Shown in pieces: positions 1 through 64,000 of a stretch of DNA of 64,000 nucleotides. The stretch is from Bacteroides luti. GTDB taxonomy: Bacteria > Bacteroidota > Bacteroidia > Bacteroidales > Bacteroidaceae. The DNA is taken from assembly GCF_900128905.1 (NCBI RefSeq), contig NZ_FQTV01000004.1, positions 62,001 through 126,000 of the forward strand. The letters are read 5' to 3'. Position 1 is the first letter of the stretch. The number at the start of each line of letters is the position of its first letter. The translations under genes and the position numbers were made by a program. The notes beneath the pieces were generated by a model. It was given only the letters and a program-made list of their open reading frames with translations, did no database searches and had not been told where the DNA came from.

Positions 1-20
1 ACTTTAAACGTAGAAAGAAT

Positions 21-1088
21 ATGAGTATTAAAATAGGCGATAAAGTGCGTTTCCTCAGCGAAGTGGGAGGCGGAATTGTGACTGGATTTGCAAGGAATGA
101 ACAAGTAATAGTAGAGGGTGAAGATGGGTTTGAGGTACCAATGCTTATACGCGAATGTGTAGTTATTGAAACAGATGATTATAACTTAAAAAGAAAGCCG
201 GCTGATACTTCAAAAGCTACATCAAATGAATCGGCAAAAGCAGAAAAGAAAGTCGAAGCACCTCAGATAACTTCTCGTCCTACCGAAACACGTGAGGGAG
301 AAGTACTGAACGTACTTCTGGCATACGTTCCAATTGATGCCAAAGCAATCTCGGGCACTCCATTCGAAGCTTATCTGGTAAACGATAGCAATTATTATAT
401 TTATTATAATTACCTAAGTGCAGAAGGGAAAGCATGGAAAAGTCGTTCTCACGGACTGATTGAGCCTAATACTAAACTCTTTTTGGAAGAGTTTAATAAA
501 GATATTCTGAATGAGCTGGAACATGTAGCCGTTCAGCTAATCGCTTTCAAAGATTCTAAGAGTTTCATGTTGAAACCAGCAGTGAGTGTAGAGCTTCGCA
601 TAGATACAGTTAAGTTTTATAAGCTGCATACATTCCGTGAATCTGTTTATTTTGAAGATCCTGCTTTGATTTATGATATCGTAAAAAACGATCAACCAGC
701 AAAACAGATGTATGTATCTGCACAAGAAATAGAGGAAGCTTTACTTGGAAAGAAGAATGTAGACAGACCAGCTGCAACTCCAATAGTGAAGAGACCTGTA
801 AAAAATGAAGTTATCGAAGTAGACCTGCACATCAATGAGTTACTTGATAACACTGCCAATATGAGTAACAAAGAAATTCTGGACTACCAGTTAGGAGAAT
901 TCCACAAAGTACTCGAAGAAAACAAGAACAAAAAAGGTCAAAAGATTGTCTTTATTCACGGAAAAGGCGACGGAGTGTTGCGCAAAGCAATTCTTGACGA
1001 ACTGAAGCACAAATATAAGACTTATCAAAGTCAGGATGCTTCCTTTAAAGAGTATGGTTATGGAGCTACTATGGTGACGATAAAATAA
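21..1088 (+). CDS. DUF2027 domain protein with C-terminal Smr domain
   Basis: 355 residues. The N-terminal part (about 1-60) is a small beta-rich segment beginning [18 protein letters not shown], characteristic of the Bacteroidetes DUF2027 family. It is followed by a charged linker (60-90), a middle beta domain (about 95-235) and a C-terminal Smr domain (about 268-355) with the motifs VDLHI and [10 protein letters not shown] (from residue 312). Smr domains are known as nicking endonuclease or RNA-cleaving modules of the MutS2/Smr family. The protein has no signal peptide and is probably cytoplasmic. It ends two bases before the flavodoxin gene, so the two are probably co-transcribed. The family assignment is solid; the substrate is unknown. 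Confidence 0.85.
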
Positions 1089-1090
1089 TC

Positions 1091-1588
1091 ATGAAACTAT
1101 CCATATTATATTTCAGCAAAAACGGTCATACCAAAGAGATGGCCGAAGTAATAGCAAGTGGAATGAAAAGTGTTCAAGGTATTGAAGTAGGAATCTTCGA
1201 TCTGGAACATATAGATGATGAATTTCTGGCAGAAAGTAAAGCTGTAGTATTCGGAACACCAACCTATTATGCAAATACTTGTTGGCAGATAAAGAAATGG
1301 TTCGATGAGTCGAGAAACTACAAGCTGGAAGGCAAAATTGGTTCTGTATTCGCAACTGCAGATTATGCACAAGGTGGTGCAGATACCGCTATTCTAACTA
1401 TTATTAATCACCTGATGGTAAAAGGAATGTTGGTATACTCCGGCGGTTCGGCACTGGGACAACCATTTATTCACCTTGGTGCTGTAGCTCTGAAAGAAAA
1501 CTTCGAGCAAAGCAAACCGATGTTCGAGGTATTTGGACAGCGAATTGCAAGCAAAGCCATAGAACTGTTTGCTTCAAAAGAATTATAA
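1091..1588 (+). CDS. Flavodoxin-like / NAD(P)H-dependent FMN reductase family protein
   Basis: 165 residues, a normal length for a single-domain flavodoxin fold. The N-terminus carries the phosphate-binding loop pattern (YFSKNGHTKEMAE, residues 7-19) after the first beta strand, and a second flavin-contacting loop, GTPTYYANTC, lies near residues 55-65. The layout resembles WrbA-type proteins more than classical electron-carrier flavodoxins. It probably binds FMN and takes part in cytoplasmic redox reactions. It starts two bases after the Smr-domain gene. The exact substrate cannot be told from sequence. Confidence 0.8.
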   Translation: MKLSILYFSKNGHTKEMAEVIASGMKSVQGIEVGIFDLEHIDDEFLAESKAVVFGTPTYYANTCWQIKKWFDESRNYKLEGKIGSVFATADYAQGGADTAILTIINHLMVKGMLVYSGGSALGQPFIHLGAVALKENFEQSKPMFEVFGQRIASKAIELFASKEL

Positions 1589-1690
1589 CAGCTGAACTTA
1601 ATCTCCAGATAATCATTCCATTGAAATCTATGAAATGATAGAACGCAAGTTTAAATAAGCTATTTTATCATTTATAAAATAAATCAGGTT

Positions 1691-2740
1691 ATGAAACAGA
1701 TTAACACTGCCCTACTCTCTTTCGGAATGAGCGGAAGAGTATTCCATGCCCCGTTTATAAATCTGCATAGCGGATTTCATCTTGCCGGTTCGTGGGAAAG
1801 AAGTAAGAAACATATTCAGGAGTTTTATCCCGGAGTGCATTCTTATGATTCGCTGGAAGCTGTATTGAATGACGATTCAATTGATTTGGTTGTGGTGAAT
1901 ACTCCTATTTATTCTCACTTTGAATATGCAGCAAAAGCTCTGAAGGCCGGAAAGCATGTGGTAGTTGAGAAGGCTTTCACTTCGACTGTTTCGGAAGCAG
2001 AAGAGCTTAAAGCTATCGCTCTGGAACAGAACAAACAGATTGCAGTTTTCCAGAACAGAAGATGGGACAGTGATTTCAGAACAGTGAAGCAGGTAATTGA
2101 GAGCGGCGTAATTGGTAATATTAATGAAATGGAAATACATTTCGATCGTTTTAACCTGGAACTGAGTCCGAAAAAGCATAAAGAAGAACCTAATCCAGGA
2201 GCCGGAATTGTGAGAGATCTCGGTCCGCATATTATCGATCAGGCTCTATACTTATTTGGTATGCCAGAAGCTGTTTTTGCCGACCTGAGAATTACTCGCC
2301 CCAATTCCATCGTTGAAGATAGTCTCGACATTCTTCTTTACTATCCTTCATTCAGAGTAAGAATAAAAGGTGGATATATTGTAAAAGAGGCTTTGCCGGC
2401 TTATATCGTTCATGGCACAAAAGGCTCTTTCCTGAAATCTCGTGCCGACGTACAGGAAGCAGATCTGCAAAAAGGGCTCACTCCTGATGCACCCAATTGG
2501 GGAACGGAGCCAAAACAGGAAGAAGGACTTATAAACTACGTAGCTGAAGGAGAAACAATCCGTAAAAGGATAGAGACTTTACAGGGCAATTATCTTGAAT
2601 TCTACAACGGAGTATATAATTCTCTCACGCAAAACGTACCGATGCCGGTTACTGTAGATGATGGTATTCGGGTTATGAAAATCATTGAAGCAGCATTCAA
2701 GAGTAGTGAAGAGAAAAGAGTAATTTCTGTAACAGACTAA
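1691..2740 (+). CDS. Gfo/Idh/MocA family oxidoreductase
   Basis: 349 residues, the standard length for the family. The N-terminal Rossmann fold starts at once, with a dinucleotide-binding loop around GMSGRVFHAPF (residues 13-23). A motif equivalent to the usual EKP appears as KHVVVEKAFT near residue 95, where the lysine normally lies at the active site. The C-terminal half is the alpha/beta substrate domain. Such enzymes are NAD(P)-dependent dehydrogenases, often acting on sugars, inositols or sugar derivatives. No neighbouring pathway genes identify the substrate. A long perfect hairpin immediately follows the stop codon. Confidence 0.88.
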   Translation: MKQINTALLSFGMSGRVFHAPFINLHSGFHLAGSWERSKKHIQEFYPGVHSYDSLEAVLNDDSIDLVVVNTPIYSHFEYAAKALKAGKHVVVEKAFTSTVSEAEELKAIALEQNKQIAVFQNRRWDSDFRTVKQVIESGVIGNINEMEIHFDRFNLELSPKKHKEEPNPGAGIVRDLGPHIIDQALYLFGMPEAVFADLRITRPNSIVEDSLDILLYYPSFRVRIKGGYIVKEALPAYIVHGTKGSFLKSRADVQEADLQKGLTPDAPNWGTEPKQEEGLINYVAEGETIRKRIETLQGNYLEFYNGVYNSLTQNVPMPVTVDDGIRVMKIIEAAFKSSEEKRVISVTD

Positions 2741-2745
2741 TAGCT

Positions 2746-2780
2746 AGTCCTAAATAAACATTTGATGTTTATTTAGGACT
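2746..2780 (+). terminator. Perfect 16-bp hairpin after the oxidoreductase gene
   Basis: AGTCCTAAATAAACAT (2746-2761) is repeated as its exact reverse complement at 2765-2780, with a 3-nt loop. It begins six bases after the stop codon. There is no strong T-tract, so it may act as a transcript-stabilising hairpin or as a terminator for both strands. Confidence 0.65.
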
Positions 2781-2795
2781 AATCAAATGTAACAT

Positions 2796-3257
2796 TTAGT
2801 TATTTAACCAGAAGTTCAACCTATCAATAATTTCTTTTTGTACATCCGGCTGCATGGTAGATATACGAGTTCGATGACTACCATCAGGCTGAACATACAC
2901 TTTGATATTTTTCTTATCTTTAATCCATGTGCATCCAGAAGCACTCCACGGATCAATTCCTCCAGATAACATTACTCAACCAGATATTTGTCAGGCTCTT
3001 CTCAAAACCTATTCTTATCACTTTTGTCAATCTTTCTTTATCAGCTATCTAGATAAACATAATTTTAAATAGTTCGTCCTTAAAAAGCAATAAATGATTA
3101 CCCCTTGATTATAGTCCCAGCCTGATGATTTTTATTCTACCAGATGTTCAAACATCATTGTATATTTTTCGCTATAGTGAGAACTCTTAAGAAGCTCAAC
3201 CTCACTGACTCCAGGCAATGCCTCCAACTTATTTTTCAGAACTTCTTGTGCTGAATT
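2796..3257 (-). pseudogene. Remnant of an S37-type (PS-10) secreted peptidase
   Basis: Two short open segments on the minus strand look like the two ends of one gene with its middle lost. The segment 3132-3257 reads AQEVLKNKLEALPGVSEVEL and continues to SEKYTMMFEHLVE before a stop, which resembles the start of a mature S37 peptidase. The segment 2796-2972 reads LSGGIDPWSASGCTW and later KVYVQPDGSHRTRI, ending in RLNFWLNN; this resembles the C-terminal catalytic region of the same family, including the GSH motif that would contain the catalytic histidine. Roughly 320-350 residues would be missing between them, and frameshifts and stops separate the pieces. The family call is from memory of motifs and is the least certain part; the decayed state is clear. 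Confidence 0.5.
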
Positions 3258-3999
3258 CTAAAATAATGGAAATAGTAGCTAAACCAGGAATATTACTAAA
3301 CGGAAATTTAGTTTTTTAATTATACTTTATTTTTAAATAATACTCATGCAAAACAACAACACAATGACTAAAATGACAAAATTAAATCCAATTATACTAT
3401 TTAAAGAAAGATAAAATACAAGCTTAAAATGTTATCATACGTTATAGTTTATTAAATGTATTTCTTTAAAAAACACAAATAAAAAACAACATAAATAAAA
3501 TCTAAATAGACACAATTTTACGCAATCTGAATAAAATTACTAAATATTAAATAATATTTCATTTTCAGCAGAACAAATAAAATAGATATTGCAAGTTAAA
3601 AACCGCTTTAAATATACATTGTGCATTTACTTTTTAATTATAACTAGACAAAAACTAAAGCTATAATCAAAAATTCATAAATAAGATTATTTTCTTTCCA
3701 GTATTTAAAGAACAAATCTAGATCTACACTTATAAATCTTAATAAAGCAAATTCTATAGGCATTACAGATCATATAATGTCAAATTAGAAAAATATATAA
3801 GAACAAGAAAATCATAAAAAATCCTAGCAGTAATAAGCACTTTTTTATGCAATAATACCAGACATATCCTAACCTGTTAATATTAGTAATATATTAAAAC
3901 ATAATGTAAACTATTACAAGTTTTATACTTCAAAACTTTTTTTTTTTTGAAATGTTAGTTCTGATACATGAGAAAAACATACCTAAATAAATCTAAATC
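3258..3999. other. Gene-free AT-rich region upstream of the fimbrial locus
   Basis: About 740 bp of very AT-rich sequence with no credible reading frame, ending in a 12-nt T run near 3938-3949. It must hold the promoter of the fimbrial operon, but I found no exact TAnnTTTG box and no long flanking inverted repeats of the kind seen at invertible Bacteroides promoters. Confidence 0.5.
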
Positions 4000-4044
4000 A
4001 TGAAGAAGGACTTCCTTCTTCTTTATTACGTGACTAAAAAATGA
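4000..4044 (+). promoter_or_regulatory. Leader hairpin with a 14-codon upstream ORF overlapping the fimbrial operon start
   Basis: GAAGAAGGA (4002-4010) and its reverse complement TCCTTCTTC (4013-4021) can form a tight hairpin 20 bases before the first fimbrial start codon. The same stretch encodes a small frame from an ATG at 4000, MKKDFLLLYYVTKK, whose TGA stop (4042-4044) overlaps the ATG at 4041 in the arrangement ATGA. This is seen directly; a role in translational coupling or attenuation is inference. Confidence 0.4.
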
Positions 4045-4610
4045 AAAAGAAACTTTTAACCTTATTTTTTGTATTGGGAATTTCCTCAACGGTCAGTCCA
4101 CAGGAAATAGCATTAAAGAATAACATTATTTACGATGCGACTACTACTCCCAATCTTGCACTGGAAATAGGCCTGAAAAAAAAGACCACCTTGGATCTTT
4201 ATGGAGGTTTTAATCCTTTCACTTTTGAAAATAATAAAAAATTTAAGCACTGGCTATTCCAGCCTGAACTTCGCTTTTGGACATGTGAAAGGTTTAATGG
4301 GACTTTCTTTGGCATCCACGCACATGTTGGGCAATTCAATTTTGGAGGAATTACGCTCCCATTCAACATGTTTCCTGACGTAAAAACTCACCGCTACGAA
4401 GGTAATCTATACGGTGGAGGTGTAAGTATTGGACATCAGTGGATTTTCAACAAGCGTTTAGGGCTTGAAGCTAGTATTGGTGGAGGATATGCATATGGTC
4501 ATTACGATAAATACCTCTGTCCTCAATGTGGAGAAAGAATTGGCACTTACAATAAAAACTACTGGGGTATAACAAGAGTTACTCTTTCTTTGATTTACGT
4601 GATACGTTAA
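4041..4610 (+). CDS. DUF3575 family protein of the Mfa fimbrial locus
   Basis: 189 residues with an N-terminal signal peptide (MKKKLLTLFFVLGISSTVS) followed by alternating beta-strand sequence, for example KNNIIYDATTTPNLALEIG and repeated aromatic/glycine strands. This fits the DUF3575 family of small outer-membrane or periplasmic beta proteins that commonly open Mfa/Fim fimbrial operons in Bacteroidales. A pair of cysteines (CPQC, near residue 160) lies in a late loop. It is the first gene of the run ending at 16858 and is separated by 17 bases from the DUF3868 gene. The molecular role is not established; assembly or surface display of the fimbria is the contextual guess. Confidence 0.8.
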   Translation: MKKKLLTLFFVLGISSTVSPQEIALKNNIIYDATTTPNLALEIGLKKKTTLDLYGGFNPFTFENNKKFKHWLFQPELRFWTCERFNGTFFGIHAHVGQFNFGGITLPFNMFPDVKTHRYEGNLYGGGVSIGHQWIFNKRLGLEASIGGGYAYGHYDKYLCPQCGERIGTYNKNYWGITRVTLSLIYVIR

Positions 4611-4627
4611 TATAAAATCAATTAGCT

Positions 4628-6088
4628 ATGAATCTTAAAATCTATATATCTGCATTTGTTCTATTATTGACCCTGCAGAATACAAAAATTAATGCACAGC
4701 AAGCTGTATCCAGTGAATCAGTACGTGTACTCTCAACAGATGTACGCAAGTATGAAACTGATTTAATTATTGAGATGATATTGGATATATCCGACCTAAA
4801 ACTTGCATCAAATCGTACAATGACTATTATTCCTATTCTTGAAACTCAGAACCAGAGTAAAGCGTTACCGGAAGTTCTGATTAACGGAAAAAGAAAACAT
4901 ATTGTATACACTCGCAATTTGTTAAGCAATAATCCTGGTAATAATTTATACACAGAAGTTCGGCGAATCAACAAAACCAAGCAACAGATAAAATACAGAA
5001 CAAGTGTTCCTATCGAGACATGGATGCGTGAGTCTATTTTGGCTCTCAATATTAATTTATGCGGTTGCGGAGGAAAACAAGAAAAAGATTCCCAGCTAGT
5101 TCTTGTTAATATTGCCGATATCAAAGTTAAAGATGTTAAAGGATCTAATGAATTACCGGATGTTGCATATATAACTCCCCAGGCAGAAGAGATCAAGACT
5201 AGAAAAGAAGAAGGAAAAGCTTACCTGGATTTCCCGGAAAATAAAACAATCATTAATTTCGATTATAGGCACAATCCTATCGAATTGGAAAAGATTAGAC
5301 AAACCATTGATAAAATAAAGAATGATAAAAACACTCATATCACTGACATGACAATTCATGGATATGCATCTCCAGAAGGTAATTATACAGAAAACTCTCG
5401 ACTGGCAAATGAAAGAGCTAAAGCTTTGCAACAGTATATAAACAATTTGTATAATCTCGGCAATATCAAGTTTACGGTAAAGTCAACTCCTGAAGATTGG
5501 GATGGATTATCAAGTTATATTAAAAAATCAAATCTGAAAAATAAAAATCAAATTTTAGCAATAATCAACGAAAATATTTCCCCTGATGCTAAAGAGCAAA
5601 AACTAAAAAACCTCAATGCTGGAGAATCATATCAGTTTATGCTGCATGAATACTTCCCGGCTCTACGTCATTCAGATTACACGGTGAGTTATATAGTCAA
5701 AGGATTTAGTATAGAAGAAACAAAAGAGATTATTAAGAAATATCCTCAACAGCTAAGTTTACAAGAAATGTATCTTCTTGCCCAAACTTATGAAAAAGGA
5801 AGTAACGAATTCAATGAGGTATTCGATATAGCAGTGCGTATGTTTCCGGATGATCCTATTGCAAACCTGAATGCATCTTCCATAGCCCTAATTAAACGCG
5901 ATATAGCAGCAGCTAAAAAATATCTTGCAAAAGCAAATAAACAATCACCCGAGACAATTAATAACCTTGGAGTTTTGGCAGTACTTGAAGAACAAAAGGG
6001 AAAAGCCGAAAAATTATTTGAAAAGGCTTCCACAGCAGGAGTTCCTCAGGCATTATCAAACCTCAAAGAGTTAGAAAAAGACAATTAG
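4628..6088 (+). CDS. DUF3868 protein with OmpA-like and TPR-like regions
   Basis: 486 residues. A signal peptide (to about residue 23, NAQQ) precedes a DUF3868-type N-terminal domain (about 25-190). An OmpA-like region follows (about 205-330): FDYRHNPIELEKI, then DMTIHGYASPEGNYTENSRLANERA, the pattern of peptidoglycan-binding OmpA domains. The C-terminus (370-486) is helical with tetratricopeptide-like repeats (MYLLAQTYEKGSNEF, NNLGVLAVLEEQKGKAEKLF). Proteins of this build accompany DUF3575 and Mfa1 genes in Bacteroidales and are thought to link the fimbrial assembly to the envelope. The predicted location is periplasm or outer membrane. Confidence 0.85.
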   Translation: MNLKIYISAFVLLLTLQNTKINAQQAVSSESVRVLSTDVRKYETDLIIEMILDISDLKLASNRTMTIIPILETQNQSKALPEVLINGKRKHIVYTRNLLSNNPGNNLYTEVRRINKTKQQIKYRTSVPIETWMRESILALNINLCGCGGKQEKDSQLVLVNIADIKVKDVKGSNELPDVAYITPQAEEIKTRKEEGKAYLDFPENKTIINFDYRHNPIELEKIRQTIDKIKNDKNTHITDMTIHGYASPEGNYTENSRLANERAKALQQYINNLYNLGNIKFTVKSTPEDWDGLSSYIKKSNLKNKNQILAIINENISPDAKEQKLKNLNAGESYQFMLHEYFPALRHSDYTVSYIVKGFSIEETKEIIKKYPQQLSLQEMYLLAQTYEKGSNEFNEVFDIAVRMFPDDPIANLNASSIALIKRDIAAAKKYLAKANKQSPETINNLGVLAVLEEQKGKAEKLFEKASTAGVPQALSNLKELEKDN

Positions 6089-6133
6089 AGATAACATATT
6101 TTTACCATTTTAATTAATTAATTCTTATAAACT

Positions 6134-7630
6134 ATGAAAATTAGAAATTTACTATTCGCAGGATTAGCAACAACAGCCTTGTTTTCCTGTAGTACAGATG
6201 AAAATGTAGTCACTAACAGTGCAGCAAAAGAAGAAGCGTACTTGGGTTTGCAAATTTCATTTCCAAAATCCGCTATCACAAAAGCCGATCCCATAGACGG
6301 TAGCACAGAGAATGGATTGGCTATTGAACAAGAGTTCACAAAAGTCGTTGTTATTTTGGTTGATTCAGTTACAAATAATATTACGGATTATTTGGAATAC
6401 GCCAATACCGATTTTGCTCCAGATGGTAATTCTGCTGTTGATGGTGGTACTGCGGAATCTAAAAATTATCTGGCAAAATCAGCAAAGTTAGTAACTAAAG
6501 GAAAAGCAAGAGTGTATGTCTTTTTAAATCCAACAGCAGACATAACGGCTCTTAAAAAAGCTAATTATCAAACTAGCCCTGTTAATATTCCTACGCTTCT
6601 AACAACAGAAATGACTGCATTAACAAGCTCTACAGGTCCTGACATTACCGGAGAAGGAGAAATTGCCAATTCAAATAATTTCTTAATGGGAAATTACGTA
6701 ACACCTGCTGTTGCATTTGAAATTAATGGAACTGTTACCGCTCCTACAAATATTAGATTATGTGTAGAACGAGCCGCCGTTAAATTAGTAGAATATACAT
6801 CAGATGCTACTTTTACTATTTCTAATAAACTTGGAGCTAGTTCTGTAAGTGCTACACTTGTAAATTATAACTATAATAATCTGAATAAGCGTTCTTTTAT
6901 ACTTAGAAACCATGATGCAAATTATGTTAAAGATCCTAACTTTATTCAAGCAAATTATTTATCATCAGTAACTGATGCAGCGCCATGGTATACAAGTGAT
7001 TTTTTCACAGTAGGTAACAACGATATCAATAAGACATTCACTGCAGGTTCGAAAATTACATATTGCCTTGAAAATACGATGACGAGAACTGAACAATATG
7101 ATAATAAAACAACTTCAATTGTATATAAAGCTGAAATAAAAATAGGTGGTAGTACAGCAGCAACAACATTTTATACATATAAAAATATAATCTATACTTC
7201 TTACGCAGCCCTACAAACTGCTTATAATACAGATTATCCAGATGCTGCTCAACAACTAGATAAAGTTTTCCTAGAGAATGCAGTAGCAACTGCTTACGCA
7301 GGAACAAGCACAGACATCAAGACTTTCAATGCAAAACTTTATGCTAAAGGCATAAGATGCTACTATAATGGAACTTGCTTCTACAATTGGATGATTAAAC
7401 ATATTGACCAACCAAGTGAGAACTTAGGAATAATGGAATTTGGTGTAGTTCGTAATAATGTTTATTATCTTGCTGTAAAAGGAATAGCCAATATTGGCGA
7501 ACCTTGGGTTCCTAATGGTCCTGAAGATCCTGATCCTACTCCTATACCAGATGAAGTAGACCAAGCATCTCTAATTATGTCAATTTATGTATTACCTTGG
7601 ACAGTTAGAGTCAACAATATCAATTTCTGA
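6134..7630 (+). CDS. Mfa1-type major fimbrial subunit (lipoprotein pilin)
   Basis: 498 residues. A lipoprotein signal ends in LFSC with the acylated cysteine at residue 19. The mature part has the two-lobed fimbrillin arrangement: an N-terminal beta domain with SFPKSAITKADP and later FTKVVVILVDSVTNN, a central NIRLCVERAAVKL strand, and a C-terminal lobe with CYYNGTCFYNWMIKH and IMEFGVVRNNVYYLAVKGI. It closes with SLIMSIYVLPWTVRVNNINF, typical of the Mfa1 family. In Porphyromonas the lipidated pilin is proteolytically trimmed and polymerises by strand exchange; the same is expected here. A strong hairpin terminator follows, so it probably marks the most highly expressed part of the operon. Confidence 0.88.
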   Translation: MKIRNLLFAGLATTALFSCSTDENVVTNSAAKEEAYLGLQISFPKSAITKADPIDGSTENGLAIEQEFTKVVVILVDSVTNNITDYLEYANTDFAPDGNSAVDGGTAESKNYLAKSAKLVTKGKARVYVFLNPTADITALKKANYQTSPVNIPTLLTTEMTALTSSTGPDITGEGEIANSNNFLMGNYVTPAVAFEINGTVTAPTNIRLCVERAAVKLVEYTSDATFTISNKLGASSVSATLVNYNYNNLNKRSFILRNHDANYVKDPNFIQANYLSSVTDAAPWYTSDFFTVGNNDINKTFTAGSKITYCLENTMTRTEQYDNKTTSIVYKAEIKIGGSTAATTFYTYKNIIYTSYAALQTAYNTDYPDAAQQLDKVFLENAVATAYAGTSTDIKTFNAKLYAKGIRCYYNGTCFYNWMIKHIDQPSENLGIMEFGVVRNNVYYLAVKGIANIGEPWVPNGPEDPDPTPIPDEVDQASLIMSIYVLPWTVRVNNINF

Positions 7631-7662
7631 TAAAAAACGAAGCAACTAATCTAATAAAAAAT

Positions 7663-7702
7663 CCCGGAAGGATGGAAAATTCTTCCTTCCGGGTTTTCTT
7701 TC
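7663..7702 (+). terminator. Intra-operon terminator/attenuator after the pilin gene
   Basis: CCCGGAAGGA (7663-7672) pairs exactly with TCCTTCCGGG (7684-7693), followed by TTTTCTTTC. It separates the major pilin from the anchor and minor subunits, which would let the pilin be made in excess. Confidence 0.8.
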
Positions 7703-7858
7703 AACTAAATTAAGAAAGCACTTAGCATACCGGTGCAAAGAGAGGTAGGCATTTGGGAAGAGTACAAGAACCACTTCCCCACAAAAAAATGAGAATAATA
7801 GTAACCTATAAATGGTGACTTCTATATATAGAAAAAATAACAATAAAATAAAAAAGTA

Positions 7859-8851
7859 ATGAACAAACGGTTGTATAACATTAGAAGCAAAATTAGCAAT
7901 GCACTGCTACTTTTCATTCTTATCGGTACATTTTCAGCCTGTTCCTTTATGGAAGATGAGAGAACAGATTGTCCGGAAGAGTGTCACATTCGTTTTAAGT
8001 ATGACTATAACATGAAGTTTGCCGATGCTTTTTCTAATGAAGTAAAGCAGGTAACTGTTTACATTTTCGACGAGAATGATCGCTTCGTAAAGATGCAAAC
8101 AGACCAAGGAGATGCACTAAAGGAGAATGATTATTTCTTAAAACTTGGAGTTTCTCGGGGAAAATATCATATAGTAGCATGGGCGGGACTAGACGGAGAA
8201 TCATTTACTGCCAATTCACTTATTACCGGGAAGTCTACTTTATCTGATCTTAGAGTAGCTCTAAAAAAAATCAATAATGAATCAAAAAACGATCTTCATC
8301 CGTTATGGCATGGTGAAATAAAAGAAATAACAGTAACCGGAGTATACCAGGAAGAAGTTGTTTCTTTAGTAAAAGACACTCATTATGTGAGCATCGTGTT
8401 ACAACAAATTAATGGAACAGCTGTAAGTGATACTGCTTTCCATTTCGAAATAACCGATGACAATAGTCTGATAAACTATGATAATAATATAATTCCAAAT
8501 GGTGATTTAACTTATCGGCCTTATGTAACCAAACAAAACTCTGTGGGTGATGTTCAACCTGTTACCACAGCTTATGCAGGAATACATACATCCCGCTTAA
8601 TGACTGATAGCAAATCACGTCTGCGTATTACCAAAGTTCAGAATGGTGACGTAGTAGTTGATATCCCATTAACAGCATATCTAATGCTTACTGAAATGGA
8701 AGGACACCAAGGAGAAATGACCGCACAGGAATATCTGGATCGTCAAGACGAATATTCTTTAGTTTTCTTCCTTGATGATAATCTATCATGGTTTAAGACA
8801 CAAATTATAATTAACGGATGGACTGTACGATTCAATAGTTCCGGACTTTGA
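7859..8851 (+). CDS. FimB/Mfa2 family fimbrial anchor lipoprotein
   Basis: 330 residues. The lipoprotein signal ends in FSAC with the cysteine at residue 28. The mature protein begins DERTDCPEECHIRFKYDYNMKFADAF, followed by VKQVTVYIFDENDRFV; both are hallmark segments of the FimB/Mfa2 family. Members sit in the outer membrane as the base of Mfa/Fim fimbriae, anchoring the filament and limiting its length. It lies 229 bases after the pilin, beyond the internal terminator, and nine bases before the next open frame. The C-terminus ends in a strand resembling the pilins (WTVRFNSSGL). Confidence 0.87.
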   Translation: MNKRLYNIRSKISNALLLFILIGTFSACSFMEDERTDCPEECHIRFKYDYNMKFADAFSNEVKQVTVYIFDENDRFVKMQTDQGDALKENDYFLKLGVSRGKYHIVAWAGLDGESFTANSLITGKSTLSDLRVALKKINNESKNDLHPLWHGEIKEITVTGVYQEEVVSLVKDTHYVSIVLQQINGTAVSDTAFHFEITDDNSLINYDNNIIPNGDLTYRPYVTKQNSVGDVQPVTTAYAGIHTSRLMTDSKSRLRITKVQNGDVVVDIPLTAYLMLTEMEGHQGEMTAQEYLDRQDEYSLVFFLDDNLSWFKTQIIINGWTVRFNSSGL

Positions 8852-8880
8852 TTTAAATTATGATATATACAAATTTTATA

Positions 8881-10659
8881 ATGAAAACCAAGAAGCTTAT
8901 ATGGATGCCAATATTAGCATTGGCTACAATTGCTTGCCAGGATTGTATTCTGTTCGACAAGGATATATGTCCAGCTGACAAAGCCGGAACTTTCATTTCT
9001 GTCACTCTTAATACACCAACCATTACCCGAGCCAACCCTACCGGAGGAGAAACAGGAGACGGAACAGAAATAGGTCAGACTAATGAGAATACAGTCTCAG
9101 ATATAACCATATTCTTTTACAAGAGCAGTGATATAAATCAGGCTATTACTGATAATGTATTAGTCTCAAAGTCTATATACTTCGGGACTTCAGACATTAT
9201 TAATAACACTACCAAGACTCGTAGAGTTGAGATTCCTAAAGGTATTTATCACCTAATAATAGTGGCTAATGCAGGCGATTTGACATATGAATTTACTACA
9301 GTAAAAAACGTGTGCAATTATTTGCAAAAAACCGCCTGGACTGTTAGTGGCACTGATTATTCTAAATTTGTAATGTCGTCTTCCAATGATTCATCCATTG
9401 AACTTACAGGAACATCAACCGAAGCATCTCCTATCGAAATTGATGTAAATGTGGAACGTTTAGCTGCCCGAGTGGACTTTATTCCTTATAATAGTAGCAA
9501 TGCACCCATAAATACCTACTACGTTAGCAATAGTGGTAATACTACAGGGCAAGTGACTATTAACAAAATAAAGCTCATTAACCGATTAACAGCAGGCTCC
9601 TATCTACTTAAGCGAGTTGCTGCAAGCATGTCTGCTACTCCTTCATACTTAGGGAACGAAACATTAGATCAAAACAGCTTTCAAAGTAATTACGTTATTG
9701 ATCCATGGACTATCATAAAGACTAAGACTAACCTTACAGGTTCACATTTTAATTTATTAAATGGTGGAGCCGGATCTGATCCAGCATCTTCATTATATAC
9801 CAACTATTTTAATAACAGCTTTACTCTTGGAAGCGAAGATGTAGTAAAAACAGCAAATTTAACAAGTACAAGTAATGGAGAAAAATTTTATATACTAGGT
9901 TATACGCTTGAGAATACTACCGACATGAGTTGTCAAATGAACGGTTATTCTACCGGAGTGATGTTTGAAACAACATACATGCCAGCTTCTGTAACTGCTT
10001 ATAATGCTACAACCAGAATAAATGAAGCGAAAACTCTAACCAATGCAATCACATTTTACACTTATGATAACAATAATGTAGTGTGTAATTCTCTTGAAGC
10101 CATTGAGTTTGCTTCACTAAAAAGTTCTCAGCCAGCAAATGATTTCTTTGCTCAGATCTTTACGGCTGCTAATACCTGGCAGGAAGTACAAAACTATGCC
10201 AACCGTATAAAAGATTATGACTTATTGGGGTTCAAAGCCTATTTATCAGATAAACTAAATGGTAAAGTGTTAACTGCAAATCTTAATGAGACTATTTCAT
10301 GGGATAATTTTGTATCAGCAACCTATGGATATTTAGATGGAAGTATCAATCAAAATGGCATAGATACAAGACTGGTGCTATTTGGAAAAAATATTAATTG
10401 TTACATTAATGGACTTTGCTACTATCCATACTGGATTCGTCATTCAAATAATGGAACCATAGATGAATCAATCATGGAATTTGGTATTGTCCGCAATAAT
10501 GTATACAAACTAAAAGTCATTTCTTTTTCAGGACTTGGAAAACCAATGCCTTACAGCCCGACTGATACGCCAGATAACCCTGATGAAGAATCATTTGTAA
10601 GCGTATTCATAACCGTATCTCCCTGGAGATTGATAGCACATCCTGATGTAGTACTTTAA
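8881..10659 (+). CDS. Second Mfa1-like fimbrial subunit (lipoprotein)
   Basis: 592 residues from the ATG at 8881, chosen over an in-frame ATG at 8860 because it begins a proper lipoprotein signal (MKTKKLIWMPILALATIAC, cysteine 19). The C-terminal half repeats the signature of the pilin upstream: CYINGLCYYPYWIRHSNN, SIMEFGIVRNNVYKLKV, and a final SVFITVSPWRLIAHPDVVL. It is therefore a paralogue of the Mfa1-type subunit, about 100 residues longer. Such second copies are usually minor, shaft or tip-proximal subunits. It lies 29 bases after the anchor gene and 13 bases before the next gene, in one transcription unit. Confidence 0.8.
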   Translation: MKTKKLIWMPILALATIACQDCILFDKDICPADKAGTFISVTLNTPTITRANPTGGETGDGTEIGQTNENTVSDITIFFYKSSDINQAITDNVLVSKSIYFGTSDIINNTTKTRRVEIPKGIYHLIIVANAGDLTYEFTTVKNVCNYLQKTAWTVSGTDYSKFVMSSSNDSSIELTGTSTEASPIEIDVNVERLAARVDFIPYNSSNAPINTYYVSNSGNTTGQVTINKIKLINRLTAGSYLLKRVAASMSATPSYLGNETLDQNSFQSNYVIDPWTIIKTKTNLTGSHFNLLNGGAGSDPASSLYTNYFNNSFTLGSEDVVKTANLTSTSNGEKFYILGYTLENTTDMSCQMNGYSTGVMFETTYMPASVTAYNATTRINEAKTLTNAITFYTYDNNNVVCNSLEAIEFASLKSSQPANDFFAQIFTAANTWQEVQNYANRIKDYDLLGFKAYLSDKLNGKVLTANLNETISWDNFVSATYGYLDGSINQNGIDTRLVLFGKNINCYINGLCYYPYWIRHSNNGTIDESIMEFGIVRNNVYKLKVISFSGLGKPMPYSPTDTPDNPDEESFVSVFITVSPWRLIAHPDVVL

Positions 10660-10672
10660 TAAAAGGCGAAAT

Positions 10673-11938
10673 ATGAAAAAACAAAATTACATATCGGTGT
10701 TAAGCCTTCTTCTACTTCTTATTCTCTGTAGTTGTACAAAAGACGATAATCTTATAACAACAGTTAAATCGGGAGAAGAAACTTATTCTGTGACTTATCG
10801 TATCAGTACGCGAAGCAGTAGTGATGCTAATGCTTCAGATAATGAGATGATGAAATCAATTCTCCTTTTTGTTGTAAATGCTAACAACAAGATTGAAAAG
10901 AAGGTAACAGAGACATTTCAGGAAATGAAAAAACTATATGAAATCAAAATTCAGCTGACACCAGGGACAAAAACAGTTTACGGATTTTCAAACTTATCGG
11001 CAAGTAATCTAACAGAAGCAGGACTTGCAAATTTAGAAATAGGAAATACAATGCCAGACTTAACGAATTCTGCCTTAACTATAGCAAATGGTTTCACCAT
11101 AGATGCAATATCTGGTAATTACCTTCCCATGAGTAATAAAACCACGTTTAACGTTACAAACATAGCAAATCAAAGCTTCAACATGGAACTGATCCGCATG
11201 CTATGCAAAATGAAGTTGAATTTTAAGAATGAAAGCGGACATTCAATTACATTGAAAGATATAGTACTTAGTCCTGTTACAACATCAGCTATCTATTTAC
11301 TACCACGTTCCAATGGTTTAACAGCTCCTGCATTACCTGTTACTAAGACGACAGGTAATTATACATATACTTTCAATAGCAGCTCAAGTTTCGCTGATAA
11401 AGCTGAATTAAAAGATTACATTTTCTATTTCAATGAATCACAAGTTAACAATAATGGATGGTTTAAACTTACCCTTAATGCCATAAATGGAACTGATAAT
11501 GAAGTACGCATGTCACTCACCGATCTTACTTTTATTAACCGGAATGACTATCTACCGCTTAATATTATCCTAACGGATTATAAATTGGAGTTAGATCTAA
11601 AATCGTATCCTCCTATCGGAGGTTATGCCGCGGCTGTTTCAACAACAACAGACGGATATCGTTGTACATTTCCGGGGGGTGGCCCGTTCGTTATCACACC
11701 AAAGCTCATACAACTATCGAGCAATTCTGTTGTAACTAATGCTAACTGGAGTTTTACATACACAGATACATCACCATCAATATTTGATAAAGTTCCAATG
11801 CTAAATAATGGCGAGATAAAAGGAACACTAAAATCTTCAGCCACAGGTACAGCACTGTGTACTATTTCAGTAAATGTCTCTACATCGGAAAATATAACCC
11901 GCATGCTTTCATATAGAGTATATATAAGTCAGAACTAA
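10673..11938 (+). CDS. Putative minor fimbrial subunit lipoprotein
   Basis: 421 residues with a lipoprotein signal (LLLLLILCSC, cysteine at 19 or 21). The mature region holds fimbrillin-like strands: YSVTYRISTRSS, KSILLFVVNANNKIEKKV, and a central LIRMLCKMKLNFKNESGHSITLKDI that matches the family's mid-domain strand (compare the pilin's LCVERAAVKL). The last third (about 315-421) is an immunoglobulin- or BACON-like beta domain. Position after two pilins and before the giant surface protein suggests a tip or adaptor subunit, comparable to Mfa3/Mfa4. I do not recognise a named family with certainty. Confidence 0.65.
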   Translation: MKKQNYISVLSLLLLLILCSCTKDDNLITTVKSGEETYSVTYRISTRSSSDANASDNEMMKSILLFVVNANNKIEKKVTETFQEMKKLYEIKIQLTPGTKTVYGFSNLSASNLTEAGLANLEIGNTMPDLTNSALTIANGFTIDAISGNYLPMSNKTTFNVTNIANQSFNMELIRMLCKMKLNFKNESGHSITLKDIVLSPVTTSAIYLLPRSNGLTAPALPVTKTTGNYTYTFNSSSSFADKAELKDYIFYFNESQVNNNGWFKLTLNAINGTDNEVRMSLTDLTFINRNDYLPLNIILTDYKLELDLKSYPPIGGYAAAVSTTTDGYRCTFPGGGPFVITPKLIQLSSNSVVTNANWSFTYTDTSPSIFDKVPMLNNGEIKGTLKSSATGTALCTISVNVSTSENITRMLSYRVYISQN

Positions 11939-11950
11939 AAAAAACTTCAT

Positions 11951-14900
11951 ATGAAAAACTATACAAATTATATATCAGGCCTCCTTTTCTTGTTAATATT
12001 TGCTTTTGCAGGTAATGTATCAGGACAGACTAAAACTGTAGCCCATAAAATGGGAGGATATTATTCAGGCTATATGGTGAATAATATGCAGAAAACACAT
12101 GTATATAACACAACTGTTTATGCTAAACCTAATAGCAACATTACATTAAGTTTACCTTCTACAACCACAACTTCTCCACACCACTATTATCGTTGGTATG
12201 ATTATGACACAGACAGCAAATCTACTCTATTATCAACAACTTTAGGTACCGATTACTCTAATGGTAGAGTTGCATATGGTGGAGGAACACTGATCGAAAA
12301 TATAACCTATTCGGTACCAAGTAATATTACATCAGATGCTATTGCCTGTGATGTATCAGCAAATACTGACTATAATCTGAGTGGTAGTACTTTGACAGAA
12401 CCAACCCTTTCTTATCGGTGTATCTACAATATAAGAAGTGCATATGAAATTGCTGATAAACTGAAAATTTATCCTTCATCTGGCACCAGCTATCTAGAAG
12501 AATATACTATATATATGCCTTCAGCAAAACTAACCAATGCGAATGATAATCCTAGAGTCTGTTTAAAATACAATGCAGACAACTACTTTGGATATAATCC
12601 AAATAACGGTTTAGTACAAGGCGGTTATTCCAACTTTACACTCAATGGTGCATCTGAGGCATTTACTAGTACAAATATGCGTTTTTGTTATGTATCCCCA
12701 GGAGCCGCAGGTACTTCTAAGACAATAACAGTTACAATGAAGTGTCAAAACACTTCTAACCCTAATAGAACTAGTTATAACACTTATAATATAGCTAAAT
12801 TCACTATTTACTTTGTATCTGACCTCCCAATGCCGTATGATAATTTAACCGGTGGAAATGAAAGGCGTTCCATTAGTTATTTAAATAATAACTACTTTTT
12901 ATTAAGTAAATTAGATTTCGATTATAATACCGTTCCTGCAACTGCAGCTAATAATATGTATGCTAGTCCGCTACCTTGGGATGTTTGTACATACGGTTTT
13001 TCAGCAACTACAAATCGTGGTTTTGACAATAAAGTAAGTCAATGGAATGAATATGGTTTTTATAAAACAGCCAATGTTACTAATGTCAGCGATGCTAGTG
13101 CCAATTATACCTGGTACAATAATAGCAAGAGCGAAGTTCGAGACCGAAAGTATTATGATAGTAATGGGAATCAGGCTGGCTATTTTCTTTATGTAGATGC
13201 AGCCGAGACACCTGGTATTATTGCAAAACTAGATATTGGTGAGCTTTGTTCAGGAACTAAACTTTTCGTTTCAGCAGGAATTTGCAGTTTAACTGAAGAT
13301 GCTGCCGATTCCGACCCTGATTTGAATTTTGTTTTTATTGGAGTTGATGCAAGTGGTAATGAAACCGAACTTAATCGATATACATCCGGTGATATTCCCA
13401 GCAAAACAACAATAGCCCCATGGTATCAGATTTTCTATTCGTTTACTTTTAATTCCAATATTGAATATTCATCTTACAGATTACAGATAGAGAACAACTG
13501 TAAAAACACATCCGGTGGAGACTATGCTGTAGATGATATCCGTATATACCGAAGCAAACCATCTGTGCAAGCTAGTCAAATGAAACTTGAGTGCGGAAGT
13601 AATAATAATAAAGTAAAGTTCAGAGTAGAGTATGGTAAACTTCTCTCTACTTTAGGTCTAACAGAAGTAACTTCAGGTACCGGAACTATTATAAATGCAA
13701 ACTATAAGATACTGGATAGCTCTAAGAATACATTAAACTACAACTACAACACAGACACAAATCCAGTTACTAATAATGGCGTAGTTAGATTTAGCACAAA
13801 ATTTAGTGCAATGACGGCTCTCACAAGTGGAACAGAACCTCCTCTTACATACAGCCAGACACCTGCACTTGCATATACCGAAACAGAAACAATTGATAAT
13901 GTGACATATCGTTATATCGTATTTCAAGCACCCAGTAATAATATGCTGAAAATAAACAATACTTATTATTTGTCGGTTGCTAACTCACAGGGAGTTTTCT
14001 TAACTGGTATTTGTGATATGATCAGCGATCCGTTTGTTGTCGTACGATCTTCTACAGCTACTGTTGACGGAGAAAGCTGGGTAACTGGTAATGGAATATG
14101 TTATGGTAATGAGCTTGAATTCGGAGCTAAATTGAGAGACAGAAATACTCTCGAAGAAATAGTTTGCCGCTACGATTGGTATATTGGAACGGAAGATCAA
14201 TTCACAACAACTCCATCTGGTGGAATGTCTGTAAGCACAGCTTTAGGATTATATCGGCAAGTCTACCCTAATCCATCAAAAACATATACTGGATTATCTC
14301 CGGCAAGCGGTAGTTTCACTCAGGCAGCCTACAATTTACTTAATAGTTTAATCACTAATCAAAATCTTCAACTTAACAAAACAAGCATTACCCGTATTTT
14401 AAGGGAGGGAGAGACTATTATTGCCGTTCCAATAATAGGAACAGCAGAAACAACATCCACAACCACAACTGTAAATCTGTGTAGTGATTATATTGTTATA
14501 GCAGCAGGAGCAAACCACAAAAATCCTTCGATACAATTGAGTGGAGAAGGAGCAAGTAAGACTGCATCTGTTAGAATTGGTTTAAGCCAATTTAATGATT
14601 TAAAAAATAATTCTACAAAAATGCTGACAATACCAGTATATAGTTTTAAAAATTCAGACCAAAGCAATACTAAAAATCTTATTAAGGCAAGTGATAGCAA
14701 TGTATATCTGATAAAAACTGATGATTCATCTATTTCAGGCGTTGATTCTTTAAATCCAAGTAAAATAATAGCAACCTTAGAAACAGTAAATGTTACTCCT
14801 GCTACGGGAGATACCGACTACCTTACATTCAAATTTTCTTCAGGAACTATTAGTGTTAAAGAGGGATATACATATAAAATAGAATTTCATTTTAATGAGG

Positions 14901-16858
14901 CATATTCTTCAAATGGAGAAATACCTTGCGACGGTGTAGCATCCTTTAACCTGAAAATAGTTCCCGAATATCTGACATGGACAGGTGTTAATGGCGATAA
15001 CTGGAATAACGATGGTAATTGGAGACGTTCCTTGAAAGCAGAGTTGTATAAAGATGCAAATTATACAGACGATACCAATAATAAAGGCTTTGTACCAATG
15101 AATTTTTCAAAAGTAACAATCCCCAATAGTACAAAAGCTCCATGGTTGTACAGTTTAACAGGTTCGCCATATTTTAATATGACTAATACGAACTATACAG
15201 ATGTTACTGACAGAATTGCCAATGCTGCAACAACAAGTATTGAGTATAGTTTGATGGTGCAAGCAAACGGAACAAACTACAATTGTAGTAATTTCTATGG
15301 AAATACGTGCAGTCAGGTTTATTTCAAACCTTCTGCCGAAATGAGAAACACCAATTATCTCACCTATAATAAAGCATGGGTAGATTTTGAACTAACTTCC
15401 GGTCGTTGGTATATGCTTTCTTCTCCGTTAAAAGGTGTAGTAGCTGGTGATATGTACCTTCCTTCGGCAAATGGGAAACAGAACACAGAAGCATTCCAGT
15501 CTATAACATATAGCAGTACAACAAATAACCGTTTCAGTCCGGCTATTTATCAACGAAGTTGGGACCACAGTTCTTCTACAGTATTTAAGACAGACGGAAA
15601 CACTTATGATTCATTTATATCTGCTAACTGGAGTCAGGTATATAATAAGGTAGATGAAACATATACTTCCGGTAAAGGTTTTTCTATTCGTCCGGTTTAT
15701 GGTACAGAAGGTACAGATAAAGTGTTGTTCCGTATACCGAAAGATGATGCTAACTATTCCTATTATTCCTATGATGGCAGTATTATTAATAATAATACAA
15801 CAATAAATCGTGCCAATAATGGAAAACTGGCTTTCGAAAACAATGCATCGGATATATCATTAATACTTTCAAATAATACAGGAACAAATAATATATACCT
15901 AATTGGCAATCCATTTATGGCTACACTAGATATGGCAAAGTTCCTGAACGCACATCCGTCTTTTGAAAGAAGATTCTGGATATTAACAGGAACCGGACAA
16001 AGTACAGTTGCAATTGATAACAATGGAGCGATAACTACTTCCGGAAGCGAAATATTAACGGGAACAGTAGCCCCAATGCAGTCTTTCTTTGTAGAAAAGA
16101 AGTCATCCATATCAGGCGATCCAATCATTACTTTTACACCTGATATGACAATTGCCAAACCATCTTTGGGTACCCCTGTCCGTTCCATTAGTAATGAAGA
16201 TAATACATCCGATAATTCACATTGCTTGCGTATTATTGCTGAACGGGATGGTTATTCAAGTGCTATTCTTATTAAAGAAGATATTAATGCATCCGACAAT
16301 TACAATTCAGAGGAAGATGTTCCGGTATTAATGGACTCCAATCTGGCAGATGCCCCTACCCTCTACTCCATGGCAGGAAACCAGGCGGTAAGTATCAATG
16401 TGATGTCTTCTCAAAAAACTATACCTTTGGGCATATATAGTGAAAATAATAACAACGTGAATCTGACGTTTAAAGGTCTTGATAACTTTGGCGGATATAT
16501 GGAACTTTATGACGCATTATTGAATCAAGCTACAGAATTAAACGGAACAAATGCTAGTGTAACAATGCCTGGTAATACTCACGGTCGCTATTATCTGAAC
16601 TTTACAAGTACAGCTATCGGTCAGCAAGAAAGTAATATAGTAGTCTATTCTCCTGAACGAGAAAGAGTGGTTGTAGCTACTTCTGCATCGGATAAGCTTC
16701 AGAATATCAAAATATTTAGTTTAAGTGGCACTATATTAAAAGAGCTGACTGGTTTAGACACTGCAAAGGTGGAAATATTGTTACCAAGTGGAGTGTATAT
16801 AATTAGAGTGCAAAGTCTGGAGAATATTGAAACTAAAAAAATAGCTTGCAAGCAATAG
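11951..16858 (+). CDS. Giant fimbria-associated surface protein with C-terminal type IX secretion signal
   Basis: 1635 residues with a cleavable signal peptide (to about residue 26, NVSGQ) and no lipobox. The body is beta-rich, Thr/Asn/Ser-rich and repetitive in character, with several probable Ig-like or lectin-like segments. The last 70 or so residues form a T9SS type A sorting domain: NIKIFSLSGTILKELTGLD, then LLPSGVYIIRVQS and a basic end, KKIACKQ. In Porphyromonas the Mfa5 tip protein is also T9SS-exported and encoded at the end of the mfa operon; this gene is a plausible counterpart but shows no obvious von Willebrand A domain. A bidirectional terminator follows 18 bases after the stop. 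Confidence 0.75.
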   Translation: MKNYTNYISGLLFLLIFAFAGNVSGQTKTVAHKMGGYYSGYMVNNMQKTHVYNTTVYAKPNSNITLSLPSTTTTSPHHYYRWYDYDTDSKSTLLSTTLGTDYSNGRVAYGGGTLIENITYSVPSNITSDAIACDVSANTDYNLSGSTLTEPTLSYRCIYNIRSAYEIADKLKIYPSSGTSYLEEYTIYMPSAKLTNANDNPRVCLKYNADNYFGYNPNNGLVQGGYSNFTLNGASEAFTSTNMRFCYVSPGAAGTSKTITVTMKCQNTSNPNRTSYNTYNIAKFTIYFVSDLPMPYDNLTGGNERRSISYLNNNYFLLSKLDFDYNTVPATAANNMYASPLPWDVCTYGFSATTNRGFDNKVSQWNEYGFYKTANVTNVSDASANYTWYNNSKSEVRDRKYYDSNGNQAGYFLYVDAAETPGIIAKLDIGELCSGTKLFVSAGICSLTEDAADSDPDLNFVFIGVDASGNETELNRYTSGDIPSKTTIAPWYQIFYSFTFNSNIEYSSYRLQIENNCKNTSGGDYAVDDIRIYRSKPSVQASQMKLECGSNNNKVKFRVEYGKLLSTLGLTEVTSGTGTIINANYKILDSSKNTLNYNYNTDTNPVTNNGVVRFSTKFSAMTALTSGTEPPLTYSQTPALAYTETETIDNVTYRYIVFQAPSNNMLKINNTYYLSVANSQGVFLTGICDMISDPFVVVRSSTATVDGESWVTGNGICYGNELEFGAKLRDRNTLEEIVCRYDWYIGTEDQFTTTPSGGMSVSTALGLYRQVYPNPSKTYTGLSPASGSFTQAAYNLLNSLITNQNLQLNKTSITRILREGETIIAVPIIGTAETTSTTTTVNLCSDYIVIAAGANHKNPSIQLSGEGASKTASVRIGLSQFNDLKNNSTKMLTIPVYSFKNSDQSNTKNLIKASDSNVYLIKTDDSSISGVDSLNPSKIIATLETVNVTPATGDTDYLTFKFSSGTISVKEGYTYKIEFHFNEAYSSNGEIPCDGVASFNLKIVPEYLTWTGVNGDNWNNDGNWRRSLKAELYKDANYTDDTNNKGFVPMNFSKVTIPNSTKAPWLYSLTGSPYFNMTNTNYTDVTDRIANAATTSIEYSLMVQANGTNYNCSNFYGNTCSQVYFKPSAEMRNTNYLTYNKAWVDFELTSGRWYMLSSPLKGVVAGDMYLPSANGKQNTEAFQSITYSSTTNNRFSPAIYQRSWDHSSSTVFKTDGNTYDSFISANWSQVYNKVDETYTSGKGFSIRPVYGTEGTDKVLFRIPKDDANYSYYSYDGSIINNNTTINRANNGKLAFENNASDISLILSNNTGTNNIYLIGNPFMATLDMAKFLNAHPSFERRFWILTGTGQSTVAIDNNGAITTSGSEILTGTVAPMQSFFVEKKSSISGDPIITFTPDMTIAKPSLGTPVRSISNEDNTSDNSHCLRIIAERDGYSSAILIKEDINASDNYNSEEDVPVLMDSNLADAPTLYSMAGNQAVSINVMSSQKTIPLGIYSENNNNVNLTFKGLDNFGGYMELYDALLNQATELNGTNASVTMPGNTHGRYYLNFTSTAIGQQESNIVVYSPERERVVVATSASDKLQNIKIFSLSGTILKELTGLDTAKVEILLPSGVYIIRVQSLENIETKKIACKQ

Positions 16859-16876
16859 TTAATACCCTGTTTTTAA

Positions 16877-16915
16877 AACGGTCTGCTTTTTGAATAAAAA
16901 GGCAGACCGTTATTT
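16877..16915. terminator. Bidirectional terminator between convergent genes
   Basis: AACGGTCTGC (16877-16886) pairs with GCAGACCGTT (16902-16911) through a T-rich/A-rich inner stem, and T- and A-tracts lie on both sides. It closes the fimbrial operon on the plus strand and the lipoprotein gene on the minus strand. Confidence 0.8.
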
Positions 16916-17850
16916 TATCGTTTTTCAAAATAATTCTCTAGTACTGCAAACGAAGGATTCTTAAGAAGAACCCGTTTTTCACGGTTTAAAAGATATATAG
17001 AAGGTATCACTCTCAAATCATATAATTCACTATTACGAATCTTCTGCTTTTTATCATATCCACAGATCCAGTTAGAGGGGTATTTCCACAATTGTTTTCT
17101 CCAACTGCCAAATTCATCTTCAGTATAAACAGAAAGAATTATCAGCTTATTATTTTTTTTCTGATTTTGTAACGAACTTAAAACAGGCGAAGCAATAATC
17201 TGCTCTCTGATTTCTTCACATAACTCACAATCGGGATTATTAAAAAAAAGAAGAGTATATTCGCTGCTAAGGCCTGCAAGTGTACTACTTTTACCAGAAG
17301 CAAGGGTGTATACAAAATTAGTTGCTATACTATCGGGACGATTCTTGCGAACCATGGATAACTGATAGCGATAAGTAAGTTTATATGTATCATCCACTTT
17401 CTTTGATGCAACAATAGATTCTAAAAAAGGAAGATATAATTCCTCGTTATATATCGGTGAATGGGATTCATATAGGTATTTTTCAGCCAATTTGCTCAAA
17501 AAAGAATAAATAGAGGTATTTGATTCAGCCTTACACATCAGCTTTTTTATACCGGAACATGCTATAGGATAAGAAGTATGAGGAAGCACACCTAAAAAAT
17601 CGGCAAGGATAGGTTCTATAGAATCCAAACTCTGAATCTGAGATGTATCTGTAAATGCAAAATGATCCCAATAATGTTCAACTAAATATTTTGCACGTCT
17701 CTGAGGAGTAGTAAGCGTATTTGGTATTTCGGGCAAACGGAATGTTTGTTTTTCCATTTGAACTCCTTGTGATTCTCTCTTTTTCGTTTCTTTGCATCCT
17801 ATTGTTAGGACAGAACAAATTATATACAACAATAAAATGTGTGTTTTCAT
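16915..17850 (-). CDS. Thioredoxin-fold lipoprotein (DUF5106-like)
   Basis: 311 residues with a lipoprotein signal (VLTIGC, cysteine 18). The N-terminal helical region (about 40-170, with RAKYLVEHYWDHFAFTDT) matches the DUF5106 domain that precedes thioredoxin folds in Bacteroidetes. The C-terminal domain has strand YTLLFFNNPDCELCEEI with a redox CELC pair at residues 207-210 and later VIPSIYLLNREKRV, holding the cis-proline region. It is predicted to be an envelope thiol-disulfide protein. It is a single gene with its own -7 box upstream and ends at the terminator shared with the fimbrial operon. Its partner is unknown. Confidence 0.78.
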   Translation of the reverse strand: MKTHILLLYIICSVLTIGCKETKKRESQGVQMEKQTFRLPEIPNTLTTPQRRAKYLVEHYWDHFAFTDTSQIQSLDSIEPILADFLGVLPHTSYPIACSGIKKLMCKAESNTSIYSFLSKLAEKYLYESHSPIYNEELYLPFLESIVASKKVDDTYKLTYRYQLSMVRKNRPDSIATNFVYTLASGKSSTLAGLSSEYTLLFFNNPDCELCEEIREQIIASPVLSSLQNQKKNNKLIILSVYTEDEFGSWRKQLWKYPSNWICGYDKKQKIRNSELYDLRVIPSIYLLNREKRVLLKNPSFAVLENYFEKR

Positions 17851-17884
17851 TATTCTTATATTATTTATAATTAACTGGTATATA

Positions 17885-17892
17885 CAAAGTTA
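17885..17892 (-). promoter_or_regulatory. -7 box of the thioredoxin-fold lipoprotein gene
   Basis: On the minus strand the sequence TAACTTTG matches the Bacteroides -7 consensus TAnnTTTG, 35 bases before the start codon. Confidence 0.5.
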
Positions 17893-18072
17893 CTATTTTT
17901 TATTTATAATTCATTTTATCGAATTACTATTTTAGTCATCCACCTGTTTATACTTATTCTACAAATGGTATTACGATACATTTTTATCTATTTGCAAGAT
18001 TACAAAGCCGGTGAAGTGTACAATATATCTTTAAGAGCATTGCATTTCTCAGGAATAAGATTGTTGCATTGT

Positions 18073-18160
18073 TGTACAAAACAAATATTTGTTCTGTACA
18101 AAAGAATTAATTGTTTTGTACAAAAGAATGCATTCTTCTGTACAAGAATACAAAAAGCAG
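18073..18160. repeat. Array of four TGTACAAAA units at exactly 22-bp period
   Basis: The motif TGTACAAAA (last copy TGTACAAGA) starts at 18073, 18095, 18117 and 18139. Between successive motifs are smaller palindromes: ACAAATATTTGT, AATTAATT and AAGAATGCATTCTT. Dyad centres therefore fall about every 11 bp. The 580-bp interval 17851-18431 otherwise contains only the lipoprotein promoter and the inverted repeat listed next. A related array lies at 25960. A 66-codon frame across this array has no coding character. Confidence 0.75.
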
Positions 18161-18299
18161 ATTAATACTTTTTTCAGAGTAAGCCGGAATGTTTTACAAC
18201 TCTGACGTGATATTTAAAAAAGTTCTGTGTGAATTGTTAAGTTGGATTCAACTTTTTAGATAACAACAAAGCCTGATCGAAGACTTATAAAAAGAGTTA

Positions 18300-18417
18300 G
18301 TGGCAGATAGAAGAAATTGGTGGTAGATGAAGTGTTTTAATAATTTATCTGCCACCTACTGAAAGGCCCTTAAACAGGGCGATTTACTAAAATTTAGTAG
18401 CAGGTGGCAGATAAATT
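18300..18417. repeat. Nested inverted repeat built on GGTGGCAGATAA
   Basis: AATTTATCTGCCACCT (18342-18357) is repeated as its exact reverse complement at 18402-18417. Inside lies a second hairpin, GCCCT (18366-18370) with AGGGC (18376-18380). Two further direct half-copies precede it: GTGGCAGATAG (18300) and GGTGGTAGATGA (18319). It sits just after the 3' end of the ABC permease gene and may stabilise or terminate that transcript, or be a small dispersed repeat. Confidence 0.65.
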
Positions 18418-18431
18418 TATTTTTTTTCGTT

Positions 18432-19637
18432 CTATGATTTATGCATCCAGATGGATTGAACCTTTTTGCGAATGGCTACAATATTCATTGAAGAGACTAC
18501 AACAAACAGTGTTGTTCCGATAACTACTGCTGGAATAATTGATCCTGCGGCAATCTGAGGGAAGAGCGATGCTACAACTCCCATGTAATAGGAACGCGCC
18601 CAACCGACCAATAATAAAGCTAAAATAAGAACGACGAAGTTCAGCCCTAACGTAAGTATCTGGTATGGCAAGGCTACTCGTCCGGGGCTATACCCTATCA
18701 GCAAGAGGTTCTCCAGTTTCGTAGTATTTTTCTGCAATAACAAATAAATGCTAAGCATCAAAATGTAGAATGAAAGTACACTGATAAGTAATCCTACTGC
18801 CAGCACAATACCGGTAATCAGTTTCAGGAAGTAAGTTGTTTTTCCTGCATCCAGTTTATTATCTTCTGTTTCGTAGCCTCTTTTCTGGAAGAATTGAGCT
18901 ATTTTTTCATCGGCTGGGTTTTTCACTTCTACAATTAACCGGGATGGCTGTACTTCCTTGCCGGGAGCGAATGTACTGTTTGCCCAGTTCATAAACTCTT
19001 CCGGAACAAGAATGGTATTTAAACGATTAGAAAAGCCTACAATTCGTCCTTTATATTTAGCAATCCGTCCATCGTTGGCACGAATTACAAGATCTACCTT
19101 AATCATCCCCATCAATCCTTCGGATAATTTAGGAAGACTTCGTGCCTGTGCAAAACCAAAGTTGTAAAGGTTGAGGTAGTTACGAGGGATAATAATTGGG
19201 ATTGAGTTAGAATTCTTATCGAAATGCCATTTATCAAGACTTACATCAACGTACTCATTGGGCACTGACTCGAAAAACATTTCTGTGGCAAGTTTAAAGT
19301 CTGATTCCTGCATACCAAATCCGGCTGTTACCGAAAACTGCGAAGGCATAAATGAACCTACGCTCTTTGCAAAGGACTGAGACTTAATCTCATCAATATC
19401 ATCCTGCGTAAAAGAGTTGTTTGCACCGGCTATTGAGCCAAGCGTGCTTATCTTTTTAGTTACGGTTATAAAATCTTTTTTAATAAAGCTATCACCTTGA
19501 GTAAATACAGGCGCTATGTCTTTATAAAATTGTACGCTCAAGGCTACAATCATCATACCAAAAAGATTGGCAAAGAAAAATCCGCCCAACTGCCCCAAGC
19601 TTATATGCTGACGAAGAAGTTTCCAAACAAGTTTCAT
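18432..19637 (-). CDS. FtsX/MacB-like ABC transporter permease
   Basis: 401 residues. An N-terminal membrane segment (about 18-40, GGFFFANLFGMMIVALSVQFY) is followed by a large extracytoplasmic domain (about 45-270) and three C-terminal membrane segments (ITGIVLAVGLLISVLSFYIL; FVVLILALLLVGWA; AVVIGTTLFVVVSSMNIVAI). This four-segment layout is that of FtsX/MacB/LolC permeases, which use mechanotransmission rather than a classic transport channel. Its start overlaps the end of the ATP-binding protein gene by four bases, so the two form one transporter. The substrate is unknown; lipoprotein or envelope-related export is a family-level guess. Confidence 0.8.
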   Translation of the reverse strand: MKLVWKLLRQHISLGQLGGFFFANLFGMMIVALSVQFYKDIAPVFTQGDSFIKKDFITVTKKISTLGSIAGANNSFTQDDIDEIKSQSFAKSVGSFMPSQFSVTAGFGMQESDFKLATEMFFESVPNEYVDVSLDKWHFDKNSNSIPIIIPRNYLNLYNFGFAQARSLPKLSEGLMGMIKVDLVIRANDGRIAKYKGRIVGFSNRLNTILVPEEFMNWANSTFAPGKEVQPSRLIVEVKNPADEKIAQFFQKRGYETEDNKLDAGKTTYFLKLITGIVLAVGLLISVLSFYILMLSIYLLLQKNTTKLENLLLIGYSPGRVALPYQILTLGLNFVVLILALLLVGWARSYYMGVVASLFPQIAAGSIIPAVVIGTTLFVVVSSMNIVAIRKKVQSIWMHKS

Positions 19638-20278
19638 AACTTAAATATTTTATTGTAGTTCAACTCAATATGTTTACCAATAGACGTTACAATAACGCCT
19701 GCTCCCTGCTTTTTCACTTCCTGCATCAAAAGATCACCCATAATCTGACCATTGGTTTCGTCAAGGTGACTGATTGGTTCGTCCAGGAATATAAAATCGA
19801 AAGGCTGACAAAGAGATCTGATAAACGCCACGCGCTGTTGTTGTCCGAAAGATAGCTTGCCTACTTTGGAATTATATTTATCATCTATTCCCATAGCTTC
19901 AAACAAAGTTTCAATCTCTTTTTTCGATTTATAGCCGGTAAGGCTGTTTTTTAACTGAATATTCTCCAGCGCAGTGAGTTCTGAAAAAAGTCTCAGTTCC
20001 TGAAAAAGCATGCTAAGGGAGTGCTTTCTGACATCTACCCATTTAGAAACAGAAAGATTCCGAATGTTCTCTTTATCAAAATTAAAAGTTCCCTGATAAT
20101 CGTTCCGATAGCCATATATATAACTACAGAGCGAAGACTTACCTGTACCTGAATCCGCTTCTATCAGATAAATTTCTCCTTTGCGGAACTCCAGATTTTT
20201 TTTCCAGACTTCCGAAACAATTGATTCGCGTTCGGCAAACACATTAGGTAGAGTCTGCTGTAAGTTAATGTTATTCAT
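19634..20278 (-). CDS. ABC transporter ATP-binding protein
   Basis: 214 residues. The Walker A region is SGTGKSSL (43-50), the Q-loop LFQELRLF (91-98), the signature LSFGQQQRV (142-150) and Walker B DFIFLDEPISHLD (161-173). The Walker A loop lacks the usual first glycine context (EADSGTGKS) but keeps GKS. It overlaps the downstream permease by four bases and lies 26 bases after the DUF4836 gene. It powers the FtsX/MacB-like permease in the inner membrane. Confidence 0.9.
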   Translation of the reverse strand: MNNINLQQTLPNVFAERESIVSEVWKKNLEFRKGEIYLIEADSGTGKSSLCSYIYGYRNDYQGTFNFDKENIRNLSVSKWVDVRKHSLSMLFQELRLFSELTALENIQLKNSLTGYKSKKEIETLFEAMGIDDKYNSKVGKLSFGQQQRVAFIRSLCQPFDFIFLDEPISHLDETNGQIMGDLLMQEVKKQGAGVIVTSIGKHIELNYNKIFKL

Positions 20279-20304
20279 TGATGCAATTCAATTTAAAATC
20301 AGTT

Positions 20305-21840
20305 CTAACCAAGCACTTTCTTTAATCCTGTGATAAGTTGCTTCAGAACATTTTCGTTTTTATTCTTAAAATAGATATTAACCACACTCTTTTGATCGTC
20401 TTTGTTATATGCTTCAGCATAAGAGAATCCGGCAAGGATAGATTGAACCATATTTCCTTGTGATCCGAAACGTCCAAATGCATTGCTCACCATTGGCAGT
20501 TTCATTACATTATCCATATCCAGAACAAAGTAACCCTTTGCATCACTCTTTATATTTTCGTACTTAGCATTTGCAAGCGAATTTGCAACGTCCTTACCTA
20601 TATTTTTATAGAGATTATCATCGTTGGTGAGATAGAAATAATTACCTCTTACTCCAAAACGGATTGGAGAAGGAAGCATGGCACTCTTTACCACATATTC
20701 ATTTTTGCCGGAAGTAGCAACAGTTAAGCCAACTTCGTCGAAATCTTTTTTAAATGCGTAAACAATTCCTGCTGCAGAAGGGTCACTAACCTCGGCATAA
20801 GCCAGCAAAGAAGGAGTTCCATTTGCACTAACATTTGTTACAGCAATAGCAACATCACCTTTTAATGAGTTTACACTCTTCTTCAAATCGAATCCGGGAG
20901 TTAGACGAGAATCTCTTACCATATTCTTAAACTCGGCTCCACTCATTAACATCTCATACAGCTTATCACCTTTCACATTTGTGGAAAGGTATGCAAGAGA
21001 GGATGCAGGAATACGTTTAAGGAAAGTATGATTAATCTTTCCACCCATATCGGATTGCTTCTTAATGTATGCTTTTAAAGATTCATTTTCTGTATAATAC
21101 TCACCTTCCATAGTAACCTTTCCATTCTCGAAATTAATCTGGGCAAGCACCATCATTTGGCGCATGTCAGCATCTTCGGGAAGTCCAAGACTCATGGACA
21201 TAGATGTAAGCTGAGGCAGTGAAGCAAAAGAGCCATATAATCCGATATCACTTTTCTTTTCAATCATCTTTTGGAAGCCCTTATTCGAAGCAATGCTTAC
21301 TCCTTCAGTGGTGTGCATCATTTTCTCAACCTGTTCTTTCACCGGCAATGAACGGGCATTGGTAGTCTCTATTACTAGCAAAGTGCTTTCATCGAATGCA
21401 CAAATACCATATCCGCGAAGTATTACAGTTGAGAAATCACCGTTTCTCTCAATAGCATCACAGATTCCTTCATTCTGCATCAGTCCGAAAGCATCTTCAA
21501 GTTTATCTTCATCGGACACTTTAAACAATACAGCAGGTTCTTCTTTCGACGTAACGAAAAAATAGGCTTTATTCTCGAGAGACAAACCCGCATCGGAAGG
21601 ATTTTGAACCATCTTTGCCAATTTTTCATTATTCAAAGAGGCAGTCAGATTCTTCATTATAGATTCCTTATTATCCATCAAGCCACTTTTCTTAATGATT
21701 GACTGAATATCAAACGATATAACCAGTGAGGCATTAGAAGGAATAACTCTTGTATACTCTTTATCTTTAGAACAAGAGCCCAGTACCAGTACTGCAATCA
21801 ACAGCACAGATAAGCGGAAAAAGAATTTTGTTTTATTCAT
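20305..21840 (-). CDS. DUF4836 family lipoprotein
   Basis: 511 residues with a lipoprotein signal (VLVLGSC, cysteine 23). The mature start, KEYTRVIPSNASLVISFDIQSI, is the family hallmark. The rest is a repeated alpha/beta layout (for example NEGICDAIERNGDFSTVIL, VNSLKGDVAIAVTNVSANG, RFGVRGNYFYLTNDDNLYK). The family is widespread in Bacteroidetes envelopes and has no established biochemical function. It lies between rsmE (15 bases upstream) and the ABC transporter pair (26 bases downstream), so it is probably transcribed with both. Confidence 0.82.
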   Translation of the reverse strand: MNKTKFFFRLSVLLIAVLVLGSCSKDKEYTRVIPSNASLVISFDIQSIIKKSGLMDNKESIMKNLTASLNNEKLAKMVQNPSDAGLSLENKAYFFVTSKEEPAVLFKVSDEDKLEDAFGLMQNEGICDAIERNGDFSTVILRGYGICAFDESTLLVIETTNARSLPVKEQVEKMMHTTEGVSIASNKGFQKMIEKKSDIGLYGSFASLPQLTSMSMSLGLPEDADMRQMMVLAQINFENGKVTMEGEYYTENESLKAYIKKQSDMGGKINHTFLKRIPASSLAYLSTNVKGDKLYEMLMSGAEFKNMVRDSRLTPGFDLKKSVNSLKGDVAIAVTNVSANGTPSLLAYAEVSDPSAAGIVYAFKKDFDEVGLTVATSGKNEYVVKSAMLPSPIRFGVRGNYFYLTNDDNLYKNIGKDVANSLANAKYENIKSDAKGYFVLDMDNVMKLPMVSNAFGRFGSQGNMVQSILAGFSYAEAYNKDDQKSVVNIYFKNKNENVLKQLITGLKKVLG

Positions 21841-21855
21841 AGCTAATATATAATT

Positions 21856-22554
21856 TTATTGATTCATCAGGTTCATAGTATGGCATGCCACCAATGCTGC
21901 AGTTTCCGTACGCAACCGGGATTTTCCAAGACTTATTGGTTGAAAACCTTTAGAAAGCGCCTTTTCTACTTCTTCCGGACTAAAGTCTCCTTCGGGACCA
22001 ATCAGCACTACTGCATCTTCTCCCTTTCGGAGAACATCTTTCAATAAAGGTTTCTCACCCTCGTAACAATGTGCAATAAACTTCTGTCCGGGGAAATCAC
22101 GGGAAATAAATTTATCGAAATCGGTCATTTCATTTAAAACGGGGAGGTTTGCTTTAAGCGACTGCTTAATAGCAGAAACAAGAATCTTTTCAATCCGTTC
22201 CGCCTTTATCACTTTCCTTTCCGAAAAACGGCAGTTAAGGAAAGTCAGTTCATCAAAACCTATCTCGGTAGCTTTCTCTGCAAACCATTCATTACGATCC
22301 ATGTTTTTAGTGGGAGCCATAGCTATGTGCAAGTGGCACGGCCAGAATTTCTCTTGCGGAATTGTTTCTATGATAGATACAAAACATTTCTTCCCTGTCG
22401 CCAAACTAATTTCGGCTTTATAAAATGAGCCTTTTCCATCAGTCAACATAATCTCATCACCTTGAGACAATCGTAATACGCGCAGACAGTGTTGAGCTTC
22501 TTCATCAGGTAGCTCGTTTTTGACTAAAATGTCGGGAGTATAAAATACATGCAT
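21856..22554 (-). CDS. rsmE: 16S rRNA (uracil-1498-N3)-methyltransferase RsmE
   Basis: 232 residues, normal for the family. SPOUT-class motifs are clear: EKATEIGFDE (93-102), LIGPEGDFSPEEV (184-196) and LGKSRLRTETAALVACH (209-225), which form the knotted S-adenosylmethionine site. The N-terminal part (QHCLRVLRLSQGDEIMLTDG) is the PUA-like RNA-binding domain. It methylates N3 of U1498 in 16S rRNA. It follows the bifunctional nuclease gene by 19 bases. Confidence 0.95.
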   Translation of the reverse strand: MHVFYTPDILVKNELPDEEAQHCLRVLRLSQGDEIMLTDGKGSFYKAEISLATGKKCFVSIIETIPQEKFWPCHLHIAMAPTKNMDRNEWFAEKATEIGFDELTFLNCRFSERKVIKAERIEKILVSAIKQSLKANLPVLNEMTDFDKFISRDFPGQKFIAHCYEGEKPLLKDVLRKGEDAVVLIGPEGDFSPEEVEKALSKGFQPISLGKSRLRTETAALVACHTMNLMNQ

Positions 22555-22573
22555 TATTATAGGGGTATAATCT

Positions 22574-23149
22574 TTATTGATTTAAACGTTTTTCCTCCTC
22601 TTCTATTCGCTTTATTTCATCACGTAGTTCGGAAGCCAGTTCATAATCCTCATCCTTAATAGCCTGTGAAAGAGATTCTTTTAATGATTCAATTGTTTCA
22701 CAATACATTTCTGATTCATCTTTTTCATCTTCTACTTCTGGAATATATCCTTCGGCGCTAAGAATTTCTTCTGTCGTATAAATAGGACAACCAAAACGTA
22801 AAGCCAATGCAACAGCATCAGATGTTCTGGAATCTACCTTAAACGATTCTCCATCTTCTTTCTCAAAATAAAGGTAAGAATAGAATATTCCATCTCTGGC
22901 CTTATAGATAAAAACCTGTGTGAGTCTTGTCTGAAGATATTCAGCAAAGGTTACAAATAAATCGTGAGTAAAAGGACGAGGAGTTGTTAGTCCTTTCAAT
23001 TTAAGAGCAATTGCTTGTGCTTCGATAGAACCAATAATAACAGGCAACTGACGTGGCCCGTTTACTTCTTCCAAAACTAAGGCGAAAGCATTTGCCTGTA
23101 ACTGACTGTTGGAAATATTTAATACCCGAAGTTCTACTTTATTATCCAC
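22574..23149 (-). CDS. Bifunctional nuclease domain protein with UVR motif (DUF151)
   Basis: 191 residues. Residues 1-130 form a DUF151/bifunctional nuclease (BFN) domain: LPVIIGSIEAQAIALKLKG, PRPFTHDLF and SRTSDAVALALRFGCPIY are family hallmarks. The C-terminus (about 150-188, IKDEDYELASELRDEIKRIE) is a UvrB/UvrC-type UVR motif, a short helical hairpin that mediates protein contacts. Some plant and archaeal BFN proteins cleave RNA and DNA; activity here is unproven. It has its own -7 box and leads the operon continuing into rsmE. Confidence 0.88.
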   Translation of the reverse strand: MDNKVELRVLNISNSQLQANAFALVLEEVNGPRQLPVIIGSIEAQAIALKLKGLTTPRPFTHDLFVTFAEYLQTRLTQVFIYKARDGIFYSYLYFEKEDGESFKVDSRTSDAVALALRFGCPIYTTEEILSAEGYIPEVEDEKDESEMYCETIESLKESLSQAIKDEDYELASELRDEIKRIEEEEKRLNQ

Positions 23150-23175
23150 TTTGAATCCAATTTTAGACTATGTGG

Positions 23176-23183
23176 CAAATATA
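23176..23183 (-). promoter_or_regulatory. -7 box of the bifunctional nuclease operon
   Basis: TATATTTG on the minus strand matches TAnnTTTG, 27 bases before the start codon. It lies downstream of the terminator that ends the RlmI-like gene. Confidence 0.5.
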
Positions 23184-23224
23184 GGGATAATTTTGGGATG
23201 ATGAGTCTATTAAAAGGTATTTAT

Positions 23225-23252
23225 AAAAAAAAAGGCTGTCATCACGACAACC
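23225..23252 (-). terminator. Rho-independent terminator of the RlmI-like gene
   Basis: On the minus strand GGTTGTC and GACAGCC pair around a GTGAT loop and are followed by nine Ts. It lies about 150 bases after the stop codon. The sequence between stop and hairpin, read on the plus strand, contains ATGAAAAACATGATGCAAAT, a mini-frame of seven codons. Confidence 0.75.
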
Positions 23253-23398
23253 CAATCTTTATTAACCTTAAATCTAATACCATGAAAAACATGATGCAAA
23301 TATAGATGAATTATGTTATGTAACATAGCAAATTACATAAAACATTCAATATATTAACATATTTTACACGAAAGTTTCAGATTTTATATTATTAACGC

Positions 23399-24583
23399 TT
23401 ATTCTACATATAATACTAACCCTTTAAGGTATTCTCCTTCCGGGTGATAAATATTTACCGGATGATCTGCAGGCTGGGTAAGCTGATGTAAAATCCTCAC
23501 ACTTCTACCCGACATTGCAGCCGCTGTAAATACTGCTGTACGGAAATTGTCTTTTGTTACAACCTGCGAACAAGAGAACGTAAACAATATGCCGCCCGGT
23601 TTAATTTTCTCAAAAGCTTTAGCATTTAATTTCTTATATCCTTGCAAAGCATTATGCAGTGCAGCTCTATGCTTAGCAAAAGCCGGTGGATCGAGAATAA
23701 TCAAATCGTACTGATCTCCCATTCTATCCAGATACTTAAATGCATCTTCAGCATAAGCTGTATGACGGGCATCGCCAGGGAAATTCAATTCTACATTTTT
23801 ATTAGTCAAGTCAATTGCTTTAGCAGAACTATCTACTGAATGAACCAGATTGGCACCTCCACGCATTGCATAAAAAGAGAAACCACCTGTATAGCAAAAC
23901 ATATTGAGCACCGAACGGTCTTTAGCATATCTTTCCAGCAAAGAACGGTTCTCTCTTTGATCAACAAAGAATCCGGTTTTTTGCCCTTTCAACCAGTCTA
24001 CATGGAATTTCAATCCATATTCCTGAGCAATATTATCAGAACTACCACCTTTGATAAAGCCATTTTCCTGTCCTAAATCTGCCTTGAAAGGTAATGTTGT
24101 TTCAGATTTATAATAGATATTCTCAATGGCATCTCCCATTACTTGAGAAAGAGCACTAGCTACCTCCATTCGGTAAACGTGCATTCCTACTGAATGAGCT
24201 TGCATAACAGCTGTTTTGGCATAAACATCAATGATTAAGCCTGGCAGGTTATCACCTTCACCATGAACCAGTCTGTATGTATTATTGGTAGGGTTACCAG
24301 CTAGTCCTATCCCTTTTCGTAAGTCGTAAGCAACTTCTAATTTCTTAACCCAGAAATCATGGTTTACTTCTTCTTGTTTAAAAGAAAGGACTCGTACTGC
24401 AATACTTCCCACCTGAAAGTGACCTAAAGCAATAAACTCCTTTTTTGAAGTATACACATCTACAATTTCACCCTCTTCTGGTTCTCCCTCGAAGCGACTA
24501 ATTGCTCCTGAAAAAATCCAGGGATGGAAACGCTTCAGCGATTCTTCTTTCCCCGATTTCAGATAAACTTTTTTGTAAGCCAT
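23399..24583 (-). CDS. RlmI-like class I rRNA methyltransferase
   Basis: 394 residues. An N-terminal PUA domain (about 1-75; LKSGKEESLKRFHPWIFSGA) is followed by an EEHEE-type linker and a Rossmann methyltransferase domain. Key motifs are FFVDQRENRSLLERY, VLNMFCYTGGFSFYAMRGG (S-adenosylmethionine binding) and LIILDPPAFAKHRAA, with FSCSQVVTKDNF near the C-terminus. This is the RlmI/YccW build; RlmI makes m5C1962 in 23S rRNA. It starts directly after the exonuclease stop in a three-gene minus-strand operon. Confidence 0.9.
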   Translation of the reverse strand: MAYKKVYLKSGKEESLKRFHPWIFSGAISRFEGEPEEGEIVDVYTSKKEFIALGHFQVGSIAVRVLSFKQEEVNHDFWVKKLEVAYDLRKGIGLAGNPTNNTYRLVHGEGDNLPGLIIDVYAKTAVMQAHSVGMHVYRMEVASALSQVMGDAIENIYYKSETTLPFKADLGQENGFIKGGSSDNIAQEYGLKFHVDWLKGQKTGFFVDQRENRSLLERYAKDRSVLNMFCYTGGFSFYAMRGGANLVHSVDSSAKAIDLTNKNVELNFPGDARHTAYAEDAFKYLDRMGDQYDLIILDPPAFAKHRAALHNALQGYKKLNAKAFEKIKPGGILFTFSCSQVVTKDNFRTAVFTAAAMSGRSVRILHQLTQPADHPVNIYHPEGEYLKGLVLYVE

Positions 24584-25222
24584 TTATTTTTCTTTTTCTT
24601 CAATTACCGGTTCTACTATTTCCTCTTTTACATAATCACCCGTTTGATGCAACTCTTGCAACAAGGTATAAATCTTGAGACATGTCCATGCGTCTGTAGC
24701 AGCATACTGTTGCTGTGACGGACTTAATGTTTCGGCCTCCCAATTAGAAAGGCGTTGCGATTTAGATATTTTCTGACCAAAAAGGATAGCATATATTTTT
24801 TGCAGACTTTTATCCTGAATACCGAATGGTTTAACAAATTCCTGCAGCTCGATACAATTTTGCTGTTTAAAAGAGACTCTGCGGTGCAAAGCCAAAAAAT
24901 CATCCTTCAACGAGAGTCCTACTTTTACAATCGAAGGATTCTCCAGCAAATCAATCAGTACTTTAGGAAATCCTATCAGGTTTAAGCGAAACAGGAAGCA
25001 ATGAGTATCTGTAGCAACCTGCAGCAAAGAGACTTTATGTGATTTTCCCTTAACAAAAGACGGCTTTGTTTCACTGTCAATTCCCAGTACAGCATACTTG
25101 TTCAAAAACTCAATAGCACGTTCAGCATCTTTTTCAGTACAAATCATTATAATTTTGCCATCGAAAGTTACTTTCGGCATTTCTGATATATCGTCTTTTG
25201 TTATAGTTCTTTTTACAATCAT
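24584..25222 (-). CDS. 3'-5' exonuclease, RNase D-like DEDDy family
   Basis: 212 residues, a single exonuclease domain without HRDC. The first acidic pair is in VLGIDSETKP (D49, E51), a later acidic motif lies in SLKDDFLAL, and YAATDAWTCLKIY supplies the DEDDy tyrosine and last aspartate. Enzymes of this group degrade RNA or single-stranded DNA from the 3' end. It overlaps the DUF5063 gene by four bases and abuts the RlmI-like gene. An acidic EEEI/EEKEK tail closes the protein. Confidence 0.88.
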   Translation of the reverse strand: MIVKRTITKDDISEMPKVTFDGKIIMICTEKDAERAIEFLNKYAVLGIDSETKPSFVKGKSHKVSLLQVATDTHCFLFRLNLIGFPKVLIDLLENPSIVKVGLSLKDDFLALHRRVSFKQQNCIELQEFVKPFGIQDKSLQKIYAILFGQKISKSQRLSNWEAETLSPSQQQYAATDAWTCLKIYTLLQELHQTGDYVKEEIVEPVIEEKEK

Positions 25223-25806
25223 AATACTTCGTTCAACTTTTCATCATCATCAATTTCGTCTTCATCTTCATCTTTATTATCAGCATTATACTTCACATCG
25301 TGCAAGGCTCTCAAAGTATTAACTAATTTTTGTCCCCAATATAAAGCAAAATGTTCCTTGCAAATAGCCAATGAATCATGCATTGTTTCATTATATCCCA
25401 ATTGAAAAACAAAAATAAAATCCTTCAAGTCCTGATAAATATCAGCTAAATCTTCCGATATGCATTTTTTTATAGGAGTATCGCTATAAGCCATTTCAGG
25501 AAGAAAAACTTCAAGATAGTCATCCTTTTCCCTTAATACATAAGCTACATTCATACGCATCAATTCATAAATTTCCTCAGTAACATATGTTTCCGGAGCT
25601 TCATCTCCAACCATTTCACATTCGGGCAATAATGATGCTTTAAGATAAAGCAATGGCAATATTTTTAGAGTGGTATCAACAAAAGAACTTCGCTTTGCAC
25701 TTTCTGCGCGTTCCAGATAAGCACAAAATTCAGCTGCCACTGTTACAAATTCCACAACATCTCTGCTGAATATCACTTGATGATTATTTTCCATACAACT
25801 TTTCAA
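25219..25806 (-). CDS. DUF5063 domain protein
   Basis: 195 residues, helical and acidic, with no signal peptide. The segments VEFVTVAAEFCAYLERA and LPLLYLKASLLP match the DUF5063 family found across Bacteroidetes; the last 20 residues are almost all Asp/Glu/Asn. The function is unknown. It leads an operon with the exonuclease (four-base overlap) and the RlmI-like methyltransferase, which suggests a link to RNA metabolism by context only. Confidence 0.75.
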   Translation of the reverse strand: MKSCMENNHQVIFSRDVVEFVTVAAEFCAYLERAESAKRSSFVDTTLKILPLLYLKASLLPECEMVGDEAPETYVTEEIYELMRMNVAYVLREKDDYLEVFLPEMAYSDTPIKKCISEDLADIYQDLKDFIFVFQLGYNETMHDSLAICKEHFALYWGQKLVNTLRALHDVKYNADNKDEDEDEIDDDEKLNEVL

Positions 25807-25959
25807 TTAAGCCGCAAAGTTAACAAAAAAGGAGTAATCCAACTGCAAATCAATGTATTTTAACGTGAAATGTAAGTACAATGCACCTTTTAGTAATCTG
25901 AGAGATAAGAACCTGTAATATGACGATAAACTTTTCTTCTTAGTCCAAAAGCATCATCT

Positions 25960-26013
25960 TGTACAAGAAAACTATTCGTTTTGTACAAAATCCATTATTT
26001 TTCTACAAAATAT
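25960..26013. repeat. Second TGTACAAAA array, 22-bp period
   Basis: TGTACAAGA at 25960 and TGTACAAAA at 25982 are 22 bp apart; at the expected third position (26004) stands TACAAAA, as if TG had been lost. Units end in TTT or TTC as in the array at 18073. It lies in the 305-bp interval between the divergent DUF5063 and ftsK genes. Confidence 0.6.
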
Positions 26014-26073
26014 TCATATTATTTTTTGCTAAATTTTTATTTGATTCTTAATCTCCAACTAATGTTATTTTAT

Positions 26074-26081
26074 TATTTTTG
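26074..26081 (+). promoter_or_regulatory. -7 box of ftsK
   Basis: TATTTTTG matches TAnnTTTG and lies 30 bases before the ATG at 26112. This supports that start, because the upstream in-frame alternative at 26079 would overlap the box. Confidence 0.55.
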
Positions 26082-26111
26082 CAGAATCAAACAATAAAAA
26101 TAAAATTCTTA

Positions 26112-28574
26112 ATGGCAAAGAAAAAAACAGATAAGAGCCCGGCAATGGAGCCTGTTTCCACCAATAATTTAACAAAAACCTTTCATAATGAGACTTTTCA
26201 TTTTATTATTGGTTTAATGATGGTGATTTTTTCAGTCTATTTACTACTGGCTTTTACTTCCTTCTTTTTTACCGGAGCAGCCGATCAAAGTATTCTGGAC
26301 AATCCTAATCCAGACCAACTATCATCGATAAATAACCACATAAGAAATTATGCTGGTTCGAGAGGTGCTCAGATGGCAAATTACTTAATTAACGAATGCT
26401 TTGGAGTCTCGTCATACTTTATACTGTTATTTCTGAGTATAGTTGGTATGAAATTGATGCGAGTACGTAATTTCCGTATCTGGAAATGGTTTATTGGCTG
26501 TTCTTTGCTGCTTATCTGGTTTTCTGTATTTTTTGGATTTGTATTCATGGACAACTATAAAGATAGCTTCATTTACCTTGGAGGATTGCATGGATACAAC
26601 GTTAGCAATTGGCTGGTTTCGCAAATAGGTGTTCCAGGCATATCTTTGCTTCTTTTAGCTACTGCCCTTTGCTTTCTGATTTATCTAAGCACACAGACTA
26701 TTATCTATATCCGACGTGCACTACAGCTTAATTTCAGAAAGAAAAAAGAGAAAGAAGAAGCTTTGGTTGCAGAAGACGACACACTAGAATTTACCAATCC
26801 TGAGCCTAAGACTGTAAATTTCAAGCTAGACCGTAGTTTTGAACAAAAAGCAGTATCTAAGCCCATGGAAACTATACCCCCTGCACCTATCGAAGAAGCA
26901 CCTGTTGAAGATTGGGTAAAATCAAACATAGTAAATGAAGAGGAAATAGAATCTCCAGAATTTACTGAAGAAAATGATGAGGAAACTGAAGATAAAGAAC
27001 CAGAATTCAAAATAGAATCTGCACAATCCAGTGATGATGAAACTTATGATGCCTCTAATTTAGGGAAGTATAATCCTACACTTGATTTGGAGAACTACCG
27101 TCATCCAAGTCTGGACTTGATGAAGCGGTACGATAACAATGAGCCTGCCATTAATATGGAAGAACAGACTGCCAACAAAGATAAGATTATCAGTACGCTA
27201 AGAAGTTTCGGTATTGAAATAAGTTCAATTAAAGCAACTGTAGGTTCTACAGTTACTTTATACGAAATTACCCCTGAAGCAGGTGTACGTATTTCCAAGA
27301 TTCGCGGGTTGGAAGATGATATCGCTCTTAGTCTTTCTGCATTAGGTATTCGTATCATTGCACCAATTCCAGGAAAAGGAACCATTGGTATTGAAGTTCC
27401 AAACTCCAATCCAAAGATTGTTTCCATGCATTCAATCATTTCATCCCGAAAGTTTCAAGAATCGACATTTGATCTCCCTATTGCATTTGGTAAGACCATT
27501 ACCAATGAAATTTTCATGGTAGACCTTTGTAAGATGCCTCACGTACTTGTGGCCGGAGCTACCGGACAGGGTAAATCTGTAGGATTAAATGCTATTATTA
27601 CATCTTTACTTTATAAAAAGCATCCTGCTGAACTGAAATTTGTTTTGATCGACCCAAAGAAGGTAGAATTTAGCATTTACTCAACTGTAGAAAAGCATTT
27701 TCTTGCTAAATTACCTGATGGCGAAGAGGCCATTATTACAGACTTTACCAAGGTTGTGCATACACTGAATTCTCTTTGTATTGAGATGGATACCCGCTAC
27801 GATTTGCTTAAAAAGGCACACACTCGTAATATTAAGGAATATAACGAGAAGTTTATAAATCGTAGACTAAATCCGGAAAAGGGACATAAGTTTATGCCAT
27901 ATATTGTAGTGATTATAGATGAGTTTGGTGACTTGATTATGACTGCCGGAAAAGAAGTTGAACTTCCAATTGCACGTATTGCTCAGTTGGCACGTGCCGT
28001 AGGTATTCACATGATTATTGCCACTCAACGTCCTACTACAAATATTATCACCGGTACAATTAAGGCCAACTTCCCGGCTCGTGTTGCATTCCGTGTGTCG
28101 TCAATGATGGACTCACGTACAATTCTCGACCGTCCGGGAGCTAATCAGCTTATTGGTCGCGGGGATATGCTTTTCTTACAAGGAAGTGATCCGGTTCGTG
28201 TACAATGTGCATTCGTTGATACTCCTGAAGTAGAAAAAATCACCGATTATATTTCTCGTCAACAAGGATATACTACAGCATTCTACTTGCCTGAATATGT
28301 AGGAGAAGAGAGTGAAAGTACTGTTGGAGATGTTGACATGAACCGTCTCGATCCAATGTTCGAGGATGCAGCTCGACTGGTTGTAATTCACCAACAAGGT
28401 TCTACATCACTCATACAACGAAAATTCTCTATCGGATATAATCGTGCCGGCAGAATTATGGATCAATTGGAGAAAGCTGGAATTGTTGGTCCGTCAGAGG
28501 GAAGTAAAGCCCGCCAGGTTATGTGCATTGACGAAACCGACTTGGAAATGCGATTGGGTAATTTGAGACAATAG
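26112..28574 (+). CDS. ftsK: DNA translocase FtsK/SpoIIIE
   Basis: 820 residues from the ATG at 26112. The N-terminus has four membrane segments (about 25-210), followed by an acidic linker (about 220-340). The alpha/beta motor domains follow, with Walker A GATGQGKSVG near 482-491 and Walker B VVIIDEFGDL. The C-terminal gamma winged-helix (about 755-820, QRKFSIGYNRAGRIMDQLE) reads DNA polarity signals. The protein pumps chromosome ends through the septum and activates dimer resolution. It lies 37 bases before the LolA-like gene in a plus-strand operon. Confidence 0.95.
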   Translation: MAKKKTDKSPAMEPVSTNNLTKTFHNETFHFIIGLMMVIFSVYLLLAFTSFFFTGAADQSILDNPNPDQLSSINNHIRNYAGSRGAQMANYLINECFGVSSYFILLFLSIVGMKLMRVRNFRIWKWFIGCSLLLIWFSVFFGFVFMDNYKDSFIYLGGLHGYNVSNWLVSQIGVPGISLLLLATALCFLIYLSTQTIIYIRRALQLNFRKKKEKEEALVAEDDTLEFTNPEPKTVNFKLDRSFEQKAVSKPMETIPPAPIEEAPVEDWVKSNIVNEEEIESPEFTEENDEETEDKEPEFKIESAQSSDDETYDASNLGKYNPTLDLENYRHPSLDLMKRYDNNEPAINMEEQTANKDKIISTLRSFGIEISSIKATVGSTVTLYEITPEAGVRISKIRGLEDDIALSLSALGIRIIAPIPGKGTIGIEVPNSNPKIVSMHSIISSRKFQESTFDLPIAFGKTITNEIFMVDLCKMPHVLVAGATGQGKSVGLNAIITSLLYKKHPAELKFVLIDPKKVEFSIYSTVEKHFLAKLPDGEEAIITDFTKVVHTLNSLCIEMDTRYDLLKKAHTRNIKEYNEKFINRRLNPEKGHKFMPYIVVIIDEFGDLIMTAGKEVELPIARIAQLARAVGIHMIIATQRPTTNIITGTIKANFPARVAFRVSSMMDSRTILDRPGANQLIGRGDMLFLQGSDPVRVQCAFVDTPEVEKITDYISRQQGYTTAFYLPEYVGEESESTVGDVDMNRLDPMFEDAARLVVIHQQGSTSLIQRKFSIGYNRAGRIMDQLEKAGIVGPSEGSKARQVMCIDETDLEMRLGNLRQ

Positions 28575-28611
28575 TCTTTTATTTAGCATAAAAAAAACAA
28601 AGAATAAAACA

Positions 28612-29223
28612 ATGAAAAAGTATATCATTACATTGCTTATTAGTGCTTTGATCTTGCCTTGCTTTGCGCAAAAAGATGCACAAGCTAAAAAGATTCTTGA
28701 CGAAACATCGGCTGCTTTTGCTAAAGCAGGAGGTATAAAAGCTACTTTCAGAATTAAATCGGGAGGTAATCAGATAAATGGTGTACTGCAGCTAAAGAAT
28801 AGAAAGTTCTTTTTAGACACAAATGATGCTACAACTTGGTTTGATGGAAAAACTCAATGGAGCTATCTTAAACATAGTGATGAAGTAAACATCAGCTTAC
28901 CTACTGAAGACGAACTGCAAAGTATGAATCCTTATGCCTTACTTAATATTTATAAAAATGGATATAATTATAAATTAAACGGCGTAGTAGGTAACAATTA
29001 TAAAATTACTCTGACTCCGGAAAATAAGAAAAAAGCATTTTCACGTATTGTCCTGCTAATCTCAAAAAGTAATTATCAACCTCAACATATTACTTTAGAG
29101 CAGCCTAACAACAATAGTGAAATAACTATTACAAGCTATAAAACGAAACAATCATATTCGGACTCTTTGTTTCAGTTTAATAAAAAGAAATATCCAAATG
29201 CAGAAATTATTGACTTAAGATAA
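28612..29223 (+). CDS. LolA-like outer-membrane lipoprotein carrier protein
   Basis: 203 residues with a cleavable signal peptide (ALILPCFAQ). The mature protein starts with a helix (AKKILDETSAAFAKAGGIKATF) and continues as a half-barrel of beta strands, including FWLDTNDATTWFDGKTQW-like sequence (FFLDTNDATTWFDGKTQWSY), a LolA-family hallmark. LolA carries lipoproteins across the periplasm to the outer membrane. It is encoded between ftsK and trxB, an arrangement common in Bacteroidetes. Confidence 0.85.
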   Translation: MKKYIITLLISALILPCFAQKDAQAKKILDETSAAFAKAGGIKATFRIKSGGNQINGVLQLKNRKFFLDTNDATTWFDGKTQWSYLKHSDEVNISLPTEDELQSMNPYALLNIYKNGYNYKLNGVVGNNYKITLTPENKKKAFSRIVLLISKSNYQPQHITLEQPNNNSEITITSYKTKQSYSDSLFQFNKKKYPNAEIIDLR

Positions 29224-29231
29224 AAAACAAA

Positions 29232-30179
29232 ATGGAAAATATAGAAAGAACAAGATGCCTGATTATCGGTTCTGGACCGGCAGGATATACAGCAGCTATT
29301 TATGCTGGAAGAGCAAACTTATCTCCTATCCTATATGAAGGATTACAACCTGGAGGACAGCTAACAACTACAACAGAAGTTGAAAACTTTCCTGGTTATC
29401 CGGATGGAGTAGATGGTAACCAATTAATGGATGACTTGAAAAGACAAGCAGCTCGTTTCGGTGCCGACATCAGGACCGGACTAGCTACTGCTGCTGACCT
29501 TAGTAAAGCTCCTTACAAGATTACGATTGAAGGTGAAAAAGTTATCGAAGCAGATACTATCATTATTGCTACCGGTGCTACTGCTAAATACCTGGGACTG
29601 GAAGATGAAAAGAAATATGCCGGAATGGGAGTTAGTGCATGTGCTACATGTGATGGATTCTTTTACCGGAAAAAAGTAGTTGCAGTAGTGGGTGGAGGTG
29701 ACACAGCTTGCGAAGAAGCCATCTATTTAGCAGGATTGGCTAAGAAAGTATATCTGATTGTTCGTAAGCCATTCCTGAGAGCATCTAAAATTATGCAGGA
29801 ACGTGTATTAAATCACGAGAAAATAGAAGTTCTGTTCGAGCATAACACTTTAGGTCTCTTCGGAGAAAACGGAGTAGAAGGTGCGCATGTTGTAAAACGC
29901 ATGGGAGAAGCAGATGAAGAACGTTATGACATAGCCATCGACGGTTTCTTTTTAGCAATTGGTCACAAGCCAAACTCTGAAATATTCGCTCCTTATCTTG
30001 ATACCGATCCTGTTGGATACATTATTACAGAAGGTGATACCCCGCGTACTAAAGTTCCAGGAGTATTCGCAGCCGGCGATGTAGCAGATCCTGTATACCG
30101 ACAAGCTACAACAGCTGCCGGAAGCGGATGTAAAGCTGCGATTGAAGCGGAGCGTTATTTAGCTGAGCACAAATTATAA
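29232..30179 (+). CDS. trxB: Thioredoxin-disulfide reductase
   Basis: 315 residues, the normal length. FAD-binding motif GSGPAGYTAAIYAGRA is at about 13-28, the redox pair CATC at 137-140, NADPH-binding motif GGGDTACEEA near 155-164, and a second FAD motif GVFAAGDVADPVYRQATTA near the C-terminus. It reduces thioredoxin with NADPH in the cytoplasm. It starts nine bases after the LolA-like gene and is followed by a terminator. Confidence 0.96.
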   Translation: MENIERTRCLIIGSGPAGYTAAIYAGRANLSPILYEGLQPGGQLTTTTEVENFPGYPDGVDGNQLMDDLKRQAARFGADIRTGLATAADLSKAPYKITIEGEKVIEADTIIIATGATAKYLGLEDEKKYAGMGVSACATCDGFFYRKKVVAVVGGGDTACEEAIYLAGLAKKVYLIVRKPFLRASKIMQERVLNHEKIEVLFEHNTLGLFGENGVEGAHVVKRMGEADEERYDIAIDGFFLAIGHKPNSEIFAPYLDTDPVGYIITEGDTPRTKVPGVFAAGDVADPVYRQATTAAGSGCKAAIEAERYLAEHKL

Positions 30180-30260
30180 TATATCACTATTTGATTAATA
30201 ATCAATTATTCATTAATAGCTATTAATCAAAATAACTATTATAATGTAATACTTTAAGAG

Positions 30261-30305
30261 TTCCCTGATAAAGATCTAAAAACTTTATCGGGGAATTTCA
30301 TTTTT
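30261..30305 (+). terminator. Terminator of the ftsK-lolA-trxB unit
   Basis: TTCCCTGATAAAG (30261-30273) pairs with CTTTATCGGGGAA (30283-30295) with one G-T pair, followed by a T-rich tract. Confidence 0.8.
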
Positions 30306-30397
30306 ATGACAATAAATTTACTTACTTTGTGATTTTTAATATTTATGAAGCGACTAACTGAATAAAAATATATTTAAACATCCAATTTATATAAATT

Positions 30398-33229
30398 ATG
30401 AGATCTCTATTTAAAAATTTATTCACGGCATCACTACTATTTTGTGCTAGTACAACTTTTGCACAACAGCAAATGCCACCAATACCTATTGATAAAGACG
30501 TAAGGATAGGTAAGTTAGAAAACGGATTAACTTATTATATCCGTAAAAACACAACCAATGAAAAAAGAGCTGATTTCTACATAGCGCAGAAAGTTGGTTC
30601 TATTCTTGAGGAACCACAACAAAGAGGGTTAGCACACTTCCTGGAACACATGGCTTTCAATGGTTCAAAGAATTTTCCGGGAACAGATAAAGGCTTAGGC
30701 ATTGTTCCATGGTGTGAAAGTGTAGGAATAAAATTCGGAGTAAATCTTAATGCTTATACAAGTATTGATCAAACCGTATATAATATTTCCAACGCTCCTG
30801 TTACCCGCGAAGGAATATTGGATTCTTGCTTGCTTATTTTACATGATTGGTCAAATGACTTGTTACTAACAGACAAAGAAATTGATAAAGAACGTGGCGT
30901 TATTCATGAAGAATGGCGTTCTCGCATGAGTGCTATGCAACGTCTACGTGAAAAAGCATTGCCTATAATGTATGCAGGAACCAAATATGCAGACTGTATG
31001 CCTATTGGAACAATGGACGTAGTTGATAACTTTAAATACAAAACACTTCGTGATTATTATGAAAAATGGTACCGCCCAGATTTGCAAGGTTTGGTTATTG
31101 TAGGAGATATTGATGTAGATGCTGTTGAAGCTAAAATCAAGAAAATGTTCAGTGATATTCCAAAACCGGTAAATCCTGCATTACGTACTTACTTCCCTGT
31201 TAATGACAATAAAGAACCGATTGTTGTAATTGAGAAAGACAAAGAGCAAACCAATATGCAGATTTTGCTTTTCAATAAACACGATGTATATCCTGATTCT
31301 TTAAAGAACAACATGCAATACTTGTTTTTTGATTACGCAAAAAATATGATTGGTAACATGTTGAATGCCCGTTTAAACGAGCTTACTCAATCTGCTAATC
31401 CTCCATTTGTCTATGGATACGCATACGATAACAGCTTCTTTGTTTCAAAAACAAAAGATGCTTTTACAGGTGTTGCAGTATGCAAAGAAGATGGAGTTGA
31501 AAATGCATTAAGTACTCTTCTTCGCGAAATAGAACGTGCTCATCGCTTTGGCTTCACTGAATCAGAATATGTACGTGCACGTGCTGAATATCTGAGAAAT
31601 CTTGAATCTGAATACAACGAACGCGGTAAAAAGAAGAACGAAGACTACATAAATAGCTACGTTAACAACTTTACAGATAACGAACCTATCCCAAGCATTG
31701 ATGACAATTTTGCTATTATGAACAAAATAGCTCCAAATTTGCCAGTAGCCATGATTAATGAGGTTATGAAATCATTCGTTTCTGACACAAACCAGGTTGT
31801 AGCAATCTTTGGTCCTGATAAAGAAGGATTAGTATATCCTACTAAAGATAAGATTCTATCTATTCTTAAAAACGTAAAAGCTGAAAACATTACCGCATAC
31901 GTGGATAAGGTATCTAACGAACCACTTATTCCGGTAGCTCCAAAAGCTGGTAAGATTATTTCTACAAAAGAAAATACGAATTTTGGTACAACTACACTTA
32001 CATTATCAAATGGTGTGAAGGTTATCGTTAAGAAGACTGATTTCAAAGCTGATGAAATTCAAATGAAAGGTGTTAGTTTAGGTGGTAGTTCACTAATGCC
32101 AAACTCTGAAATTATTAATATCAAATCACTTAATGATGTAGTTGAGTTAGGAGGATTAGGAAACTTCAGCGCAGTTAACTTACAGAAAGTTTTAGCAGGT
32201 AAAAAAGCATCTGTAAGCTCTTCTGTTGGAACAAATACAGAAGGTGTTAACGGTAGCTGCTCTCCTAAAGATTTGGAAACAATGTTACAGCTCACTTATC
32301 TTACATTTACTGCTCCAAGAATGGATGCTGATGCATTCACATCTTACAAAACACGTATGAAAGCCTCTTTGCAGAACAGAGAAGCAAATCCTATGGTAGC
32401 TTTCAATGATTCTATTACATTCGGTATGTATGGTAATCACCCAAGAACAATACGTATTAAGGCTGACATGATTGATAAAATTGATTATCAGAAATGTATG
32501 GACTTATACAAAGATCGCTTTAAAGATGCAAGTGATTTTACCTTTATTCTGGTTGGTAACGTAGATCTTGAAAAGGCTAAACCGCTAATTGAACAATATC
32601 TTGGATCTCTTCCATCAATAAACAGAAAAGAGACATTCAAAGATACAAAGATGTATACGCGTAAAGGTCAATACAAGAATGAATTCAAGAAGAAACAGCA
32701 AACTGCTAAAGCTTCTGTATTTACATTCTATAATGGAAGCTGCAAATACACATCTCAGAATGATATCATGATGAGTATGCTTGCTCAGGTTCTTGACATT
32801 GTTTATACTGAAAAGATCCGCGAACAAGAAGGTGGTACTTATGGTGTTAGTGTATATGGAAACACTACTAAATACCCTAAAGAAGAAAGTTCTCTTCAAA
32901 TTGTATTCCAAACAGATCCTGCTAAAAAGGATAAACTGATTAAGATTGTTTTTGATGAAATTGACAACATTTCAAAAGTTGGCCCATCAGAAACCAATCT
33001 GGCTAAAGTAAAAGAATATATGTTGAAGAAATACAAAGAGAACATAAAAGAAAATAGCTATTGGGTAGGTTGTATTGATGAATATCTTTACACCGGATTA
33101 GACATGGACGCTAATTATGAAGCTATTGTTAACAAAATAACAATAAGTGATCTTCAGAAATTTGCAAAGAGTATGTTCAGCCAAAAGAATCAGGTTGAAG
33201 TAACAATGACTTCTCCTGAAGCTAAATAA
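30398..33229 (+). CDS. M16 family zinc peptidase (insulinase/pitrilysin type), secreted
   Basis: 943 residues with a signal peptide (to about residue 22, TTFAQQQ). The inverted zinc motif HFLEH is at 80-84 in RGLAHFLEHMAFNGSKNF, with the third ligand in VIHEEWRSR near residue 170. Two M16 domain pairs follow, giving the full-length single-chain pitrilysin-like layout; a later half has NYFGTTTLTLSNGVKVIVKK-like sequence with degenerate catalytic motif, as expected. The enzyme probably degrades peptides in the periplasm. A strong hairpin terminator lies 16 bases after the stop. Confidence 0.9.
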   Translation: MRSLFKNLFTASLLFCASTTFAQQQMPPIPIDKDVRIGKLENGLTYYIRKNTTNEKRADFYIAQKVGSILEEPQQRGLAHFLEHMAFNGSKNFPGTDKGLGIVPWCESVGIKFGVNLNAYTSIDQTVYNISNAPVTREGILDSCLLILHDWSNDLLLTDKEIDKERGVIHEEWRSRMSAMQRLREKALPIMYAGTKYADCMPIGTMDVVDNFKYKTLRDYYEKWYRPDLQGLVIVGDIDVDAVEAKIKKMFSDIPKPVNPALRTYFPVNDNKEPIVVIEKDKEQTNMQILLFNKHDVYPDSLKNNMQYLFFDYAKNMIGNMLNARLNELTQSANPPFVYGYAYDNSFFVSKTKDAFTGVAVCKEDGVENALSTLLREIERAHRFGFTESEYVRARAEYLRNLESEYNERGKKKNEDYINSYVNNFTDNEPIPSIDDNFAIMNKIAPNLPVAMINEVMKSFVSDTNQVVAIFGPDKEGLVYPTKDKILSILKNVKAENITAYVDKVSNEPLIPVAPKAGKIISTKENTNFGTTTLTLSNGVKVIVKKTDFKADEIQMKGVSLGGSSLMPNSEIINIKSLNDVVELGGLGNFSAVNLQKVLAGKKASVSSSVGTNTEGVNGSCSPKDLETMLQLTYLTFTAPRMDADAFTSYKTRMKASLQNREANPMVAFNDSITFGMYGNHPRTIRIKADMIDKIDYQKCMDLYKDRFKDASDFTFILVGNVDLEKAKPLIEQYLGSLPSINRKETFKDTKMYTRKGQYKNEFKKKQQTAKASVFTFYNGSCKYTSQNDIMMSMLAQVLDIVYTEKIREQEGGTYGVSVYGNTTKYPKEESSLQIVFQTDPAKKDKLIKIVFDEIDNISKVGPSETNLAKVKEYMLKKYKENIKENSYWVGCIDEYLYTGLDMDANYEAIVNKITISDLQKFAKSMFSQKNQVEVTMTSPEAK

Positions 33230-33244
33230 TTAAATAACAGAGAT

Positions 33245-33283
33245 AAGAAAAGACCTTTTGAAAAGGTCTTTTCTTACTTTTAT
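33245..33283 (+). terminator. Terminator of the M16 peptidase gene
   Basis: AAGAAAAGACCTTTT (33245-33259) and AAAAGGTCTTTTCTT (33261-33275) are perfect complements, followed by a T-rich run. An in-frame TTG inside it could extend the next gene but is clearly not its start. Confidence 0.8.
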
Positions 33284-33308
33284 CTTAAGTTCAAATACAT
33301 ATCTGTTT

Positions 33309-34790
33309 ATGCTTTTAAAAGAATTACGAAAACACACCAAATTGGCCGCCAAACGGCATCCCATGTTCGAAAAGAATAAATTCGGGAAGTTTTATATCTA
33401 CTTTATGATGTTATTTTGGGCCGGATATTTTATTTTCTTTGGTATTATCTTCGGATTTGGTTTTGCAGATATGTTTCCAACCATGGAGCCATATCATATA
33501 ATGAATAAAGGGTTATTCATTATCCTTGCCATCGACTTTCTTTTCCGCTTCGCCTTTCAAAAAACTCCTACTCAGGAAATAAAACCTTATCTATTATTAC
33601 CGGTTAAGAAGAACAAGCTACTCAATATTCTTCTTTTAAAATCGGCAACAAACTCATACAATGCCTTTTGGTTATTTATGATTGTTCCTTTTGCATTCAT
33701 TACTGTTACTAAATATTTTGGAATAACGGGAGTCATCACCTATAGTCTGGGATTTTATTTATTGATGATTCTCAATAATTACTGGTACCAAATGTGCCGC
33801 ACTTTAATTAATGAAAAAACTTATTTCGTAATTATACCTATCGTATTTTACGGACTTCTATTAACATTGGAACTTACCTTAGGCAATCCGGTGAGCAAAT
33901 TCACTATGGAGGTAGGCGAATTATTTATCAAAGGAAATCTGCTTAGCTTCCTTGGTGTACTGATTGTTGCAGCTGGTTTGGGTTGGATAAACCGCACTAT
34001 CATGATCAGAAATCTGTATGCCGAACTAGCCAAAACAAACGACACTAAAATAAAACATGTCTCAGAATATAAATTTCTGGAACAATACGGTGAAGTTGGA
34101 GAATACTTCCGTTTAGAGCTGAAGCTATTATTCAGAAACAAAAGAAGCAAATCTATGTTCCGTATGGGATGTTTCCTTATAATCATGCTTACCGGAATGC
34201 TATTTACACCTTCTTATGAAGGGCCACTTGGCAAGAGCTTTGTAGGAATCTACAACTTTGCAATTCTTGGAATCCTGATGCTCACACAAATAATGAGTTT
34301 CGAAGGGAATTACCTTGATGGGCTAATGAGTCGCAAGGAGTCCATCTATAATCTGCTTAGAGCCAAATACTATTTTTACAGTTTTGCTGTGATAGTTCCC
34401 TTTATTTTAATGATTCCAGTGATAATAATGGGGAAAATAACACTATTAATGGCTATATCTTACTGTTTCTTCACTACCGGATTTATCTATTTCATTATCT
34501 TTCAATTAGCTGTTTATAATAATAAAACAACACCATTGAACGAAAGTCTGATAGGTCGTCAATCTACCGGAACTGGTTTTCAGAGCCTTATCAGTTTAAT
34601 GTCCTTTGGTGTTCCTATGCTGGTTATCAATTTGCTCAGAATAGCTTTCGGAGAAATAATAAGTCAGCTAATATTTCTGGCTATTGGTCTTGCTCTGACA
34701 TTTACTTCAAATTATTGGATCAAGAATATCTATAAACGCTTCATGAAAAGAAGATATAAAAATATGGAAGGATTCAGAGATTCCAAATAA
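33309..34790 (+). CDS. DUF5687-like ABC-type membrane protein
   Basis: 493 residues from the ATG at 33309, chosen because upstream in-frame sequence lies in the preceding terminator. The N-terminus is basic (MLLKELRKHTKLAAKRHPMF). At least ten hydrophobic segments follow, grouped as two sets of helices separated by a cytoplasmic linker (about 245-295, with YAELAKTNDTKIKHVSEYKFL). This is the layout of the DUF5687 family of ABC-2-like permeases in Bacteroidetes. The ATPase gene begins 43 bases later, so the two most likely form one exporter. The substrate is unknown. Confidence 0.78.
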   Translation: MLLKELRKHTKLAAKRHPMFEKNKFGKFYIYFMMLFWAGYFIFFGIIFGFGFADMFPTMEPYHIMNKGLFIILAIDFLFRFAFQKTPTQEIKPYLLLPVKKNKLLNILLLKSATNSYNAFWLFMIVPFAFITVTKYFGITGVITYSLGFYLLMILNNYWYQMCRTLINEKTYFVIIPIVFYGLLLTLELTLGNPVSKFTMEVGELFIKGNLLSFLGVLIVAAGLGWINRTIMIRNLYAELAKTNDTKIKHVSEYKFLEQYGEVGEYFRLELKLLFRNKRSKSMFRMGCFLIIMLTGMLFTPSYEGPLGKSFVGIYNFAILGILMLTQIMSFEGNYLDGLMSRKESIYNLLRAKYYFYSFAVIVPFILMIPVIIMGKITLLMAISYCFFTTGFIYFIIFQLAVYNNKTTPLNESLIGRQSTGTGFQSLISLMSFGVPMLVINLLRIAFGEIISQLIFLAIGLALTFTSNYWIKNIYKRFMKRRYKNMEGFRDSK

Positions 34791-34833
34791 AAGTGTTTCA
34801 TTTTTTACCTTATCATTTAAATTCAAATAAGCC

Positions 34834-35541
34834 ATGGCAACAATAAAAATCAATAATTTACAAAAAGACTTCGGCGAAAAAAGAGCTGTAGATATAGATA
34901 ATTACGTAATAAACAACGGAGACATATTGGGTTTGGTAGGAAACAACGGAGCTGGTAAGACCACATTCTTCCGTCTAATCCTGGATTTGTTGCAAGCCAG
35001 CAACGGAGCTGCCTTTATCAACGACATCGATTCCAGCAAAAGTGAAGAGTGGAAAAACTTTACCGGTGCATTTATTGACGAAGGTTTCCTCATTGATTAC
35101 CTCACTCCGGAAGAGTATTTCTACTTTATCGGAAAAATGTATGGACTAAAGAAAGAAGAAGTAGACGAACGTTTAACAACATTCGAACGCTTTATGAACG
35201 GAGAAGTTATAGGCCAAAAGAAATTTATCCGCAATTTCTCGGCCGGAAATAAACAGAAGATTGGTATTATCTCGGCCATGATTCACAATCCGGAACTTCT
35301 TATACTGGATGAGCCATTTAACTTCCTTGATCCAAGTTCACAGTCAATTATAAAACACATCCTTAAAGATTATAGCCAACAGACTGGTGCTACAATACTG
35401 ATTTCCAGTCATAACCTGAACCACACTACAGATATCTGTCCACGCATTGCTTTGCTGGAAGATGGAAAGATTATCAGAGACATAGACAACATTAATAATT
35501 CCGCTGAAAAAGAGTTGGAAGCTTACTTCAATGTTGAATAG
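34834..35541 (+). CDS. ABC transporter ATP-binding protein, ABC-2 exporter type
   Basis: 235 residues. Walker A is GLVGNNGAGKTTFF (about 33-46), signature NFSAGNKQKIG (about 136-146), Walker B LLILDEPFNFLDP and the switch histidine in ISSHNL. The Q-loop region reads GAFIDEGFLIDYLTPEEY. The sequence fits the ABC-2 group that energises exporters such as the membrane protein encoded just upstream. No accessory periplasmic gene is adjacent. Confidence 0.9.
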   Translation: MATIKINNLQKDFGEKRAVDIDNYVINNGDILGLVGNNGAGKTTFFRLILDLLQASNGAAFINDIDSSKSEEWKNFTGAFIDEGFLIDYLTPEEYFYFIGKMYGLKKEEVDERLTTFERFMNGEVIGQKKFIRNFSAGNKQKIGIISAMIHNPELLILDEPFNFLDPSSQSIIKHILKDYSQQTGATILISSHNLNHTTDICPRIALLEDGKIIRDIDNINNSAEKELEAYFNVE

Positions 35542-35578
35542 ATTTTCAACAAAATATTAATACTATAAAAAATCTTTT

Positions 35579-36463
35579 ATGAAAAAACTATTTATTCTTT
35601 CGTGCATCTTGCTATTTTCAATATCTGCAGGCGCACAATCTCTTTTGTGGAAAGTATCGGGCAATGGATTAAAGACTCCATCGTATATATTCGGAACTCA
35701 CCATCTCGCCCCATTATCTCTCCTTGATAAAGTCAGTGGCTTTAAAGAAGCTTTTGATGCAAGCAAACAAGTGGTAGGTGAACTGAATATGAAAGATGCA
35801 CAATCTCCTGAAGGAATGAAAAAGATGCAGGATAAAATGTTCATTACCAATGATACTACCGCACAAATTCTTTTCAGTGATACAGAACAGGCGACTATAA
35901 ATTCGTTCTTAAAAGCAAACATGGGCTTTGATCTTAATCAGGTGCCCAAAATAAGACCTGCATTTATTAGTATGATGGTAGCAATGACTATTGCAGCCAA
36001 AGCCCTTTCTTTCAATCCTAAAGAACAGCTCGACGGATATTTTCAAACTAAGGGAGAAGAAAGCGGGAAAAAGATTGCAGCACTCGAAACTTTAGAATTT
36101 CAAAGAGACCTTCTGTATGACTCACAATCTCTTCAACGCCAGGCACGTTTACTTGTATGTTCATTAAACGATACGGCCAAAATTGTAAGAGATACCAAAG
36201 AACTAACAGAAGCTTATAACAATTTCAATATTGACAAGATGCAAAAGCTGTCTGAGGAAAAACAAGGAAACAGCTGCGACCCTATACCAGGGGAAATGGA
36301 ATCAATGATAGACAACAGAAATAAAGACTGGGCTGTTAAACTACCTGCTATTATGAAAGAAACTCCTTCTTTTATTGCTGTTGGTGCCTTACATCTTCCC
36401 GGAGAAAACGGATTGATTACTTTACTCAGAAAGCAAGGGTTCAAGGTTGAGCCTGTGAAATAA
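35579..36463 (+). CDS. TraB/GumN family protein, secreted
   Basis: 294 residues with a signal peptide (SISAGAQS). The family's opening motif follows at once: LLWKVSGNGLKTPSYIFGTHHLAP, with the GTHH histidines. Further conserved blocks are KQVVGELNM and, near the C-terminus, FIAVGALHLPGENGLITLLRKQGF, the second GxxH motif. TraB/GumN proteins belong to the Tiki-related fold and some are metal-dependent peptidases; the substrate here is unknown. It lies 37 bases after the ABC ATPase gene and may share its transcript. Confidence 0.88.
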   Translation: MKKLFILSCILLFSISAGAQSLLWKVSGNGLKTPSYIFGTHHLAPLSLLDKVSGFKEAFDASKQVVGELNMKDAQSPEGMKKMQDKMFITNDTTAQILFSDTEQATINSFLKANMGFDLNQVPKIRPAFISMMVAMTIAAKALSFNPKEQLDGYFQTKGEESGKKIAALETLEFQRDLLYDSQSLQRQARLLVCSLNDTAKIVRDTKELTEAYNNFNIDKMQKLSEEKQGNSCDPIPGEMESMIDNRNKDWAVKLPAIMKETPSFIAVGALHLPGENGLITLLRKQGFKVEPVK

Positions 36464-36481
36464 CACTCCAAACAAGATAAT

Positions 36482-36660
36482 TAAGCTTGCGGAAAAATGA
36501 CCTCTATTTTTTGTTATTATAGGGGGTGAAACTAATTTTTCCGCAGCTTATAATCAGTTTGTTAACTCAAAAAGTAAAACGTATTGTCAGAAAACGACCT
36601 TATAAGTTGTCTCTCAAAACGAGACAGTCGAGTTAAAAAGTGTTTCATCACTCATTAATA
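36482..36660 (+). repeat. Structured repeat element, copy 1 (between convergent gene ends)
   Basis: A hairpin of 16 pairs with one bulged T is formed by 36482-36498 and 36535-36550 (core GCGGAAAAAT with ATTTTTCCGC). It encloses a second stem, CCTCTAT with ATAGGGG. Downstream are the blocks TAATCAGT (36551) and TCGAGTTAAAA (36628). All blocks recur with the same spacing in the copy at 43113, where the stem sequence differs but still pairs. It sits between the TraB-family and VOC genes, in a 344-bp interval otherwise without features. Confidence 0.7.
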
Positions 36661-36807
36661 ACACTTTATCCAGATACACTAAAAATTAAAAGAAGAGTTG
36701 ATGGCAATTAAACCCCAATAAATTAAAATCTAACAGGTTATCTTGCCCAGTTTATAAGGTTATATTTTTATTTATTCACCAAAGATTTTCAGAGCAAACG
36801 TTCTATT

Positions 36808-37203
36808 CTATACTTCCGCAGAAATCTCAATATAATTACCTTCAGGATCTAAAACTCCAGCTTCATAATAGCCATCTCCTGTTTTACGAGGTTCGCTGGC
36901 TATAATATAACCATCCGTCCGGAGTCGCTCCGTTAAACTATCAACCATTTCCTCATTACCAACTTCAATATCAAAGTGGGCAATACCTTTCATAAATCCA
37001 CGTTTTGCCGGTTCATTTACAATGTCCGGACGATTCATTAATTCTATTCGGCAATCTCCACCACCAAACGAAAGAAAATACGAAGTGTAGTTCTTTGACG
37101 GATTATGATATCGATTGTTACTTACACAATCAAAATAAGTTGTATAAAATGTGCGCATTGCTTCAATATCATCACACCAAATTGCGAAATGGTCTATTCT
37201 CAT
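36808..37203 (-). CDS. VOC (glyoxalase/bleomycin resistance) family protein
   Basis: 131 residues, one VOC unit pair. The start RIDHFAIWCDDIEAMRTFYT carries the first metal-ligand histidine, and the end YEAGVLDPEGNYIEISAE carries the last glutamate, the usual pattern for glyoxalase-fold metal sites. The middle GGGDCRIELMNRP supplies another conserved acidic position. The reaction is unknown. It starts four bases after the HxlR regulator stop and is co-transcribed with it. Confidence 0.85.
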   Translation of the reverse strand: MRIDHFAIWCDDIEAMRTFYTTYFDCVSNNRYHNPSKNYTSYFLSFGGGDCRIELMNRPDIVNEPAKRGFMKGIAHFDIEVGNEEMVDSLTERLRTDGYIIASEPRKTGDGYYEAGVLDPEGNYIEISAEV

Positions 37204-37207
37204 AATA

Positions 37208-37573
37208 CTATTCCACTTTTTTTATACGGTCATTCATTATACCATCCATATTTTCCATCGCCCAGGCTATAAGCATATTAATGTGAGGCAACAGAGACCG
37301 CCCCCTATCTGTAAGCGTATACTCAACTTTTGGCGGAACTTCCGCATAAACCTTTCTGCTTATAAAGCCATCCTCTTCCAGTGTGCGAAGCGTAGCAGTC
37401 AGCATCTTCTGTGAAATATCAGGGATGCAACGCTGCAATTCTTTAAACCGAGCAACTTCCTTCTCATGCAATATGTATAGCACAAGCATGGACCATTTAT
37501 CACTAATTCGTGAGAGAATGTTCCTAATAGGGCACATGGGATTAAAACTATCTGAAAGTTTGACTTTACTCAT
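37208..37573 (-). CDS. HxlR family winged-helix transcriptional regulator
   Basis: 121 residues. The family pattern is complete: CPIRNILSRISDKWSMLVLYILHE, then FKELQRCIPDISQKMLTATLRTLEEDGFISR (recognition helix and wing) and VEYTLTDRGRSLLPHI. HxlR regulators usually respond to redox stress, aldehydes or ligands and often control a divergent gene. Here a cupin gene is divergent and a VOC gene lies downstream in the same operon. Shared half-sites near both promoters suggest autoregulation. Confidence 0.92.
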   Translation of the reverse strand: MSKVKLSDSFNPMCPIRNILSRISDKWSMLVLYILHEKEVARFKELQRCIPDISQKMLTATLRTLEEDGFISRKVYAEVPPKVEYTLTDRGRSLLPHINMLIAWAMENMDGIMNDRIKKVE

Positions 37574-37595
37574 AAGCTATGTATTTTTAGCGCAG

Positions 37596-37603
37596 CAAAA
37601 GTA
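37596..37603 (-). promoter_or_regulatory. -7 box of the hxlR-VOC operon
   Basis: TACTTTTG on the minus strand matches TAnnTTTG, 22 bases before the hxlR start codon. The box is part of AGTTACTTTTG, which resembles the half-site of the operator at the divergent cupin promoter. Confidence 0.5.
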
Positions 37604-37740
37604 ACTAATAATATTAAATACAACGAATAATGAATCAGTCATTTACCTTCTAAAAATATTTTCAAAAAAAAGTACTCCGTAAGTTACTCGTTATCAACAA
37701 AGGTTTCATTGAGGTAACCATCTTACATGCAAGTACCTAC

Positions 37741-37787
37741 TTGACAATCATCTGTTTGATACTTACTTTTGTAACGTAAAAGTTAGT
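37741..37787 (+). promoter_or_regulatory. Cupin gene promoter overlapped by a probable HxlR operator
   Basis: A -33-like TTG (37741-37743), a 20-bp spacer and the -7 box TACTTTTG (37764-37771) form a Bacteroides promoter. The dyad ACTTACTTTT (37761-37770) with AAAAGTTAGT (37778-37787), one mismatch, covers the -7 box. A repressor bound there would block the polymerase. Assignment to the adjacent HxlR protein is inference. Confidence 0.6.
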
Positions 37788-37828
37788 TTAGCTTTTCATA
37801 ATTAGTATAAGAATCAATCAGTAAGAAA

Positions 37829-38278
37829 ATGAAAAAAGTAGAAAAAATTTCGGCAGCAGAAAATTATGCAGCTGTAACAATCGGCAATTTTGATCAGTTA
37901 AGTGAACATCTGTTTGTACTTGCTCCAGGTATAGAGATTCCAGGAAAAGTTTTTGTTGGCGAGTCAGTACAAAGTACTGGTACAGAAGTATCTTTTACAG
38001 TAGTTCCTGCGGGAGCAGGTGGTGATTTTCTTCATACTCACAAAACAAACGAAGAACTTTACATTGTATTAAAAGGTAGTGGAGAGTTTCAGGTTGATGG
38101 CAATCACTTTCCTATTTCAGAAGGTAGCGTAGTTAGAATATCACCTGATGGCAAACGTGCATGGAAAAATACCGGAAACACTCCGCTAACAATGATTTGT
38201 ATTCAAAGTAAAAACGGATCGTTGAAAGATTTAGGAGTAACAGATGGGGTTATGCTGAAAGAAAAAATTAATTGGTAA
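37829..38278 (+). CDS. Cupin domain protein divergent from hxlR
   Basis: 149 residues, one cupin barrel. The first motif region is GAGGDFLHTHKTNEELYIVLKGSGEF, holding the two histidines and the glutamate of the metal site. The second is EGSVVRISPDGKRAWKNTGNTPLTMICI. Its promoter is overlapped by a dyad that is probably bound by the divergent HxlR regulator, so it is likely induced by the regulator's signal. The substrate is unknown; detoxification of a reactive compound together with the VOC protein is a contextual guess. Confidence 0.8.
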   Translation: MKKVEKISAAENYAAVTIGNFDQLSEHLFVLAPGIEIPGKVFVGESVQSTGTEVSFTVVPAGAGGDFLHTHKTNEELYIVLKGSGEFQVDGNHFPISEGSVVRISPDGKRAWKNTGNTPLTMICIQSKNGSLKDLGVTDGVMLKEKINW

Positions 38279-38353
38279 CATAAATTTCCGGTAAATCTGA
38301 TTATTATAATAGCAAATGCCCTCATAATAAAGAGAATAAATTTCTCTAAAATA

Positions 38354-38385
38354 TTTGTCCAATTAAAATAGAATAAGTAATTTTG
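38354..38385 (+). promoter_or_regulatory. Promoter of rplU-rpmA
   Basis: TTTG (38354-38357), a 20-bp spacer and TAATTTTG (38378-38385) match the Bacteroides -33 and -7 consensus with ideal spacing. About 85 bases of leader follow, including CCGCGCGG and TTCCGGA palindromes that could take part in ribosomal-protein leader control. Confidence 0.7.
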
Positions 38386-38474
38386 TGCCCTAATTAGTCC
38401 GCGCGGGTAAATAAGAGATGTTAAATGATTAAGATCCACCTTCCGGAGAGAACCTGTATAACAAAATATAACAG

Positions 38475-38792
38475 ATGTACGTAATTGTAGAAATTAACGG
38501 CCAGCAATTTAAAGCAGAAGCTGGAAAAAGAATGTATGTTCATCACATACAAGACGCTGAAAACGGAGCGACTGTAGAATTTGACAAAGTATTGTTAGTT
38601 GACAAAGATGGCGCAGTGACTGTAGGAGCCCCAACAGTAGAAGGTGCAAAAGTAGTATGCGAAGTAGTTTCTCACCTTGTAAAAGGCGACAAAGTAATCG
38701 TATTCCACAAGAAGAGAAGAAAAGGTTACAGAAAACGTAACGGTCACCGTCAACAATTTACAGAGTTAAACATTAAAGAAGTAGTAGCTTAA
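38475..38792 (+). CDS. rplU: 50S ribosomal protein L21
   Basis: 105 residues, full length. [25 protein letters not shown] at the start and [20 protein letters not shown] near the end are typical of bL21. It binds 23S rRNA in the large subunit. It is followed 22 bases later by rpmA, the usual rplU-rpmA operon. Confidence 0.98.
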
Positions 38793-38814
38793 TCAATTAA
38801 ATTTTTAAGAAGAA

Positions 38815-39084
38815 ATGGCACATAAGAAAGGTGTCGGTAGTTCTAAGAACGGCCGCGAATCACATAGCAAACGATTAGGCGTAAAAGTATATGGTGGACA
38901 AACTTGCAAAGCTGGTAATATCATCATTCGCCAAAGAGGTACAGAACATCACCCAGGTTTAAACATGGGTATGGGTAAAGATCACACACTTTACGCATTA
39001 GTTGATGGTGTTGTAACATTCAAGAAAGGAAGATTAGATCGTTCATACGTATCTATCATCCCTGCTGAAACAACAGAAGCATAA
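38815..39084 (+). CDS. rpmA: 50S ribosomal protein L27
   Basis: 89 residues. [20 protein letters not shown] followed by LGVKVYGGQ and [21 protein letters not shown] identifies bL27, whose N-terminus reaches the peptidyl transferase centre. The N-terminus starts directly as MAHKKG with no cleavable extension of the kind found in Firmicutes. A strong terminator follows. Confidence 0.98.
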
Positions 39085-39110
39085 CAACGATTTTTGTTTC
39101 AAATAAAAAA

Positions 39111-39146
39111 AAGTTCCTGTAACATTCGTTGCAGGAACTTTTTTTA
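39111..39146 (+). terminator. Terminator of rplU-rpmA
   Basis: AAGTTCCTGTAAC and GTTGCAGGAACTT pair around an ATTC loop, followed by a T run ending near 39146. An A-tract precedes the stem. Confidence 0.9.
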
Positions 39147-39196
39147 TTATTTAAAGGATTAAAAAGATTATAATATCATCTTATCTTATTTTTATT

Positions 39197-39204
39197 TATC
39201 TTTG
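39197..39204 (+). promoter_or_regulatory. -7 box of serS
   Basis: TATCTTTG matches TAnnTTTG, 38 bases before the serS start. No clear -33 TTTG is present at the expected distance. Confidence 0.45.
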
Positions 39205-39242
39205 TGGCTCTAAATAAAAAAACTATAAAAACAGTATAAGAT

Positions 39243-40517
39243 ATGCTTACACTTAAAGTAATTACAGAAAAGACCGACGAGGTTCTTCGTGGTCTGGAAA
39301 AGAAACACTTTAAAGGCGCACAGGAAGCCATAGATAAAGTGCTGGAGTTAGATAAAAAAAGACGTACTGCACAAAATGAGCTGGATAAGAATCTTGCCGA
39401 AGTAAATACTCTCTCGAAATCCATTGGTAAACTAATGAAGGAAGGGAATAAAGAAGAAGCAGAATCGGCGCGCACAAAAGTAAGCGAAATCAAAGAGGGA
39501 AACAAAGCTTTGGAAACAGCAATGAACGAAGCTGCAGAAGAACTTCAGGTTCTGCTTTGCACAATCCCTAACCTACCCCACTCTTCAGTTCCTGAAGGCT
39601 ATGGCGCCGACGACAACAAAGTAGAGAAAATGGGTGGTGTTACTCCCGAACTTCCTGCAGATGCAGTTCCACACTGGGATCTTTGCAAGAAATATGATTT
39701 GATTGACTTCGAACTTGGAGTTAAAATTGCAGGTGCAGGTTTTCCTGTTTACAAAGGAAAAGGTGCTCGCCTTCAAAGAGCTTTAATTAACTTCTTCCTT
39801 GATGAAGCCCGTAACGCAGGTTACCTGGAAATTGAGCCTCCTTATGTAGTAAATGCAGCTTCCGGTTACGGAACAGGACAGTTACCTGACAAAGAAGGCC
39901 AGATGTATCATGATAATCAGGATGATTTATACTTAATCCCTACAGCAGAAGTTCCTGTAACAAACATCTACAGAGATGTAATCCTTACAGACAACGAACT
40001 ACCTGTTAAGAACTGTGCATACTCTGCATGTTTCCGCCGCGAAGCTGGTTCTTATGGAAAAGATGTAAGAGGATTAAACCGTTTGCACCAGTTCAACAAA
40101 GTAGAAATTGTTCGCATAGATAAGCCTGAACATTCTTACGATTCACTGAAAGAAATGATTGCTCACGTAGAAAATCTGGTTAACAAACTGGAATTACCTT
40201 ATCGTATTCTTCGTCTTTGCGGAGGTGATATGAGCTTCACTTCAGCCATTACATTCGACTTTGAAGTATTCTCAGCAGCACAACAACGTTGGTTGGAAGT
40301 TAGTTCTGTATCCAACTTTGAATCATACCAGGCTAACCGTCTGAAATGTCGCTACCGTACAGGAGACAAGAAGACAGAACTTTGCCACACACTGAATGGT
40401 AGTGCTTTAGCTTTACCACGAATCGTAGCTGCCCTACTTGAAAACAATCAAACTCCGGAAGGCATTCGCATACCAAAAGCATTGGTTCCTTATACCGGAT
40501 TTGATATCATCGACTAA
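39243..40517 (+). CDS. serS: Seryl-tRNA synthetase
   Basis: 424 residues. The N-terminal coiled-coil arm that holds the tRNA (about 30-100, rich in KRRTAQNELDKNLAEVNTL) precedes the class II catalytic core. Motif 2 is ACFRREAGSYGKDVRGLNRLHQF, and motif 3 NGSALALPRIVAALLENNQ. It charges tRNA-Ser in the cytoplasm. It is a single gene with its own -7 box and terminator. Confidence 0.97.
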   Translation: MLTLKVITEKTDEVLRGLEKKHFKGAQEAIDKVLELDKKRRTAQNELDKNLAEVNTLSKSIGKLMKEGNKEEAESARTKVSEIKEGNKALETAMNEAAEELQVLLCTIPNLPHSSVPEGYGADDNKVEKMGGVTPELPADAVPHWDLCKKYDLIDFELGVKIAGAGFPVYKGKGARLQRALINFFLDEARNAGYLEIEPPYVVNAASGYGTGQLPDKEGQMYHDNQDDLYLIPTAEVPVTNIYRDVILTDNELPVKNCAYSACFRREAGSYGKDVRGLNRLHQFNKVEIVRIDKPEHSYDSLKEMIAHVENLVNKLELPYRILRLCGGDMSFTSAITFDFEVFSAAQQRWLEVSSVSNFESYQANRLKCRYRTGDKKTELCHTLNGSALALPRIVAALLENNQTPEGIRIPKALVPYTGFDIID

Positions 40518-40550
40518 GTAATCCCCCAAAAGGGAATTAAATAAGCATAA

Positions 40551-40598
40551 ACCAGAGCGTTTCCTATGTTAAGTGTAGTGAAACGCTCTGGTTTTTTT
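40551..40598 (+). terminator. Terminator of serS
   Basis: ACCAGAGCGTTTC (40551-40563) pairs exactly with GAAACGCTCTGGT (40580-40592), followed by seven Ts. Confidence 0.9.
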
Positions 40599-40696
40599 AT
40601 AGTCATAGTTTTGAAATGAAAAACAATAAGATTACCTTTGCCAATACCGACATACTGAAATTACAAGTCTAATATAAATATCATATTTCTACTTTT

Positions 40697-42991
40697 ATGA
40701 ATAAAATAATTAATAAAGAACACTTCTCAGAGAAAGTCTTTAAGCTGGAAATTGAAGCACCATTGATTGCTCGCTCCCGCAAAGCAGGACATTTCGTAAT
40801 TGTCCGCGTTGGAGAAAAAGGCGAACGCATGCCATTAACCATTGCCGGAGCAGACCTAAACAAAGGAACTATCACTCTCGTTGTCCAGGAAGTGGGACTT
40901 TCTTCGACAAAACTATGTAATCTTGAAGTTGGAGAATATATTACTGACGTAGTAGGTCCATTAGGACAGGCAACTCACATTGAAAACTTCGGAACTGTGG
41001 TTTGTGCTGGTGGTGGTGTAGGTATAGCTCCTCTTCTACCAATTGTTCAGGCATTAAAGGCTGCAGGCAACAAGGTTATAACTGTTCTTGCCGGACGTAC
41101 AAAAGAACTTATCATTCTTGAAAAAGAGATGCGCGAAAGTTCTGATGAAGTAATCATTATGACCGACGACGGTTCTTACGGTAATAAAGGTGTAGTTACA
41201 GTTGGCGTTGAGGAAGTGCTTCTTCGTGAAAAGGTAGATAAATGCTTTACTATCGGACCGGCAGTAATGATGAAGTTCGTTTCTTTATTAACTAAAAAAT
41301 ATGAAGTTCCTACTGAAGCTTCTCTGAATACTATAATGGTAGACGGAACTGGTATGTGTGGAGCATGCCGTGTAACTGTAGGAGGAAAAACTAAGTTTGT
41401 TTGCGTAGATGGTCCTGAGTTTGATGCTCATCAGGTAGACTTTGACGGAATGATTAAACGTATGAGTGCCTTCAAGGATGCTGAAAAAGAAGAAATCAAG
41501 AAGTTAGGATCACCAAAATGCGAGATTACCAAAAGTCAGCATGCCGAAGACCGCACTGCACCATGGCGTGAAGAATTGCGTAAAAGCATGAAAGCAAAAG
41601 AACGTACCGATATTTCACGCGTTCACATGAACGAACTTGATCCTGAATATCGTTCACACAACCGTGAAGAAGTAAACCAGGGCTTAACCATGGAGCAAGC
41701 ACAACAAGAAGCAAAACGCTGCCTTGACTGTGTTAATCCTGGTTGTATAACTGGCTGTCCGGTTGAAATCAATATACCTAAGTTTATTAAAAACATAGAA
41801 CGTGGAGAAGTGCTAGAAGCAGCCAGAACTCTTAAAGAAACAAGCGCGCTTCCAGCAGTATGCGGTCGTGTTTGTCCACAGGAGAAACAGTGCGAATCAA
41901 AATGTATCTACGTTCAGAAAATGAATAAAGAAGCTGTTGCCATTGGTCACCTAGAACGCTTTGCTGCCGATTTCGAAAGAGAAAGCGGACAAATTTCAGT
42001 TCCAGATTTAGATGAAAGCAACGGAATTAAAATAGCAGTTATCGGCTCCGGTCCTTCCGGACTCTCTTTTGCCGGAGATATGGCTAAGCTGGGATATGAT
42101 GTAACTGTATTCGAAGCATTACACGAAATTGGAGGAGTACTTAAATATGGTATTCCTGAATTCCGTTTACCAAATAATATTGTCGATGTAGAAATCAATA
42201 ACCTCGAAAAGATGGGAGTTGCTTTCGAGAAAGACTGTATTGTTGGAAAAACTATCACTGTAGAAGAATTAAAGGAAAAAGGATTTAAAGGTTTCTATGT
42301 TGCATCAGGTGCCGGACTTCCTAACTTTATGAATATACCAGGCGAAAACTCACTGAACATTCTTTCATCTAACGAGTATCTTACACGCGTTAATCTTATG
42401 GATGCTGCAAATCCGGAATCGGATACTCCTGTAGCTTTCGGTAAGAACGTAGCTGTAATTGGCGGAGGTAATACTGCAATGGACTCTGTACGTACTGCAA
42501 AACGTTTGGGAGCAGAACGCGCCATGATTATTTACCGTCGTTCGGAAGAAGAAATGCCAGCTCGTCTAGAAGAAGTTAAGCATGCAAAAGAAGAAGGTAT
42601 TGAATTCCTTACTTTACATAACCCTATTGAATACATTGCCGACGAACGTGGATTTGTTAAGCAGGTAGTTCTTCAGAAAATGGAACTTGGCGAACCAGAT
42701 GCATCCGGCCGTCGCAGCCCGGTTGCCATACCAGGTGCAACTGAAACAATCGACATCGACCTTGCTATTGTCAGTGTAGGTGTATCTCCTAACCCAATTG
42801 TTCCAAGTTCAATTAAAGGACTGGAAACAGGAAGAAAAGGAACAATCAATGTAAACGATGAAATGGAATCATCAATTCCAATGATTTTTGCAGGAGGAGA
42901 TATTGTACGAGGCGGAGCAACCGTAATTCTTGCTATGGGTGATGGTCGTAAAGCTGCAGCAGCAATGGATCAGAAATTCAAAAACAAATAA
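40697..42991 (+). CDS. Fused NfnA/NfnB-type ferredoxin-NADP reductase / GltD-like protein
   Basis: 764 residues, two proteins in one chain. Residues 1-270 resemble the dihydroorotate dehydrogenase electron-transfer subunit or NfnA, with FAD/NAD domains and a [2Fe-2S] cysteine set in GTGMCGACRVTV (from about 218). Residues about 300-764 resemble the glutamate synthase small subunit or NfnB, with [4Fe-4S] cysteines in CLDCVNPGCITGCPVEINIP and two dinucleotide folds (GSGPSGLSFAGDMAK; GGGNTAMDSVRTAKR). Separate NfnA and NfnB form a flavin-bifurcating transhydrogenase between NADH, NADPH and ferredoxin. The fusion is usual in Bacteroides; activity here is inferred. Confidence 0.9.
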   Translation: MNKIINKEHFSEKVFKLEIEAPLIARSRKAGHFVIVRVGEKGERMPLTIAGADLNKGTITLVVQEVGLSSTKLCNLEVGEYITDVVGPLGQATHIENFGTVVCAGGGVGIAPLLPIVQALKAAGNKVITVLAGRTKELIILEKEMRESSDEVIIMTDDGSYGNKGVVTVGVEEVLLREKVDKCFTIGPAVMMKFVSLLTKKYEVPTEASLNTIMVDGTGMCGACRVTVGGKTKFVCVDGPEFDAHQVDFDGMIKRMSAFKDAEKEEIKKLGSPKCEITKSQHAEDRTAPWREELRKSMKAKERTDISRVHMNELDPEYRSHNREEVNQGLTMEQAQQEAKRCLDCVNPGCITGCPVEINIPKFIKNIERGEVLEAARTLKETSALPAVCGRVCPQEKQCESKCIYVQKMNKEAVAIGHLERFAADFERESGQISVPDLDESNGIKIAVIGSGPSGLSFAGDMAKLGYDVTVFEALHEIGGVLKYGIPEFRLPNNIVDVEINNLEKMGVAFEKDCIVGKTITVEELKEKGFKGFYVASGAGLPNFMNIPGENSLNILSSNEYLTRVNLMDAANPESDTPVAFGKNVAVIGGGNTAMDSVRTAKRLGAERAMIIYRRSEEEMPARLEEVKHAKEEGIEFLTLHNPIEYIADERGFVKQVVLQKMELGEPDASGRRSPVAIPGATETIDIDLAIVSVGVSPNPIVPSSIKGLETGRKGTINVNDEMESSIPMIFAGGDIVRGGATVILAMGDGRKAAAAMDQKFKNK

Positions 42992-43022
42992 CTTGCATAA
43001 AGCATTTCAACTTATATAACCG

Positions 43023-43056
43023 AAAGGCCGGATTTGAAAAAGTCTGGCCTTTTTTA
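43023..43056 (+). terminator. Terminator of the nfnAB-like gene
   Basis: AAAGGCCGGA (43023-43032) and TCTGGCCTTT (43043-43052) pair with one G-T contact, followed by Ts. Confidence 0.85.
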
Positions 43057-43112
43057 TTGGATAAACGTTAGGTCTACAAATATTCACGGCCGACTGATAA
43101 GTGCTAGTTTAA

Positions 43113-43290
43113 AGTGCGCGGGCAACCATGCCATTTTTTTGTTTTCTTACGGGGTGAGATAAAAATGCCCGCGCCTAATAATCAGTATATTATCTTTAAA
43201 AATAAAATAGTAAGACAGAAAAGCTGGCGAAACATTATCATTCATAGAGTCTTTTTCGAGTTAAAATGTGTTATACAACTGATTATCAAT
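43113..43290 (+). repeat. Structured repeat element, copy 2 (between convergent gene ends)
   Basis: GCGCGGGCA (43116-43124) pairs exactly with TGCCCGCGC (43166-43174). The loop holds TTTTTTGTT (43135) and GGGGTGA (43151); downstream blocks are TAATCAGT (43179) and TCGAGTTAAAA (43256). Distances between these blocks (16, 28 and 77 bp) equal those of copy 1 at 36482. The 440-bp interval 42992-43432 otherwise has only the terminator above. A 70-codon frame through the element has no coding character. Confidence 0.7.
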
Positions 43291-43432
43291 AATATTTTCT
43301 TCTCAATTTTATGCCCATTTGAATAAAATACCTCCTAAAATCATCTTATTTAAAACCGATTATAGATTTGTTAACATATTGATATTTTATTATTATACGT
43401 TATATACGAGCGAAACGAATATTGGGTTATAA

Positions 43433-43801
43433 TTACTTCATAAAAACAAAATAAACAGCCATTACCAGACAAGCTCCTGCAGCTACATGGTTCCAGTGCA
43501 AAGATTCACCTTTAAATAACATGGTAGAAAACACCGTAAAAACAATAAGAGTAATCACCTCCTGCACAACCTTTAATTGCATCAGACTAAAAGGACCACC
43601 ATTTCCATTAAATCCTAACCGATTGGCTGGAACCTGACACATATATTCGGCCAAAGCAATACTCCACGAAAATATGATAACTCCTATTAAAGGCCAGTTA
43701 CTAATAACCTTATCTTCCTGCAATTTTAAATGGCCATACCAGGCAAACGTCATAAATATATTCGATATAACCAAAAGTAAAATAGAATAAAAACCTTGCA
43801 T
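43433..43801 (-). CDS. DUF486 family small membrane protein
   Basis: 122 residues with four hydrophobic segments (about 4-22, 35-53, 73-95, 102-120). Conserved blocks are NIFMTFAWYGHLK, FSWSIALAEYMCQVPANRLGF and QLKVVQEVITLIVFTVFS, all hallmarks of DUF486. The fold resembles the small multidrug resistance/EamA group, but transport has not been shown. It follows the TtcA-like gene by 26 bases. Confidence 0.88.
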   Translation of the reverse strand: MQGFYSILLLVISNIFMTFAWYGHLKLQEDKVISNWPLIGVIIFSWSIALAEYMCQVPANRLGFNGNGGPFSLMQLKVVQEVITLIVFTVFSTMLFKGESLHWNHVAAGACLVMAVYFVFMK

Positions 43802-43827
43802 AATTTTAAATATTAAAATACACTATA

Positions 43828-44574
43828 TTAAATACCCGTTTCAGGCAATAAATCAGTCTGTATATTGTTCATACTTCCCCAAAGACTGTAACGAGCCTCC
43901 GGATTCATTTTTTCGAATAAGCGAAGCACTTCTTTCATATCCGAACGGTGAGAATCAACCTCATACGGACAATTCTTTTTCTGCTTCTTAAAGTTCCTCA
44001 CTCCGGCCAGAGCAATAAGATCCGCTTCAGGAATAAGGCACATTGGGCGGATTATTGTCATATCAAACTTTCTCATCATAAGTTTCGGAGGCATACTACT
44101 GAACGCTCCCTGAAAAACCTGATTCATCAGCAGCGTTTCCAGAATATCATCCATATGGTGACCTAATGCAATTTTATTGCAGCCTTGTTCCTTAGCCACT
44201 GTAAAAAGAGCTTTCCGTCTGTTCCATGAACAAAGAAAACAAGGAGACTTACGAGTATCAGTCGATGCATCAAAAGAAGTTTCGCTATACACAAAAGGAA
44301 TACCAAATGATTCGGCATAATTTTTCAGATACTCCACATCCGAGTGATAAGGAATGTTAGTCATGGCAATATATGCTGCCACAACAGAAAAGCGAGGTTT
44401 AAATATCTTTGAACGTCGACCAAGAAGTTCCAATAATGCCAGAGAATCTTTCCCTCCGGAAAGTCCTACAAGGATTTTATCACCTTCGTCAATCAAACGA
44501 TATTTCACAACCCCCTTATTAAACCGTGTTTCTACACGTCTATAAATCTTTTCTTCTTCTGTAAACTGCGCCAT
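43828..44574 (-). CDS. TtcA/TilS-like ATP-binding tRNA-modifying protein
   Basis: 248 residues from the ATG at 44574; a GTG 18 bases upstream would lie in the -7 box and is rejected. The PP-loop SGGKDS is at 39-44. CFLCSWNRRKALF supplies the two cysteines and IALGHHMDDILETLLMN the second conserved block, matching TtcA, which thiolates cytidine 32 of tRNA with an Fe-S cluster. The usual TtcA pair of CxxC motifs is represented once here (CFLC), so the exact substrate may differ. It is co-transcribed with the DUF486 gene. Confidence 0.82.
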   Translation of the reverse strand: MAQFTEEEKIYRRVETRFNKGVVKYRLIDEGDKILVGLSGGKDSLALLELLGRRSKIFKPRFSVVAAYIAMTNIPYHSDVEYLKNYAESFGIPFVYSETSFDASTDTRKSPCFLCSWNRRKALFTVAKEQGCNKIALGHHMDDILETLLMNQVFQGAFSSMPPKLMMRKFDMTIIRPMCLIPEADLIALAGVRNFKKQKKNCPYEVDSHRSDMKEVLRLFEKMNPEARYSLWGSMNNIQTDLLPETGI

Positions 44575-44591
44575 ATTCTTTAAATTGGGCA

Positions 44592-44599
44592 CAAAATTA
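44592..44599 (-). promoter_or_regulatory. -7 box of the TtcA-like gene
   Basis: TAATTTTG on the minus strand is followed by TGCCC, so the 13-mer TAATTTTGTGCCC is identical to that at the rplU promoter (38378). The start codon lies only 17 bases downstream, so the leader is very short. Confidence 0.55.
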
Positions 44600-44694
44600 C
44601 ATGAAACCAGATGAATAAATACAGCAAAATAATCTTTTAAAGAAGAATTAACATAATAGCATATTTGTAATTCGTATAATAACTAAAAACTTTG

Positions 44695-44702
44695 TACTTT
44701 TG
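44695..44702 (+). promoter_or_regulatory. -7 box of the TPR/propeller protein gene
   Basis: TACTTTTG matches TAnnTTTG, 25 bases before the start codon at 44728. No well-spaced -33 box is seen. Confidence 0.45.
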
Positions 44703-44727
44703 AAGTTCTTAATTTAACGAAACTAGC

Positions 44728-46164
44728 ATGAAAAAGAAACATGTAATATTTATTCTTTTTTGCCTGTCGGCTTTTTCAATATCTGCTCAAACCCTGGAAG
44801 AAGCTAAAGAGCTATTTAAGAATGGGCAGTTTGAACAGGCAAAACCTGCATTCTACAAGTTATTAAAAAGTACTCCTAAAAACCCAAACTACAATTTTTG
44901 GTATGGTGCATGCTGCTATGAAACCGGAGAAAAAAATAATGCTGAAAAATATTTAGTTGTTGGTGCCAGCAAGAAAATTCAGGAAGCTTTCCGCTACTTA
45001 GGTCAACTATACAGCGAGCAGTATCGCTATGAAGAAGCTGAAGAAAATTTTAGCGCCTACGAAGCAATGCTGATAAAAAATAATCAGCCAACTGAAAAAT
45101 ACGAAAATGCCATAAAGCAAGCAACCTTAGGAAATCAGATGATTAAGGGAGTTGAGAAAGTTGCAATTGTAGACAGTATTATTGTTAATAAGAGCAATTT
45201 TCTGAATGCTTATAAAATTAGTGAAGAATCCGGATCACTTTCTCCTTTTAATGAGTTCTTTGAAACAGAAGGAAATAATGAAGGTATTGTTTATCAAACA
45301 GAATTAGGGAATAAGCTTTACTACGGCGATAAAGGTAAAGGAAATCATCTAAATATTTACACCAAAACCAAGTTACTTGATCAATGGAGTGAACCCGCAT
45401 TACTTCCTACCTCAATCAATTCAGGCAGCGATGCCAATTATCCGTTTGTTATGTCGGATGGAATCACCATCTACTACGCATCCAAAGGAAAAGGTTCAGT
45501 GGGTGGATATGATATTTTCGTTACCCGTTATAATAGCGATACAGATAATTATCTGAATCCTGAAAACGTAGGTATGCCATTTAATTCACCGTTCAATGAT
45601 TACATGTACGTAATCGACGAATTCAATAACCTGGGCTGGTTTGCATCCGATCGTTACCAACCGGAAGGTAAAGTATGCATCTATATCTTTATTCCAAATG
45701 AATCTAAACAGATTTATGATTACGACTCTACTGATAATGGCAAGCTAATTTCACTTGCAAAAATCAGTTCCATAAAAGAGAGCTGGAAAGGAAGAGAAGC
45801 GGATGTAAAAGCTGCAAAAGAACGTTTGGCAGAAGTTAGAAACAGTAAACCTCAGGCTAAAGAAAACAATGAATTTGAATTCGTAATTAATGATAATATA
45901 ACATACACTCGTCAGGCTGATTTTACCTCTCCAAAGGCAATAGAACTAGTCAAGAAATGGCAACAAGCTCTTTCTGATTATAAAGAACAGGCTCAGAAAC
46001 TGGAGAAACAACGTGATACTTATTACAAATCCACTAAGGATAAGCAAAATTCTCTGGCTCCCGGTATACTAGACTTGGAGAAAAGAGTGGAACAGATGGA
46101 TAATGAAATAAAATTATTAGAGATCAGTATCCGTAACGAAGAAAATAATTTCCTAAAGAAGTAG
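44728..46164 (+). CDS. Secreted TPR and PD40 beta-propeller protein
   Basis: 478 residues with a signal peptide (AFSISAQ). Residues 25-130 form TPR repeats (LEEAKELFKNGQFEQAKPAF, YNFWYGACCYETGEKNNAEKYL). Residues about 175-330 hold WD40-like PD40 repeats (GIVYQTELGNKLYYGDKGKG, NYPFVMSDGITIYYASKGKGSVGGYDIFV, NNLGWFASDRYQPEGKVCIYIF). A basic coiled coil closes it (about 350-478). The first two parts match PorE-like proteins of the type IX secretion apparatus, but the OmpA domain of PorE is missing. Its role is unknown. Confidence 0.72.
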   Translation: MKKKHVIFILFCLSAFSISAQTLEEAKELFKNGQFEQAKPAFYKLLKSTPKNPNYNFWYGACCYETGEKNNAEKYLVVGASKKIQEAFRYLGQLYSEQYRYEEAEENFSAYEAMLIKNNQPTEKYENAIKQATLGNQMIKGVEKVAIVDSIIVNKSNFLNAYKISEESGSLSPFNEFFETEGNNEGIVYQTELGNKLYYGDKGKGNHLNIYTKTKLLDQWSEPALLPTSINSGSDANYPFVMSDGITIYYASKGKGSVGGYDIFVTRYNSDTDNYLNPENVGMPFNSPFNDYMYVIDEFNNLGWFASDRYQPEGKVCIYIFIPNESKQIYDYDSTDNGKLISLAKISSIKESWKGREADVKAAKERLAEVRNSKPQAKENNEFEFVINDNITYTRQADFTSPKAIELVKKWQQALSDYKEQAQKLEKQRDTYYKSTKDKQNSLAPGILDLEKRVEQMDNEIKLLEISIRNEENNFLKK

Positions 46165-46208
46165 ACAATTGTAATATTTTTACTTATATTTGGCAAAAAG
46201 AAGATTAT

Positions 46209-46691
46209 ATGGATATACTTATTATAATAGGACTTATTATAGCCGGAATCATTTTATTTCTTATTGAAATATTTGTCATTCCAGGAATCAGTTTTGCTGG
46301 AATAGGTGCATTCTTTTGTCTTATATATGCTAATTATTTTGCTTTCTCTAATTTAGGAAATACAGCCGGATTCATTACTTTGGCTGCTTCAGCCATAGCT
46401 TGCGTAGCTTCATTAATTATATTTATGAAGTCAAAAACGCTGGATAAAATGGCTCTTAAAAAAAATATAACCTCAACCGTTGACAATAAAGCCGAACAAA
46501 GCGTAAAGGTTGGCGACGAAGGAATAGCATTCACACGTCTGGCGCTGATTGGCATGGCCGATATTAACGGACACCATGTAGAAGTTCGTTCCATTGACGG
46601 ATATATTGAAGAGAAAACACCTATCGTTGTATCCCGTATAGACAATGGTACCATTCTGGTAGAGAGAATAAAACAAGAAACTACAAACTAA
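46209..46691 (+). CDS. NfeD family membrane protein
   Basis: 160 residues. Two to three membrane segments (about 3-22, 27-45, 52-72) are followed by an OB-fold-like C-terminal domain (about 95-155, with GDEGIAFTRLALIGMADINGHHVEVRS). This is the short NfeD type without the protease domain. NfeD proteins are encoded next to flotillin genes and help place or regulate the flotillin. The floA gene begins 12 bases later. Confidence 0.88.
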   Translation: MDILIIIGLIIAGIILFLIEIFVIPGISFAGIGAFFCLIYANYFAFSNLGNTAGFITLAASAIACVASLIIFMKSKTLDKMALKKNITSTVDNKAEQSVKVGDEGIAFTRLALIGMADINGHHVEVRSIDGYIEEKTPIVVSRIDNGTILVERIKQETTN

Positions 46692-46703
46692 TACGATAAA
46701 AAA

Positions 46704-47702
46704 ATGATCAGTCCTACTTTTCTGACGATGATTCTTATTGGAGGAGGTATCCTCTTCCTGGTCATCTTCTTTCATTATGTACCGTTTTTCCTTTGGCTTT
46801 CAGCTAAAGTATCAGGAGTAAATATATCGTTGGTGCAGCTATTTCTTATGCGCATACGTAATGTTCCGCCATACATCATTGTTCCGGCAATGATTGAAGC
46901 CCACAAAGCTGGCCTCAGCACCATTACCCGTGACGAACTGGAAGCCCATTATCTGGCGGGCGGACATGTTGAAAAAGTGGTTCATGCACTAGTCTCCGCT
47001 TCAAAAGCCAATATCGAATTATCTTTCCAGATGGCTACAGCTATTGACCTTGCCGGTCGTGATGTATTCCAGGCCGTGCAGATGTCAGTTAATCCTAAAG
47101 TTATTGATACACCTCCTGTTTACGCTGTGGCAAAGAATGGTATTCAGTTAGTTACTAAAGCACGTGTAACAGTTCGTGCCAATATTAAAAGACTGGTGGG
47201 TGGAGCTGGCGAAGATACAATTCTTGCTCGTGTAGGCGAAGGCATTGTTGCTTCCATTGGTTCTGCAGACAGTCATAAAGATGTACTGGAACATCCGGAC
47301 AGCATTTCCAAGGTAGTGTTGCATAAAGGACTCGACCAAGGTACTGCTTTCGAAATACTTTCCATTGATATCGCGGATATTGATATTGGTAAGAACATTG
47401 GTGCCGAACTTCAGATAGATCAGGCTAACGCTGATAAGAATATTGCTCAGGCTAAAGCAGAAGAGCGTCGTGCCATGGCTGTGGCTTCCGAACAGGAAAT
47501 GAAAGCCAAAGCACAAGAAGCCCGTGCAAAGGTAATCGAAGCAGAAGCAGAAGTTCCAAAGGCTATGGCTGATGCTTTCAGAAGCGGCAATCTTGGGATC
47601 ATGGATTATTGCAAAATAAAGAACATAGAAGCAGACACTTCAATGCGCGAAACTATTGCAAAGCCGGTATCTTCATCACCAAAGAAACCTTTGACTGAAT
47701 AA
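46704..47702 (+). CDS. floA: Flotillin-like protein FloA
   Basis: 332 residues. An N-terminal hairpin membrane segment (about 5-30) precedes a SPFH domain: [72 protein letters not shown] helical, alanine/glutamate-rich stretch follows ([29 protein letters not shown]). FloA organises membrane microdomains. It forms an operon with nfeD and ends at a terminator. Confidence 0.95.
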
Positions 47703-47722
47703 GAGATCGGTAAACTTAATAT

Positions 47723-47766
47723 ATGTTGCCATTGTTGTATTCTCAGCTATGGCAACATTTCTTTTA
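47723..47766 (+). terminator. Terminator of nfeD-floA
   Basis: ATGTTGCCAT (47723-47732) pairs exactly with ATGGCAACAT (47749-47758), followed by TTTCTTTTAT. Confidence 0.8.
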
Positions 47767-47791
47767 TATATTGACCTAAAACAGAAACAAT

Positions 47792-48661
47792 ATGAGATAT
47801 TTTGCTGAATCAGAATTGATAATAAACCCCGACGGTTCGGTATTTCATCTACACGTAAAACCGGGACAACTGGCAGATAAAGTTATCCTTGTTGGCGATC
47901 CGGGCAGAGTAGCTACCGTAGCTGCCCACTTTGACAACAAAGAGTTTGAAGTAGAAAGCAGAGAATTCAGAACCATTACCGGTACCTACAAAGGAAAAAG
48001 AATAACAGTTCTCTCCACCGGCATAGGATGTGATAATATAGATATTGTGGTAAATGAGCTTGATGCATTGGCCAACATAGATTTCAACACTCGTGAAGAA
48101 AAGAAAGAATTTCGTAGTCTCGAACTTGTTCGCATCGGAACTTGCGGCGGATTACAACCCAATACACCGGTAGGCACGTTTATCTGCTCACAGAAATCAA
48201 TCGGTTTCGACGGATTACTTAATTTCTATGCCGGAAGAAATGAAGCTTGTGATCTTGCTTTTGAAGAGGCATTCAAGAAACACATGAACTGGTCTCCCCT
48301 ACTATGCGCACCTTATGTGATTGACGCCAATGCGGAACTCATTGCACGCATAAACCAAGGAGATATGGTAAACGGTGTAACTATTGCTGCCGGAGGGTTC
48401 TTCGGACCGCAAGGACGCGAACTTCGTGTGCCGCTTGCCGACCCAAAACAAAACGAAAAGATAGAGTCATTTGAATACAACGGTTATAAAATCACCAACT
48501 TCGAAATGGAAAGTTCGGCATTAGCAGGGCTCTCAAAATTGATGGGTCACAAAGCCATGACTGTGTGCATGGTTATTGCCAACCGCCTTATCAAGGAAGC
48601 CAACCCTAATTATAAAAACTCTATTGATACATTAATTAAAACCGTACTCGACAGAATTTAA
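47792..48661 (+). CDS. Nucleoside phosphorylase (uridine phosphorylase-like)
   Basis: 289 residues. Phosphate-binding and active-site motifs are present: VILVGDPGRVATVAAHFD, TGIGCDNIDIVVNELDAL, LVRIGTCGGLQPNTPVGTF, and ITNFEMESSALAGLSKLMGHKA, where the glutamate of EMES contacts the ribose hydroxyls. This is the NP-I family, which splits nucleosides with phosphate; uridine is the most likely substrate. It lies just before mnmE (four bases between). Confidence 0.9.
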   Translation: MRYFAESELIINPDGSVFHLHVKPGQLADKVILVGDPGRVATVAAHFDNKEFEVESREFRTITGTYKGKRITVLSTGIGCDNIDIVVNELDALANIDFNTREEKKEFRSLELVRIGTCGGLQPNTPVGTFICSQKSIGFDGLLNFYAGRNEACDLAFEEAFKKHMNWSPLLCAPYVIDANAELIARINQGDMVNGVTIAAGGFFGPQGRELRVPLADPKQNEKIESFEYNGYKITNFEMESSALAGLSKLMGHKAMTVCMVIANRLIKEANPNYKNSIDTLIKTVLDRI

Positions 48662-48665
48662 CAAG

Positions 48666-50057
48666 ATGATAAACCAGGATACAATCTGCGCCGTAGCCAC
48701 CGCACAAGGAGGAGCCATCGGCATAATCAGAGTCTCAGGCCCCGAAGCCATAGCTATAACTAGCTCAATATTTATGCCCGTGCAGGAAAAAGTGAAACTG
48801 CAAGAAAAAGAAGCATACACCCTTACCTTTGGAAAAATCTGCAAAAGAGAAGAGGTGATAGATGAAGTGCTTGTCAGCCTTTTCCGTGCCCCCCACTCCT
48901 ATACAGGCGAAGACTCCACAGAGATATCGTGTCATGGTTCATCATATATCTTGCAACAGGTCATGCAGCTTCTTATAGAAAAAGGTTGCCGCTCTGCCCT
49001 TCCGGGAGAGTTTACACAACGTGCCTTTCTCAATGGAAAGATGGACCTCAGTCAGGCCGAAGCGGTAGCCGATCTTATCGCTTCCTCATCTGCAGCAACC
49101 CATCGCCTTGCCATGAGTCAGATGCGTGGTGGATTCAGTAAAGAGCTAACCGACCTACGTACCCAACTGCTCAACTTTGTTTCCATGGTAGAATTGGAGC
49201 TCGACTTCAGTGAAGAAGATGTAGAGTTTGCCAACCGCGACGCACTTCTAAAGCTGACAGAGAACATCGAGCAAGTCATTACTCGCCTGGCAGATTCGTT
49301 CAATGTGGGCAACGCCATAAAGAACGGAATTCCCGTAGCCATTATTGGAGAAACAAACGCCGGAAAGTCCACACTGCTCAATGTGTTGCTTAATGAAGAA
49401 AAAGCTATTGTCAGCGATATTCACGGTACCACACGCGATGTGATTGAAGATACCATAACCATAAAAGGCACGCTGTTCCGCTTTATCGACACAGCCGGTA
49501 TCCGCGAAACGCACGATAAGATTGAAAGCATCGGTATTGAGCGCACCTTCCGCAAGCTCGATCAGGCCGAAATCGTACTCTGCATGATTGCTGCTACCGA
49601 TAGTCACGAGCAAATAGAACAACTGGCTGCCAAAATCAAGCCAAAGTGCAAAGGCAAGCAACTCATTATGGTTTTCAACAAAAGCGACCTCATCACCGAA
49701 GAACAGAAAAACGATCTGGAGAAACTGGCTATCAAGCATAAATCGAGCCATATCTTTATCTCGGCAAAGAACCGTGAAAACACCATTGAACTGGAAGACC
49801 TGCTAGTAAAAACCGCCAATCTTCCAACCGTTACTCAGAATGATGTGATTGTAACCAACATCCGTCATTACGAAGCACTGGTACATGCCCTCGATTCTAT
49901 TCATCGAGTAAAAGATGGATTACATAATAACATCTCAGGCGACTTCCTTTCACAGGATATCCGTGAGTGTATGCATTACCTTGGAGAGATTACAGGAACT
50001 ATATCTAACGATGAAATTTTAGGGAATATCTTTTCACATTTTTGTATTGGAAAGTGA
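48666..50057 (+). CDS. mnmE: tRNA modification GTPase MnmE (TrmE)
   Basis: 463 residues, full length. The N-terminal formyl-tetrahydrofolate-binding domain (about 1-120, with CAVATAQGGAIGIIRVSG) precedes helices and a GTPase domain: G1 GETNAGKST (about 228), G3 DTAG and G4 NKSD. The C-terminus is the conserved FCIGK, whose cysteine acts in catalysis. With MnmG it makes cmnm5U34 in tRNAs. The last 18 bases are the attL site of an integrated element; the synonymous GGA codon and TGA stop are supplied by whichever DNA lies left of the crossover, so the protein end is unchanged. It is preceded by the nucleoside phosphorylase gene. Confidence 0.95.
   Translation: MINQDTICAVATAQGGAIGIIRVSGPEAIAITSSIFMPVQEKVKLQEKEAYTLTFGKICKREEVIDEVLVSLFRAPHSYTGEDSTEISCHGSSYILQQVMQLLIEKGCRSALPGEFTQRAFLNGKMDLSQAEAVADLIASSSAATHRLAMSQMRGGFSKELTDLRTQLLNFVSMVELELDFSEEDVEFANRDALLKLTENIEQVITRLADSFNVGNAIKNGIPVAIIGETNAGKSTLLNVLLNEEKAIVSDIHGTTRDVIEDTITIKGTLFRFIDTAGIRETHDKIESIGIERTFRKLDQAEIVLCMIAATDSHEQIEQLAAKIKPKCKGKQLIMVFNKSDLITEEQKNDLEKLAIKHKSSHIFISAKNRENTIELEDLLVKTANLPTVTQNDVIVTNIRHYEALVHALDSIHRVKDGLHNNISGDFLSQDIRECMHYLGEITGTISNDEILGNIFSHFCIGK
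50040..50057 (+). other. attL, 18 bp at the end of mnmE
   Basis: TTTTGTATTGGAAAGTGA encodes FCIGK and the stop. It matches attR in 16 of 18 positions, and both copies encode the same peptide. It corresponds to the site used by SGI1-type islands in other bacteria, the last 18 bp of trmE. Confidence 0.75.
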
Positions 50058-50199
50058 TGTCTATTTTTAAGATAAACAAAGATATAAAGAAAGCATAAAT
50101 AAAACAATAAAAGCCTTATTAAACAAGGCATTAAAGTAAAGCAGATTAAAATTATTTTTTATTTTAGTTTGCTTTTTTTATTGTGTTTTTTGTTGTTAC
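50058..50199. other. Left-end noncoding segment of the element
   Basis: Between attL and the arm-type sites lie about 140 AT-rich bases. GCCTT-ATTAAAC-AAGGC near 50119-50135 may now serve as the mnmE terminator. No start codon with a coding frame is seen before 50246. Confidence 0.4.
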
Positions 50200-50259
50200 T
50201 TTGTTGCTGAAGATAGAGAGCAACAAACCAGCAACAAAAAAATATATGGGAGCAACAAA
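50200..50259. promoter_or_regulatory. Left cluster of putative integrase arm-type sites
   Basis: TTTGTTGCT at 50200-50208 and its exact reverse complement AGCAACAAA at 50219, 50230 and 50251. Spacings of the last three are 11 and 21 bp. The final copy is inside the first codons of the integrase gene, so binding could also repress integrase. Confidence 0.6.
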
Positions 50260-51415
50260 AGTTAAAGCCTCAACAAAGGCACAAAAAGAGCCTGTAAGAC
50301 TAAGAGAAAGAGAATTAACCAACGGTAGTAAAAGTCTGTATCTTGATATTTACAGAGATGGTAAACGAGAATATGAGTATTTAAAGCTCTATCTTATCAA
50401 AGCTACCACACCAATAGAAAAAGAACAGAATCGCCAAACATTGGGCACTGCTCAAGCTATTAAAGCCAAACGACAAATAGAGATACAAAACGGAGAATAC
50501 GGATTTGCAAGCTCATTTAAAACAGATACTCCTTTCCTGGCATATTTCAGAAAATTATGTGAAGAAAGAAAAGCGAGCACGGGTAATTATGGAAATTGGC
50601 ATAGCTGTTTGAAACACCTTGAACATTACGCCAACGAAAAAACAACTTTTAAACAAATAGGTCCTGATTTTATAGACGGATTTAAAGACTATCTGAACAA
50701 CACGGCTAAGGACCTACACAAATATAGATTAAACAATATATCAGATAATGAGGCTACAAAACCACTTTCTCAGAACTCTAAAGTAAGCTACTTTAATAAA
50801 CTAAGGGCCTGTATTAACCAAGCGTTTGATGATCGTATACTTCCAATAAATCCATTAAGAGGTATTGATGGGTTTAAACAAGATGAAACAGAAAGAGTGT
50901 ACCTTACTTTGGATGAGGTGAAAAAATTAGCTAAAACAGACTGCAAATACCCTGTATTAAAACGAGCCTTCCTTTTCAGTTGCTTAACAGGTATCAGAAA
51001 AAGCGATATCGAAAAAATGATATGGGGAGAGATTCAAACTTTTGGCGATTTTACAAGAGTCGTATTTAAGCAGAAGAAAACAGGAGGTCAAGAGTATTTG
51101 GATATCAATAAACAAGCAGAAGAATATTTGGGTGAAAGAGATATAGACAATTCCCGCGTCTTTTCTGGATTTAGATATAATAGCCAAGTGCTTATTGAGT
51201 TGAAACGATGGTGTTTAAAAGCCGGAATAACAAAAGATGTTACTTTCCATAGTGGTAGGCACACATTCGCTGTGATGATGCTTGATTTAGGGGCCGAACT
51301 ATACACTGTCTCAAAGCTACTAGGGCATAAAGAGATAAAGACTACACAAATCTATGCCAAAGTCTTAGATAAAAAGAAACAAGAAGCTATTTGTCTTATC
51401 CCGGACATTACATAG
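50246..51415 (+). CDS. int: Tyrosine recombinase/integrase of the element
   Basis: 389 residues from the ATG at 50246; a GTG at 50183 would read through the arm sites and is less likely. An N-terminal SAM-like core-binding domain (about 90-215) precedes the catalytic domain. Catalytic residues are the first arginine in CLTGIRKSD (about 251), HxxR in FHSGRHTF (about 335-338), the second histidine in LLGHKEIKTTQIYAK (about 361) and the nucleophile tyrosine about 370. It recombines the attP site with the 3' end of mnmE. It lies next to attL, the usual place. Confidence 0.93.
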   Translation: MGATKVKASTKAQKEPVRLRERELTNGSKSLYLDIYRDGKREYEYLKLYLIKATTPIEKEQNRQTLGTAQAIKAKRQIEIQNGEYGFASSFKTDTPFLAYFRKLCEERKASTGNYGNWHSCLKHLEHYANEKTTFKQIGPDFIDGFKDYLNNTAKDLHKYRLNNISDNEATKPLSQNSKVSYFNKLRACINQAFDDRILPINPLRGIDGFKQDETERVYLTLDEVKKLAKTDCKYPVLKRAFLFSCLTGIRKSDIEKMIWGEIQTFGDFTRVVFKQKKTGGQEYLDINKQAEEYLGERDIDNSRVFSGFRYNSQVLIELKRWCLKAGITKDVTFHSGRHTFAVMMLDLGAELYTVSKLLGHKEIKTTQIYAKVLDKKKQEAICLIPDIT

Positions 51416-51468
51416 GGTAGATTTGTATCTGGTAGTGACTTTCTTAGTTTTAATTTAAAAAAGCAATT

Positions 51469-52182
51469 ATGAGGCTAAAAAATAATTTTTTAAAAGAGGT
51501 GCAAGAAGCCCAAGTAAGAGGCGACACCCAATTACATCGTATAGGAATTCGCATTAACAACCAAGTAAAAGGTGAGTTTAAAGCGGAGAATTTTACCGAT
51601 AAGCTTATAAAAGACTACGCAAATACAAGACTTCCTATAAGCCTTTACATTGAAGCAGAAACAGATCGTTTAAAGAACATATACAGTGCTTTAAAAGCTT
51701 GCTATGGAGCTTTAATTAGTGAATGTGAGGGCGCTGGAATCATAGGTCAATATTTGGATTTTATTTCTAAGGATGGAATCAATATATTATCTCCTAAAGA
51801 AAATGAATCGATCTCAAATAGTCGATTTAACAATAATCAATTTAGCCGTTCATTTAAAAATGAAGGACTTGAGTATGTATATAAAATCCTTTTAGATAAA
51901 GGATATATTGAGGAAGCCTTACACGATGATTTTTATTATGTATTTGGTAATATAATAGATAAGCCAAAAGAATTTCATAAGATAGTTTGGAAAAAGGAAC
52001 TAAAAGCACTTGCTACTTTCATAAATGCATTTACTGAAGATTTCAATAGATGGGCAATAGCACAAAATTGCTTTCTAATAAATGGGAAAACAATTAGTGT
52101 AGGTTCAATAAAATCATCTGTTAGTGGAAAAAAACTACACAAAGACTATAATTTTTTTAAAGATTTAGTAGCAGACCATTAA
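51469..52182 (+). CDS. Unknown protein of the element
   Basis: 237 residues; no family recognised. Charged and helical in character, without signal peptide or membrane segment. The first part has repeated polar strands (RIGIRINNQVKGEFKAENFTDKLIKDYANTR), the middle a hydrophobic core (LKACYGALISECEGAGIIGQYLDF) and the end WAIAQNCFLINGKTISVGS. It lies 53 bases after the integrase, and a strong terminator follows it, so integrase and this gene form one unit distinct from the excisionase operon. Similar genes beside integrases in Bacteroidetes elements are usually regulatory, but I have no evidence for that here. Confidence 0.7.
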   Translation: MRLKNNFLKEVQEAQVRGDTQLHRIGIRINNQVKGEFKAENFTDKLIKDYANTRLPISLYIEAETDRLKNIYSALKACYGALISECEGAGIIGQYLDFISKDGINILSPKENESISNSRFNNNQFSRSFKNEGLEYVYKILLDKGYIEEALHDDFYYVFGNIIDKPKEFHKIVWKKELKALATFINAFTEDFNRWAIAQNCFLINGKTISVGSIKSSVSGKKLHKDYNFFKDLVADH

Positions 52183-52207
52183 AATTGCACCAAATAAGTT
52201 AACGGGT

Positions 52208-52239
52208 GGCTAACGGGTTATTCTGTTAGCCTTTTTTTT
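52208..52239 (+). terminator. Terminator of the integrase unit
   Basis: GGCTAAC (52208-52214) pairs with GTTAGCC (52225-52231), followed by eight Ts. Confidence 0.85.
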
Positions 52240-52279
52240 GTTTCATTTTCTTTGATATTTGCAATGTAATTACAAGAAA

Positions 52280-52295
52280 TAAGGTGCGCACCTTA
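52280..52295. promoter_or_regulatory. 16-bp perfect palindrome upstream of the excisionase-like gene
   Basis: TAAGGTGCGCACCTTA is its own reverse complement and lies 26 bases before the ATG at 52322, where an operator for the early operon would be. No recognised repressor gene is in the element, so the binder may be one of the small DNA-binding proteins or a phage factor. Confidence 0.55.
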
Positions 52296-52321
52296 ATACT
52301 AATAATTAATAACTTGTAGAT

Positions 52322-52615
52322 ATGAATGAAGAATTAATGGGTAAACTTGATAGGATTGAAAAGCTCACCCTCTTATCAGTTAAGAATGTGCTAAACATTG
52401 AAGATGTTTCACTACTTACAGGATTAAGTAAAGGTTTCTTGTATAAAATGACTTGCAGAAATGAAATACCATTTTACAAGCCTAACAATAAGAACATATT
52501 CTTTGACCGTGCAGATGTTGAAAGCTGGATGAAACGAAATAAGATTGCATCTACAGAAGAGATTGACCAAAAGGCTAACAACTATGTAGTCAATGGAAAG
52601 AAAGGAGGGCTTTAA
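52322..52615 (+). CDS. Excisionase-like helix-turn-helix protein
   Basis: 97 residues. The core VLNIEDVSLLTGLSKGFLYKMTCRNEIPFYKPNNKNIFFDRADVESWM matches the MerR-like excisionase family (HTH_17), where the second helix and a short wing bind DNA. Such proteins act as excisionases or directionality factors for tyrosine integrases. It ends two bases before the next gene. Expression from its own operon, separate from integrase, fits control of excision. Confidence 0.82.
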   Translation: MNEELMGKLDRIEKLTLLSVKNVLNIEDVSLLTGLSKGFLYKMTCRNEIPFYKPNNKNIFFDRADVESWMKRNKIASTEEIDQKANNYVVNGKKGGL

Positions 52616-52617
52616 TA

Positions 52618-52854
52618 ATGGATGAAGCAAAGTTAATATTGCTACTGTCTGACGGTGGAAGACATAGCGTTATAGAAATAGTTAAACGGCTGTTCATTGT
52701 TGACCCAAGAGCCGTTATTAGAAACATCAGAAACAGGGGTGTAAACGTTTCCGATGAATGGGTAAAAACTCCAAGTGGGAAGAAGTATAAACTTTATTGG
52801 ATAGATCAAAAAAGGCCTGAATACTATGGGGATGAATTACATAGAACTGATTAA
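52618..52854 (+). CDS. Small winged-helix-like DNA-binding protein
   Basis: 78 residues. ILLLSDGGRHSVIEIVKRLFIVDPRAVIRNIRNRGVNVSDEWVKTPSGKKYKLYWI has the helix-turn-helix and wing pattern of short phage DNA-binding proteins that precede replication genes. The stop overlaps the replication initiator start by 29 bases, a tight coupling. The exact role is unknown; a replication accessory or regulator is likely from position. Confidence 0.65.
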   Translation: MDEAKLILLLSDGGRHSVIEIVKRLFIVDPRAVIRNIRNRGVNVSDEWVKTPSGKKYKLYWIDQKRPEYYGDELHRTD

Positions 52855-53818
52855 CGACTTCTGGCGACTTCATACCGAAGAACAATTTACCCCCGCTGAA
52901 GGCCTTATGTATATGCATTTGTTGGATGTTTCCAATCACTTAGGATGGAAAAACCCATTTAAACAAGCAAATGCAAGAATTGCGTCCGTCCTTGGCGTAA
53001 CTGAAAAAACTATTGTCACAGCAAGGCGGCATTTGGAAGAAGCCGGGTTAATTGAGTATAAACACGGACAAGGCCGAAGATATGTTTCTTCTTATACGCT
53101 TTTAAAAGTTGATGAAAATGCACCCGAAAAAGGTACCCAAAAAGTGGAAATAAAAGACCCCTTTTATAACATTCAGAACAATAAAGGTACCCGAAAAAGC
53201 ACCCAAAAAGTGGAAATAAAAGACCCCTATTCGGGCGGAAACACTACCGTCAACATAAAACATAAACAAAAAGAAACAAAAGAATATAATATATTATCTC
53301 CTAAAGAAGATAATATACCTTCCACACCTGAAGGCGTGAAAGCCTCTAATGGCAAAAAAAGTACAATTACGGCACTTCCTTTCAAGAAAATAACTGAGTT
53401 ATGGAACGAAACGTGTACAAGCTATGCCAAGGTTCTAAATCTAAGCGAAAGCCGTAAAAACAAAATACGCATCCGCGTTGAAGAAATGGGAGGAATTGAA
53501 AAAGCTCTTCCTGTTTTGCAGCAAATTTTCACTAACGTTCAAAATAATTTATTTCTAAAAGGTCAGAATCAAAGAGGATGGAAAGCATCCTTTGATTGGA
53601 TATTTGAAAACGACAAAAATTGGGTTAAAGTATTTGAAGGGAATTACGACAATGACAAAAACTACAAAAACAGTGGGGAACATACTTCCTCAGATGGAGC
53701 TAAAGAAAAGCGTGACCGGGAATTTGCAGAGCACATCGCAACCCAAATGGGTTGGGGAAATAAGAATGCCGAAACAGCAGGAATTGAAGAACTCATTAAC
53801 TCCGTCAGAATTGGTTAA
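52826..53818 (+). CDS. Replication initiator-like protein (phage O/DnaD type)
   Basis: 330 residues from the ATG at 52826 (a second ATG at 52832 is equally possible). The N-terminal winged helix (about 5-95: LINDFWRLHTEEQFTPAEGLMYMHLL, NARIASVLGVTEKTIVTARRHLEEAGLIEYK) resembles phage replisome organisers. A low-complexity linker (about 95-185) contains a 22-residue repeat (KVEIKDP twice). The C-terminal domain (about 190-275: FKKITELWNETC, RGWKASFDWIFENDKNWVKV) resembles phage replication proteins that recruit helicase. The gene contains a possible origin at its linker, as in lambda O. This gives the element its own replication function. Confidence 0.75.
   Translation: MGMNYIELINDFWRLHTEEQFTPAEGLMYMHLLDVSNHLGWKNPFKQANARIASVLGVTEKTIVTARRHLEEAGLIEYKHGQGRRYVSSYTLLKVDENAPEKGTQKVEIKDPFYNIQNNKGTRKSTQKVEIKDPYSGGNTTVNIKHKQKETKEYNILSPKEDNIPSTPEGVKASNGKKSTITALPFKKITELWNETCTSYAKVLNLSESRKNKIRIRVEEMGGIEKALPVLQQIFTNVQNNLFLKGQNQRGWKASFDWIFENDKNWVKVFEGNYDNDKNYKNSGEHTSSDGAKEKRDREFAEHIATQMGWGNKNAETAGIEELINSVRIG
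53122..53325. other. Candidate replication origin inside the initiator gene
   Basis: ACCCGAAAAAG and ACCCAAAAAG occur as a pair at 53122 and 53135 and again at 53189 and 53201. A 28-base stretch is identical at 53135-53162 and 53201-53228, 66 bp apart. Right after it an AT-rich tract runs from about 53253 to 53325. Iterons followed by an AT-rich tract within the linker of an initiator gene is the lambda O/ori arrangement. The repeat could also be only a coding duplication. Confidence 0.55.
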
Positions 53819-53857
53819 TCAATGAGATGGAATCACTAATTTATAAAATTAAGCATT

Positions 53858-54460
53858 ATGAAAAATAAAGAAAGAATTCTTTTAAAAGAAGACGAAATTC
53901 TACAAGAAAAAAGAATAGATGAAGCCAAGGAAGTAGCTTTATACATAAATGAGAAAGTAATACCTCAAATACTAGAGTTAGGCATACAGCCCAGTAATGA
54001 GGTTATAATTGATGTTTTAAAAGAAGCCCGAATAACAACAGAACTTTATAATGAGATGGTTGAAAAAGATATCTCTAAGTTTGATTCTAGGGCTGTTAAA
54101 AGCAATTTGAGAGCAAAGGCTAACAAAGTATTAGAAAATACTAAAGTCTACTTTGAACGGGCAAAATATGATATCAGAGGACAGAACCAATATCTAAGAT
54201 ATTTGGATATTCAAGATGGGGTGTGCATTCTGAGTGAAGAAGGTATAGAATCCATTAAAGAAGGTTGCAGGTATTATTTAGAGTCAGAAGATGAAATCAG
54301 GGCTTACAAGGCTCACAAAAAGGTTGTGGAAGCTCTCAATGAGTTCTTTAATGGAAGAATACCAATGCTTTGGCAAACTCTATTTGACGTTAAAAATGGA
54401 GAATTTATTATTAACCCGAATGCTAATTATAAATACATCTTAGGAAATGGGAGTAACTAA
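53858..54460 (+). CDS. Unknown protein of the element
   Basis: 200 residues; no family recognised. It is mostly helical and charged (EDEILQEKRIDEAKEVALYINEKVIPQILELG; KSNLRAKANKVLENTKVYFERAKYDI) with a C-terminal part containing RIPMLWQTLFDVKNGEFIINPNANYKYI. It overlaps the next small gene by 14 bases. It follows the replication gene by 39 bases. The helical character could suit a replication accessory or regulatory role, but there is no direct evidence. Confidence 0.65.
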   Translation: MKNKERILLKEDEILQEKRIDEAKEVALYINEKVIPQILELGIQPSNEVIIDVLKEARITTELYNEMVEKDISKFDSRAVKSNLRAKANKVLENTKVYFERAKYDIRGQNQYLRYLDIQDGVCILSEEGIESIKEGCRYYLESEDEIRAYKAHKKVVEALNEFFNGRIPMLWQTLFDVKNGEFIINPNANYKYILGNGSN

Positions 54461-54653
54461 AGAAGCTTTAGAAAAAGCGCACAAACTTAGAATTGCAAGA
54501 TTGCAAAAAGAAGCAGAAGAACAAAAAATCTCACATATTGTAAACAAAGGAACTCTTTCTATCGAATACGGAGTTATGGAATCAGCCTTGCAAAAGATGA
54601 GGGAAAACACTCCACATAGAGAGTTTTGTTTAGATAGTAGTCGCTCTGAATAG
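54447..54653 (+). CDS. Small unknown protein of the element
   Basis: 68 residues, overlapping the gene before it by 14 bases, which supports translation. The sequence MGVTKEALEKAHKLRIARLQKEAEEQKISHIV is a basic-acidic amphipathic helix; the second half (YGVMESALQKMRENTPHREFC) is also helical. No family recognised. The first of the three 17-bp dyads lies just after its stop codon. Confidence 0.55.
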   Translation: MGVTKEALEKAHKLRIARLQKEAEEQKISHIVNKGTLSIEYGVMESALQKMRENTPHREFCLDSSRSE

Positions 54654-54664
54654 ATTTATGAAAG

Positions 54665-54681
54665 CGTTTACAGTACAAACG
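54665..54681. promoter_or_regulatory. 17-bp dyad A upstream of the tape measure module
   Basis: CGTTTACAGTACAAACG, within the longer AAGCGTTT...AAACGCTT dyad (54662-54684). A second direct half, TACAAACACTT, follows 15 bases later. It shares the pattern CGTTTA-N5-YAAACG with two sites after the tape measure gene. Confidence 0.6.
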
Positions 54682-54717
54682 CTTATGGTACAAACACTTT
54701 TTAATATAAAAATAATT

Positions 54718-55029
54718 ATGGAAAAGAAATTAGAAGCAATAAATCCTAATAAAATAGGGCTATTGATGCAAGATATAGCAGACATCCTTAAAAAAGACAC
54801 AGACCCCGAAACAGGCAGAATGTCGGTTTATTCTGATGTAGATTTTCAAAAATTAAAAGAAATAAGCCAAAATAGAGGCGTTAATCTTTATGATTTGGCC
54901 GATATCACTATTGCAATAGTGAGAAGTATTGTTGTGAACCAAGAAGAGTTAAAAAATAAAGCCTCAACACGTCCAGGTGAATTAATGGTTCAGATAGAGT
55001 CTTTAAGATTAGATTTAAACAATAAATAG
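54718..55029 (+). CDS. Small protein upstream of the tape measure gene
   Basis: 103 residues from the ATG at 54718, after the 17-bp dyad. The start MEKKLEAINPNKIGLLMQDIADILKKDTDPETGR is followed by SDVDFQKLKEISQNRGVNLYDLADITIAIVRSIV and a helical tail. No family recognised. In tailed phages small tail-assembly chaperones are encoded just before the tape measure gene, and the eight-base gap fits co-expression; a chaperone role is a positional guess only, with no frameshift signal seen. Confidence 0.6.
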   Translation: MEKKLEAINPNKIGLLMQDIADILKKDTDPETGRMSVYSDVDFQKLKEISQNRGVNLYDLADITIAIVRSIVVNQEELKNKASTRPGELMVQIESLRLDLNNK

Positions 55030-55037
55030 TAAGCGCT

Positions 55038-58000
55038 ATGAATTACGACGAAGGGAAAGAATATTACGGCATAAGCCTCGATGATTCAGAATTGAGAGCT
55101 GCTGCTGCGCGTGTCAAAAACGCATTCAGTCAAATAGGCAATAGTGCAGAATCAGAGGGCTCAAGGATAGACAATGCTTTTAATAAGATCGCTGCTACGG
55201 CTGCCGGGATATTCACAATAGAGAAAGCCACTGAATTTGCAAAGTCGATAATTGATGTTAGAGGTGAGGTTGAATCTCTTGAAATCTCATTTGAAACATT
55301 AGTTGGGAATAAGAAAGAAGCTCAGGAACTGATGTCGTCCATCCGACAGTACGCCGTTGAAACTCCTATGTTGCTAGGGGACTTAGCCAAAGGCGCACAA
55401 ACTCTCTTATCATTCAATATAGAGGCCCAGAATATAATGCCAATCTTAAAGCAAATTGGTGATATTTCTATGGGCGATGCGAATAAATTTAATTCGCTAA
55501 TCCTTGCATTCTCTCAGATGTCATCTACTGGAAAATTGATGGGACAAGACCTATTGCAGATGATTAATGCCGGGTTCAATCCATTAACTGAAATTTCCGC
55601 TAAAACAGGCAAATCAATCAGTGATCTTAAGAAAGATATGGAGGCTGGTTCTATTTCTTCCAAAATGGTAGCTGAAGCATTTGCTTCTGCCACAGCTGAA
55701 GGAGGGAAATTTAATGGTATGCTTGAAAAGCAAAGTAAAGGAATTAAAGGCAGCATTTCCAATCTTGAAGGAGCAATGGAAGATGCTTTTAATAATATTG
55801 GAAGTAATAACCAAGACTTTATTACCGGGGGTATAGCCCTTGCTACTCAACTTGTGCAGAACTATGAGACATTAGGTAAAGTTATCGCTGGCTTGGTCGC
55901 TACGTATGGAACCTATAAGGCCGCTGTCTTAGTTGTTAACCTAGTGCTAAAAGAGCAGGCCGCAATAAATGCAATGGTAGCCGCTTCAAATGGTGTGTTT
56001 AATTCATCTTTAGCTGCTCAATGGCTATGGACAGAAAGGCTGCAAAAGGCTCAAGCTTTTCTAAATAAAACTATGTTATCAAACCCGTATGTGTTAGCTG
56101 CTACATTAGTAGCCGGATTAGCTGTAACTCTATGGGCCTTATCAGATTCAACTTCATCAGCGGAGAAAGCGCAAAAGAACTTTAATGATACGATGAATGG
56201 CATTAAAGATAATTGCGACGCGTTAAAGTCTAAAACAGATTCGTTAATCTCAACTATCCGCGATGAATCCTCAACAAGGTATCAAGCAAATAAGGCATAT
56301 CTTGAATTACAACAGATAATGCCTCAAACCTTTAAGCATCTGGATATTGAAAGAATTAAAACGATGAATCTCGTTGATGTTCAAAAGATGCGTAATGAAG
56401 AGCTAGGCCGGACAATGAGAATGGGTATAGCTGTCAAGGCCGTACAAGCAAAACAGGACTACGAAATTGCCAAAAAAGCCTATTTCTATAGTTTAAAAGT
56501 GAACGGCGCTCCATCTCCTGTCTTAAGAGATGATATGATTGAGAAACTTGATACCTGGAAATTATTTCAATCATCATCCGATACATCAAATAAAGCATTA
56601 AAAGCGGCGGCGACTACTCCTTTATCATCCATTTCTAAGGAAACAACAGAGGCCACAAGCAAAATAAGAACTCTAAAGAAGGAAATTGCAAGCCTAAGAA
56701 GTGGGAAAACTAAATCAACTAATTACGCTGAAGAAATTGAGTCTAAAAGTAAAGAGTTAAAAACTTGGGAAACTAGGCTCTCTACTCTTACCGGGGTAAC
56801 AAAATCAACTGAATCGGCCGCACAGAAAGCAGCTCACACAGCAGAAAACAAAAGAAAGCAAGAAGTTGAATCTGAAAATAAAATATCGGAATTAAAAAGC
56901 AAGCAATCTCTTGAAGAACGAAGAGCTGATGAAGACATACAAAATCAGATCGAGCAAGCTCATATTGATATTTTAAAAGACGGCAACGAAAAAACACTTG
57001 CTCAAATGCAATTCAACCATAAAAAAGAGTTGCAGCAATTAGACCGTCAAAAAGAAGACTATATCAATAAAATTATAGATTCTGAAAGGGCAAAATTCAA
57101 CGCTGACCCAAAGAATAAGGGAAAGTTATTTAATATTGATAACGTCCAGATTCCACAAGCGCAGATTGACGAATACGACTCTTTCAGAAAAGCCACTGAA
57201 GCCAAGCAGCAAAAAGAATATGATGATTTTTATAAGACGCTGACAGATAAATACAAGAATTATGCAGATCAGCGCCTAGCCATTGAGGAAAAGTTTAATA
57301 AGGACATTGAAACGTTGCGTCAACGACGTGCTGAAGCTATTGCAAGCGGTAATAAATCACGCGTTGATGAAATGGATAAGGCTATTGCTCAAGCAACCGT
57401 TGACAAGGGTAAAGAGTTAATGACTTTTGATTTTGGAAGGCTCAAAGAATCTCCTGAATATGTCCGGGCTTTTGAGGACTTGAAAAATACTTCATCTGAA
57501 ACGCTTGATTCCCTGTTGTCTCAGTTGCAAGATGCAAAGCAGACAGCTGCAACGGTCCTTTCTCCCGACCAATTGCGAGAGTACACCACCACTATTCAGT
57601 CTATTATTGACGAATTGGCGAATAGAAACCCTTGGCAGACTATTATTGACCGCAAAAAAGAACTTGCTGAAGCTGAACAAGAGCTTAAGAAAGCAACATT
57701 GGAGCTTAGATACATTCAGAATGGTGGAAAGATCGGAAATGGTGAAACTACTTATAATAAATCAACTGGTAAGATTGACCAGAAATATATTACTGAGGAA
57801 CAGGCAATCAAGAAAGTTAATGCGGCTAAGGATAAGTATAATAAAACTGATAACGAAACAAAGAAAGCTGAAAAGCAACTTTCAGACCAAGTTTTAGAAC
57901 TTACCGACTCCTTTAAAAAGGTTGGTGATGCTATTGGAGGAACAGAAGGCGAAATAATTTCCTTTATAGGCGATATCGGCTCGTTTGTAATGACTTCTAT

Positions 58001-59417
58001 GCAGAGTATTGATAAAGTATCAACTGCAAGCGCAAATTCAATAAAAGCTGTTGAGAAAGCGTCTGTCATCCTTACTATTATTTCTATGGCTATCCAGCTG
58101 ATGGAAAAGCTTGATTCTCTTTTATCAAATAAAGCATATGAAGATTACCTTAAATATGATGCAAAAATTGAAGAGATAAATAAAATCACTGATGCTGTTA
58201 ATGAATATCAGCTGGCTGTTTTAAAAGCCAATCAAGCGGAGTTAAATTGGTTCTCAGATGATAAACTTCAAAGCCTTAAGGATTATAAAGATCAGCAGGG
58301 AAAAATATTCGAACAATATCAGAAGAAAATAACAGAAGAACAGGCCGTTTATCAAAATAAAAGTGGCGGAGGTTGGTTGACATCTACAGCCCAGCTTCTA
58401 ACTGGCCAATGGTTTACTGATACCGTTTTTGGAACGAATTTAACCGGGCATAAATATAATAAAGAAACTGCGGCGGCTATTAATAATTTAAAGATTGAAA
58501 CCAGAAAATCAAGCAAGGGATTCCTTGGCTCGGGAATCGGCGGTAAATCTCAAAAGACAGAGGATTTGCTTGCCTGGATAAAATCAGTCCCTGAATTATC
58601 AAATCTTGGAGACCTATTTGATGCCAATAATCAAAATATGATTAACAAAGAGCTTGCCGACACTATTCTTGATAAATACGGTGATAAACTCGTTGGCCAG
58701 ACAAAGGAGACACTAGAGGCCCTTGTTAAAATGAGGGAACAGTATGACGAATACATCAAGCAGCTCCGGGAGTATGTCAGCTCACTATATGAACCACTCG
58801 TTGATGATTTCGTAAGTAGTATGTGGGATTGGTTGGATAATGGGAAAGATGCCTTAGACAGCTTTAAAGATTACGCAAGTAATACTTTCCGTGACATTGT
58901 TTCCGATATGCTAAAAACAATGATTCTTGATAAGGTTGTAGACGGGTTCCAGAATGATATTGCCGGATTTTATGAAAAGTGGTCTGCTGGCAACCTTACT
59001 TATGAGGACTTAATGGCGCAAGTTACAGCTCGTACGGCTACGTTAATGAATAGTTATCAAGCACAATTGCCAACGTTACAGGATATGCTTAAAAATATAT
59101 CAGCTGGCCTTAATGGAATTGGAATTGATATTACTAATACTGATTCTTCATCCAGATCGGGAACAACCAAAGGTGTAACAACAGCAAGTCAGGATAGCGT
59201 TGATGATCTTACCGGGAGAGCAACGAACATTCAGGGACATACATACACCATATCTGAGTGTAGTAAAACGCTTGTAGAACAAAACAGTAAGATGCTGGAA
59301 GCAATGCAAGGAATAAAGACTAACACCGACAGATTGGCCCCTATACAATCAAGTATAGGTTCACTGAAAACAACCTTAGATGATATTTCTTCGAGAGGCG
59401 TTAAAATAAGAAATTAA
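55038..59417 (+). CDS. Phage tail tape measure protein
   Basis: 1459 residues. The tape measure N-terminal domain (about 70-215) is clear: VRGEVESLEISFETLVGNKKEAQELM, then SLILAFSQMSSTGKLMGQDLLQMINAGFNPL. Two membrane segments follow (about 285-305, 350-368). Long coiled coils fill about 620-980, another hydrophobic stretch lies near 1010 and the C-terminus is Ser/Gly/Thr-rich. Tape measure proteins set tail length at about 0.15 nm per residue, so this copy would correspond to a tail of roughly 200 nm. No tail tube, sheath or other virion gene is nearby. It is intact, in frame and flanked by related regulatory dyads. Confidence 0.92.
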   Translation: MNYDEGKEYYGISLDDSELRAAAARVKNAFSQIGNSAESEGSRIDNAFNKIAATAAGIFTIEKATEFAKSIIDVRGEVESLEISFETLVGNKKEAQELMSSIRQYAVETPMLLGDLAKGAQTLLSFNIEAQNIMPILKQIGDISMGDANKFNSLILAFSQMSSTGKLMGQDLLQMINAGFNPLTEISAKTGKSISDLKKDMEAGSISSKMVAEAFASATAEGGKFNGMLEKQSKGIKGSISNLEGAMEDAFNNIGSNNQDFITGGIALATQLVQNYETLGKVIAGLVATYGTYKAAVLVVNLVLKEQAAINAMVAASNGVFNSSLAAQWLWTERLQKAQAFLNKTMLSNPYVLAATLVAGLAVTLWALSDSTSSAEKAQKNFNDTMNGIKDNCDALKSKTDSLISTIRDESSTRYQANKAYLELQQIMPQTFKHLDIERIKTMNLVDVQKMRNEELGRTMRMGIAVKAVQAKQDYEIAKKAYFYSLKVNGAPSPVLRDDMIEKLDTWKLFQSSSDTSNKALKAAATTPLSSISKETTEATSKIRTLKKEIASLRSGKTKSTNYAEEIESKSKELKTWETRLSTLTGVTKSTESAAQKAAHTAENKRKQEVESENKISELKSKQSLEERRADEDIQNQIEQAHIDILKDGNEKTLAQMQFNHKKELQQLDRQKEDYINKIIDSERAKFNADPKNKGKLFNIDNVQIPQAQIDEYDSFRKATEAKQQKEYDDFYKTLTDKYKNYADQRLAIEEKFNKDIETLRQRRAEAIASGNKSRVDEMDKAIAQATVDKGKELMTFDFGRLKESPEYVRAFEDLKNTSSETLDSLLSQLQDAKQTAATVLSPDQLREYTTTIQSIIDELANRNPWQTIIDRKKELAEAEQELKKATLELRYIQNGGKIGNGETTYNKSTGKIDQKYITEEQAIKKVNAAKDKYNKTDNETKKAEKQLSDQVLELTDSFKKVGDAIGGTEGEIISFIGDIGSFVMTSMQSIDKVSTASANSIKAVEKASVILTIISMAIQLMEKLDSLLSNKAYEDYLKYDAKIEEINKITDAVNEYQLAVLKANQAELNWFSDDKLQSLKDYKDQQGKIFEQYQKKITEEQAVYQNKSGGGWLTSTAQLLTGQWFTDTVFGTNLTGHKYNKETAAAINNLKIETRKSSKGFLGSGIGGKSQKTEDLLAWIKSVPELSNLGDLFDANNQNMINKELADTILDKYGDKLVGQTKETLEALVKMREQYDEYIKQLREYVSSLYEPLVDDFVSSMWDWLDNGKDALDSFKDYASNTFRDIVSDMLKTMILDKVVDGFQNDIAGFYEKWSAGNLTYEDLMAQVTARTATLMNSYQAQLPTLQDMLKNISAGLNGIGIDITNTDSSSRSGTTKGVTTASQDSVDDLTGRATNIQGHTYTISECSKTLVEQNSKMLEAMQGIKTNTDRLAPIQSSIGSLKTTLDDISSRGVKIRN

Positions 59418-59421
59418 AGTA

Positions 59422-59478
59422 CGTTTATAATATAAACGCTTTGCAAAGTTTAACATTTATGCGTTTACCGTATAAACG
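59422..59478. promoter_or_regulatory. Two 17-bp dyads (B and C) after the tape measure gene
   Basis: Dyad B, CGTTTATAATATAAACG (59422-59438), has perfect 8-bp arms; dyad C, CGTTTACCGTATAAACG (59462-59478), starts exactly 40 bp later. The palindrome CTTTGCAAAG lies between them (59439-59448). B and C match the site before the small gene at 54718. They lie in the 199-bp gap before the paralogous genes, where a promoter is expected. Confidence 0.6.
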
Positions 59479-59616
59479 TTTACATAATTTACTAAAAACA
59501 AATTGATTTTGCAATAGGTTTTTTTTTAAATCTTTCGTAGATATTTGTCCCGGGGTAATAAAGCATTAGCTCCACAACAACAATTTCATTATTTTACAAC
59601 TAAATTTTTTATTAAT

Positions 59617-59967
59617 ATGGAAACAGATATCACTTTTTCAACAAATGAAAAAAACGCTATTATTGCAAAACTCATTGATTACAACAAAACATATACTGGG
59701 GGTGCGCTTGTCAGTGAAGATGAAATTCAAAGTAAGATAAACACTTTATCCTCAATAATGGAGAAAATGAACATTGTTAATGCTGGATTTATGGATAATA
59801 CGCCCAGTATTATTGATGCGATAAACAATAGTTCATATAAACCAGAAGAAAAAAGAAGTATGATTGAATCAGTGTCTATTGAAGTACAATTAAGAAACCT
59901 AATAAACCGCAACCTAGATGATATTTCTTTCTTTTCTTGTTTACTAACCGAAATAGCAGACGTATAA
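59617..59967 (+). CDS. Small unknown protein, first of two tandem paralogues
   Basis: 116 residues from the ATG at 59617 (an upstream ATG at 59545 is less likely because it adds a non-conserved extension). The sequence FSTNEKNAIIAKLIDYNKTYTGG is matched by FSSKDKEAIIAKVVEFNKKYTNG in the next gene, and both end in a short acidic segment. The rest is helical (TPSIIDAINNSSY; LRNLINRNLDDISFF). No family recognised. Duplicated small genes beside a phage structural gene suggest accessory or interference functions. Confidence 0.7.
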   Translation: METDITFSTNEKNAIIAKLIDYNKTYTGGALVSEDEIQSKINTLSSIMEKMNIVNAGFMDNTPSIIDAINNSSYKPEEKRSMIESVSIEVQLRNLINRNLDDISFFSCLLTEIADV

Positions 59968-59987
59968 TAACACAAATACTAATCATT

Positions 59988-60335
59988 ATGAAAAAAACTA
60001 TTTTTTCCAGCAAAGATAAAGAAGCAATAATAGCAAAAGTAGTCGAGTTTAATAAAAAATATACCAATGGTGGGATTACAAATAGTGATGATGCTTATTG
60101 TAGATTATTATCTGCAAGAAGTATAACTGAAGCGATTTGTGATTTTAATGAATATTTTATTGATAGTGTGCCCTTTATTGTTGATGCAATAAATAAAAGT
60201 GATTATCCTGATTTTCAGAAGAAAATTATGATATCAGGATTACACACTGAAACAGCAACCAGAACTTTTCTTGACCGACAGAATGAAAACTTAGTCTTTT
60301 TAGACTCACTTCTATATGAATTGATAAATAATTAA
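59988..60335 (+). CDS. Small unknown protein, second of two tandem paralogues
   Basis: 115 residues from the ATG at 59988, chosen because the alignment with the first copy begins there. It shares the opening block, the VPFIVDAINKSDY core (compare TPSIIDAINNSSY) and a similar end (LVFLDSLLYELINN). The two are clearly tandem duplicates of moderate identity, spaced by 20 bases. Function unknown. A terminator follows within 30 bases, closing the tape measure module. Confidence 0.7.
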   Translation: MKKTIFSSKDKEAIIAKVVEFNKKYTNGGITNSDDAYCRLLSARSITEAICDFNEYFIDSVPFIVDAINKSDYPDFQKKIMISGLHTETATRTFLDRQNENLVFLDSLLYELINN

Positions 60336-60359
60336 TCCAATCCTTTTTTAAATAGCAGT

Positions 60360-60396
60360 AAGGCGGCAAACCCGAGAGGGCAAGTCGCCTTTTTTA
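60360..60396 (+). terminator. Terminator of the tape measure module
   Basis: AAGGCG (60360-60365) pairs with CGCCTT (60386-60391), with an inner CCC-GAGA-GGG hairpin, followed by Ts. Confidence 0.85.
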
Positions 60397-60480
60397 TGTT
60401 TTATAAAAAAAATGAGAATCAGCTTTATTATTAGTTTTATTCTTCTAAATTTGGAACTGAAATGACATTAAATCTATTTT

Positions 60481-60500
60481 TTTGTTGCTGTTTTGTTGCT
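60481..60500. promoter_or_regulatory. Right cluster of putative integrase arm-type sites
   Basis: TTTGTTGCT occurs at 60481-60489 and 60492-60500, 11 bp apart, with the same 9-mer as the left-end cluster. A weaker AGCAACACT lies next to attR at 60549. Confidence 0.6.
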
Positions 60501-60556
60501 TATAACAAAATATATAGCACTTAATCAAATGATAAACAACTAATTAACAGCAACAC

Positions 60557-60580
60557 TTCACATTTTGTATTGGCAAGTAA
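60557..60580 (+). other. attR with duplicated end of mnmE
   Basis: TTTTGTATTGGCAAGTAA (60563-60580) encodes FCIGK and a TAA stop, like the attL copy except for two synonymous or stop-codon changes. TTCACA (60557-60562) before it also matches attL apart from a one-base length change. It defines the right boundary of the element. Confidence 0.75.
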
Positions 60581-60620
60581 TTGGTGATTATCATCGATTA
60601 GCATATATTACTATTGATTA

Positions 60621-60650
60621 AAGCAGGCTGATAATCAGCTTGTTTTAATC
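60621..60650 (+). terminator. Displaced terminator of mnmE
   Basis: CAGGCTGAT and ATCAGCTTG pair with a one-base loop and G-T contacts, then TTTTAATCTTTTT. It lies 40 bases after the attR stop codon, where the mnmE terminator would have been before integration. Confidence 0.55.
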
Positions 60651-60837
60651 TTTTTAATTCAAGATACTTATTCCTATATTCCGATATTATTTCTACTCTT
60701 GCATCTTATACTATAGAAAGTTTTTCACGTCAAAATGTGACTTTTAAAAACACGAATCAACACTTTTCCTTGAGAGAATGAGTTAGTAGCTACATTGGAA
60801 AAGAGAATTGATCTCGTTGAACTTTAACAAAAAAACT

Positions 60838-61929
60838 ATGAAACACATTCATGCATACCAACATTATGCACTTAACACCAACAATGAGTTAGTACATATT
60901 AATAGCACAGTAAACAATGGCACCACAAAATATTACTGCCCCTTCTGCCATCAGGATATGATAACCAAACGTGGAGACATAAGACAATGGCATTTTGCTC
61001 ACAAATCCGACAAGGAAGAATGCTCCTATGATAAATATTTACACACAATTGCAGAGAAACTAATAATGGATTGGTTCAATAAAACTGATTCTATAAAGCT
61101 TGTACTGTCCACAGATAATAAATGTAGTAAATATGAAGACTGCAAATTTTATAATTCTTTCTATTGTAGAAAAGATGACACTGCTGATTTTGAATTAAAA
61201 ACATTTTATTCTAACTGTTCCTTAGAAAAGCGATATATAGTAAATGACAAGGCGTTTGTTGCAGATATATTATGTAACAACAAAACGAATTCATCTTCTC
61301 CTCTTTTTCTTGAGATTTATGTATCTCACAAATGCGAGCAAGCAAAGATAGATTCTGGTATTAGAATAATTGAGTTTCATGTTCAATCAGAAGAAGATAT
61401 ATTGAACATCATAAATTCTTCTGAGATTAGAGAAGGTGACAATATTATGTTGTACAACTTTAAACGAAAAGACAAATATACCGATAAACTAGAAAGACCT
61501 TTCGAGAAATACATCTTATTTTCAAACATGAAAAGTTATGTAGACAAGATCAGCTATACATGTAAGAATTTTAATCGGTTACATAAGGGCATTTATGAAA
61601 TTAGTTTTCCATACAATGACTGTAGATCACTTTTCCTTAATTGTGGTGGCTTTTATGTCGTTGGTAAGGCTAAAGCTTATTATGATAACTTCTTAAAAAA
61701 GGATTGCAGTTTATGCAAATATCATTCTAAAGACACAGAGGGTAATGATTTATGCAAGTTGTATAAAAAATGCGGAAATCATAAATATTGTAGAGATAAT
61801 GATGCAGCAATATGTACTATGTTTAGGATGAACCAAGATATTATAAATCTAGCTATTTCAGAATTTAATAAGTTTACTTCCCAAAACCATGTAGATATTT
61901 GGCCTCAAAATATATATAGCATGAAATAA
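60838..61929 (+). CDS. CoiA-like nuclease with zinc-finger-like cysteines
   Basis: 363 residues from the ATG at 60838. The N-terminal motif CPFCHQDMITKRGDIRQWHFAHK (C34, C37, H52, H55) is the CoiA-type zinc finger. The nuclease-like core has E73, D143 (VADIL) and E159 (LEIYVSHKCE), a PD-(D/E)XK pattern. The C-terminus is cysteine-rich (CSLCKYHSKD...CKLYKKCGNHKYC). CoiA proteins promote DNA processing in competent bacteria. Here it is a single gene just outside the integrated element. Its role in Bacteroidales is not established. Confidence 0.8.
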   Translation: MKHIHAYQHYALNTNNELVHINSTVNNGTTKYYCPFCHQDMITKRGDIRQWHFAHKSDKEECSYDKYLHTIAEKLIMDWFNKTDSIKLVLSTDNKCSKYEDCKFYNSFYCRKDDTADFELKTFYSNCSLEKRYIVNDKAFVADILCNNKTNSSSPLFLEIYVSHKCEQAKIDSGIRIIEFHVQSEEDILNIINSSEIREGDNIMLYNFKRKDKYTDKLERPFEKYILFSNMKSYVDKISYTCKNFNRLHKGIYEISFPYNDCRSLFLNCGGFYVVGKAKAYYDNFLKKDCSLCKYHSKDTEGNDLCKLYKKCGNHKYCRDNDAAICTMFRMNQDIINLAISEFNKFTSQNHVDIWPQNIYSMK

Positions 61930-62096
61930 TTAACGGATTCATTTTAATACATACAGATTAGAAGCAAGCATTAACAGACAATTGCAACTTGTGTGGAATA
62001 AAAAAATTCCTGAATAATAGATAAATCTTTCTGCAGAGAAAAAAGTTGCTATTTGGGAATTAACTTGTCATAAAAGACAAAACAACAATTATCATA

Positions 62097-62136
62097 AGCC
62101 GTTATAATCACCTATATTATAATGGCTTTCTTTATA
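62097..62136 (+). terminator. Terminator after the CoiA-like gene
   Basis: AGCCGTTATAAT (62097-62108) pairs with ATTATAATGGCT (62116-62127) with one G-T contact, followed by TTCTTTAT. It lies in the 336-bp gap before the glycosidase gene. Confidence 0.7.
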
Positions 62137-62204
62137 TAACGAGCGAATATATTAAAAAAACCACATTTCCAATACATTAAGTATATTATTTAAATATAAA
62201 TCTT

Positions 62205-62233
62205 TATTTTTGCATCACTTATTTATAAATAAG
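62205..62233 (+). promoter_or_regulatory. -7 box and palindrome upstream of the GH31 gene
   Basis: TATTTTTG (62205-62212) matches TAnnTTTG, and CTTATTTATAAATAAG (62218-62233) is a perfect palindrome in the leader. The start codon at 62266 lies 53 bases after the -7 box. Confidence 0.5.
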
Positions 62234-62265
62234 CGCTAATTTAATTATATTTTTAAATAATTAAA

Positions 62266-64000
62266 ATGAAAAACTTAATTAGAAATTGCCAGCAGAGGAA
62301 GGCTATTTTGCTTGCGCTCACTCTGCCTCTGATGTTTTCATCTGCACCAATGCAAGCCAGACAAAGGGCCGAAAGTGTCAGAGAAGCAACGCAACAAAGC
62401 CTAAAAATTATCAGTGCAAGAAAAATCAATCCAACTACAATTGAAGTATTGCTCTCTGACAATCAGAGAATGACATTTGATTTTTATGGAGAAAACATCT
62501 TTAGAGTGTTTCAAGATAATTTTGGCGGAATATTAAGAGATCCCGAAGCAAAGCCGGAAGCACATATCTTAGTTAATAACCCTAGAAAAACTATCGCAGC
62601 ACTCAATCTGAAAGATGGCAATGATCTTATTTCAATCACGACTGGGAAAATCAATATTCAGCTAAATAAAAAGACTTTGCTGATGAAGGTAATCAATCTT
62701 GCCACTAATGCCGTTGTATTGGAAGAGATTGAACCTGTACTTTTTGAAAAAGGAAAAGTAGTTTTGACATTAAAAGAAAACCTGCAGGAATTTTTTTATG
62801 GAGGCGGGGTACAGAACGGACGATTCTCGCATAAAGGAAAAGTAATTGCTATTGAGAACCAGAATAGCTGGACGGATGGTGGAGTTGCTTCTCCTAATCC
62901 TTACTATTGGTCTACCAATGGATATGGGCTGATGTGGCATACTTTTAATAAAGGGAAATACGACTTTGGTGCATCAGAAAGGGGGAAAGTGAAGTTATCT
63001 CACGAATCAAACTATCTAGACGTGTTTTATATGATAAACGACGGAGCGGTGGCTCTGCTGAATGATTTTTATCAGCTAACAGGAAATCCGGTACTGCTAC
63101 CTAAATTCGGTTTCTACCAGGGACACTTGAATGCTTATAACCGTGACTTCTGGAAAGAGGACGAAAAAGGAATCCTTTTTGAGGACGGAAAGCGTTACAA
63201 AGAAAGTCAAAAAGATAATGGCGGAATCAAAGAATCGCTGAACGGTGAAAAGAATAACTATCAGTTCTCGGCCCGTGCTGTGATTGACCGTTATAAGAAT
63301 CACGATATGCCGTTGGGTTGGATTTTGCCAAATGACGGATATGGAGCCGGATACGGACAAACAGAAACTTTGGACGGCAATATTCAAAACCTGAAAAGTC
63401 TGGGTGATTATGCACGCAAGAATGGAGTGGAAATTGGTTTGTGGACTCAATCTGATTTGCATCCCAAAGCCGATGTCAGCGCTTTACTGCAAAGAGACAT
63501 TGTAAAAGAGGTACGCGATGCCGGAGTGCGTGTTTTAAAAACAGACGTAGCTTGGGTTGGTGATGGATATTCTTTCGGATTAAATGGAGTTGCCGATGTT
63601 AGTCACATTATGCCTTATTATGGTAGTAATGCCAGACCATTTATTATCTCTTTGGATGGCTGGGCCGGAACACAGCGTTACGCCGGAATATGGTCGGGCG
63701 ACCAAACCGGTGGTGTGTGGGAATACATTCGTTTCCATATCCCTACTTATATAGGTTCGGGATTGTCGGGTCAACCTAATATTACTTCTGATATGGATGG
63801 TATTTTTGGTGGAAAAAATCTGGTTATAAACACAAGAGACTTTCAATGGAAAACATTTACTCCAATGGAATTGAATATGGACGGTTGGGGCTCTAATGAG
63901 AAATATCCTCACGCATTGGGAGAACCCGCTACATCTATCAACCGTTGGTATCTGAAGTTGAAATCGGAGCTGATTCCTTATACATATAGCATTGCAAAAG
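62266..64000 (+). CDS. Secreted GH31 family glycosidase, cut by the window end
   Basis: At least 578 residues; the reading frame is open at the window edge, so the C-terminus is missing. A signal peptide (to about residue 31, APMQARQ) precedes an N-terminal beta domain. The catalytic barrel carries the nucleophile in VLKTDVAWVGDGY (D427) and the acid/base in GTQRYAGIWSGDQTGG (D479). This is the alpha-glucosidase/alpha-xylosidase family with a long insertion before the nucleophile. The substrate cannot be assigned. The gene starts a new transcription unit with its own promoter. Confidence 0.9.
   Translation, partial: MKNLIRNCQQRKAILLALTLPLMFSSAPMQARQRAESVREATQQSLKIISARKINPTTIEVLLSDNQRMTFDFYGENIFRVFQDNFGGILRDPEAKPEAHILVNNPRKTIAALNLKDGNDLISITTGKINIQLNKKTLLMKVINLATNAVVLEEIEPVLFEKGKVVLTLKENLQEFFYGGGVQNGRFSHKGKVIAIENQNSWTDGGVASPNPYYWSTNGYGLMWHTFNKGKYDFGASERGKVKLSHESNYLDVFYMINDGAVALLNDFYQLTGNPVLLPKFGFYQGHLNAYNRDFWKEDEKGILFEDGKRYKESQKDNGGIKESLNGEKNNYQFSARAVIDRYKNHDMPLGWILPNDGYGAGYGQTETLDGNIQNLKSLGDYARKNGVEIGLWTQSDLHPKADVSALLQRDIVKEVRDAGVRVLKTDVAWVGDGYSFGLNGVADVSHIMPYYGSNARPFIISLDGWAGTQRYAGIWSGDQTGGVWEYIRFHIPTYIGSGLSGQPNITSDMDGIFGGKNLVINTRDFQWKTFTPMELNMDGWGSNEKYPHALGEPATSINRWYLKLKSELIPYTYSIAK

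Follow-up and report, generated by a model that had tools for sequence, protein, structure and literature searches.

Integrated at the 3′ end of mnmE in Bacteroides luti is an element of about 10.5 kb that carries its own replication initiator gene. The element lies in a 64,000-nucleotide (nt) stretch of contig NZ_FQTV01000004.1 (positions 62,001–126,000, forward strand), referred to here as the window, and all coordinates are those of the window unless another locus is named. In order, the element encodes an integrase, an excisionase-like helix–turn–helix (HTH) protein, a small winged-HTH protein, the initiator, small open reading frames (ORFs), a tape-measure protein and two further small ORFs. 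Its G+C content is 35.1%, compared with 40.0% in the left flank, and its boundary sequence reads TTCACATTTT(T)GTATTGG(A/C)AAGT. The main features are as follows.

50033–60580, no strand: integrative element, ~10.5 kb, inserted at the mnmE 3′ end
50033–50057: left end of the element, which is the mnmE 3′ end (TTCACATTTTTGTATTGGAAAGTGA)
60557–60580: right end of the element, an imperfect copy (TTCACATTTTGTATTGGCAAGTAA)
50183–51415, + strand: tyrosine integrase (Pfam Phage_integrase, 4.5e-21; SAM-like and Arm domains)
52322–52615, + strand: excisionase-like HTH_17 protein (HTH_17, 4.8e-10; phrog_66 excisionase, 4.8e-8)
52832–53818, + strand: replication initiator, 328 aa, starting at the MNYIEL methionine common to homologues (there is an upstream ATG at 52826)
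52832–53110, + strand: initiator N-domain, residues 1–93, winged helix, presumed iteron-binding (HTH_36; AlphaFold2 pLDDT ~95)
53378–53656, + strand: initiator C-domain, residues 183–275, helical, presumed helicase or primase contact (AlphaFold2 pLDDT mostly >85)
55038–59417, + strand: tape-measure protein, 1,459 aa (TMP_3, 1.2e-27; phrog_9959, 9e-190)

Relatives adjoin mnmE in other genomes. No capsid, portal or terminase gene was recognised among the Pfam and PHROG matches of the element's ORFs, and no helicase or primase gene was recognised in the element either, so that replication proteins of the host or a helper would be needed. Just to the right of the element, an ORF of 373 aa with a TTG start (60808–61929) has Cys-rich motifs and is CoiA-like by sequence appearance, with no PHROG match.

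The initiator matches PHROG profiles for a replication initiation protein (phrog_19658, 6e-34), a DnaD-like loader (phrog_10469, 7e-28) and an O-like protein (phrog_345, 9e-23), and no Pfam or NCBIfam model above cut-off gives its family a name. AlphaFold2 predicts a confident winged helix for residues 1–95, low confidence for residues ~100–180 and confident helical structure for residues ~183–240 and again ~250–265. The low-confidence segment, presumably a disordered linker, coincides exactly with the repeat and A+T region described below. The best Pfam match of the N-domain is HTH_36, in place of RepA_N (PF06970), which was absent both from the initiator's matches at E ≤ 1 and from the 25 families commonest in 32 members. 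Fold matches of this domain include the N-domains of plasmid RepA proteins (4pql, 4pt7 and 5kbj), the match to 4pql (Z 10.0, 2.3 Å over 85 residues) being tied with the winged helices of Fur, CRP and CodY. By its layout the initiator seems to work like proteins of the type that carry the origin in their own gene, and by Pfam it is not a RepA_N protein. For the C-domain model, Foldseek found no fold in the PDB; the DnaD-like loader match is at the sequence level, and a loader role therefore rests on the PHROG annotation together with the gene neighbourhood. Homologues of the initiator lie directly beside a helicase gene in a phage contig (L224; DnaB-type) and in Riemerella phage CRP5 (replicative helicase). 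In the deposited record of the latter (vB_RanS_CRP5; L250, 704–1495) the annotated initiator coding sequence begins at 812 and the homologous frame at 704, leaving the gene without its first 36 codons; its linker holds a long SDTVLDTVSDTDIDTV array.

The middle of the initiator gene contains direct repeats followed by an A+T-rich tract:

53122–53132, + strand: ACCCGAAAAAG, box 1, degraded in the closest homologue
53189–53199, + strand: ACCCGAAAAAG, box 2, read in a different frame from box 1 and not conserved
53135–53144 and 53201–53210: ACCCAAAAAG, opening each copy of the 28-bp repeat
53135–53162, + strand: iteron 1, 28 bp, with the conserved core GTGGAAATAAAAGACCCC at 53144–53161
53201–53228, + strand: iteron 2, 28 bp, with the conserved core at 53210–53227
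53252–53318, + strand: presumed DNA-unwinding element, 67 bp, 82% A+T; A-rich at 53252–53282, then TATAATATATTATC at 53285–53298

An initial annotation of this DNA had placed a 28-bp perfect repeat with a spacing of 66 bp, followed by about 70 bp of AT-rich DNA, in the linker of the initiator. The repeat positions are exact, the AT-rich DNA corresponds to the 67-bp tract, and the predicted disordered stretch is encoded by precisely the repeat and A+T DNA. The perfect repeat is ACCCAAAAAGTGGAAATAAAAGACCCCT, and over a longer stretch of 38 nt the repeat identity is 92%. The ACCCGAAAAAG boxes precede the 28-bp copies by 13 and 12 bp and so stand in different frames: at a distance of 67, which is not a multiple of three, they are read as A-PEK-G and T-R-K-S. 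G+C content falls to 17.9% in the A+T tract, compared with 35.1% for the element, and within it, at 53268, starts the least stable 50-bp duplex of the element, bar ~0.01% of windows. The 18-bp core occurs twice in the 4.1-Mb genome even when two mismatches are allowed, both times in the initiator gene, and a search of 398 further genomes of the family gave no occurrence; among viral contigs the exact core was found in L224 only, and no near match was found in phages. The hyphenated inverted symmetry of the lambda type, with at least four iterons, is absent; there are two cores, with short G/C arms around an A-tract.

Repeats spaced by 66 bp, or 22 codons, in a linker predicted to be disordered could also be those of a low-complexity protein linker grown by in-frame tandem duplication, in which the DNA itself has no function. 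Repeats cover 85 nt of the linker, compared with 8.6 nt after codon shuffling and 24.4 nt after redrawing of synonymous codons alone, and none of 200 trials reached 85 nt under either scheme. The occurrence of one 11-mer in two frames also argues against a purely protein-level origin of the repeats.

The closest homologues bear on this more directly. Two of them were usable for a test of synonymous change: a locus in a Bacteroides sp. metagenome-assembled genome, reached by two routes (L043/L064), with an N-domain 91% identical to that in the window, and a viral contig with structural genes (L031/L224), with an N-domain ~80% identical and a different C-domain; the strongest single test comes from one homologue pair. 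Between the window and L043/L064, 20 codons of residues 94–152 have a changed amino acid, and yet none of the 39 conserved degenerate codons shows a synonymous change; in the N-domain, 8 codons have a changed amino acid and 31 of 81 conserved ones differ synonymously (linker versus N-domain, Fisher p=4.7e-7). The initial annotation had posed the question of whether the DNA repeats are conserved when the protein linker is not, and these counts answer that they are. Against L031, 10 of 12 iteron codons are identical, compared with 32 of 70 in the N-domain (p=0.016). The DNA conserved in both L043 and L031 is GTGGAAATAAAAGACCCC, present in L031 as one exact copy and other, varied ones. The last two iterons are 66 bp apart in both homologues, a spacing that L031 keeps despite an unrelated spacer peptide and a different C-domain, and the A-rich part of the A+T tract is almost unchanged in L043. 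Repeated boxes are present as first described, but the motif then taken for the iteron, ACCC(G)AAAAAG, is largely lost or degraded in L043 and was rejected in favour of the GTGGAAATAAAAGACCCC core. A linker whose protein drifts while its DNA stays fixed is the pattern that an embedded DNA signal gives. Recent recombination could also lower synonymous change in the linker, against which stand the 20 replaced codons within the same stretch.

A survey of the family extended these observations. An alignment of the N-domain yielded 160 loci, drawn from viral contigs as well as species genomes, which together with further loci gave 107 non-redundant genes. By exact 9-mers, linkers were repetitive in 72 of 103 non-redundant genes, and in 63 of the 103 the repetition also went beyond synonymous redraws; 9-mer repeats covered 17.8% of the linker, compared with 1.1% of the N-domain and 2.3% of the C-region. 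A mismatch-tolerant score found repetitive linkers in 91 of 104 genes, versus 10 of 104 for the N-domain control of the same genes. No significant repeats were detected in 13 of the 104 homologues (about one in eight), which counts mildly against universality. The repeat unit varies from gene to gene (GGTAACATAAAT, ACCTAACTCGAT, GGTAAGTAAAGA, TGCACAGGTTAC and others, mostly 12 bp), and the encoded peptides are unrelated. In 65 of 89 genes the 45 nt richest in A+T lay between −15 and +200 nt relative to where the N-domain ends, a count made without a null model. Exact inverted 9-mer pairs were present in 31 of 104 linkers, with 5.0 expected from codon shuffling (maximum 10) and 7.4 from synonymous redraws (maximum 17). 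The inverted copy often sits at the junction of wing and linker, as in L005, where TACTTACCT (encoding Tyr-Leu-Pro) faces AGGTAAGTA (within Glu-Val-Ser-Lys repeats). Inverted copies have no apparent protein-level cause, and a repeat in the protein does not explain them.

Most repeat pairs within genes are in phase (227 of 241), as growth of a protein linker by tandem duplication would have it; with only 14 of 241 out of phase, we use the out-of-phase repeats just as support and not as main evidence. Zero synonymous change beside many replacements between species, the inverted copies, repetition in excess of synonymous redraws and a spacing retained although the spacer peptide differs all speak against that explanation, which we consider highly improbable.

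Iteron sharing among family members follows N-domain similarity when C-domain similarity is taken into account (partial r 0.18, 0/500 permutations) and, more weakly, C-domain similarity given the N-domain (partial r 0.04, 8/500 permutations); the similarities of the two domains are uncorrelated across the family. Because the iterons adjoin the N-domain, common descent contributes to their association. Pairs with similar C-domains are few (11), and iterons are often common to them as well. Judged from these sequence comparisons, N-domain and iterons appear to behave as one cassette. C-domain relatives with unrelated N-domains had upstream repeats in 5 of 13 cases, but several of the regions compared were misplaced, and no weight is placed on this count. 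Judged from the survey of linkers, the Bacteroidota phage proteins of this large, unnamed family appear as a rule to have repeats within their genes. The open-licence literature held nothing on in-gene origins in Bacteroidota or on satellites with a tape-measure gene.

We propose, with a probability of roughly 0.87, that the middle of the initiator gene (~53122–53318) is the element's origin of replication, at which the N-domain binds the iterons, the A+T tract opens and the C-domain brings in a helicase or primase. Its location within the gene, as first suggested by the initial annotation, is strongly indicated by sequence anatomy, DNA-level conservation, family-wide recurrence of the layout and predicted domain structure. 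By analogy with lambda O, SPP1 gp38 and pSK41 Rep, the winged-helix N-domain would bind two iterons of 18–28 bp, spaced by 66 bp and sharing the core GTGGAAATAAAAGACCCC, and binding would open the neighbouring A+T-rich tract. The helical C-domain, we infer, would then recruit a replicative helicase or primase supplied by the host or a helper phage. The protein encoded by the origin DNA would be a mere disordered tether, so that its amino acids may drift while the DNA is held.

Iteron initiators often regulate through their own sites as well. The repeats might accordingly serve autorepression, handcuffing-type copy control or a transcription roadblock, with the true origin elsewhere in the element, and an operator would be consistent with the inverted copies that many homologues have close to the junction of N-domain and linker. 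The sites nevertheless lie ~300 bp inside the gene, away from the promoter, and adjoin the weakest duplex of the element; their core has no other copy in the genome, and characterised systems of such layout use it as an origin (PMC7466680, PMC6316719, PMC5703833). We regard a solely regulatory role as very improbable.

From the origin the initial annotation had gone on to an induced, multicopy phase of the element. An origin alone does not imply such a phase, which is plausible: the element retains an integrase, an excisionase-like gene and recognisable att sites. Binding, melting, loading and the presence of more than one copy of the excised element are the parts of the model that we infer. 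The sequence may instead be a former origin in a dead remnant permanently confined to the chromosome, with no multicopy phase. The two att copies differ and the tape measure is the only structural gene recognised, as might be expected of a remnant; however, the reading frames for the integrase, the excisionase-like protein, the initiator and the tape measure are all intact, and similar compact, intact elements occur in other genomes and once more in the same genome. On balance a dead remnant seems unlikely.

The element combines an integrase and its own replication module with an incomplete virion gene set, the combination that marks a satellite. Four relatives (L242, L243, L244 and L246) have an integrase, an excisionase-like gene, an initiator and an intact giant tape-measure gene, in some followed by a large tail protein; no capsid, portal or large-terminase protein was recognised among the proteins scanned, which come from part of their ORFs. 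Together they look like a possible class of phage satellites that carry a tape measure. We tentatively suggest, as a possibility that is less probable than not, that small satellites recur in Bacteroidota with an integrase, an origin-in-initiator replicon that exchanges N-domain and iterons as a cassette, and a tape measure without a capsid, and that, once excised, they replicate themselves and parasitise a helper phage's tail or retune it. A satellite-like Riemerella record of 10.85 kb (PP067980) was rejected because the genes at its two ends are truncated, which makes it a fragment.

The B. luti genome contains another element built like the first (G000:C28:379000-391900; C28 ~379–392 kb; L257 7082–19900). 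It encodes an integrase, a xis-like protein, an HTH protein, an initiator with a different N-domain, a 1,366-aa tape measure and a 1,205-aa tail protein, and its initiator linker contains TCTACTCTATCA twice, 63 bp apart, plus an inverted copy. Relatives integrated at mnmE share a conserved protein of 155–171 aa (L242, 8773–9276, − strand; L245, 7210–7674, + strand; also L246 and L243), whose gene lies upstream of either the tape-measure gene or tail-like ORFs. It matches phrog_15125 where scanned, has the motif KGFQPGN...RQPKxRGRKPSLYK and may be a packaging or DNA-binding protein. Relatives have an initiator-like protein of an unrelated kind (DUF6291; L242, 10338–10988, − strand), which has NPIPNPIPNPIPNP repeats in its linker and is encoded beside a DnaC-like loader gene; its in-gene-repeat layout is that of the window initiator in another protein family.

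If correct, this reading would provide precise, testable origins for many Bacteroidota phages and integrated elements with mostly unnamed initiators from the sequence of one gene. Predicted origins would aid the construction of small replicons and shuttle vectors for gut bacteria, and induced elements could be recognised from coverage peaks at the predicted place. Replication specificity, residing in N-domain and iterons, would move as a cassette between different C-domains, as in the staphylococcal plasmid pPR9.

An origin within the initiator gene is already known from phage lambda and some staphylococcal plasmids. As the initial annotation had noted for lambda, the placing resembles that of ori-lambda within gene O, and the origins of related lambdoid phages belong here too; iterons and then an A+T-rich tract occupy the central part of the initiator gene (PMC7466680). 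In lambda gene O, unwinding needs no more than two iterons beside the A+T tract, and additional iterons lengthen the O protein (PMC7466680). Whereas the four iterons of lambda are 18 bp long and each form a hyphenated inverted repeat (PMC6022878), the element has two copies 66 bp apart with symmetry that is weak at best; its initiator is related to O only through the PHROG ‘O-like’ profile, and a P-like loader gene was not recognised in the element. Gene 38 of phage SPP1 likewise holds direct repeats and an A+T-rich unwinding element (oriL) inside the initiator gene (PMC6316719), but the SPP1 genome also contains oriR, a second origin, and encodes a loader and helicase of its own; the element has one site, and neither protein was recognised in it. 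The Vibrio satellite PLE is similarly integrated in the chromosome with its own initiator, RepA, and iterons (PMC7145576), although its iterons lie in the non-coding NCR3, its RepA is a RepA_N protein and its host belongs to another phylum. The domain plan resembles that of the staphylococcal pSK41 Rep and the chimeric pPR9 Rep, with an N-terminal winged helix, a central origin-encoded linker and a separate C-domain. In pSK41 Rep, a RepA_N protein, the winged helix binds Rep boxes in the centre of rep, and the origin-encoded central segment is a dispensable linker, the C-domain being separate (PMC5703833). The window initiator differs from it in that PF06970 is not among the 25 commonest families of 32 members and in that its C-domain lacks a PDB fold match; antisense RNA control is a feature of the pSK41 plasmids. 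In pPR9 Rep, a pfam13730 (HTH_36) N-domain and origin have replaced those of pSK41 Rep and support replication, the C-domain having been kept (PMC5703833); pPR9 is the nearest tested precedent for the initiator of the element.
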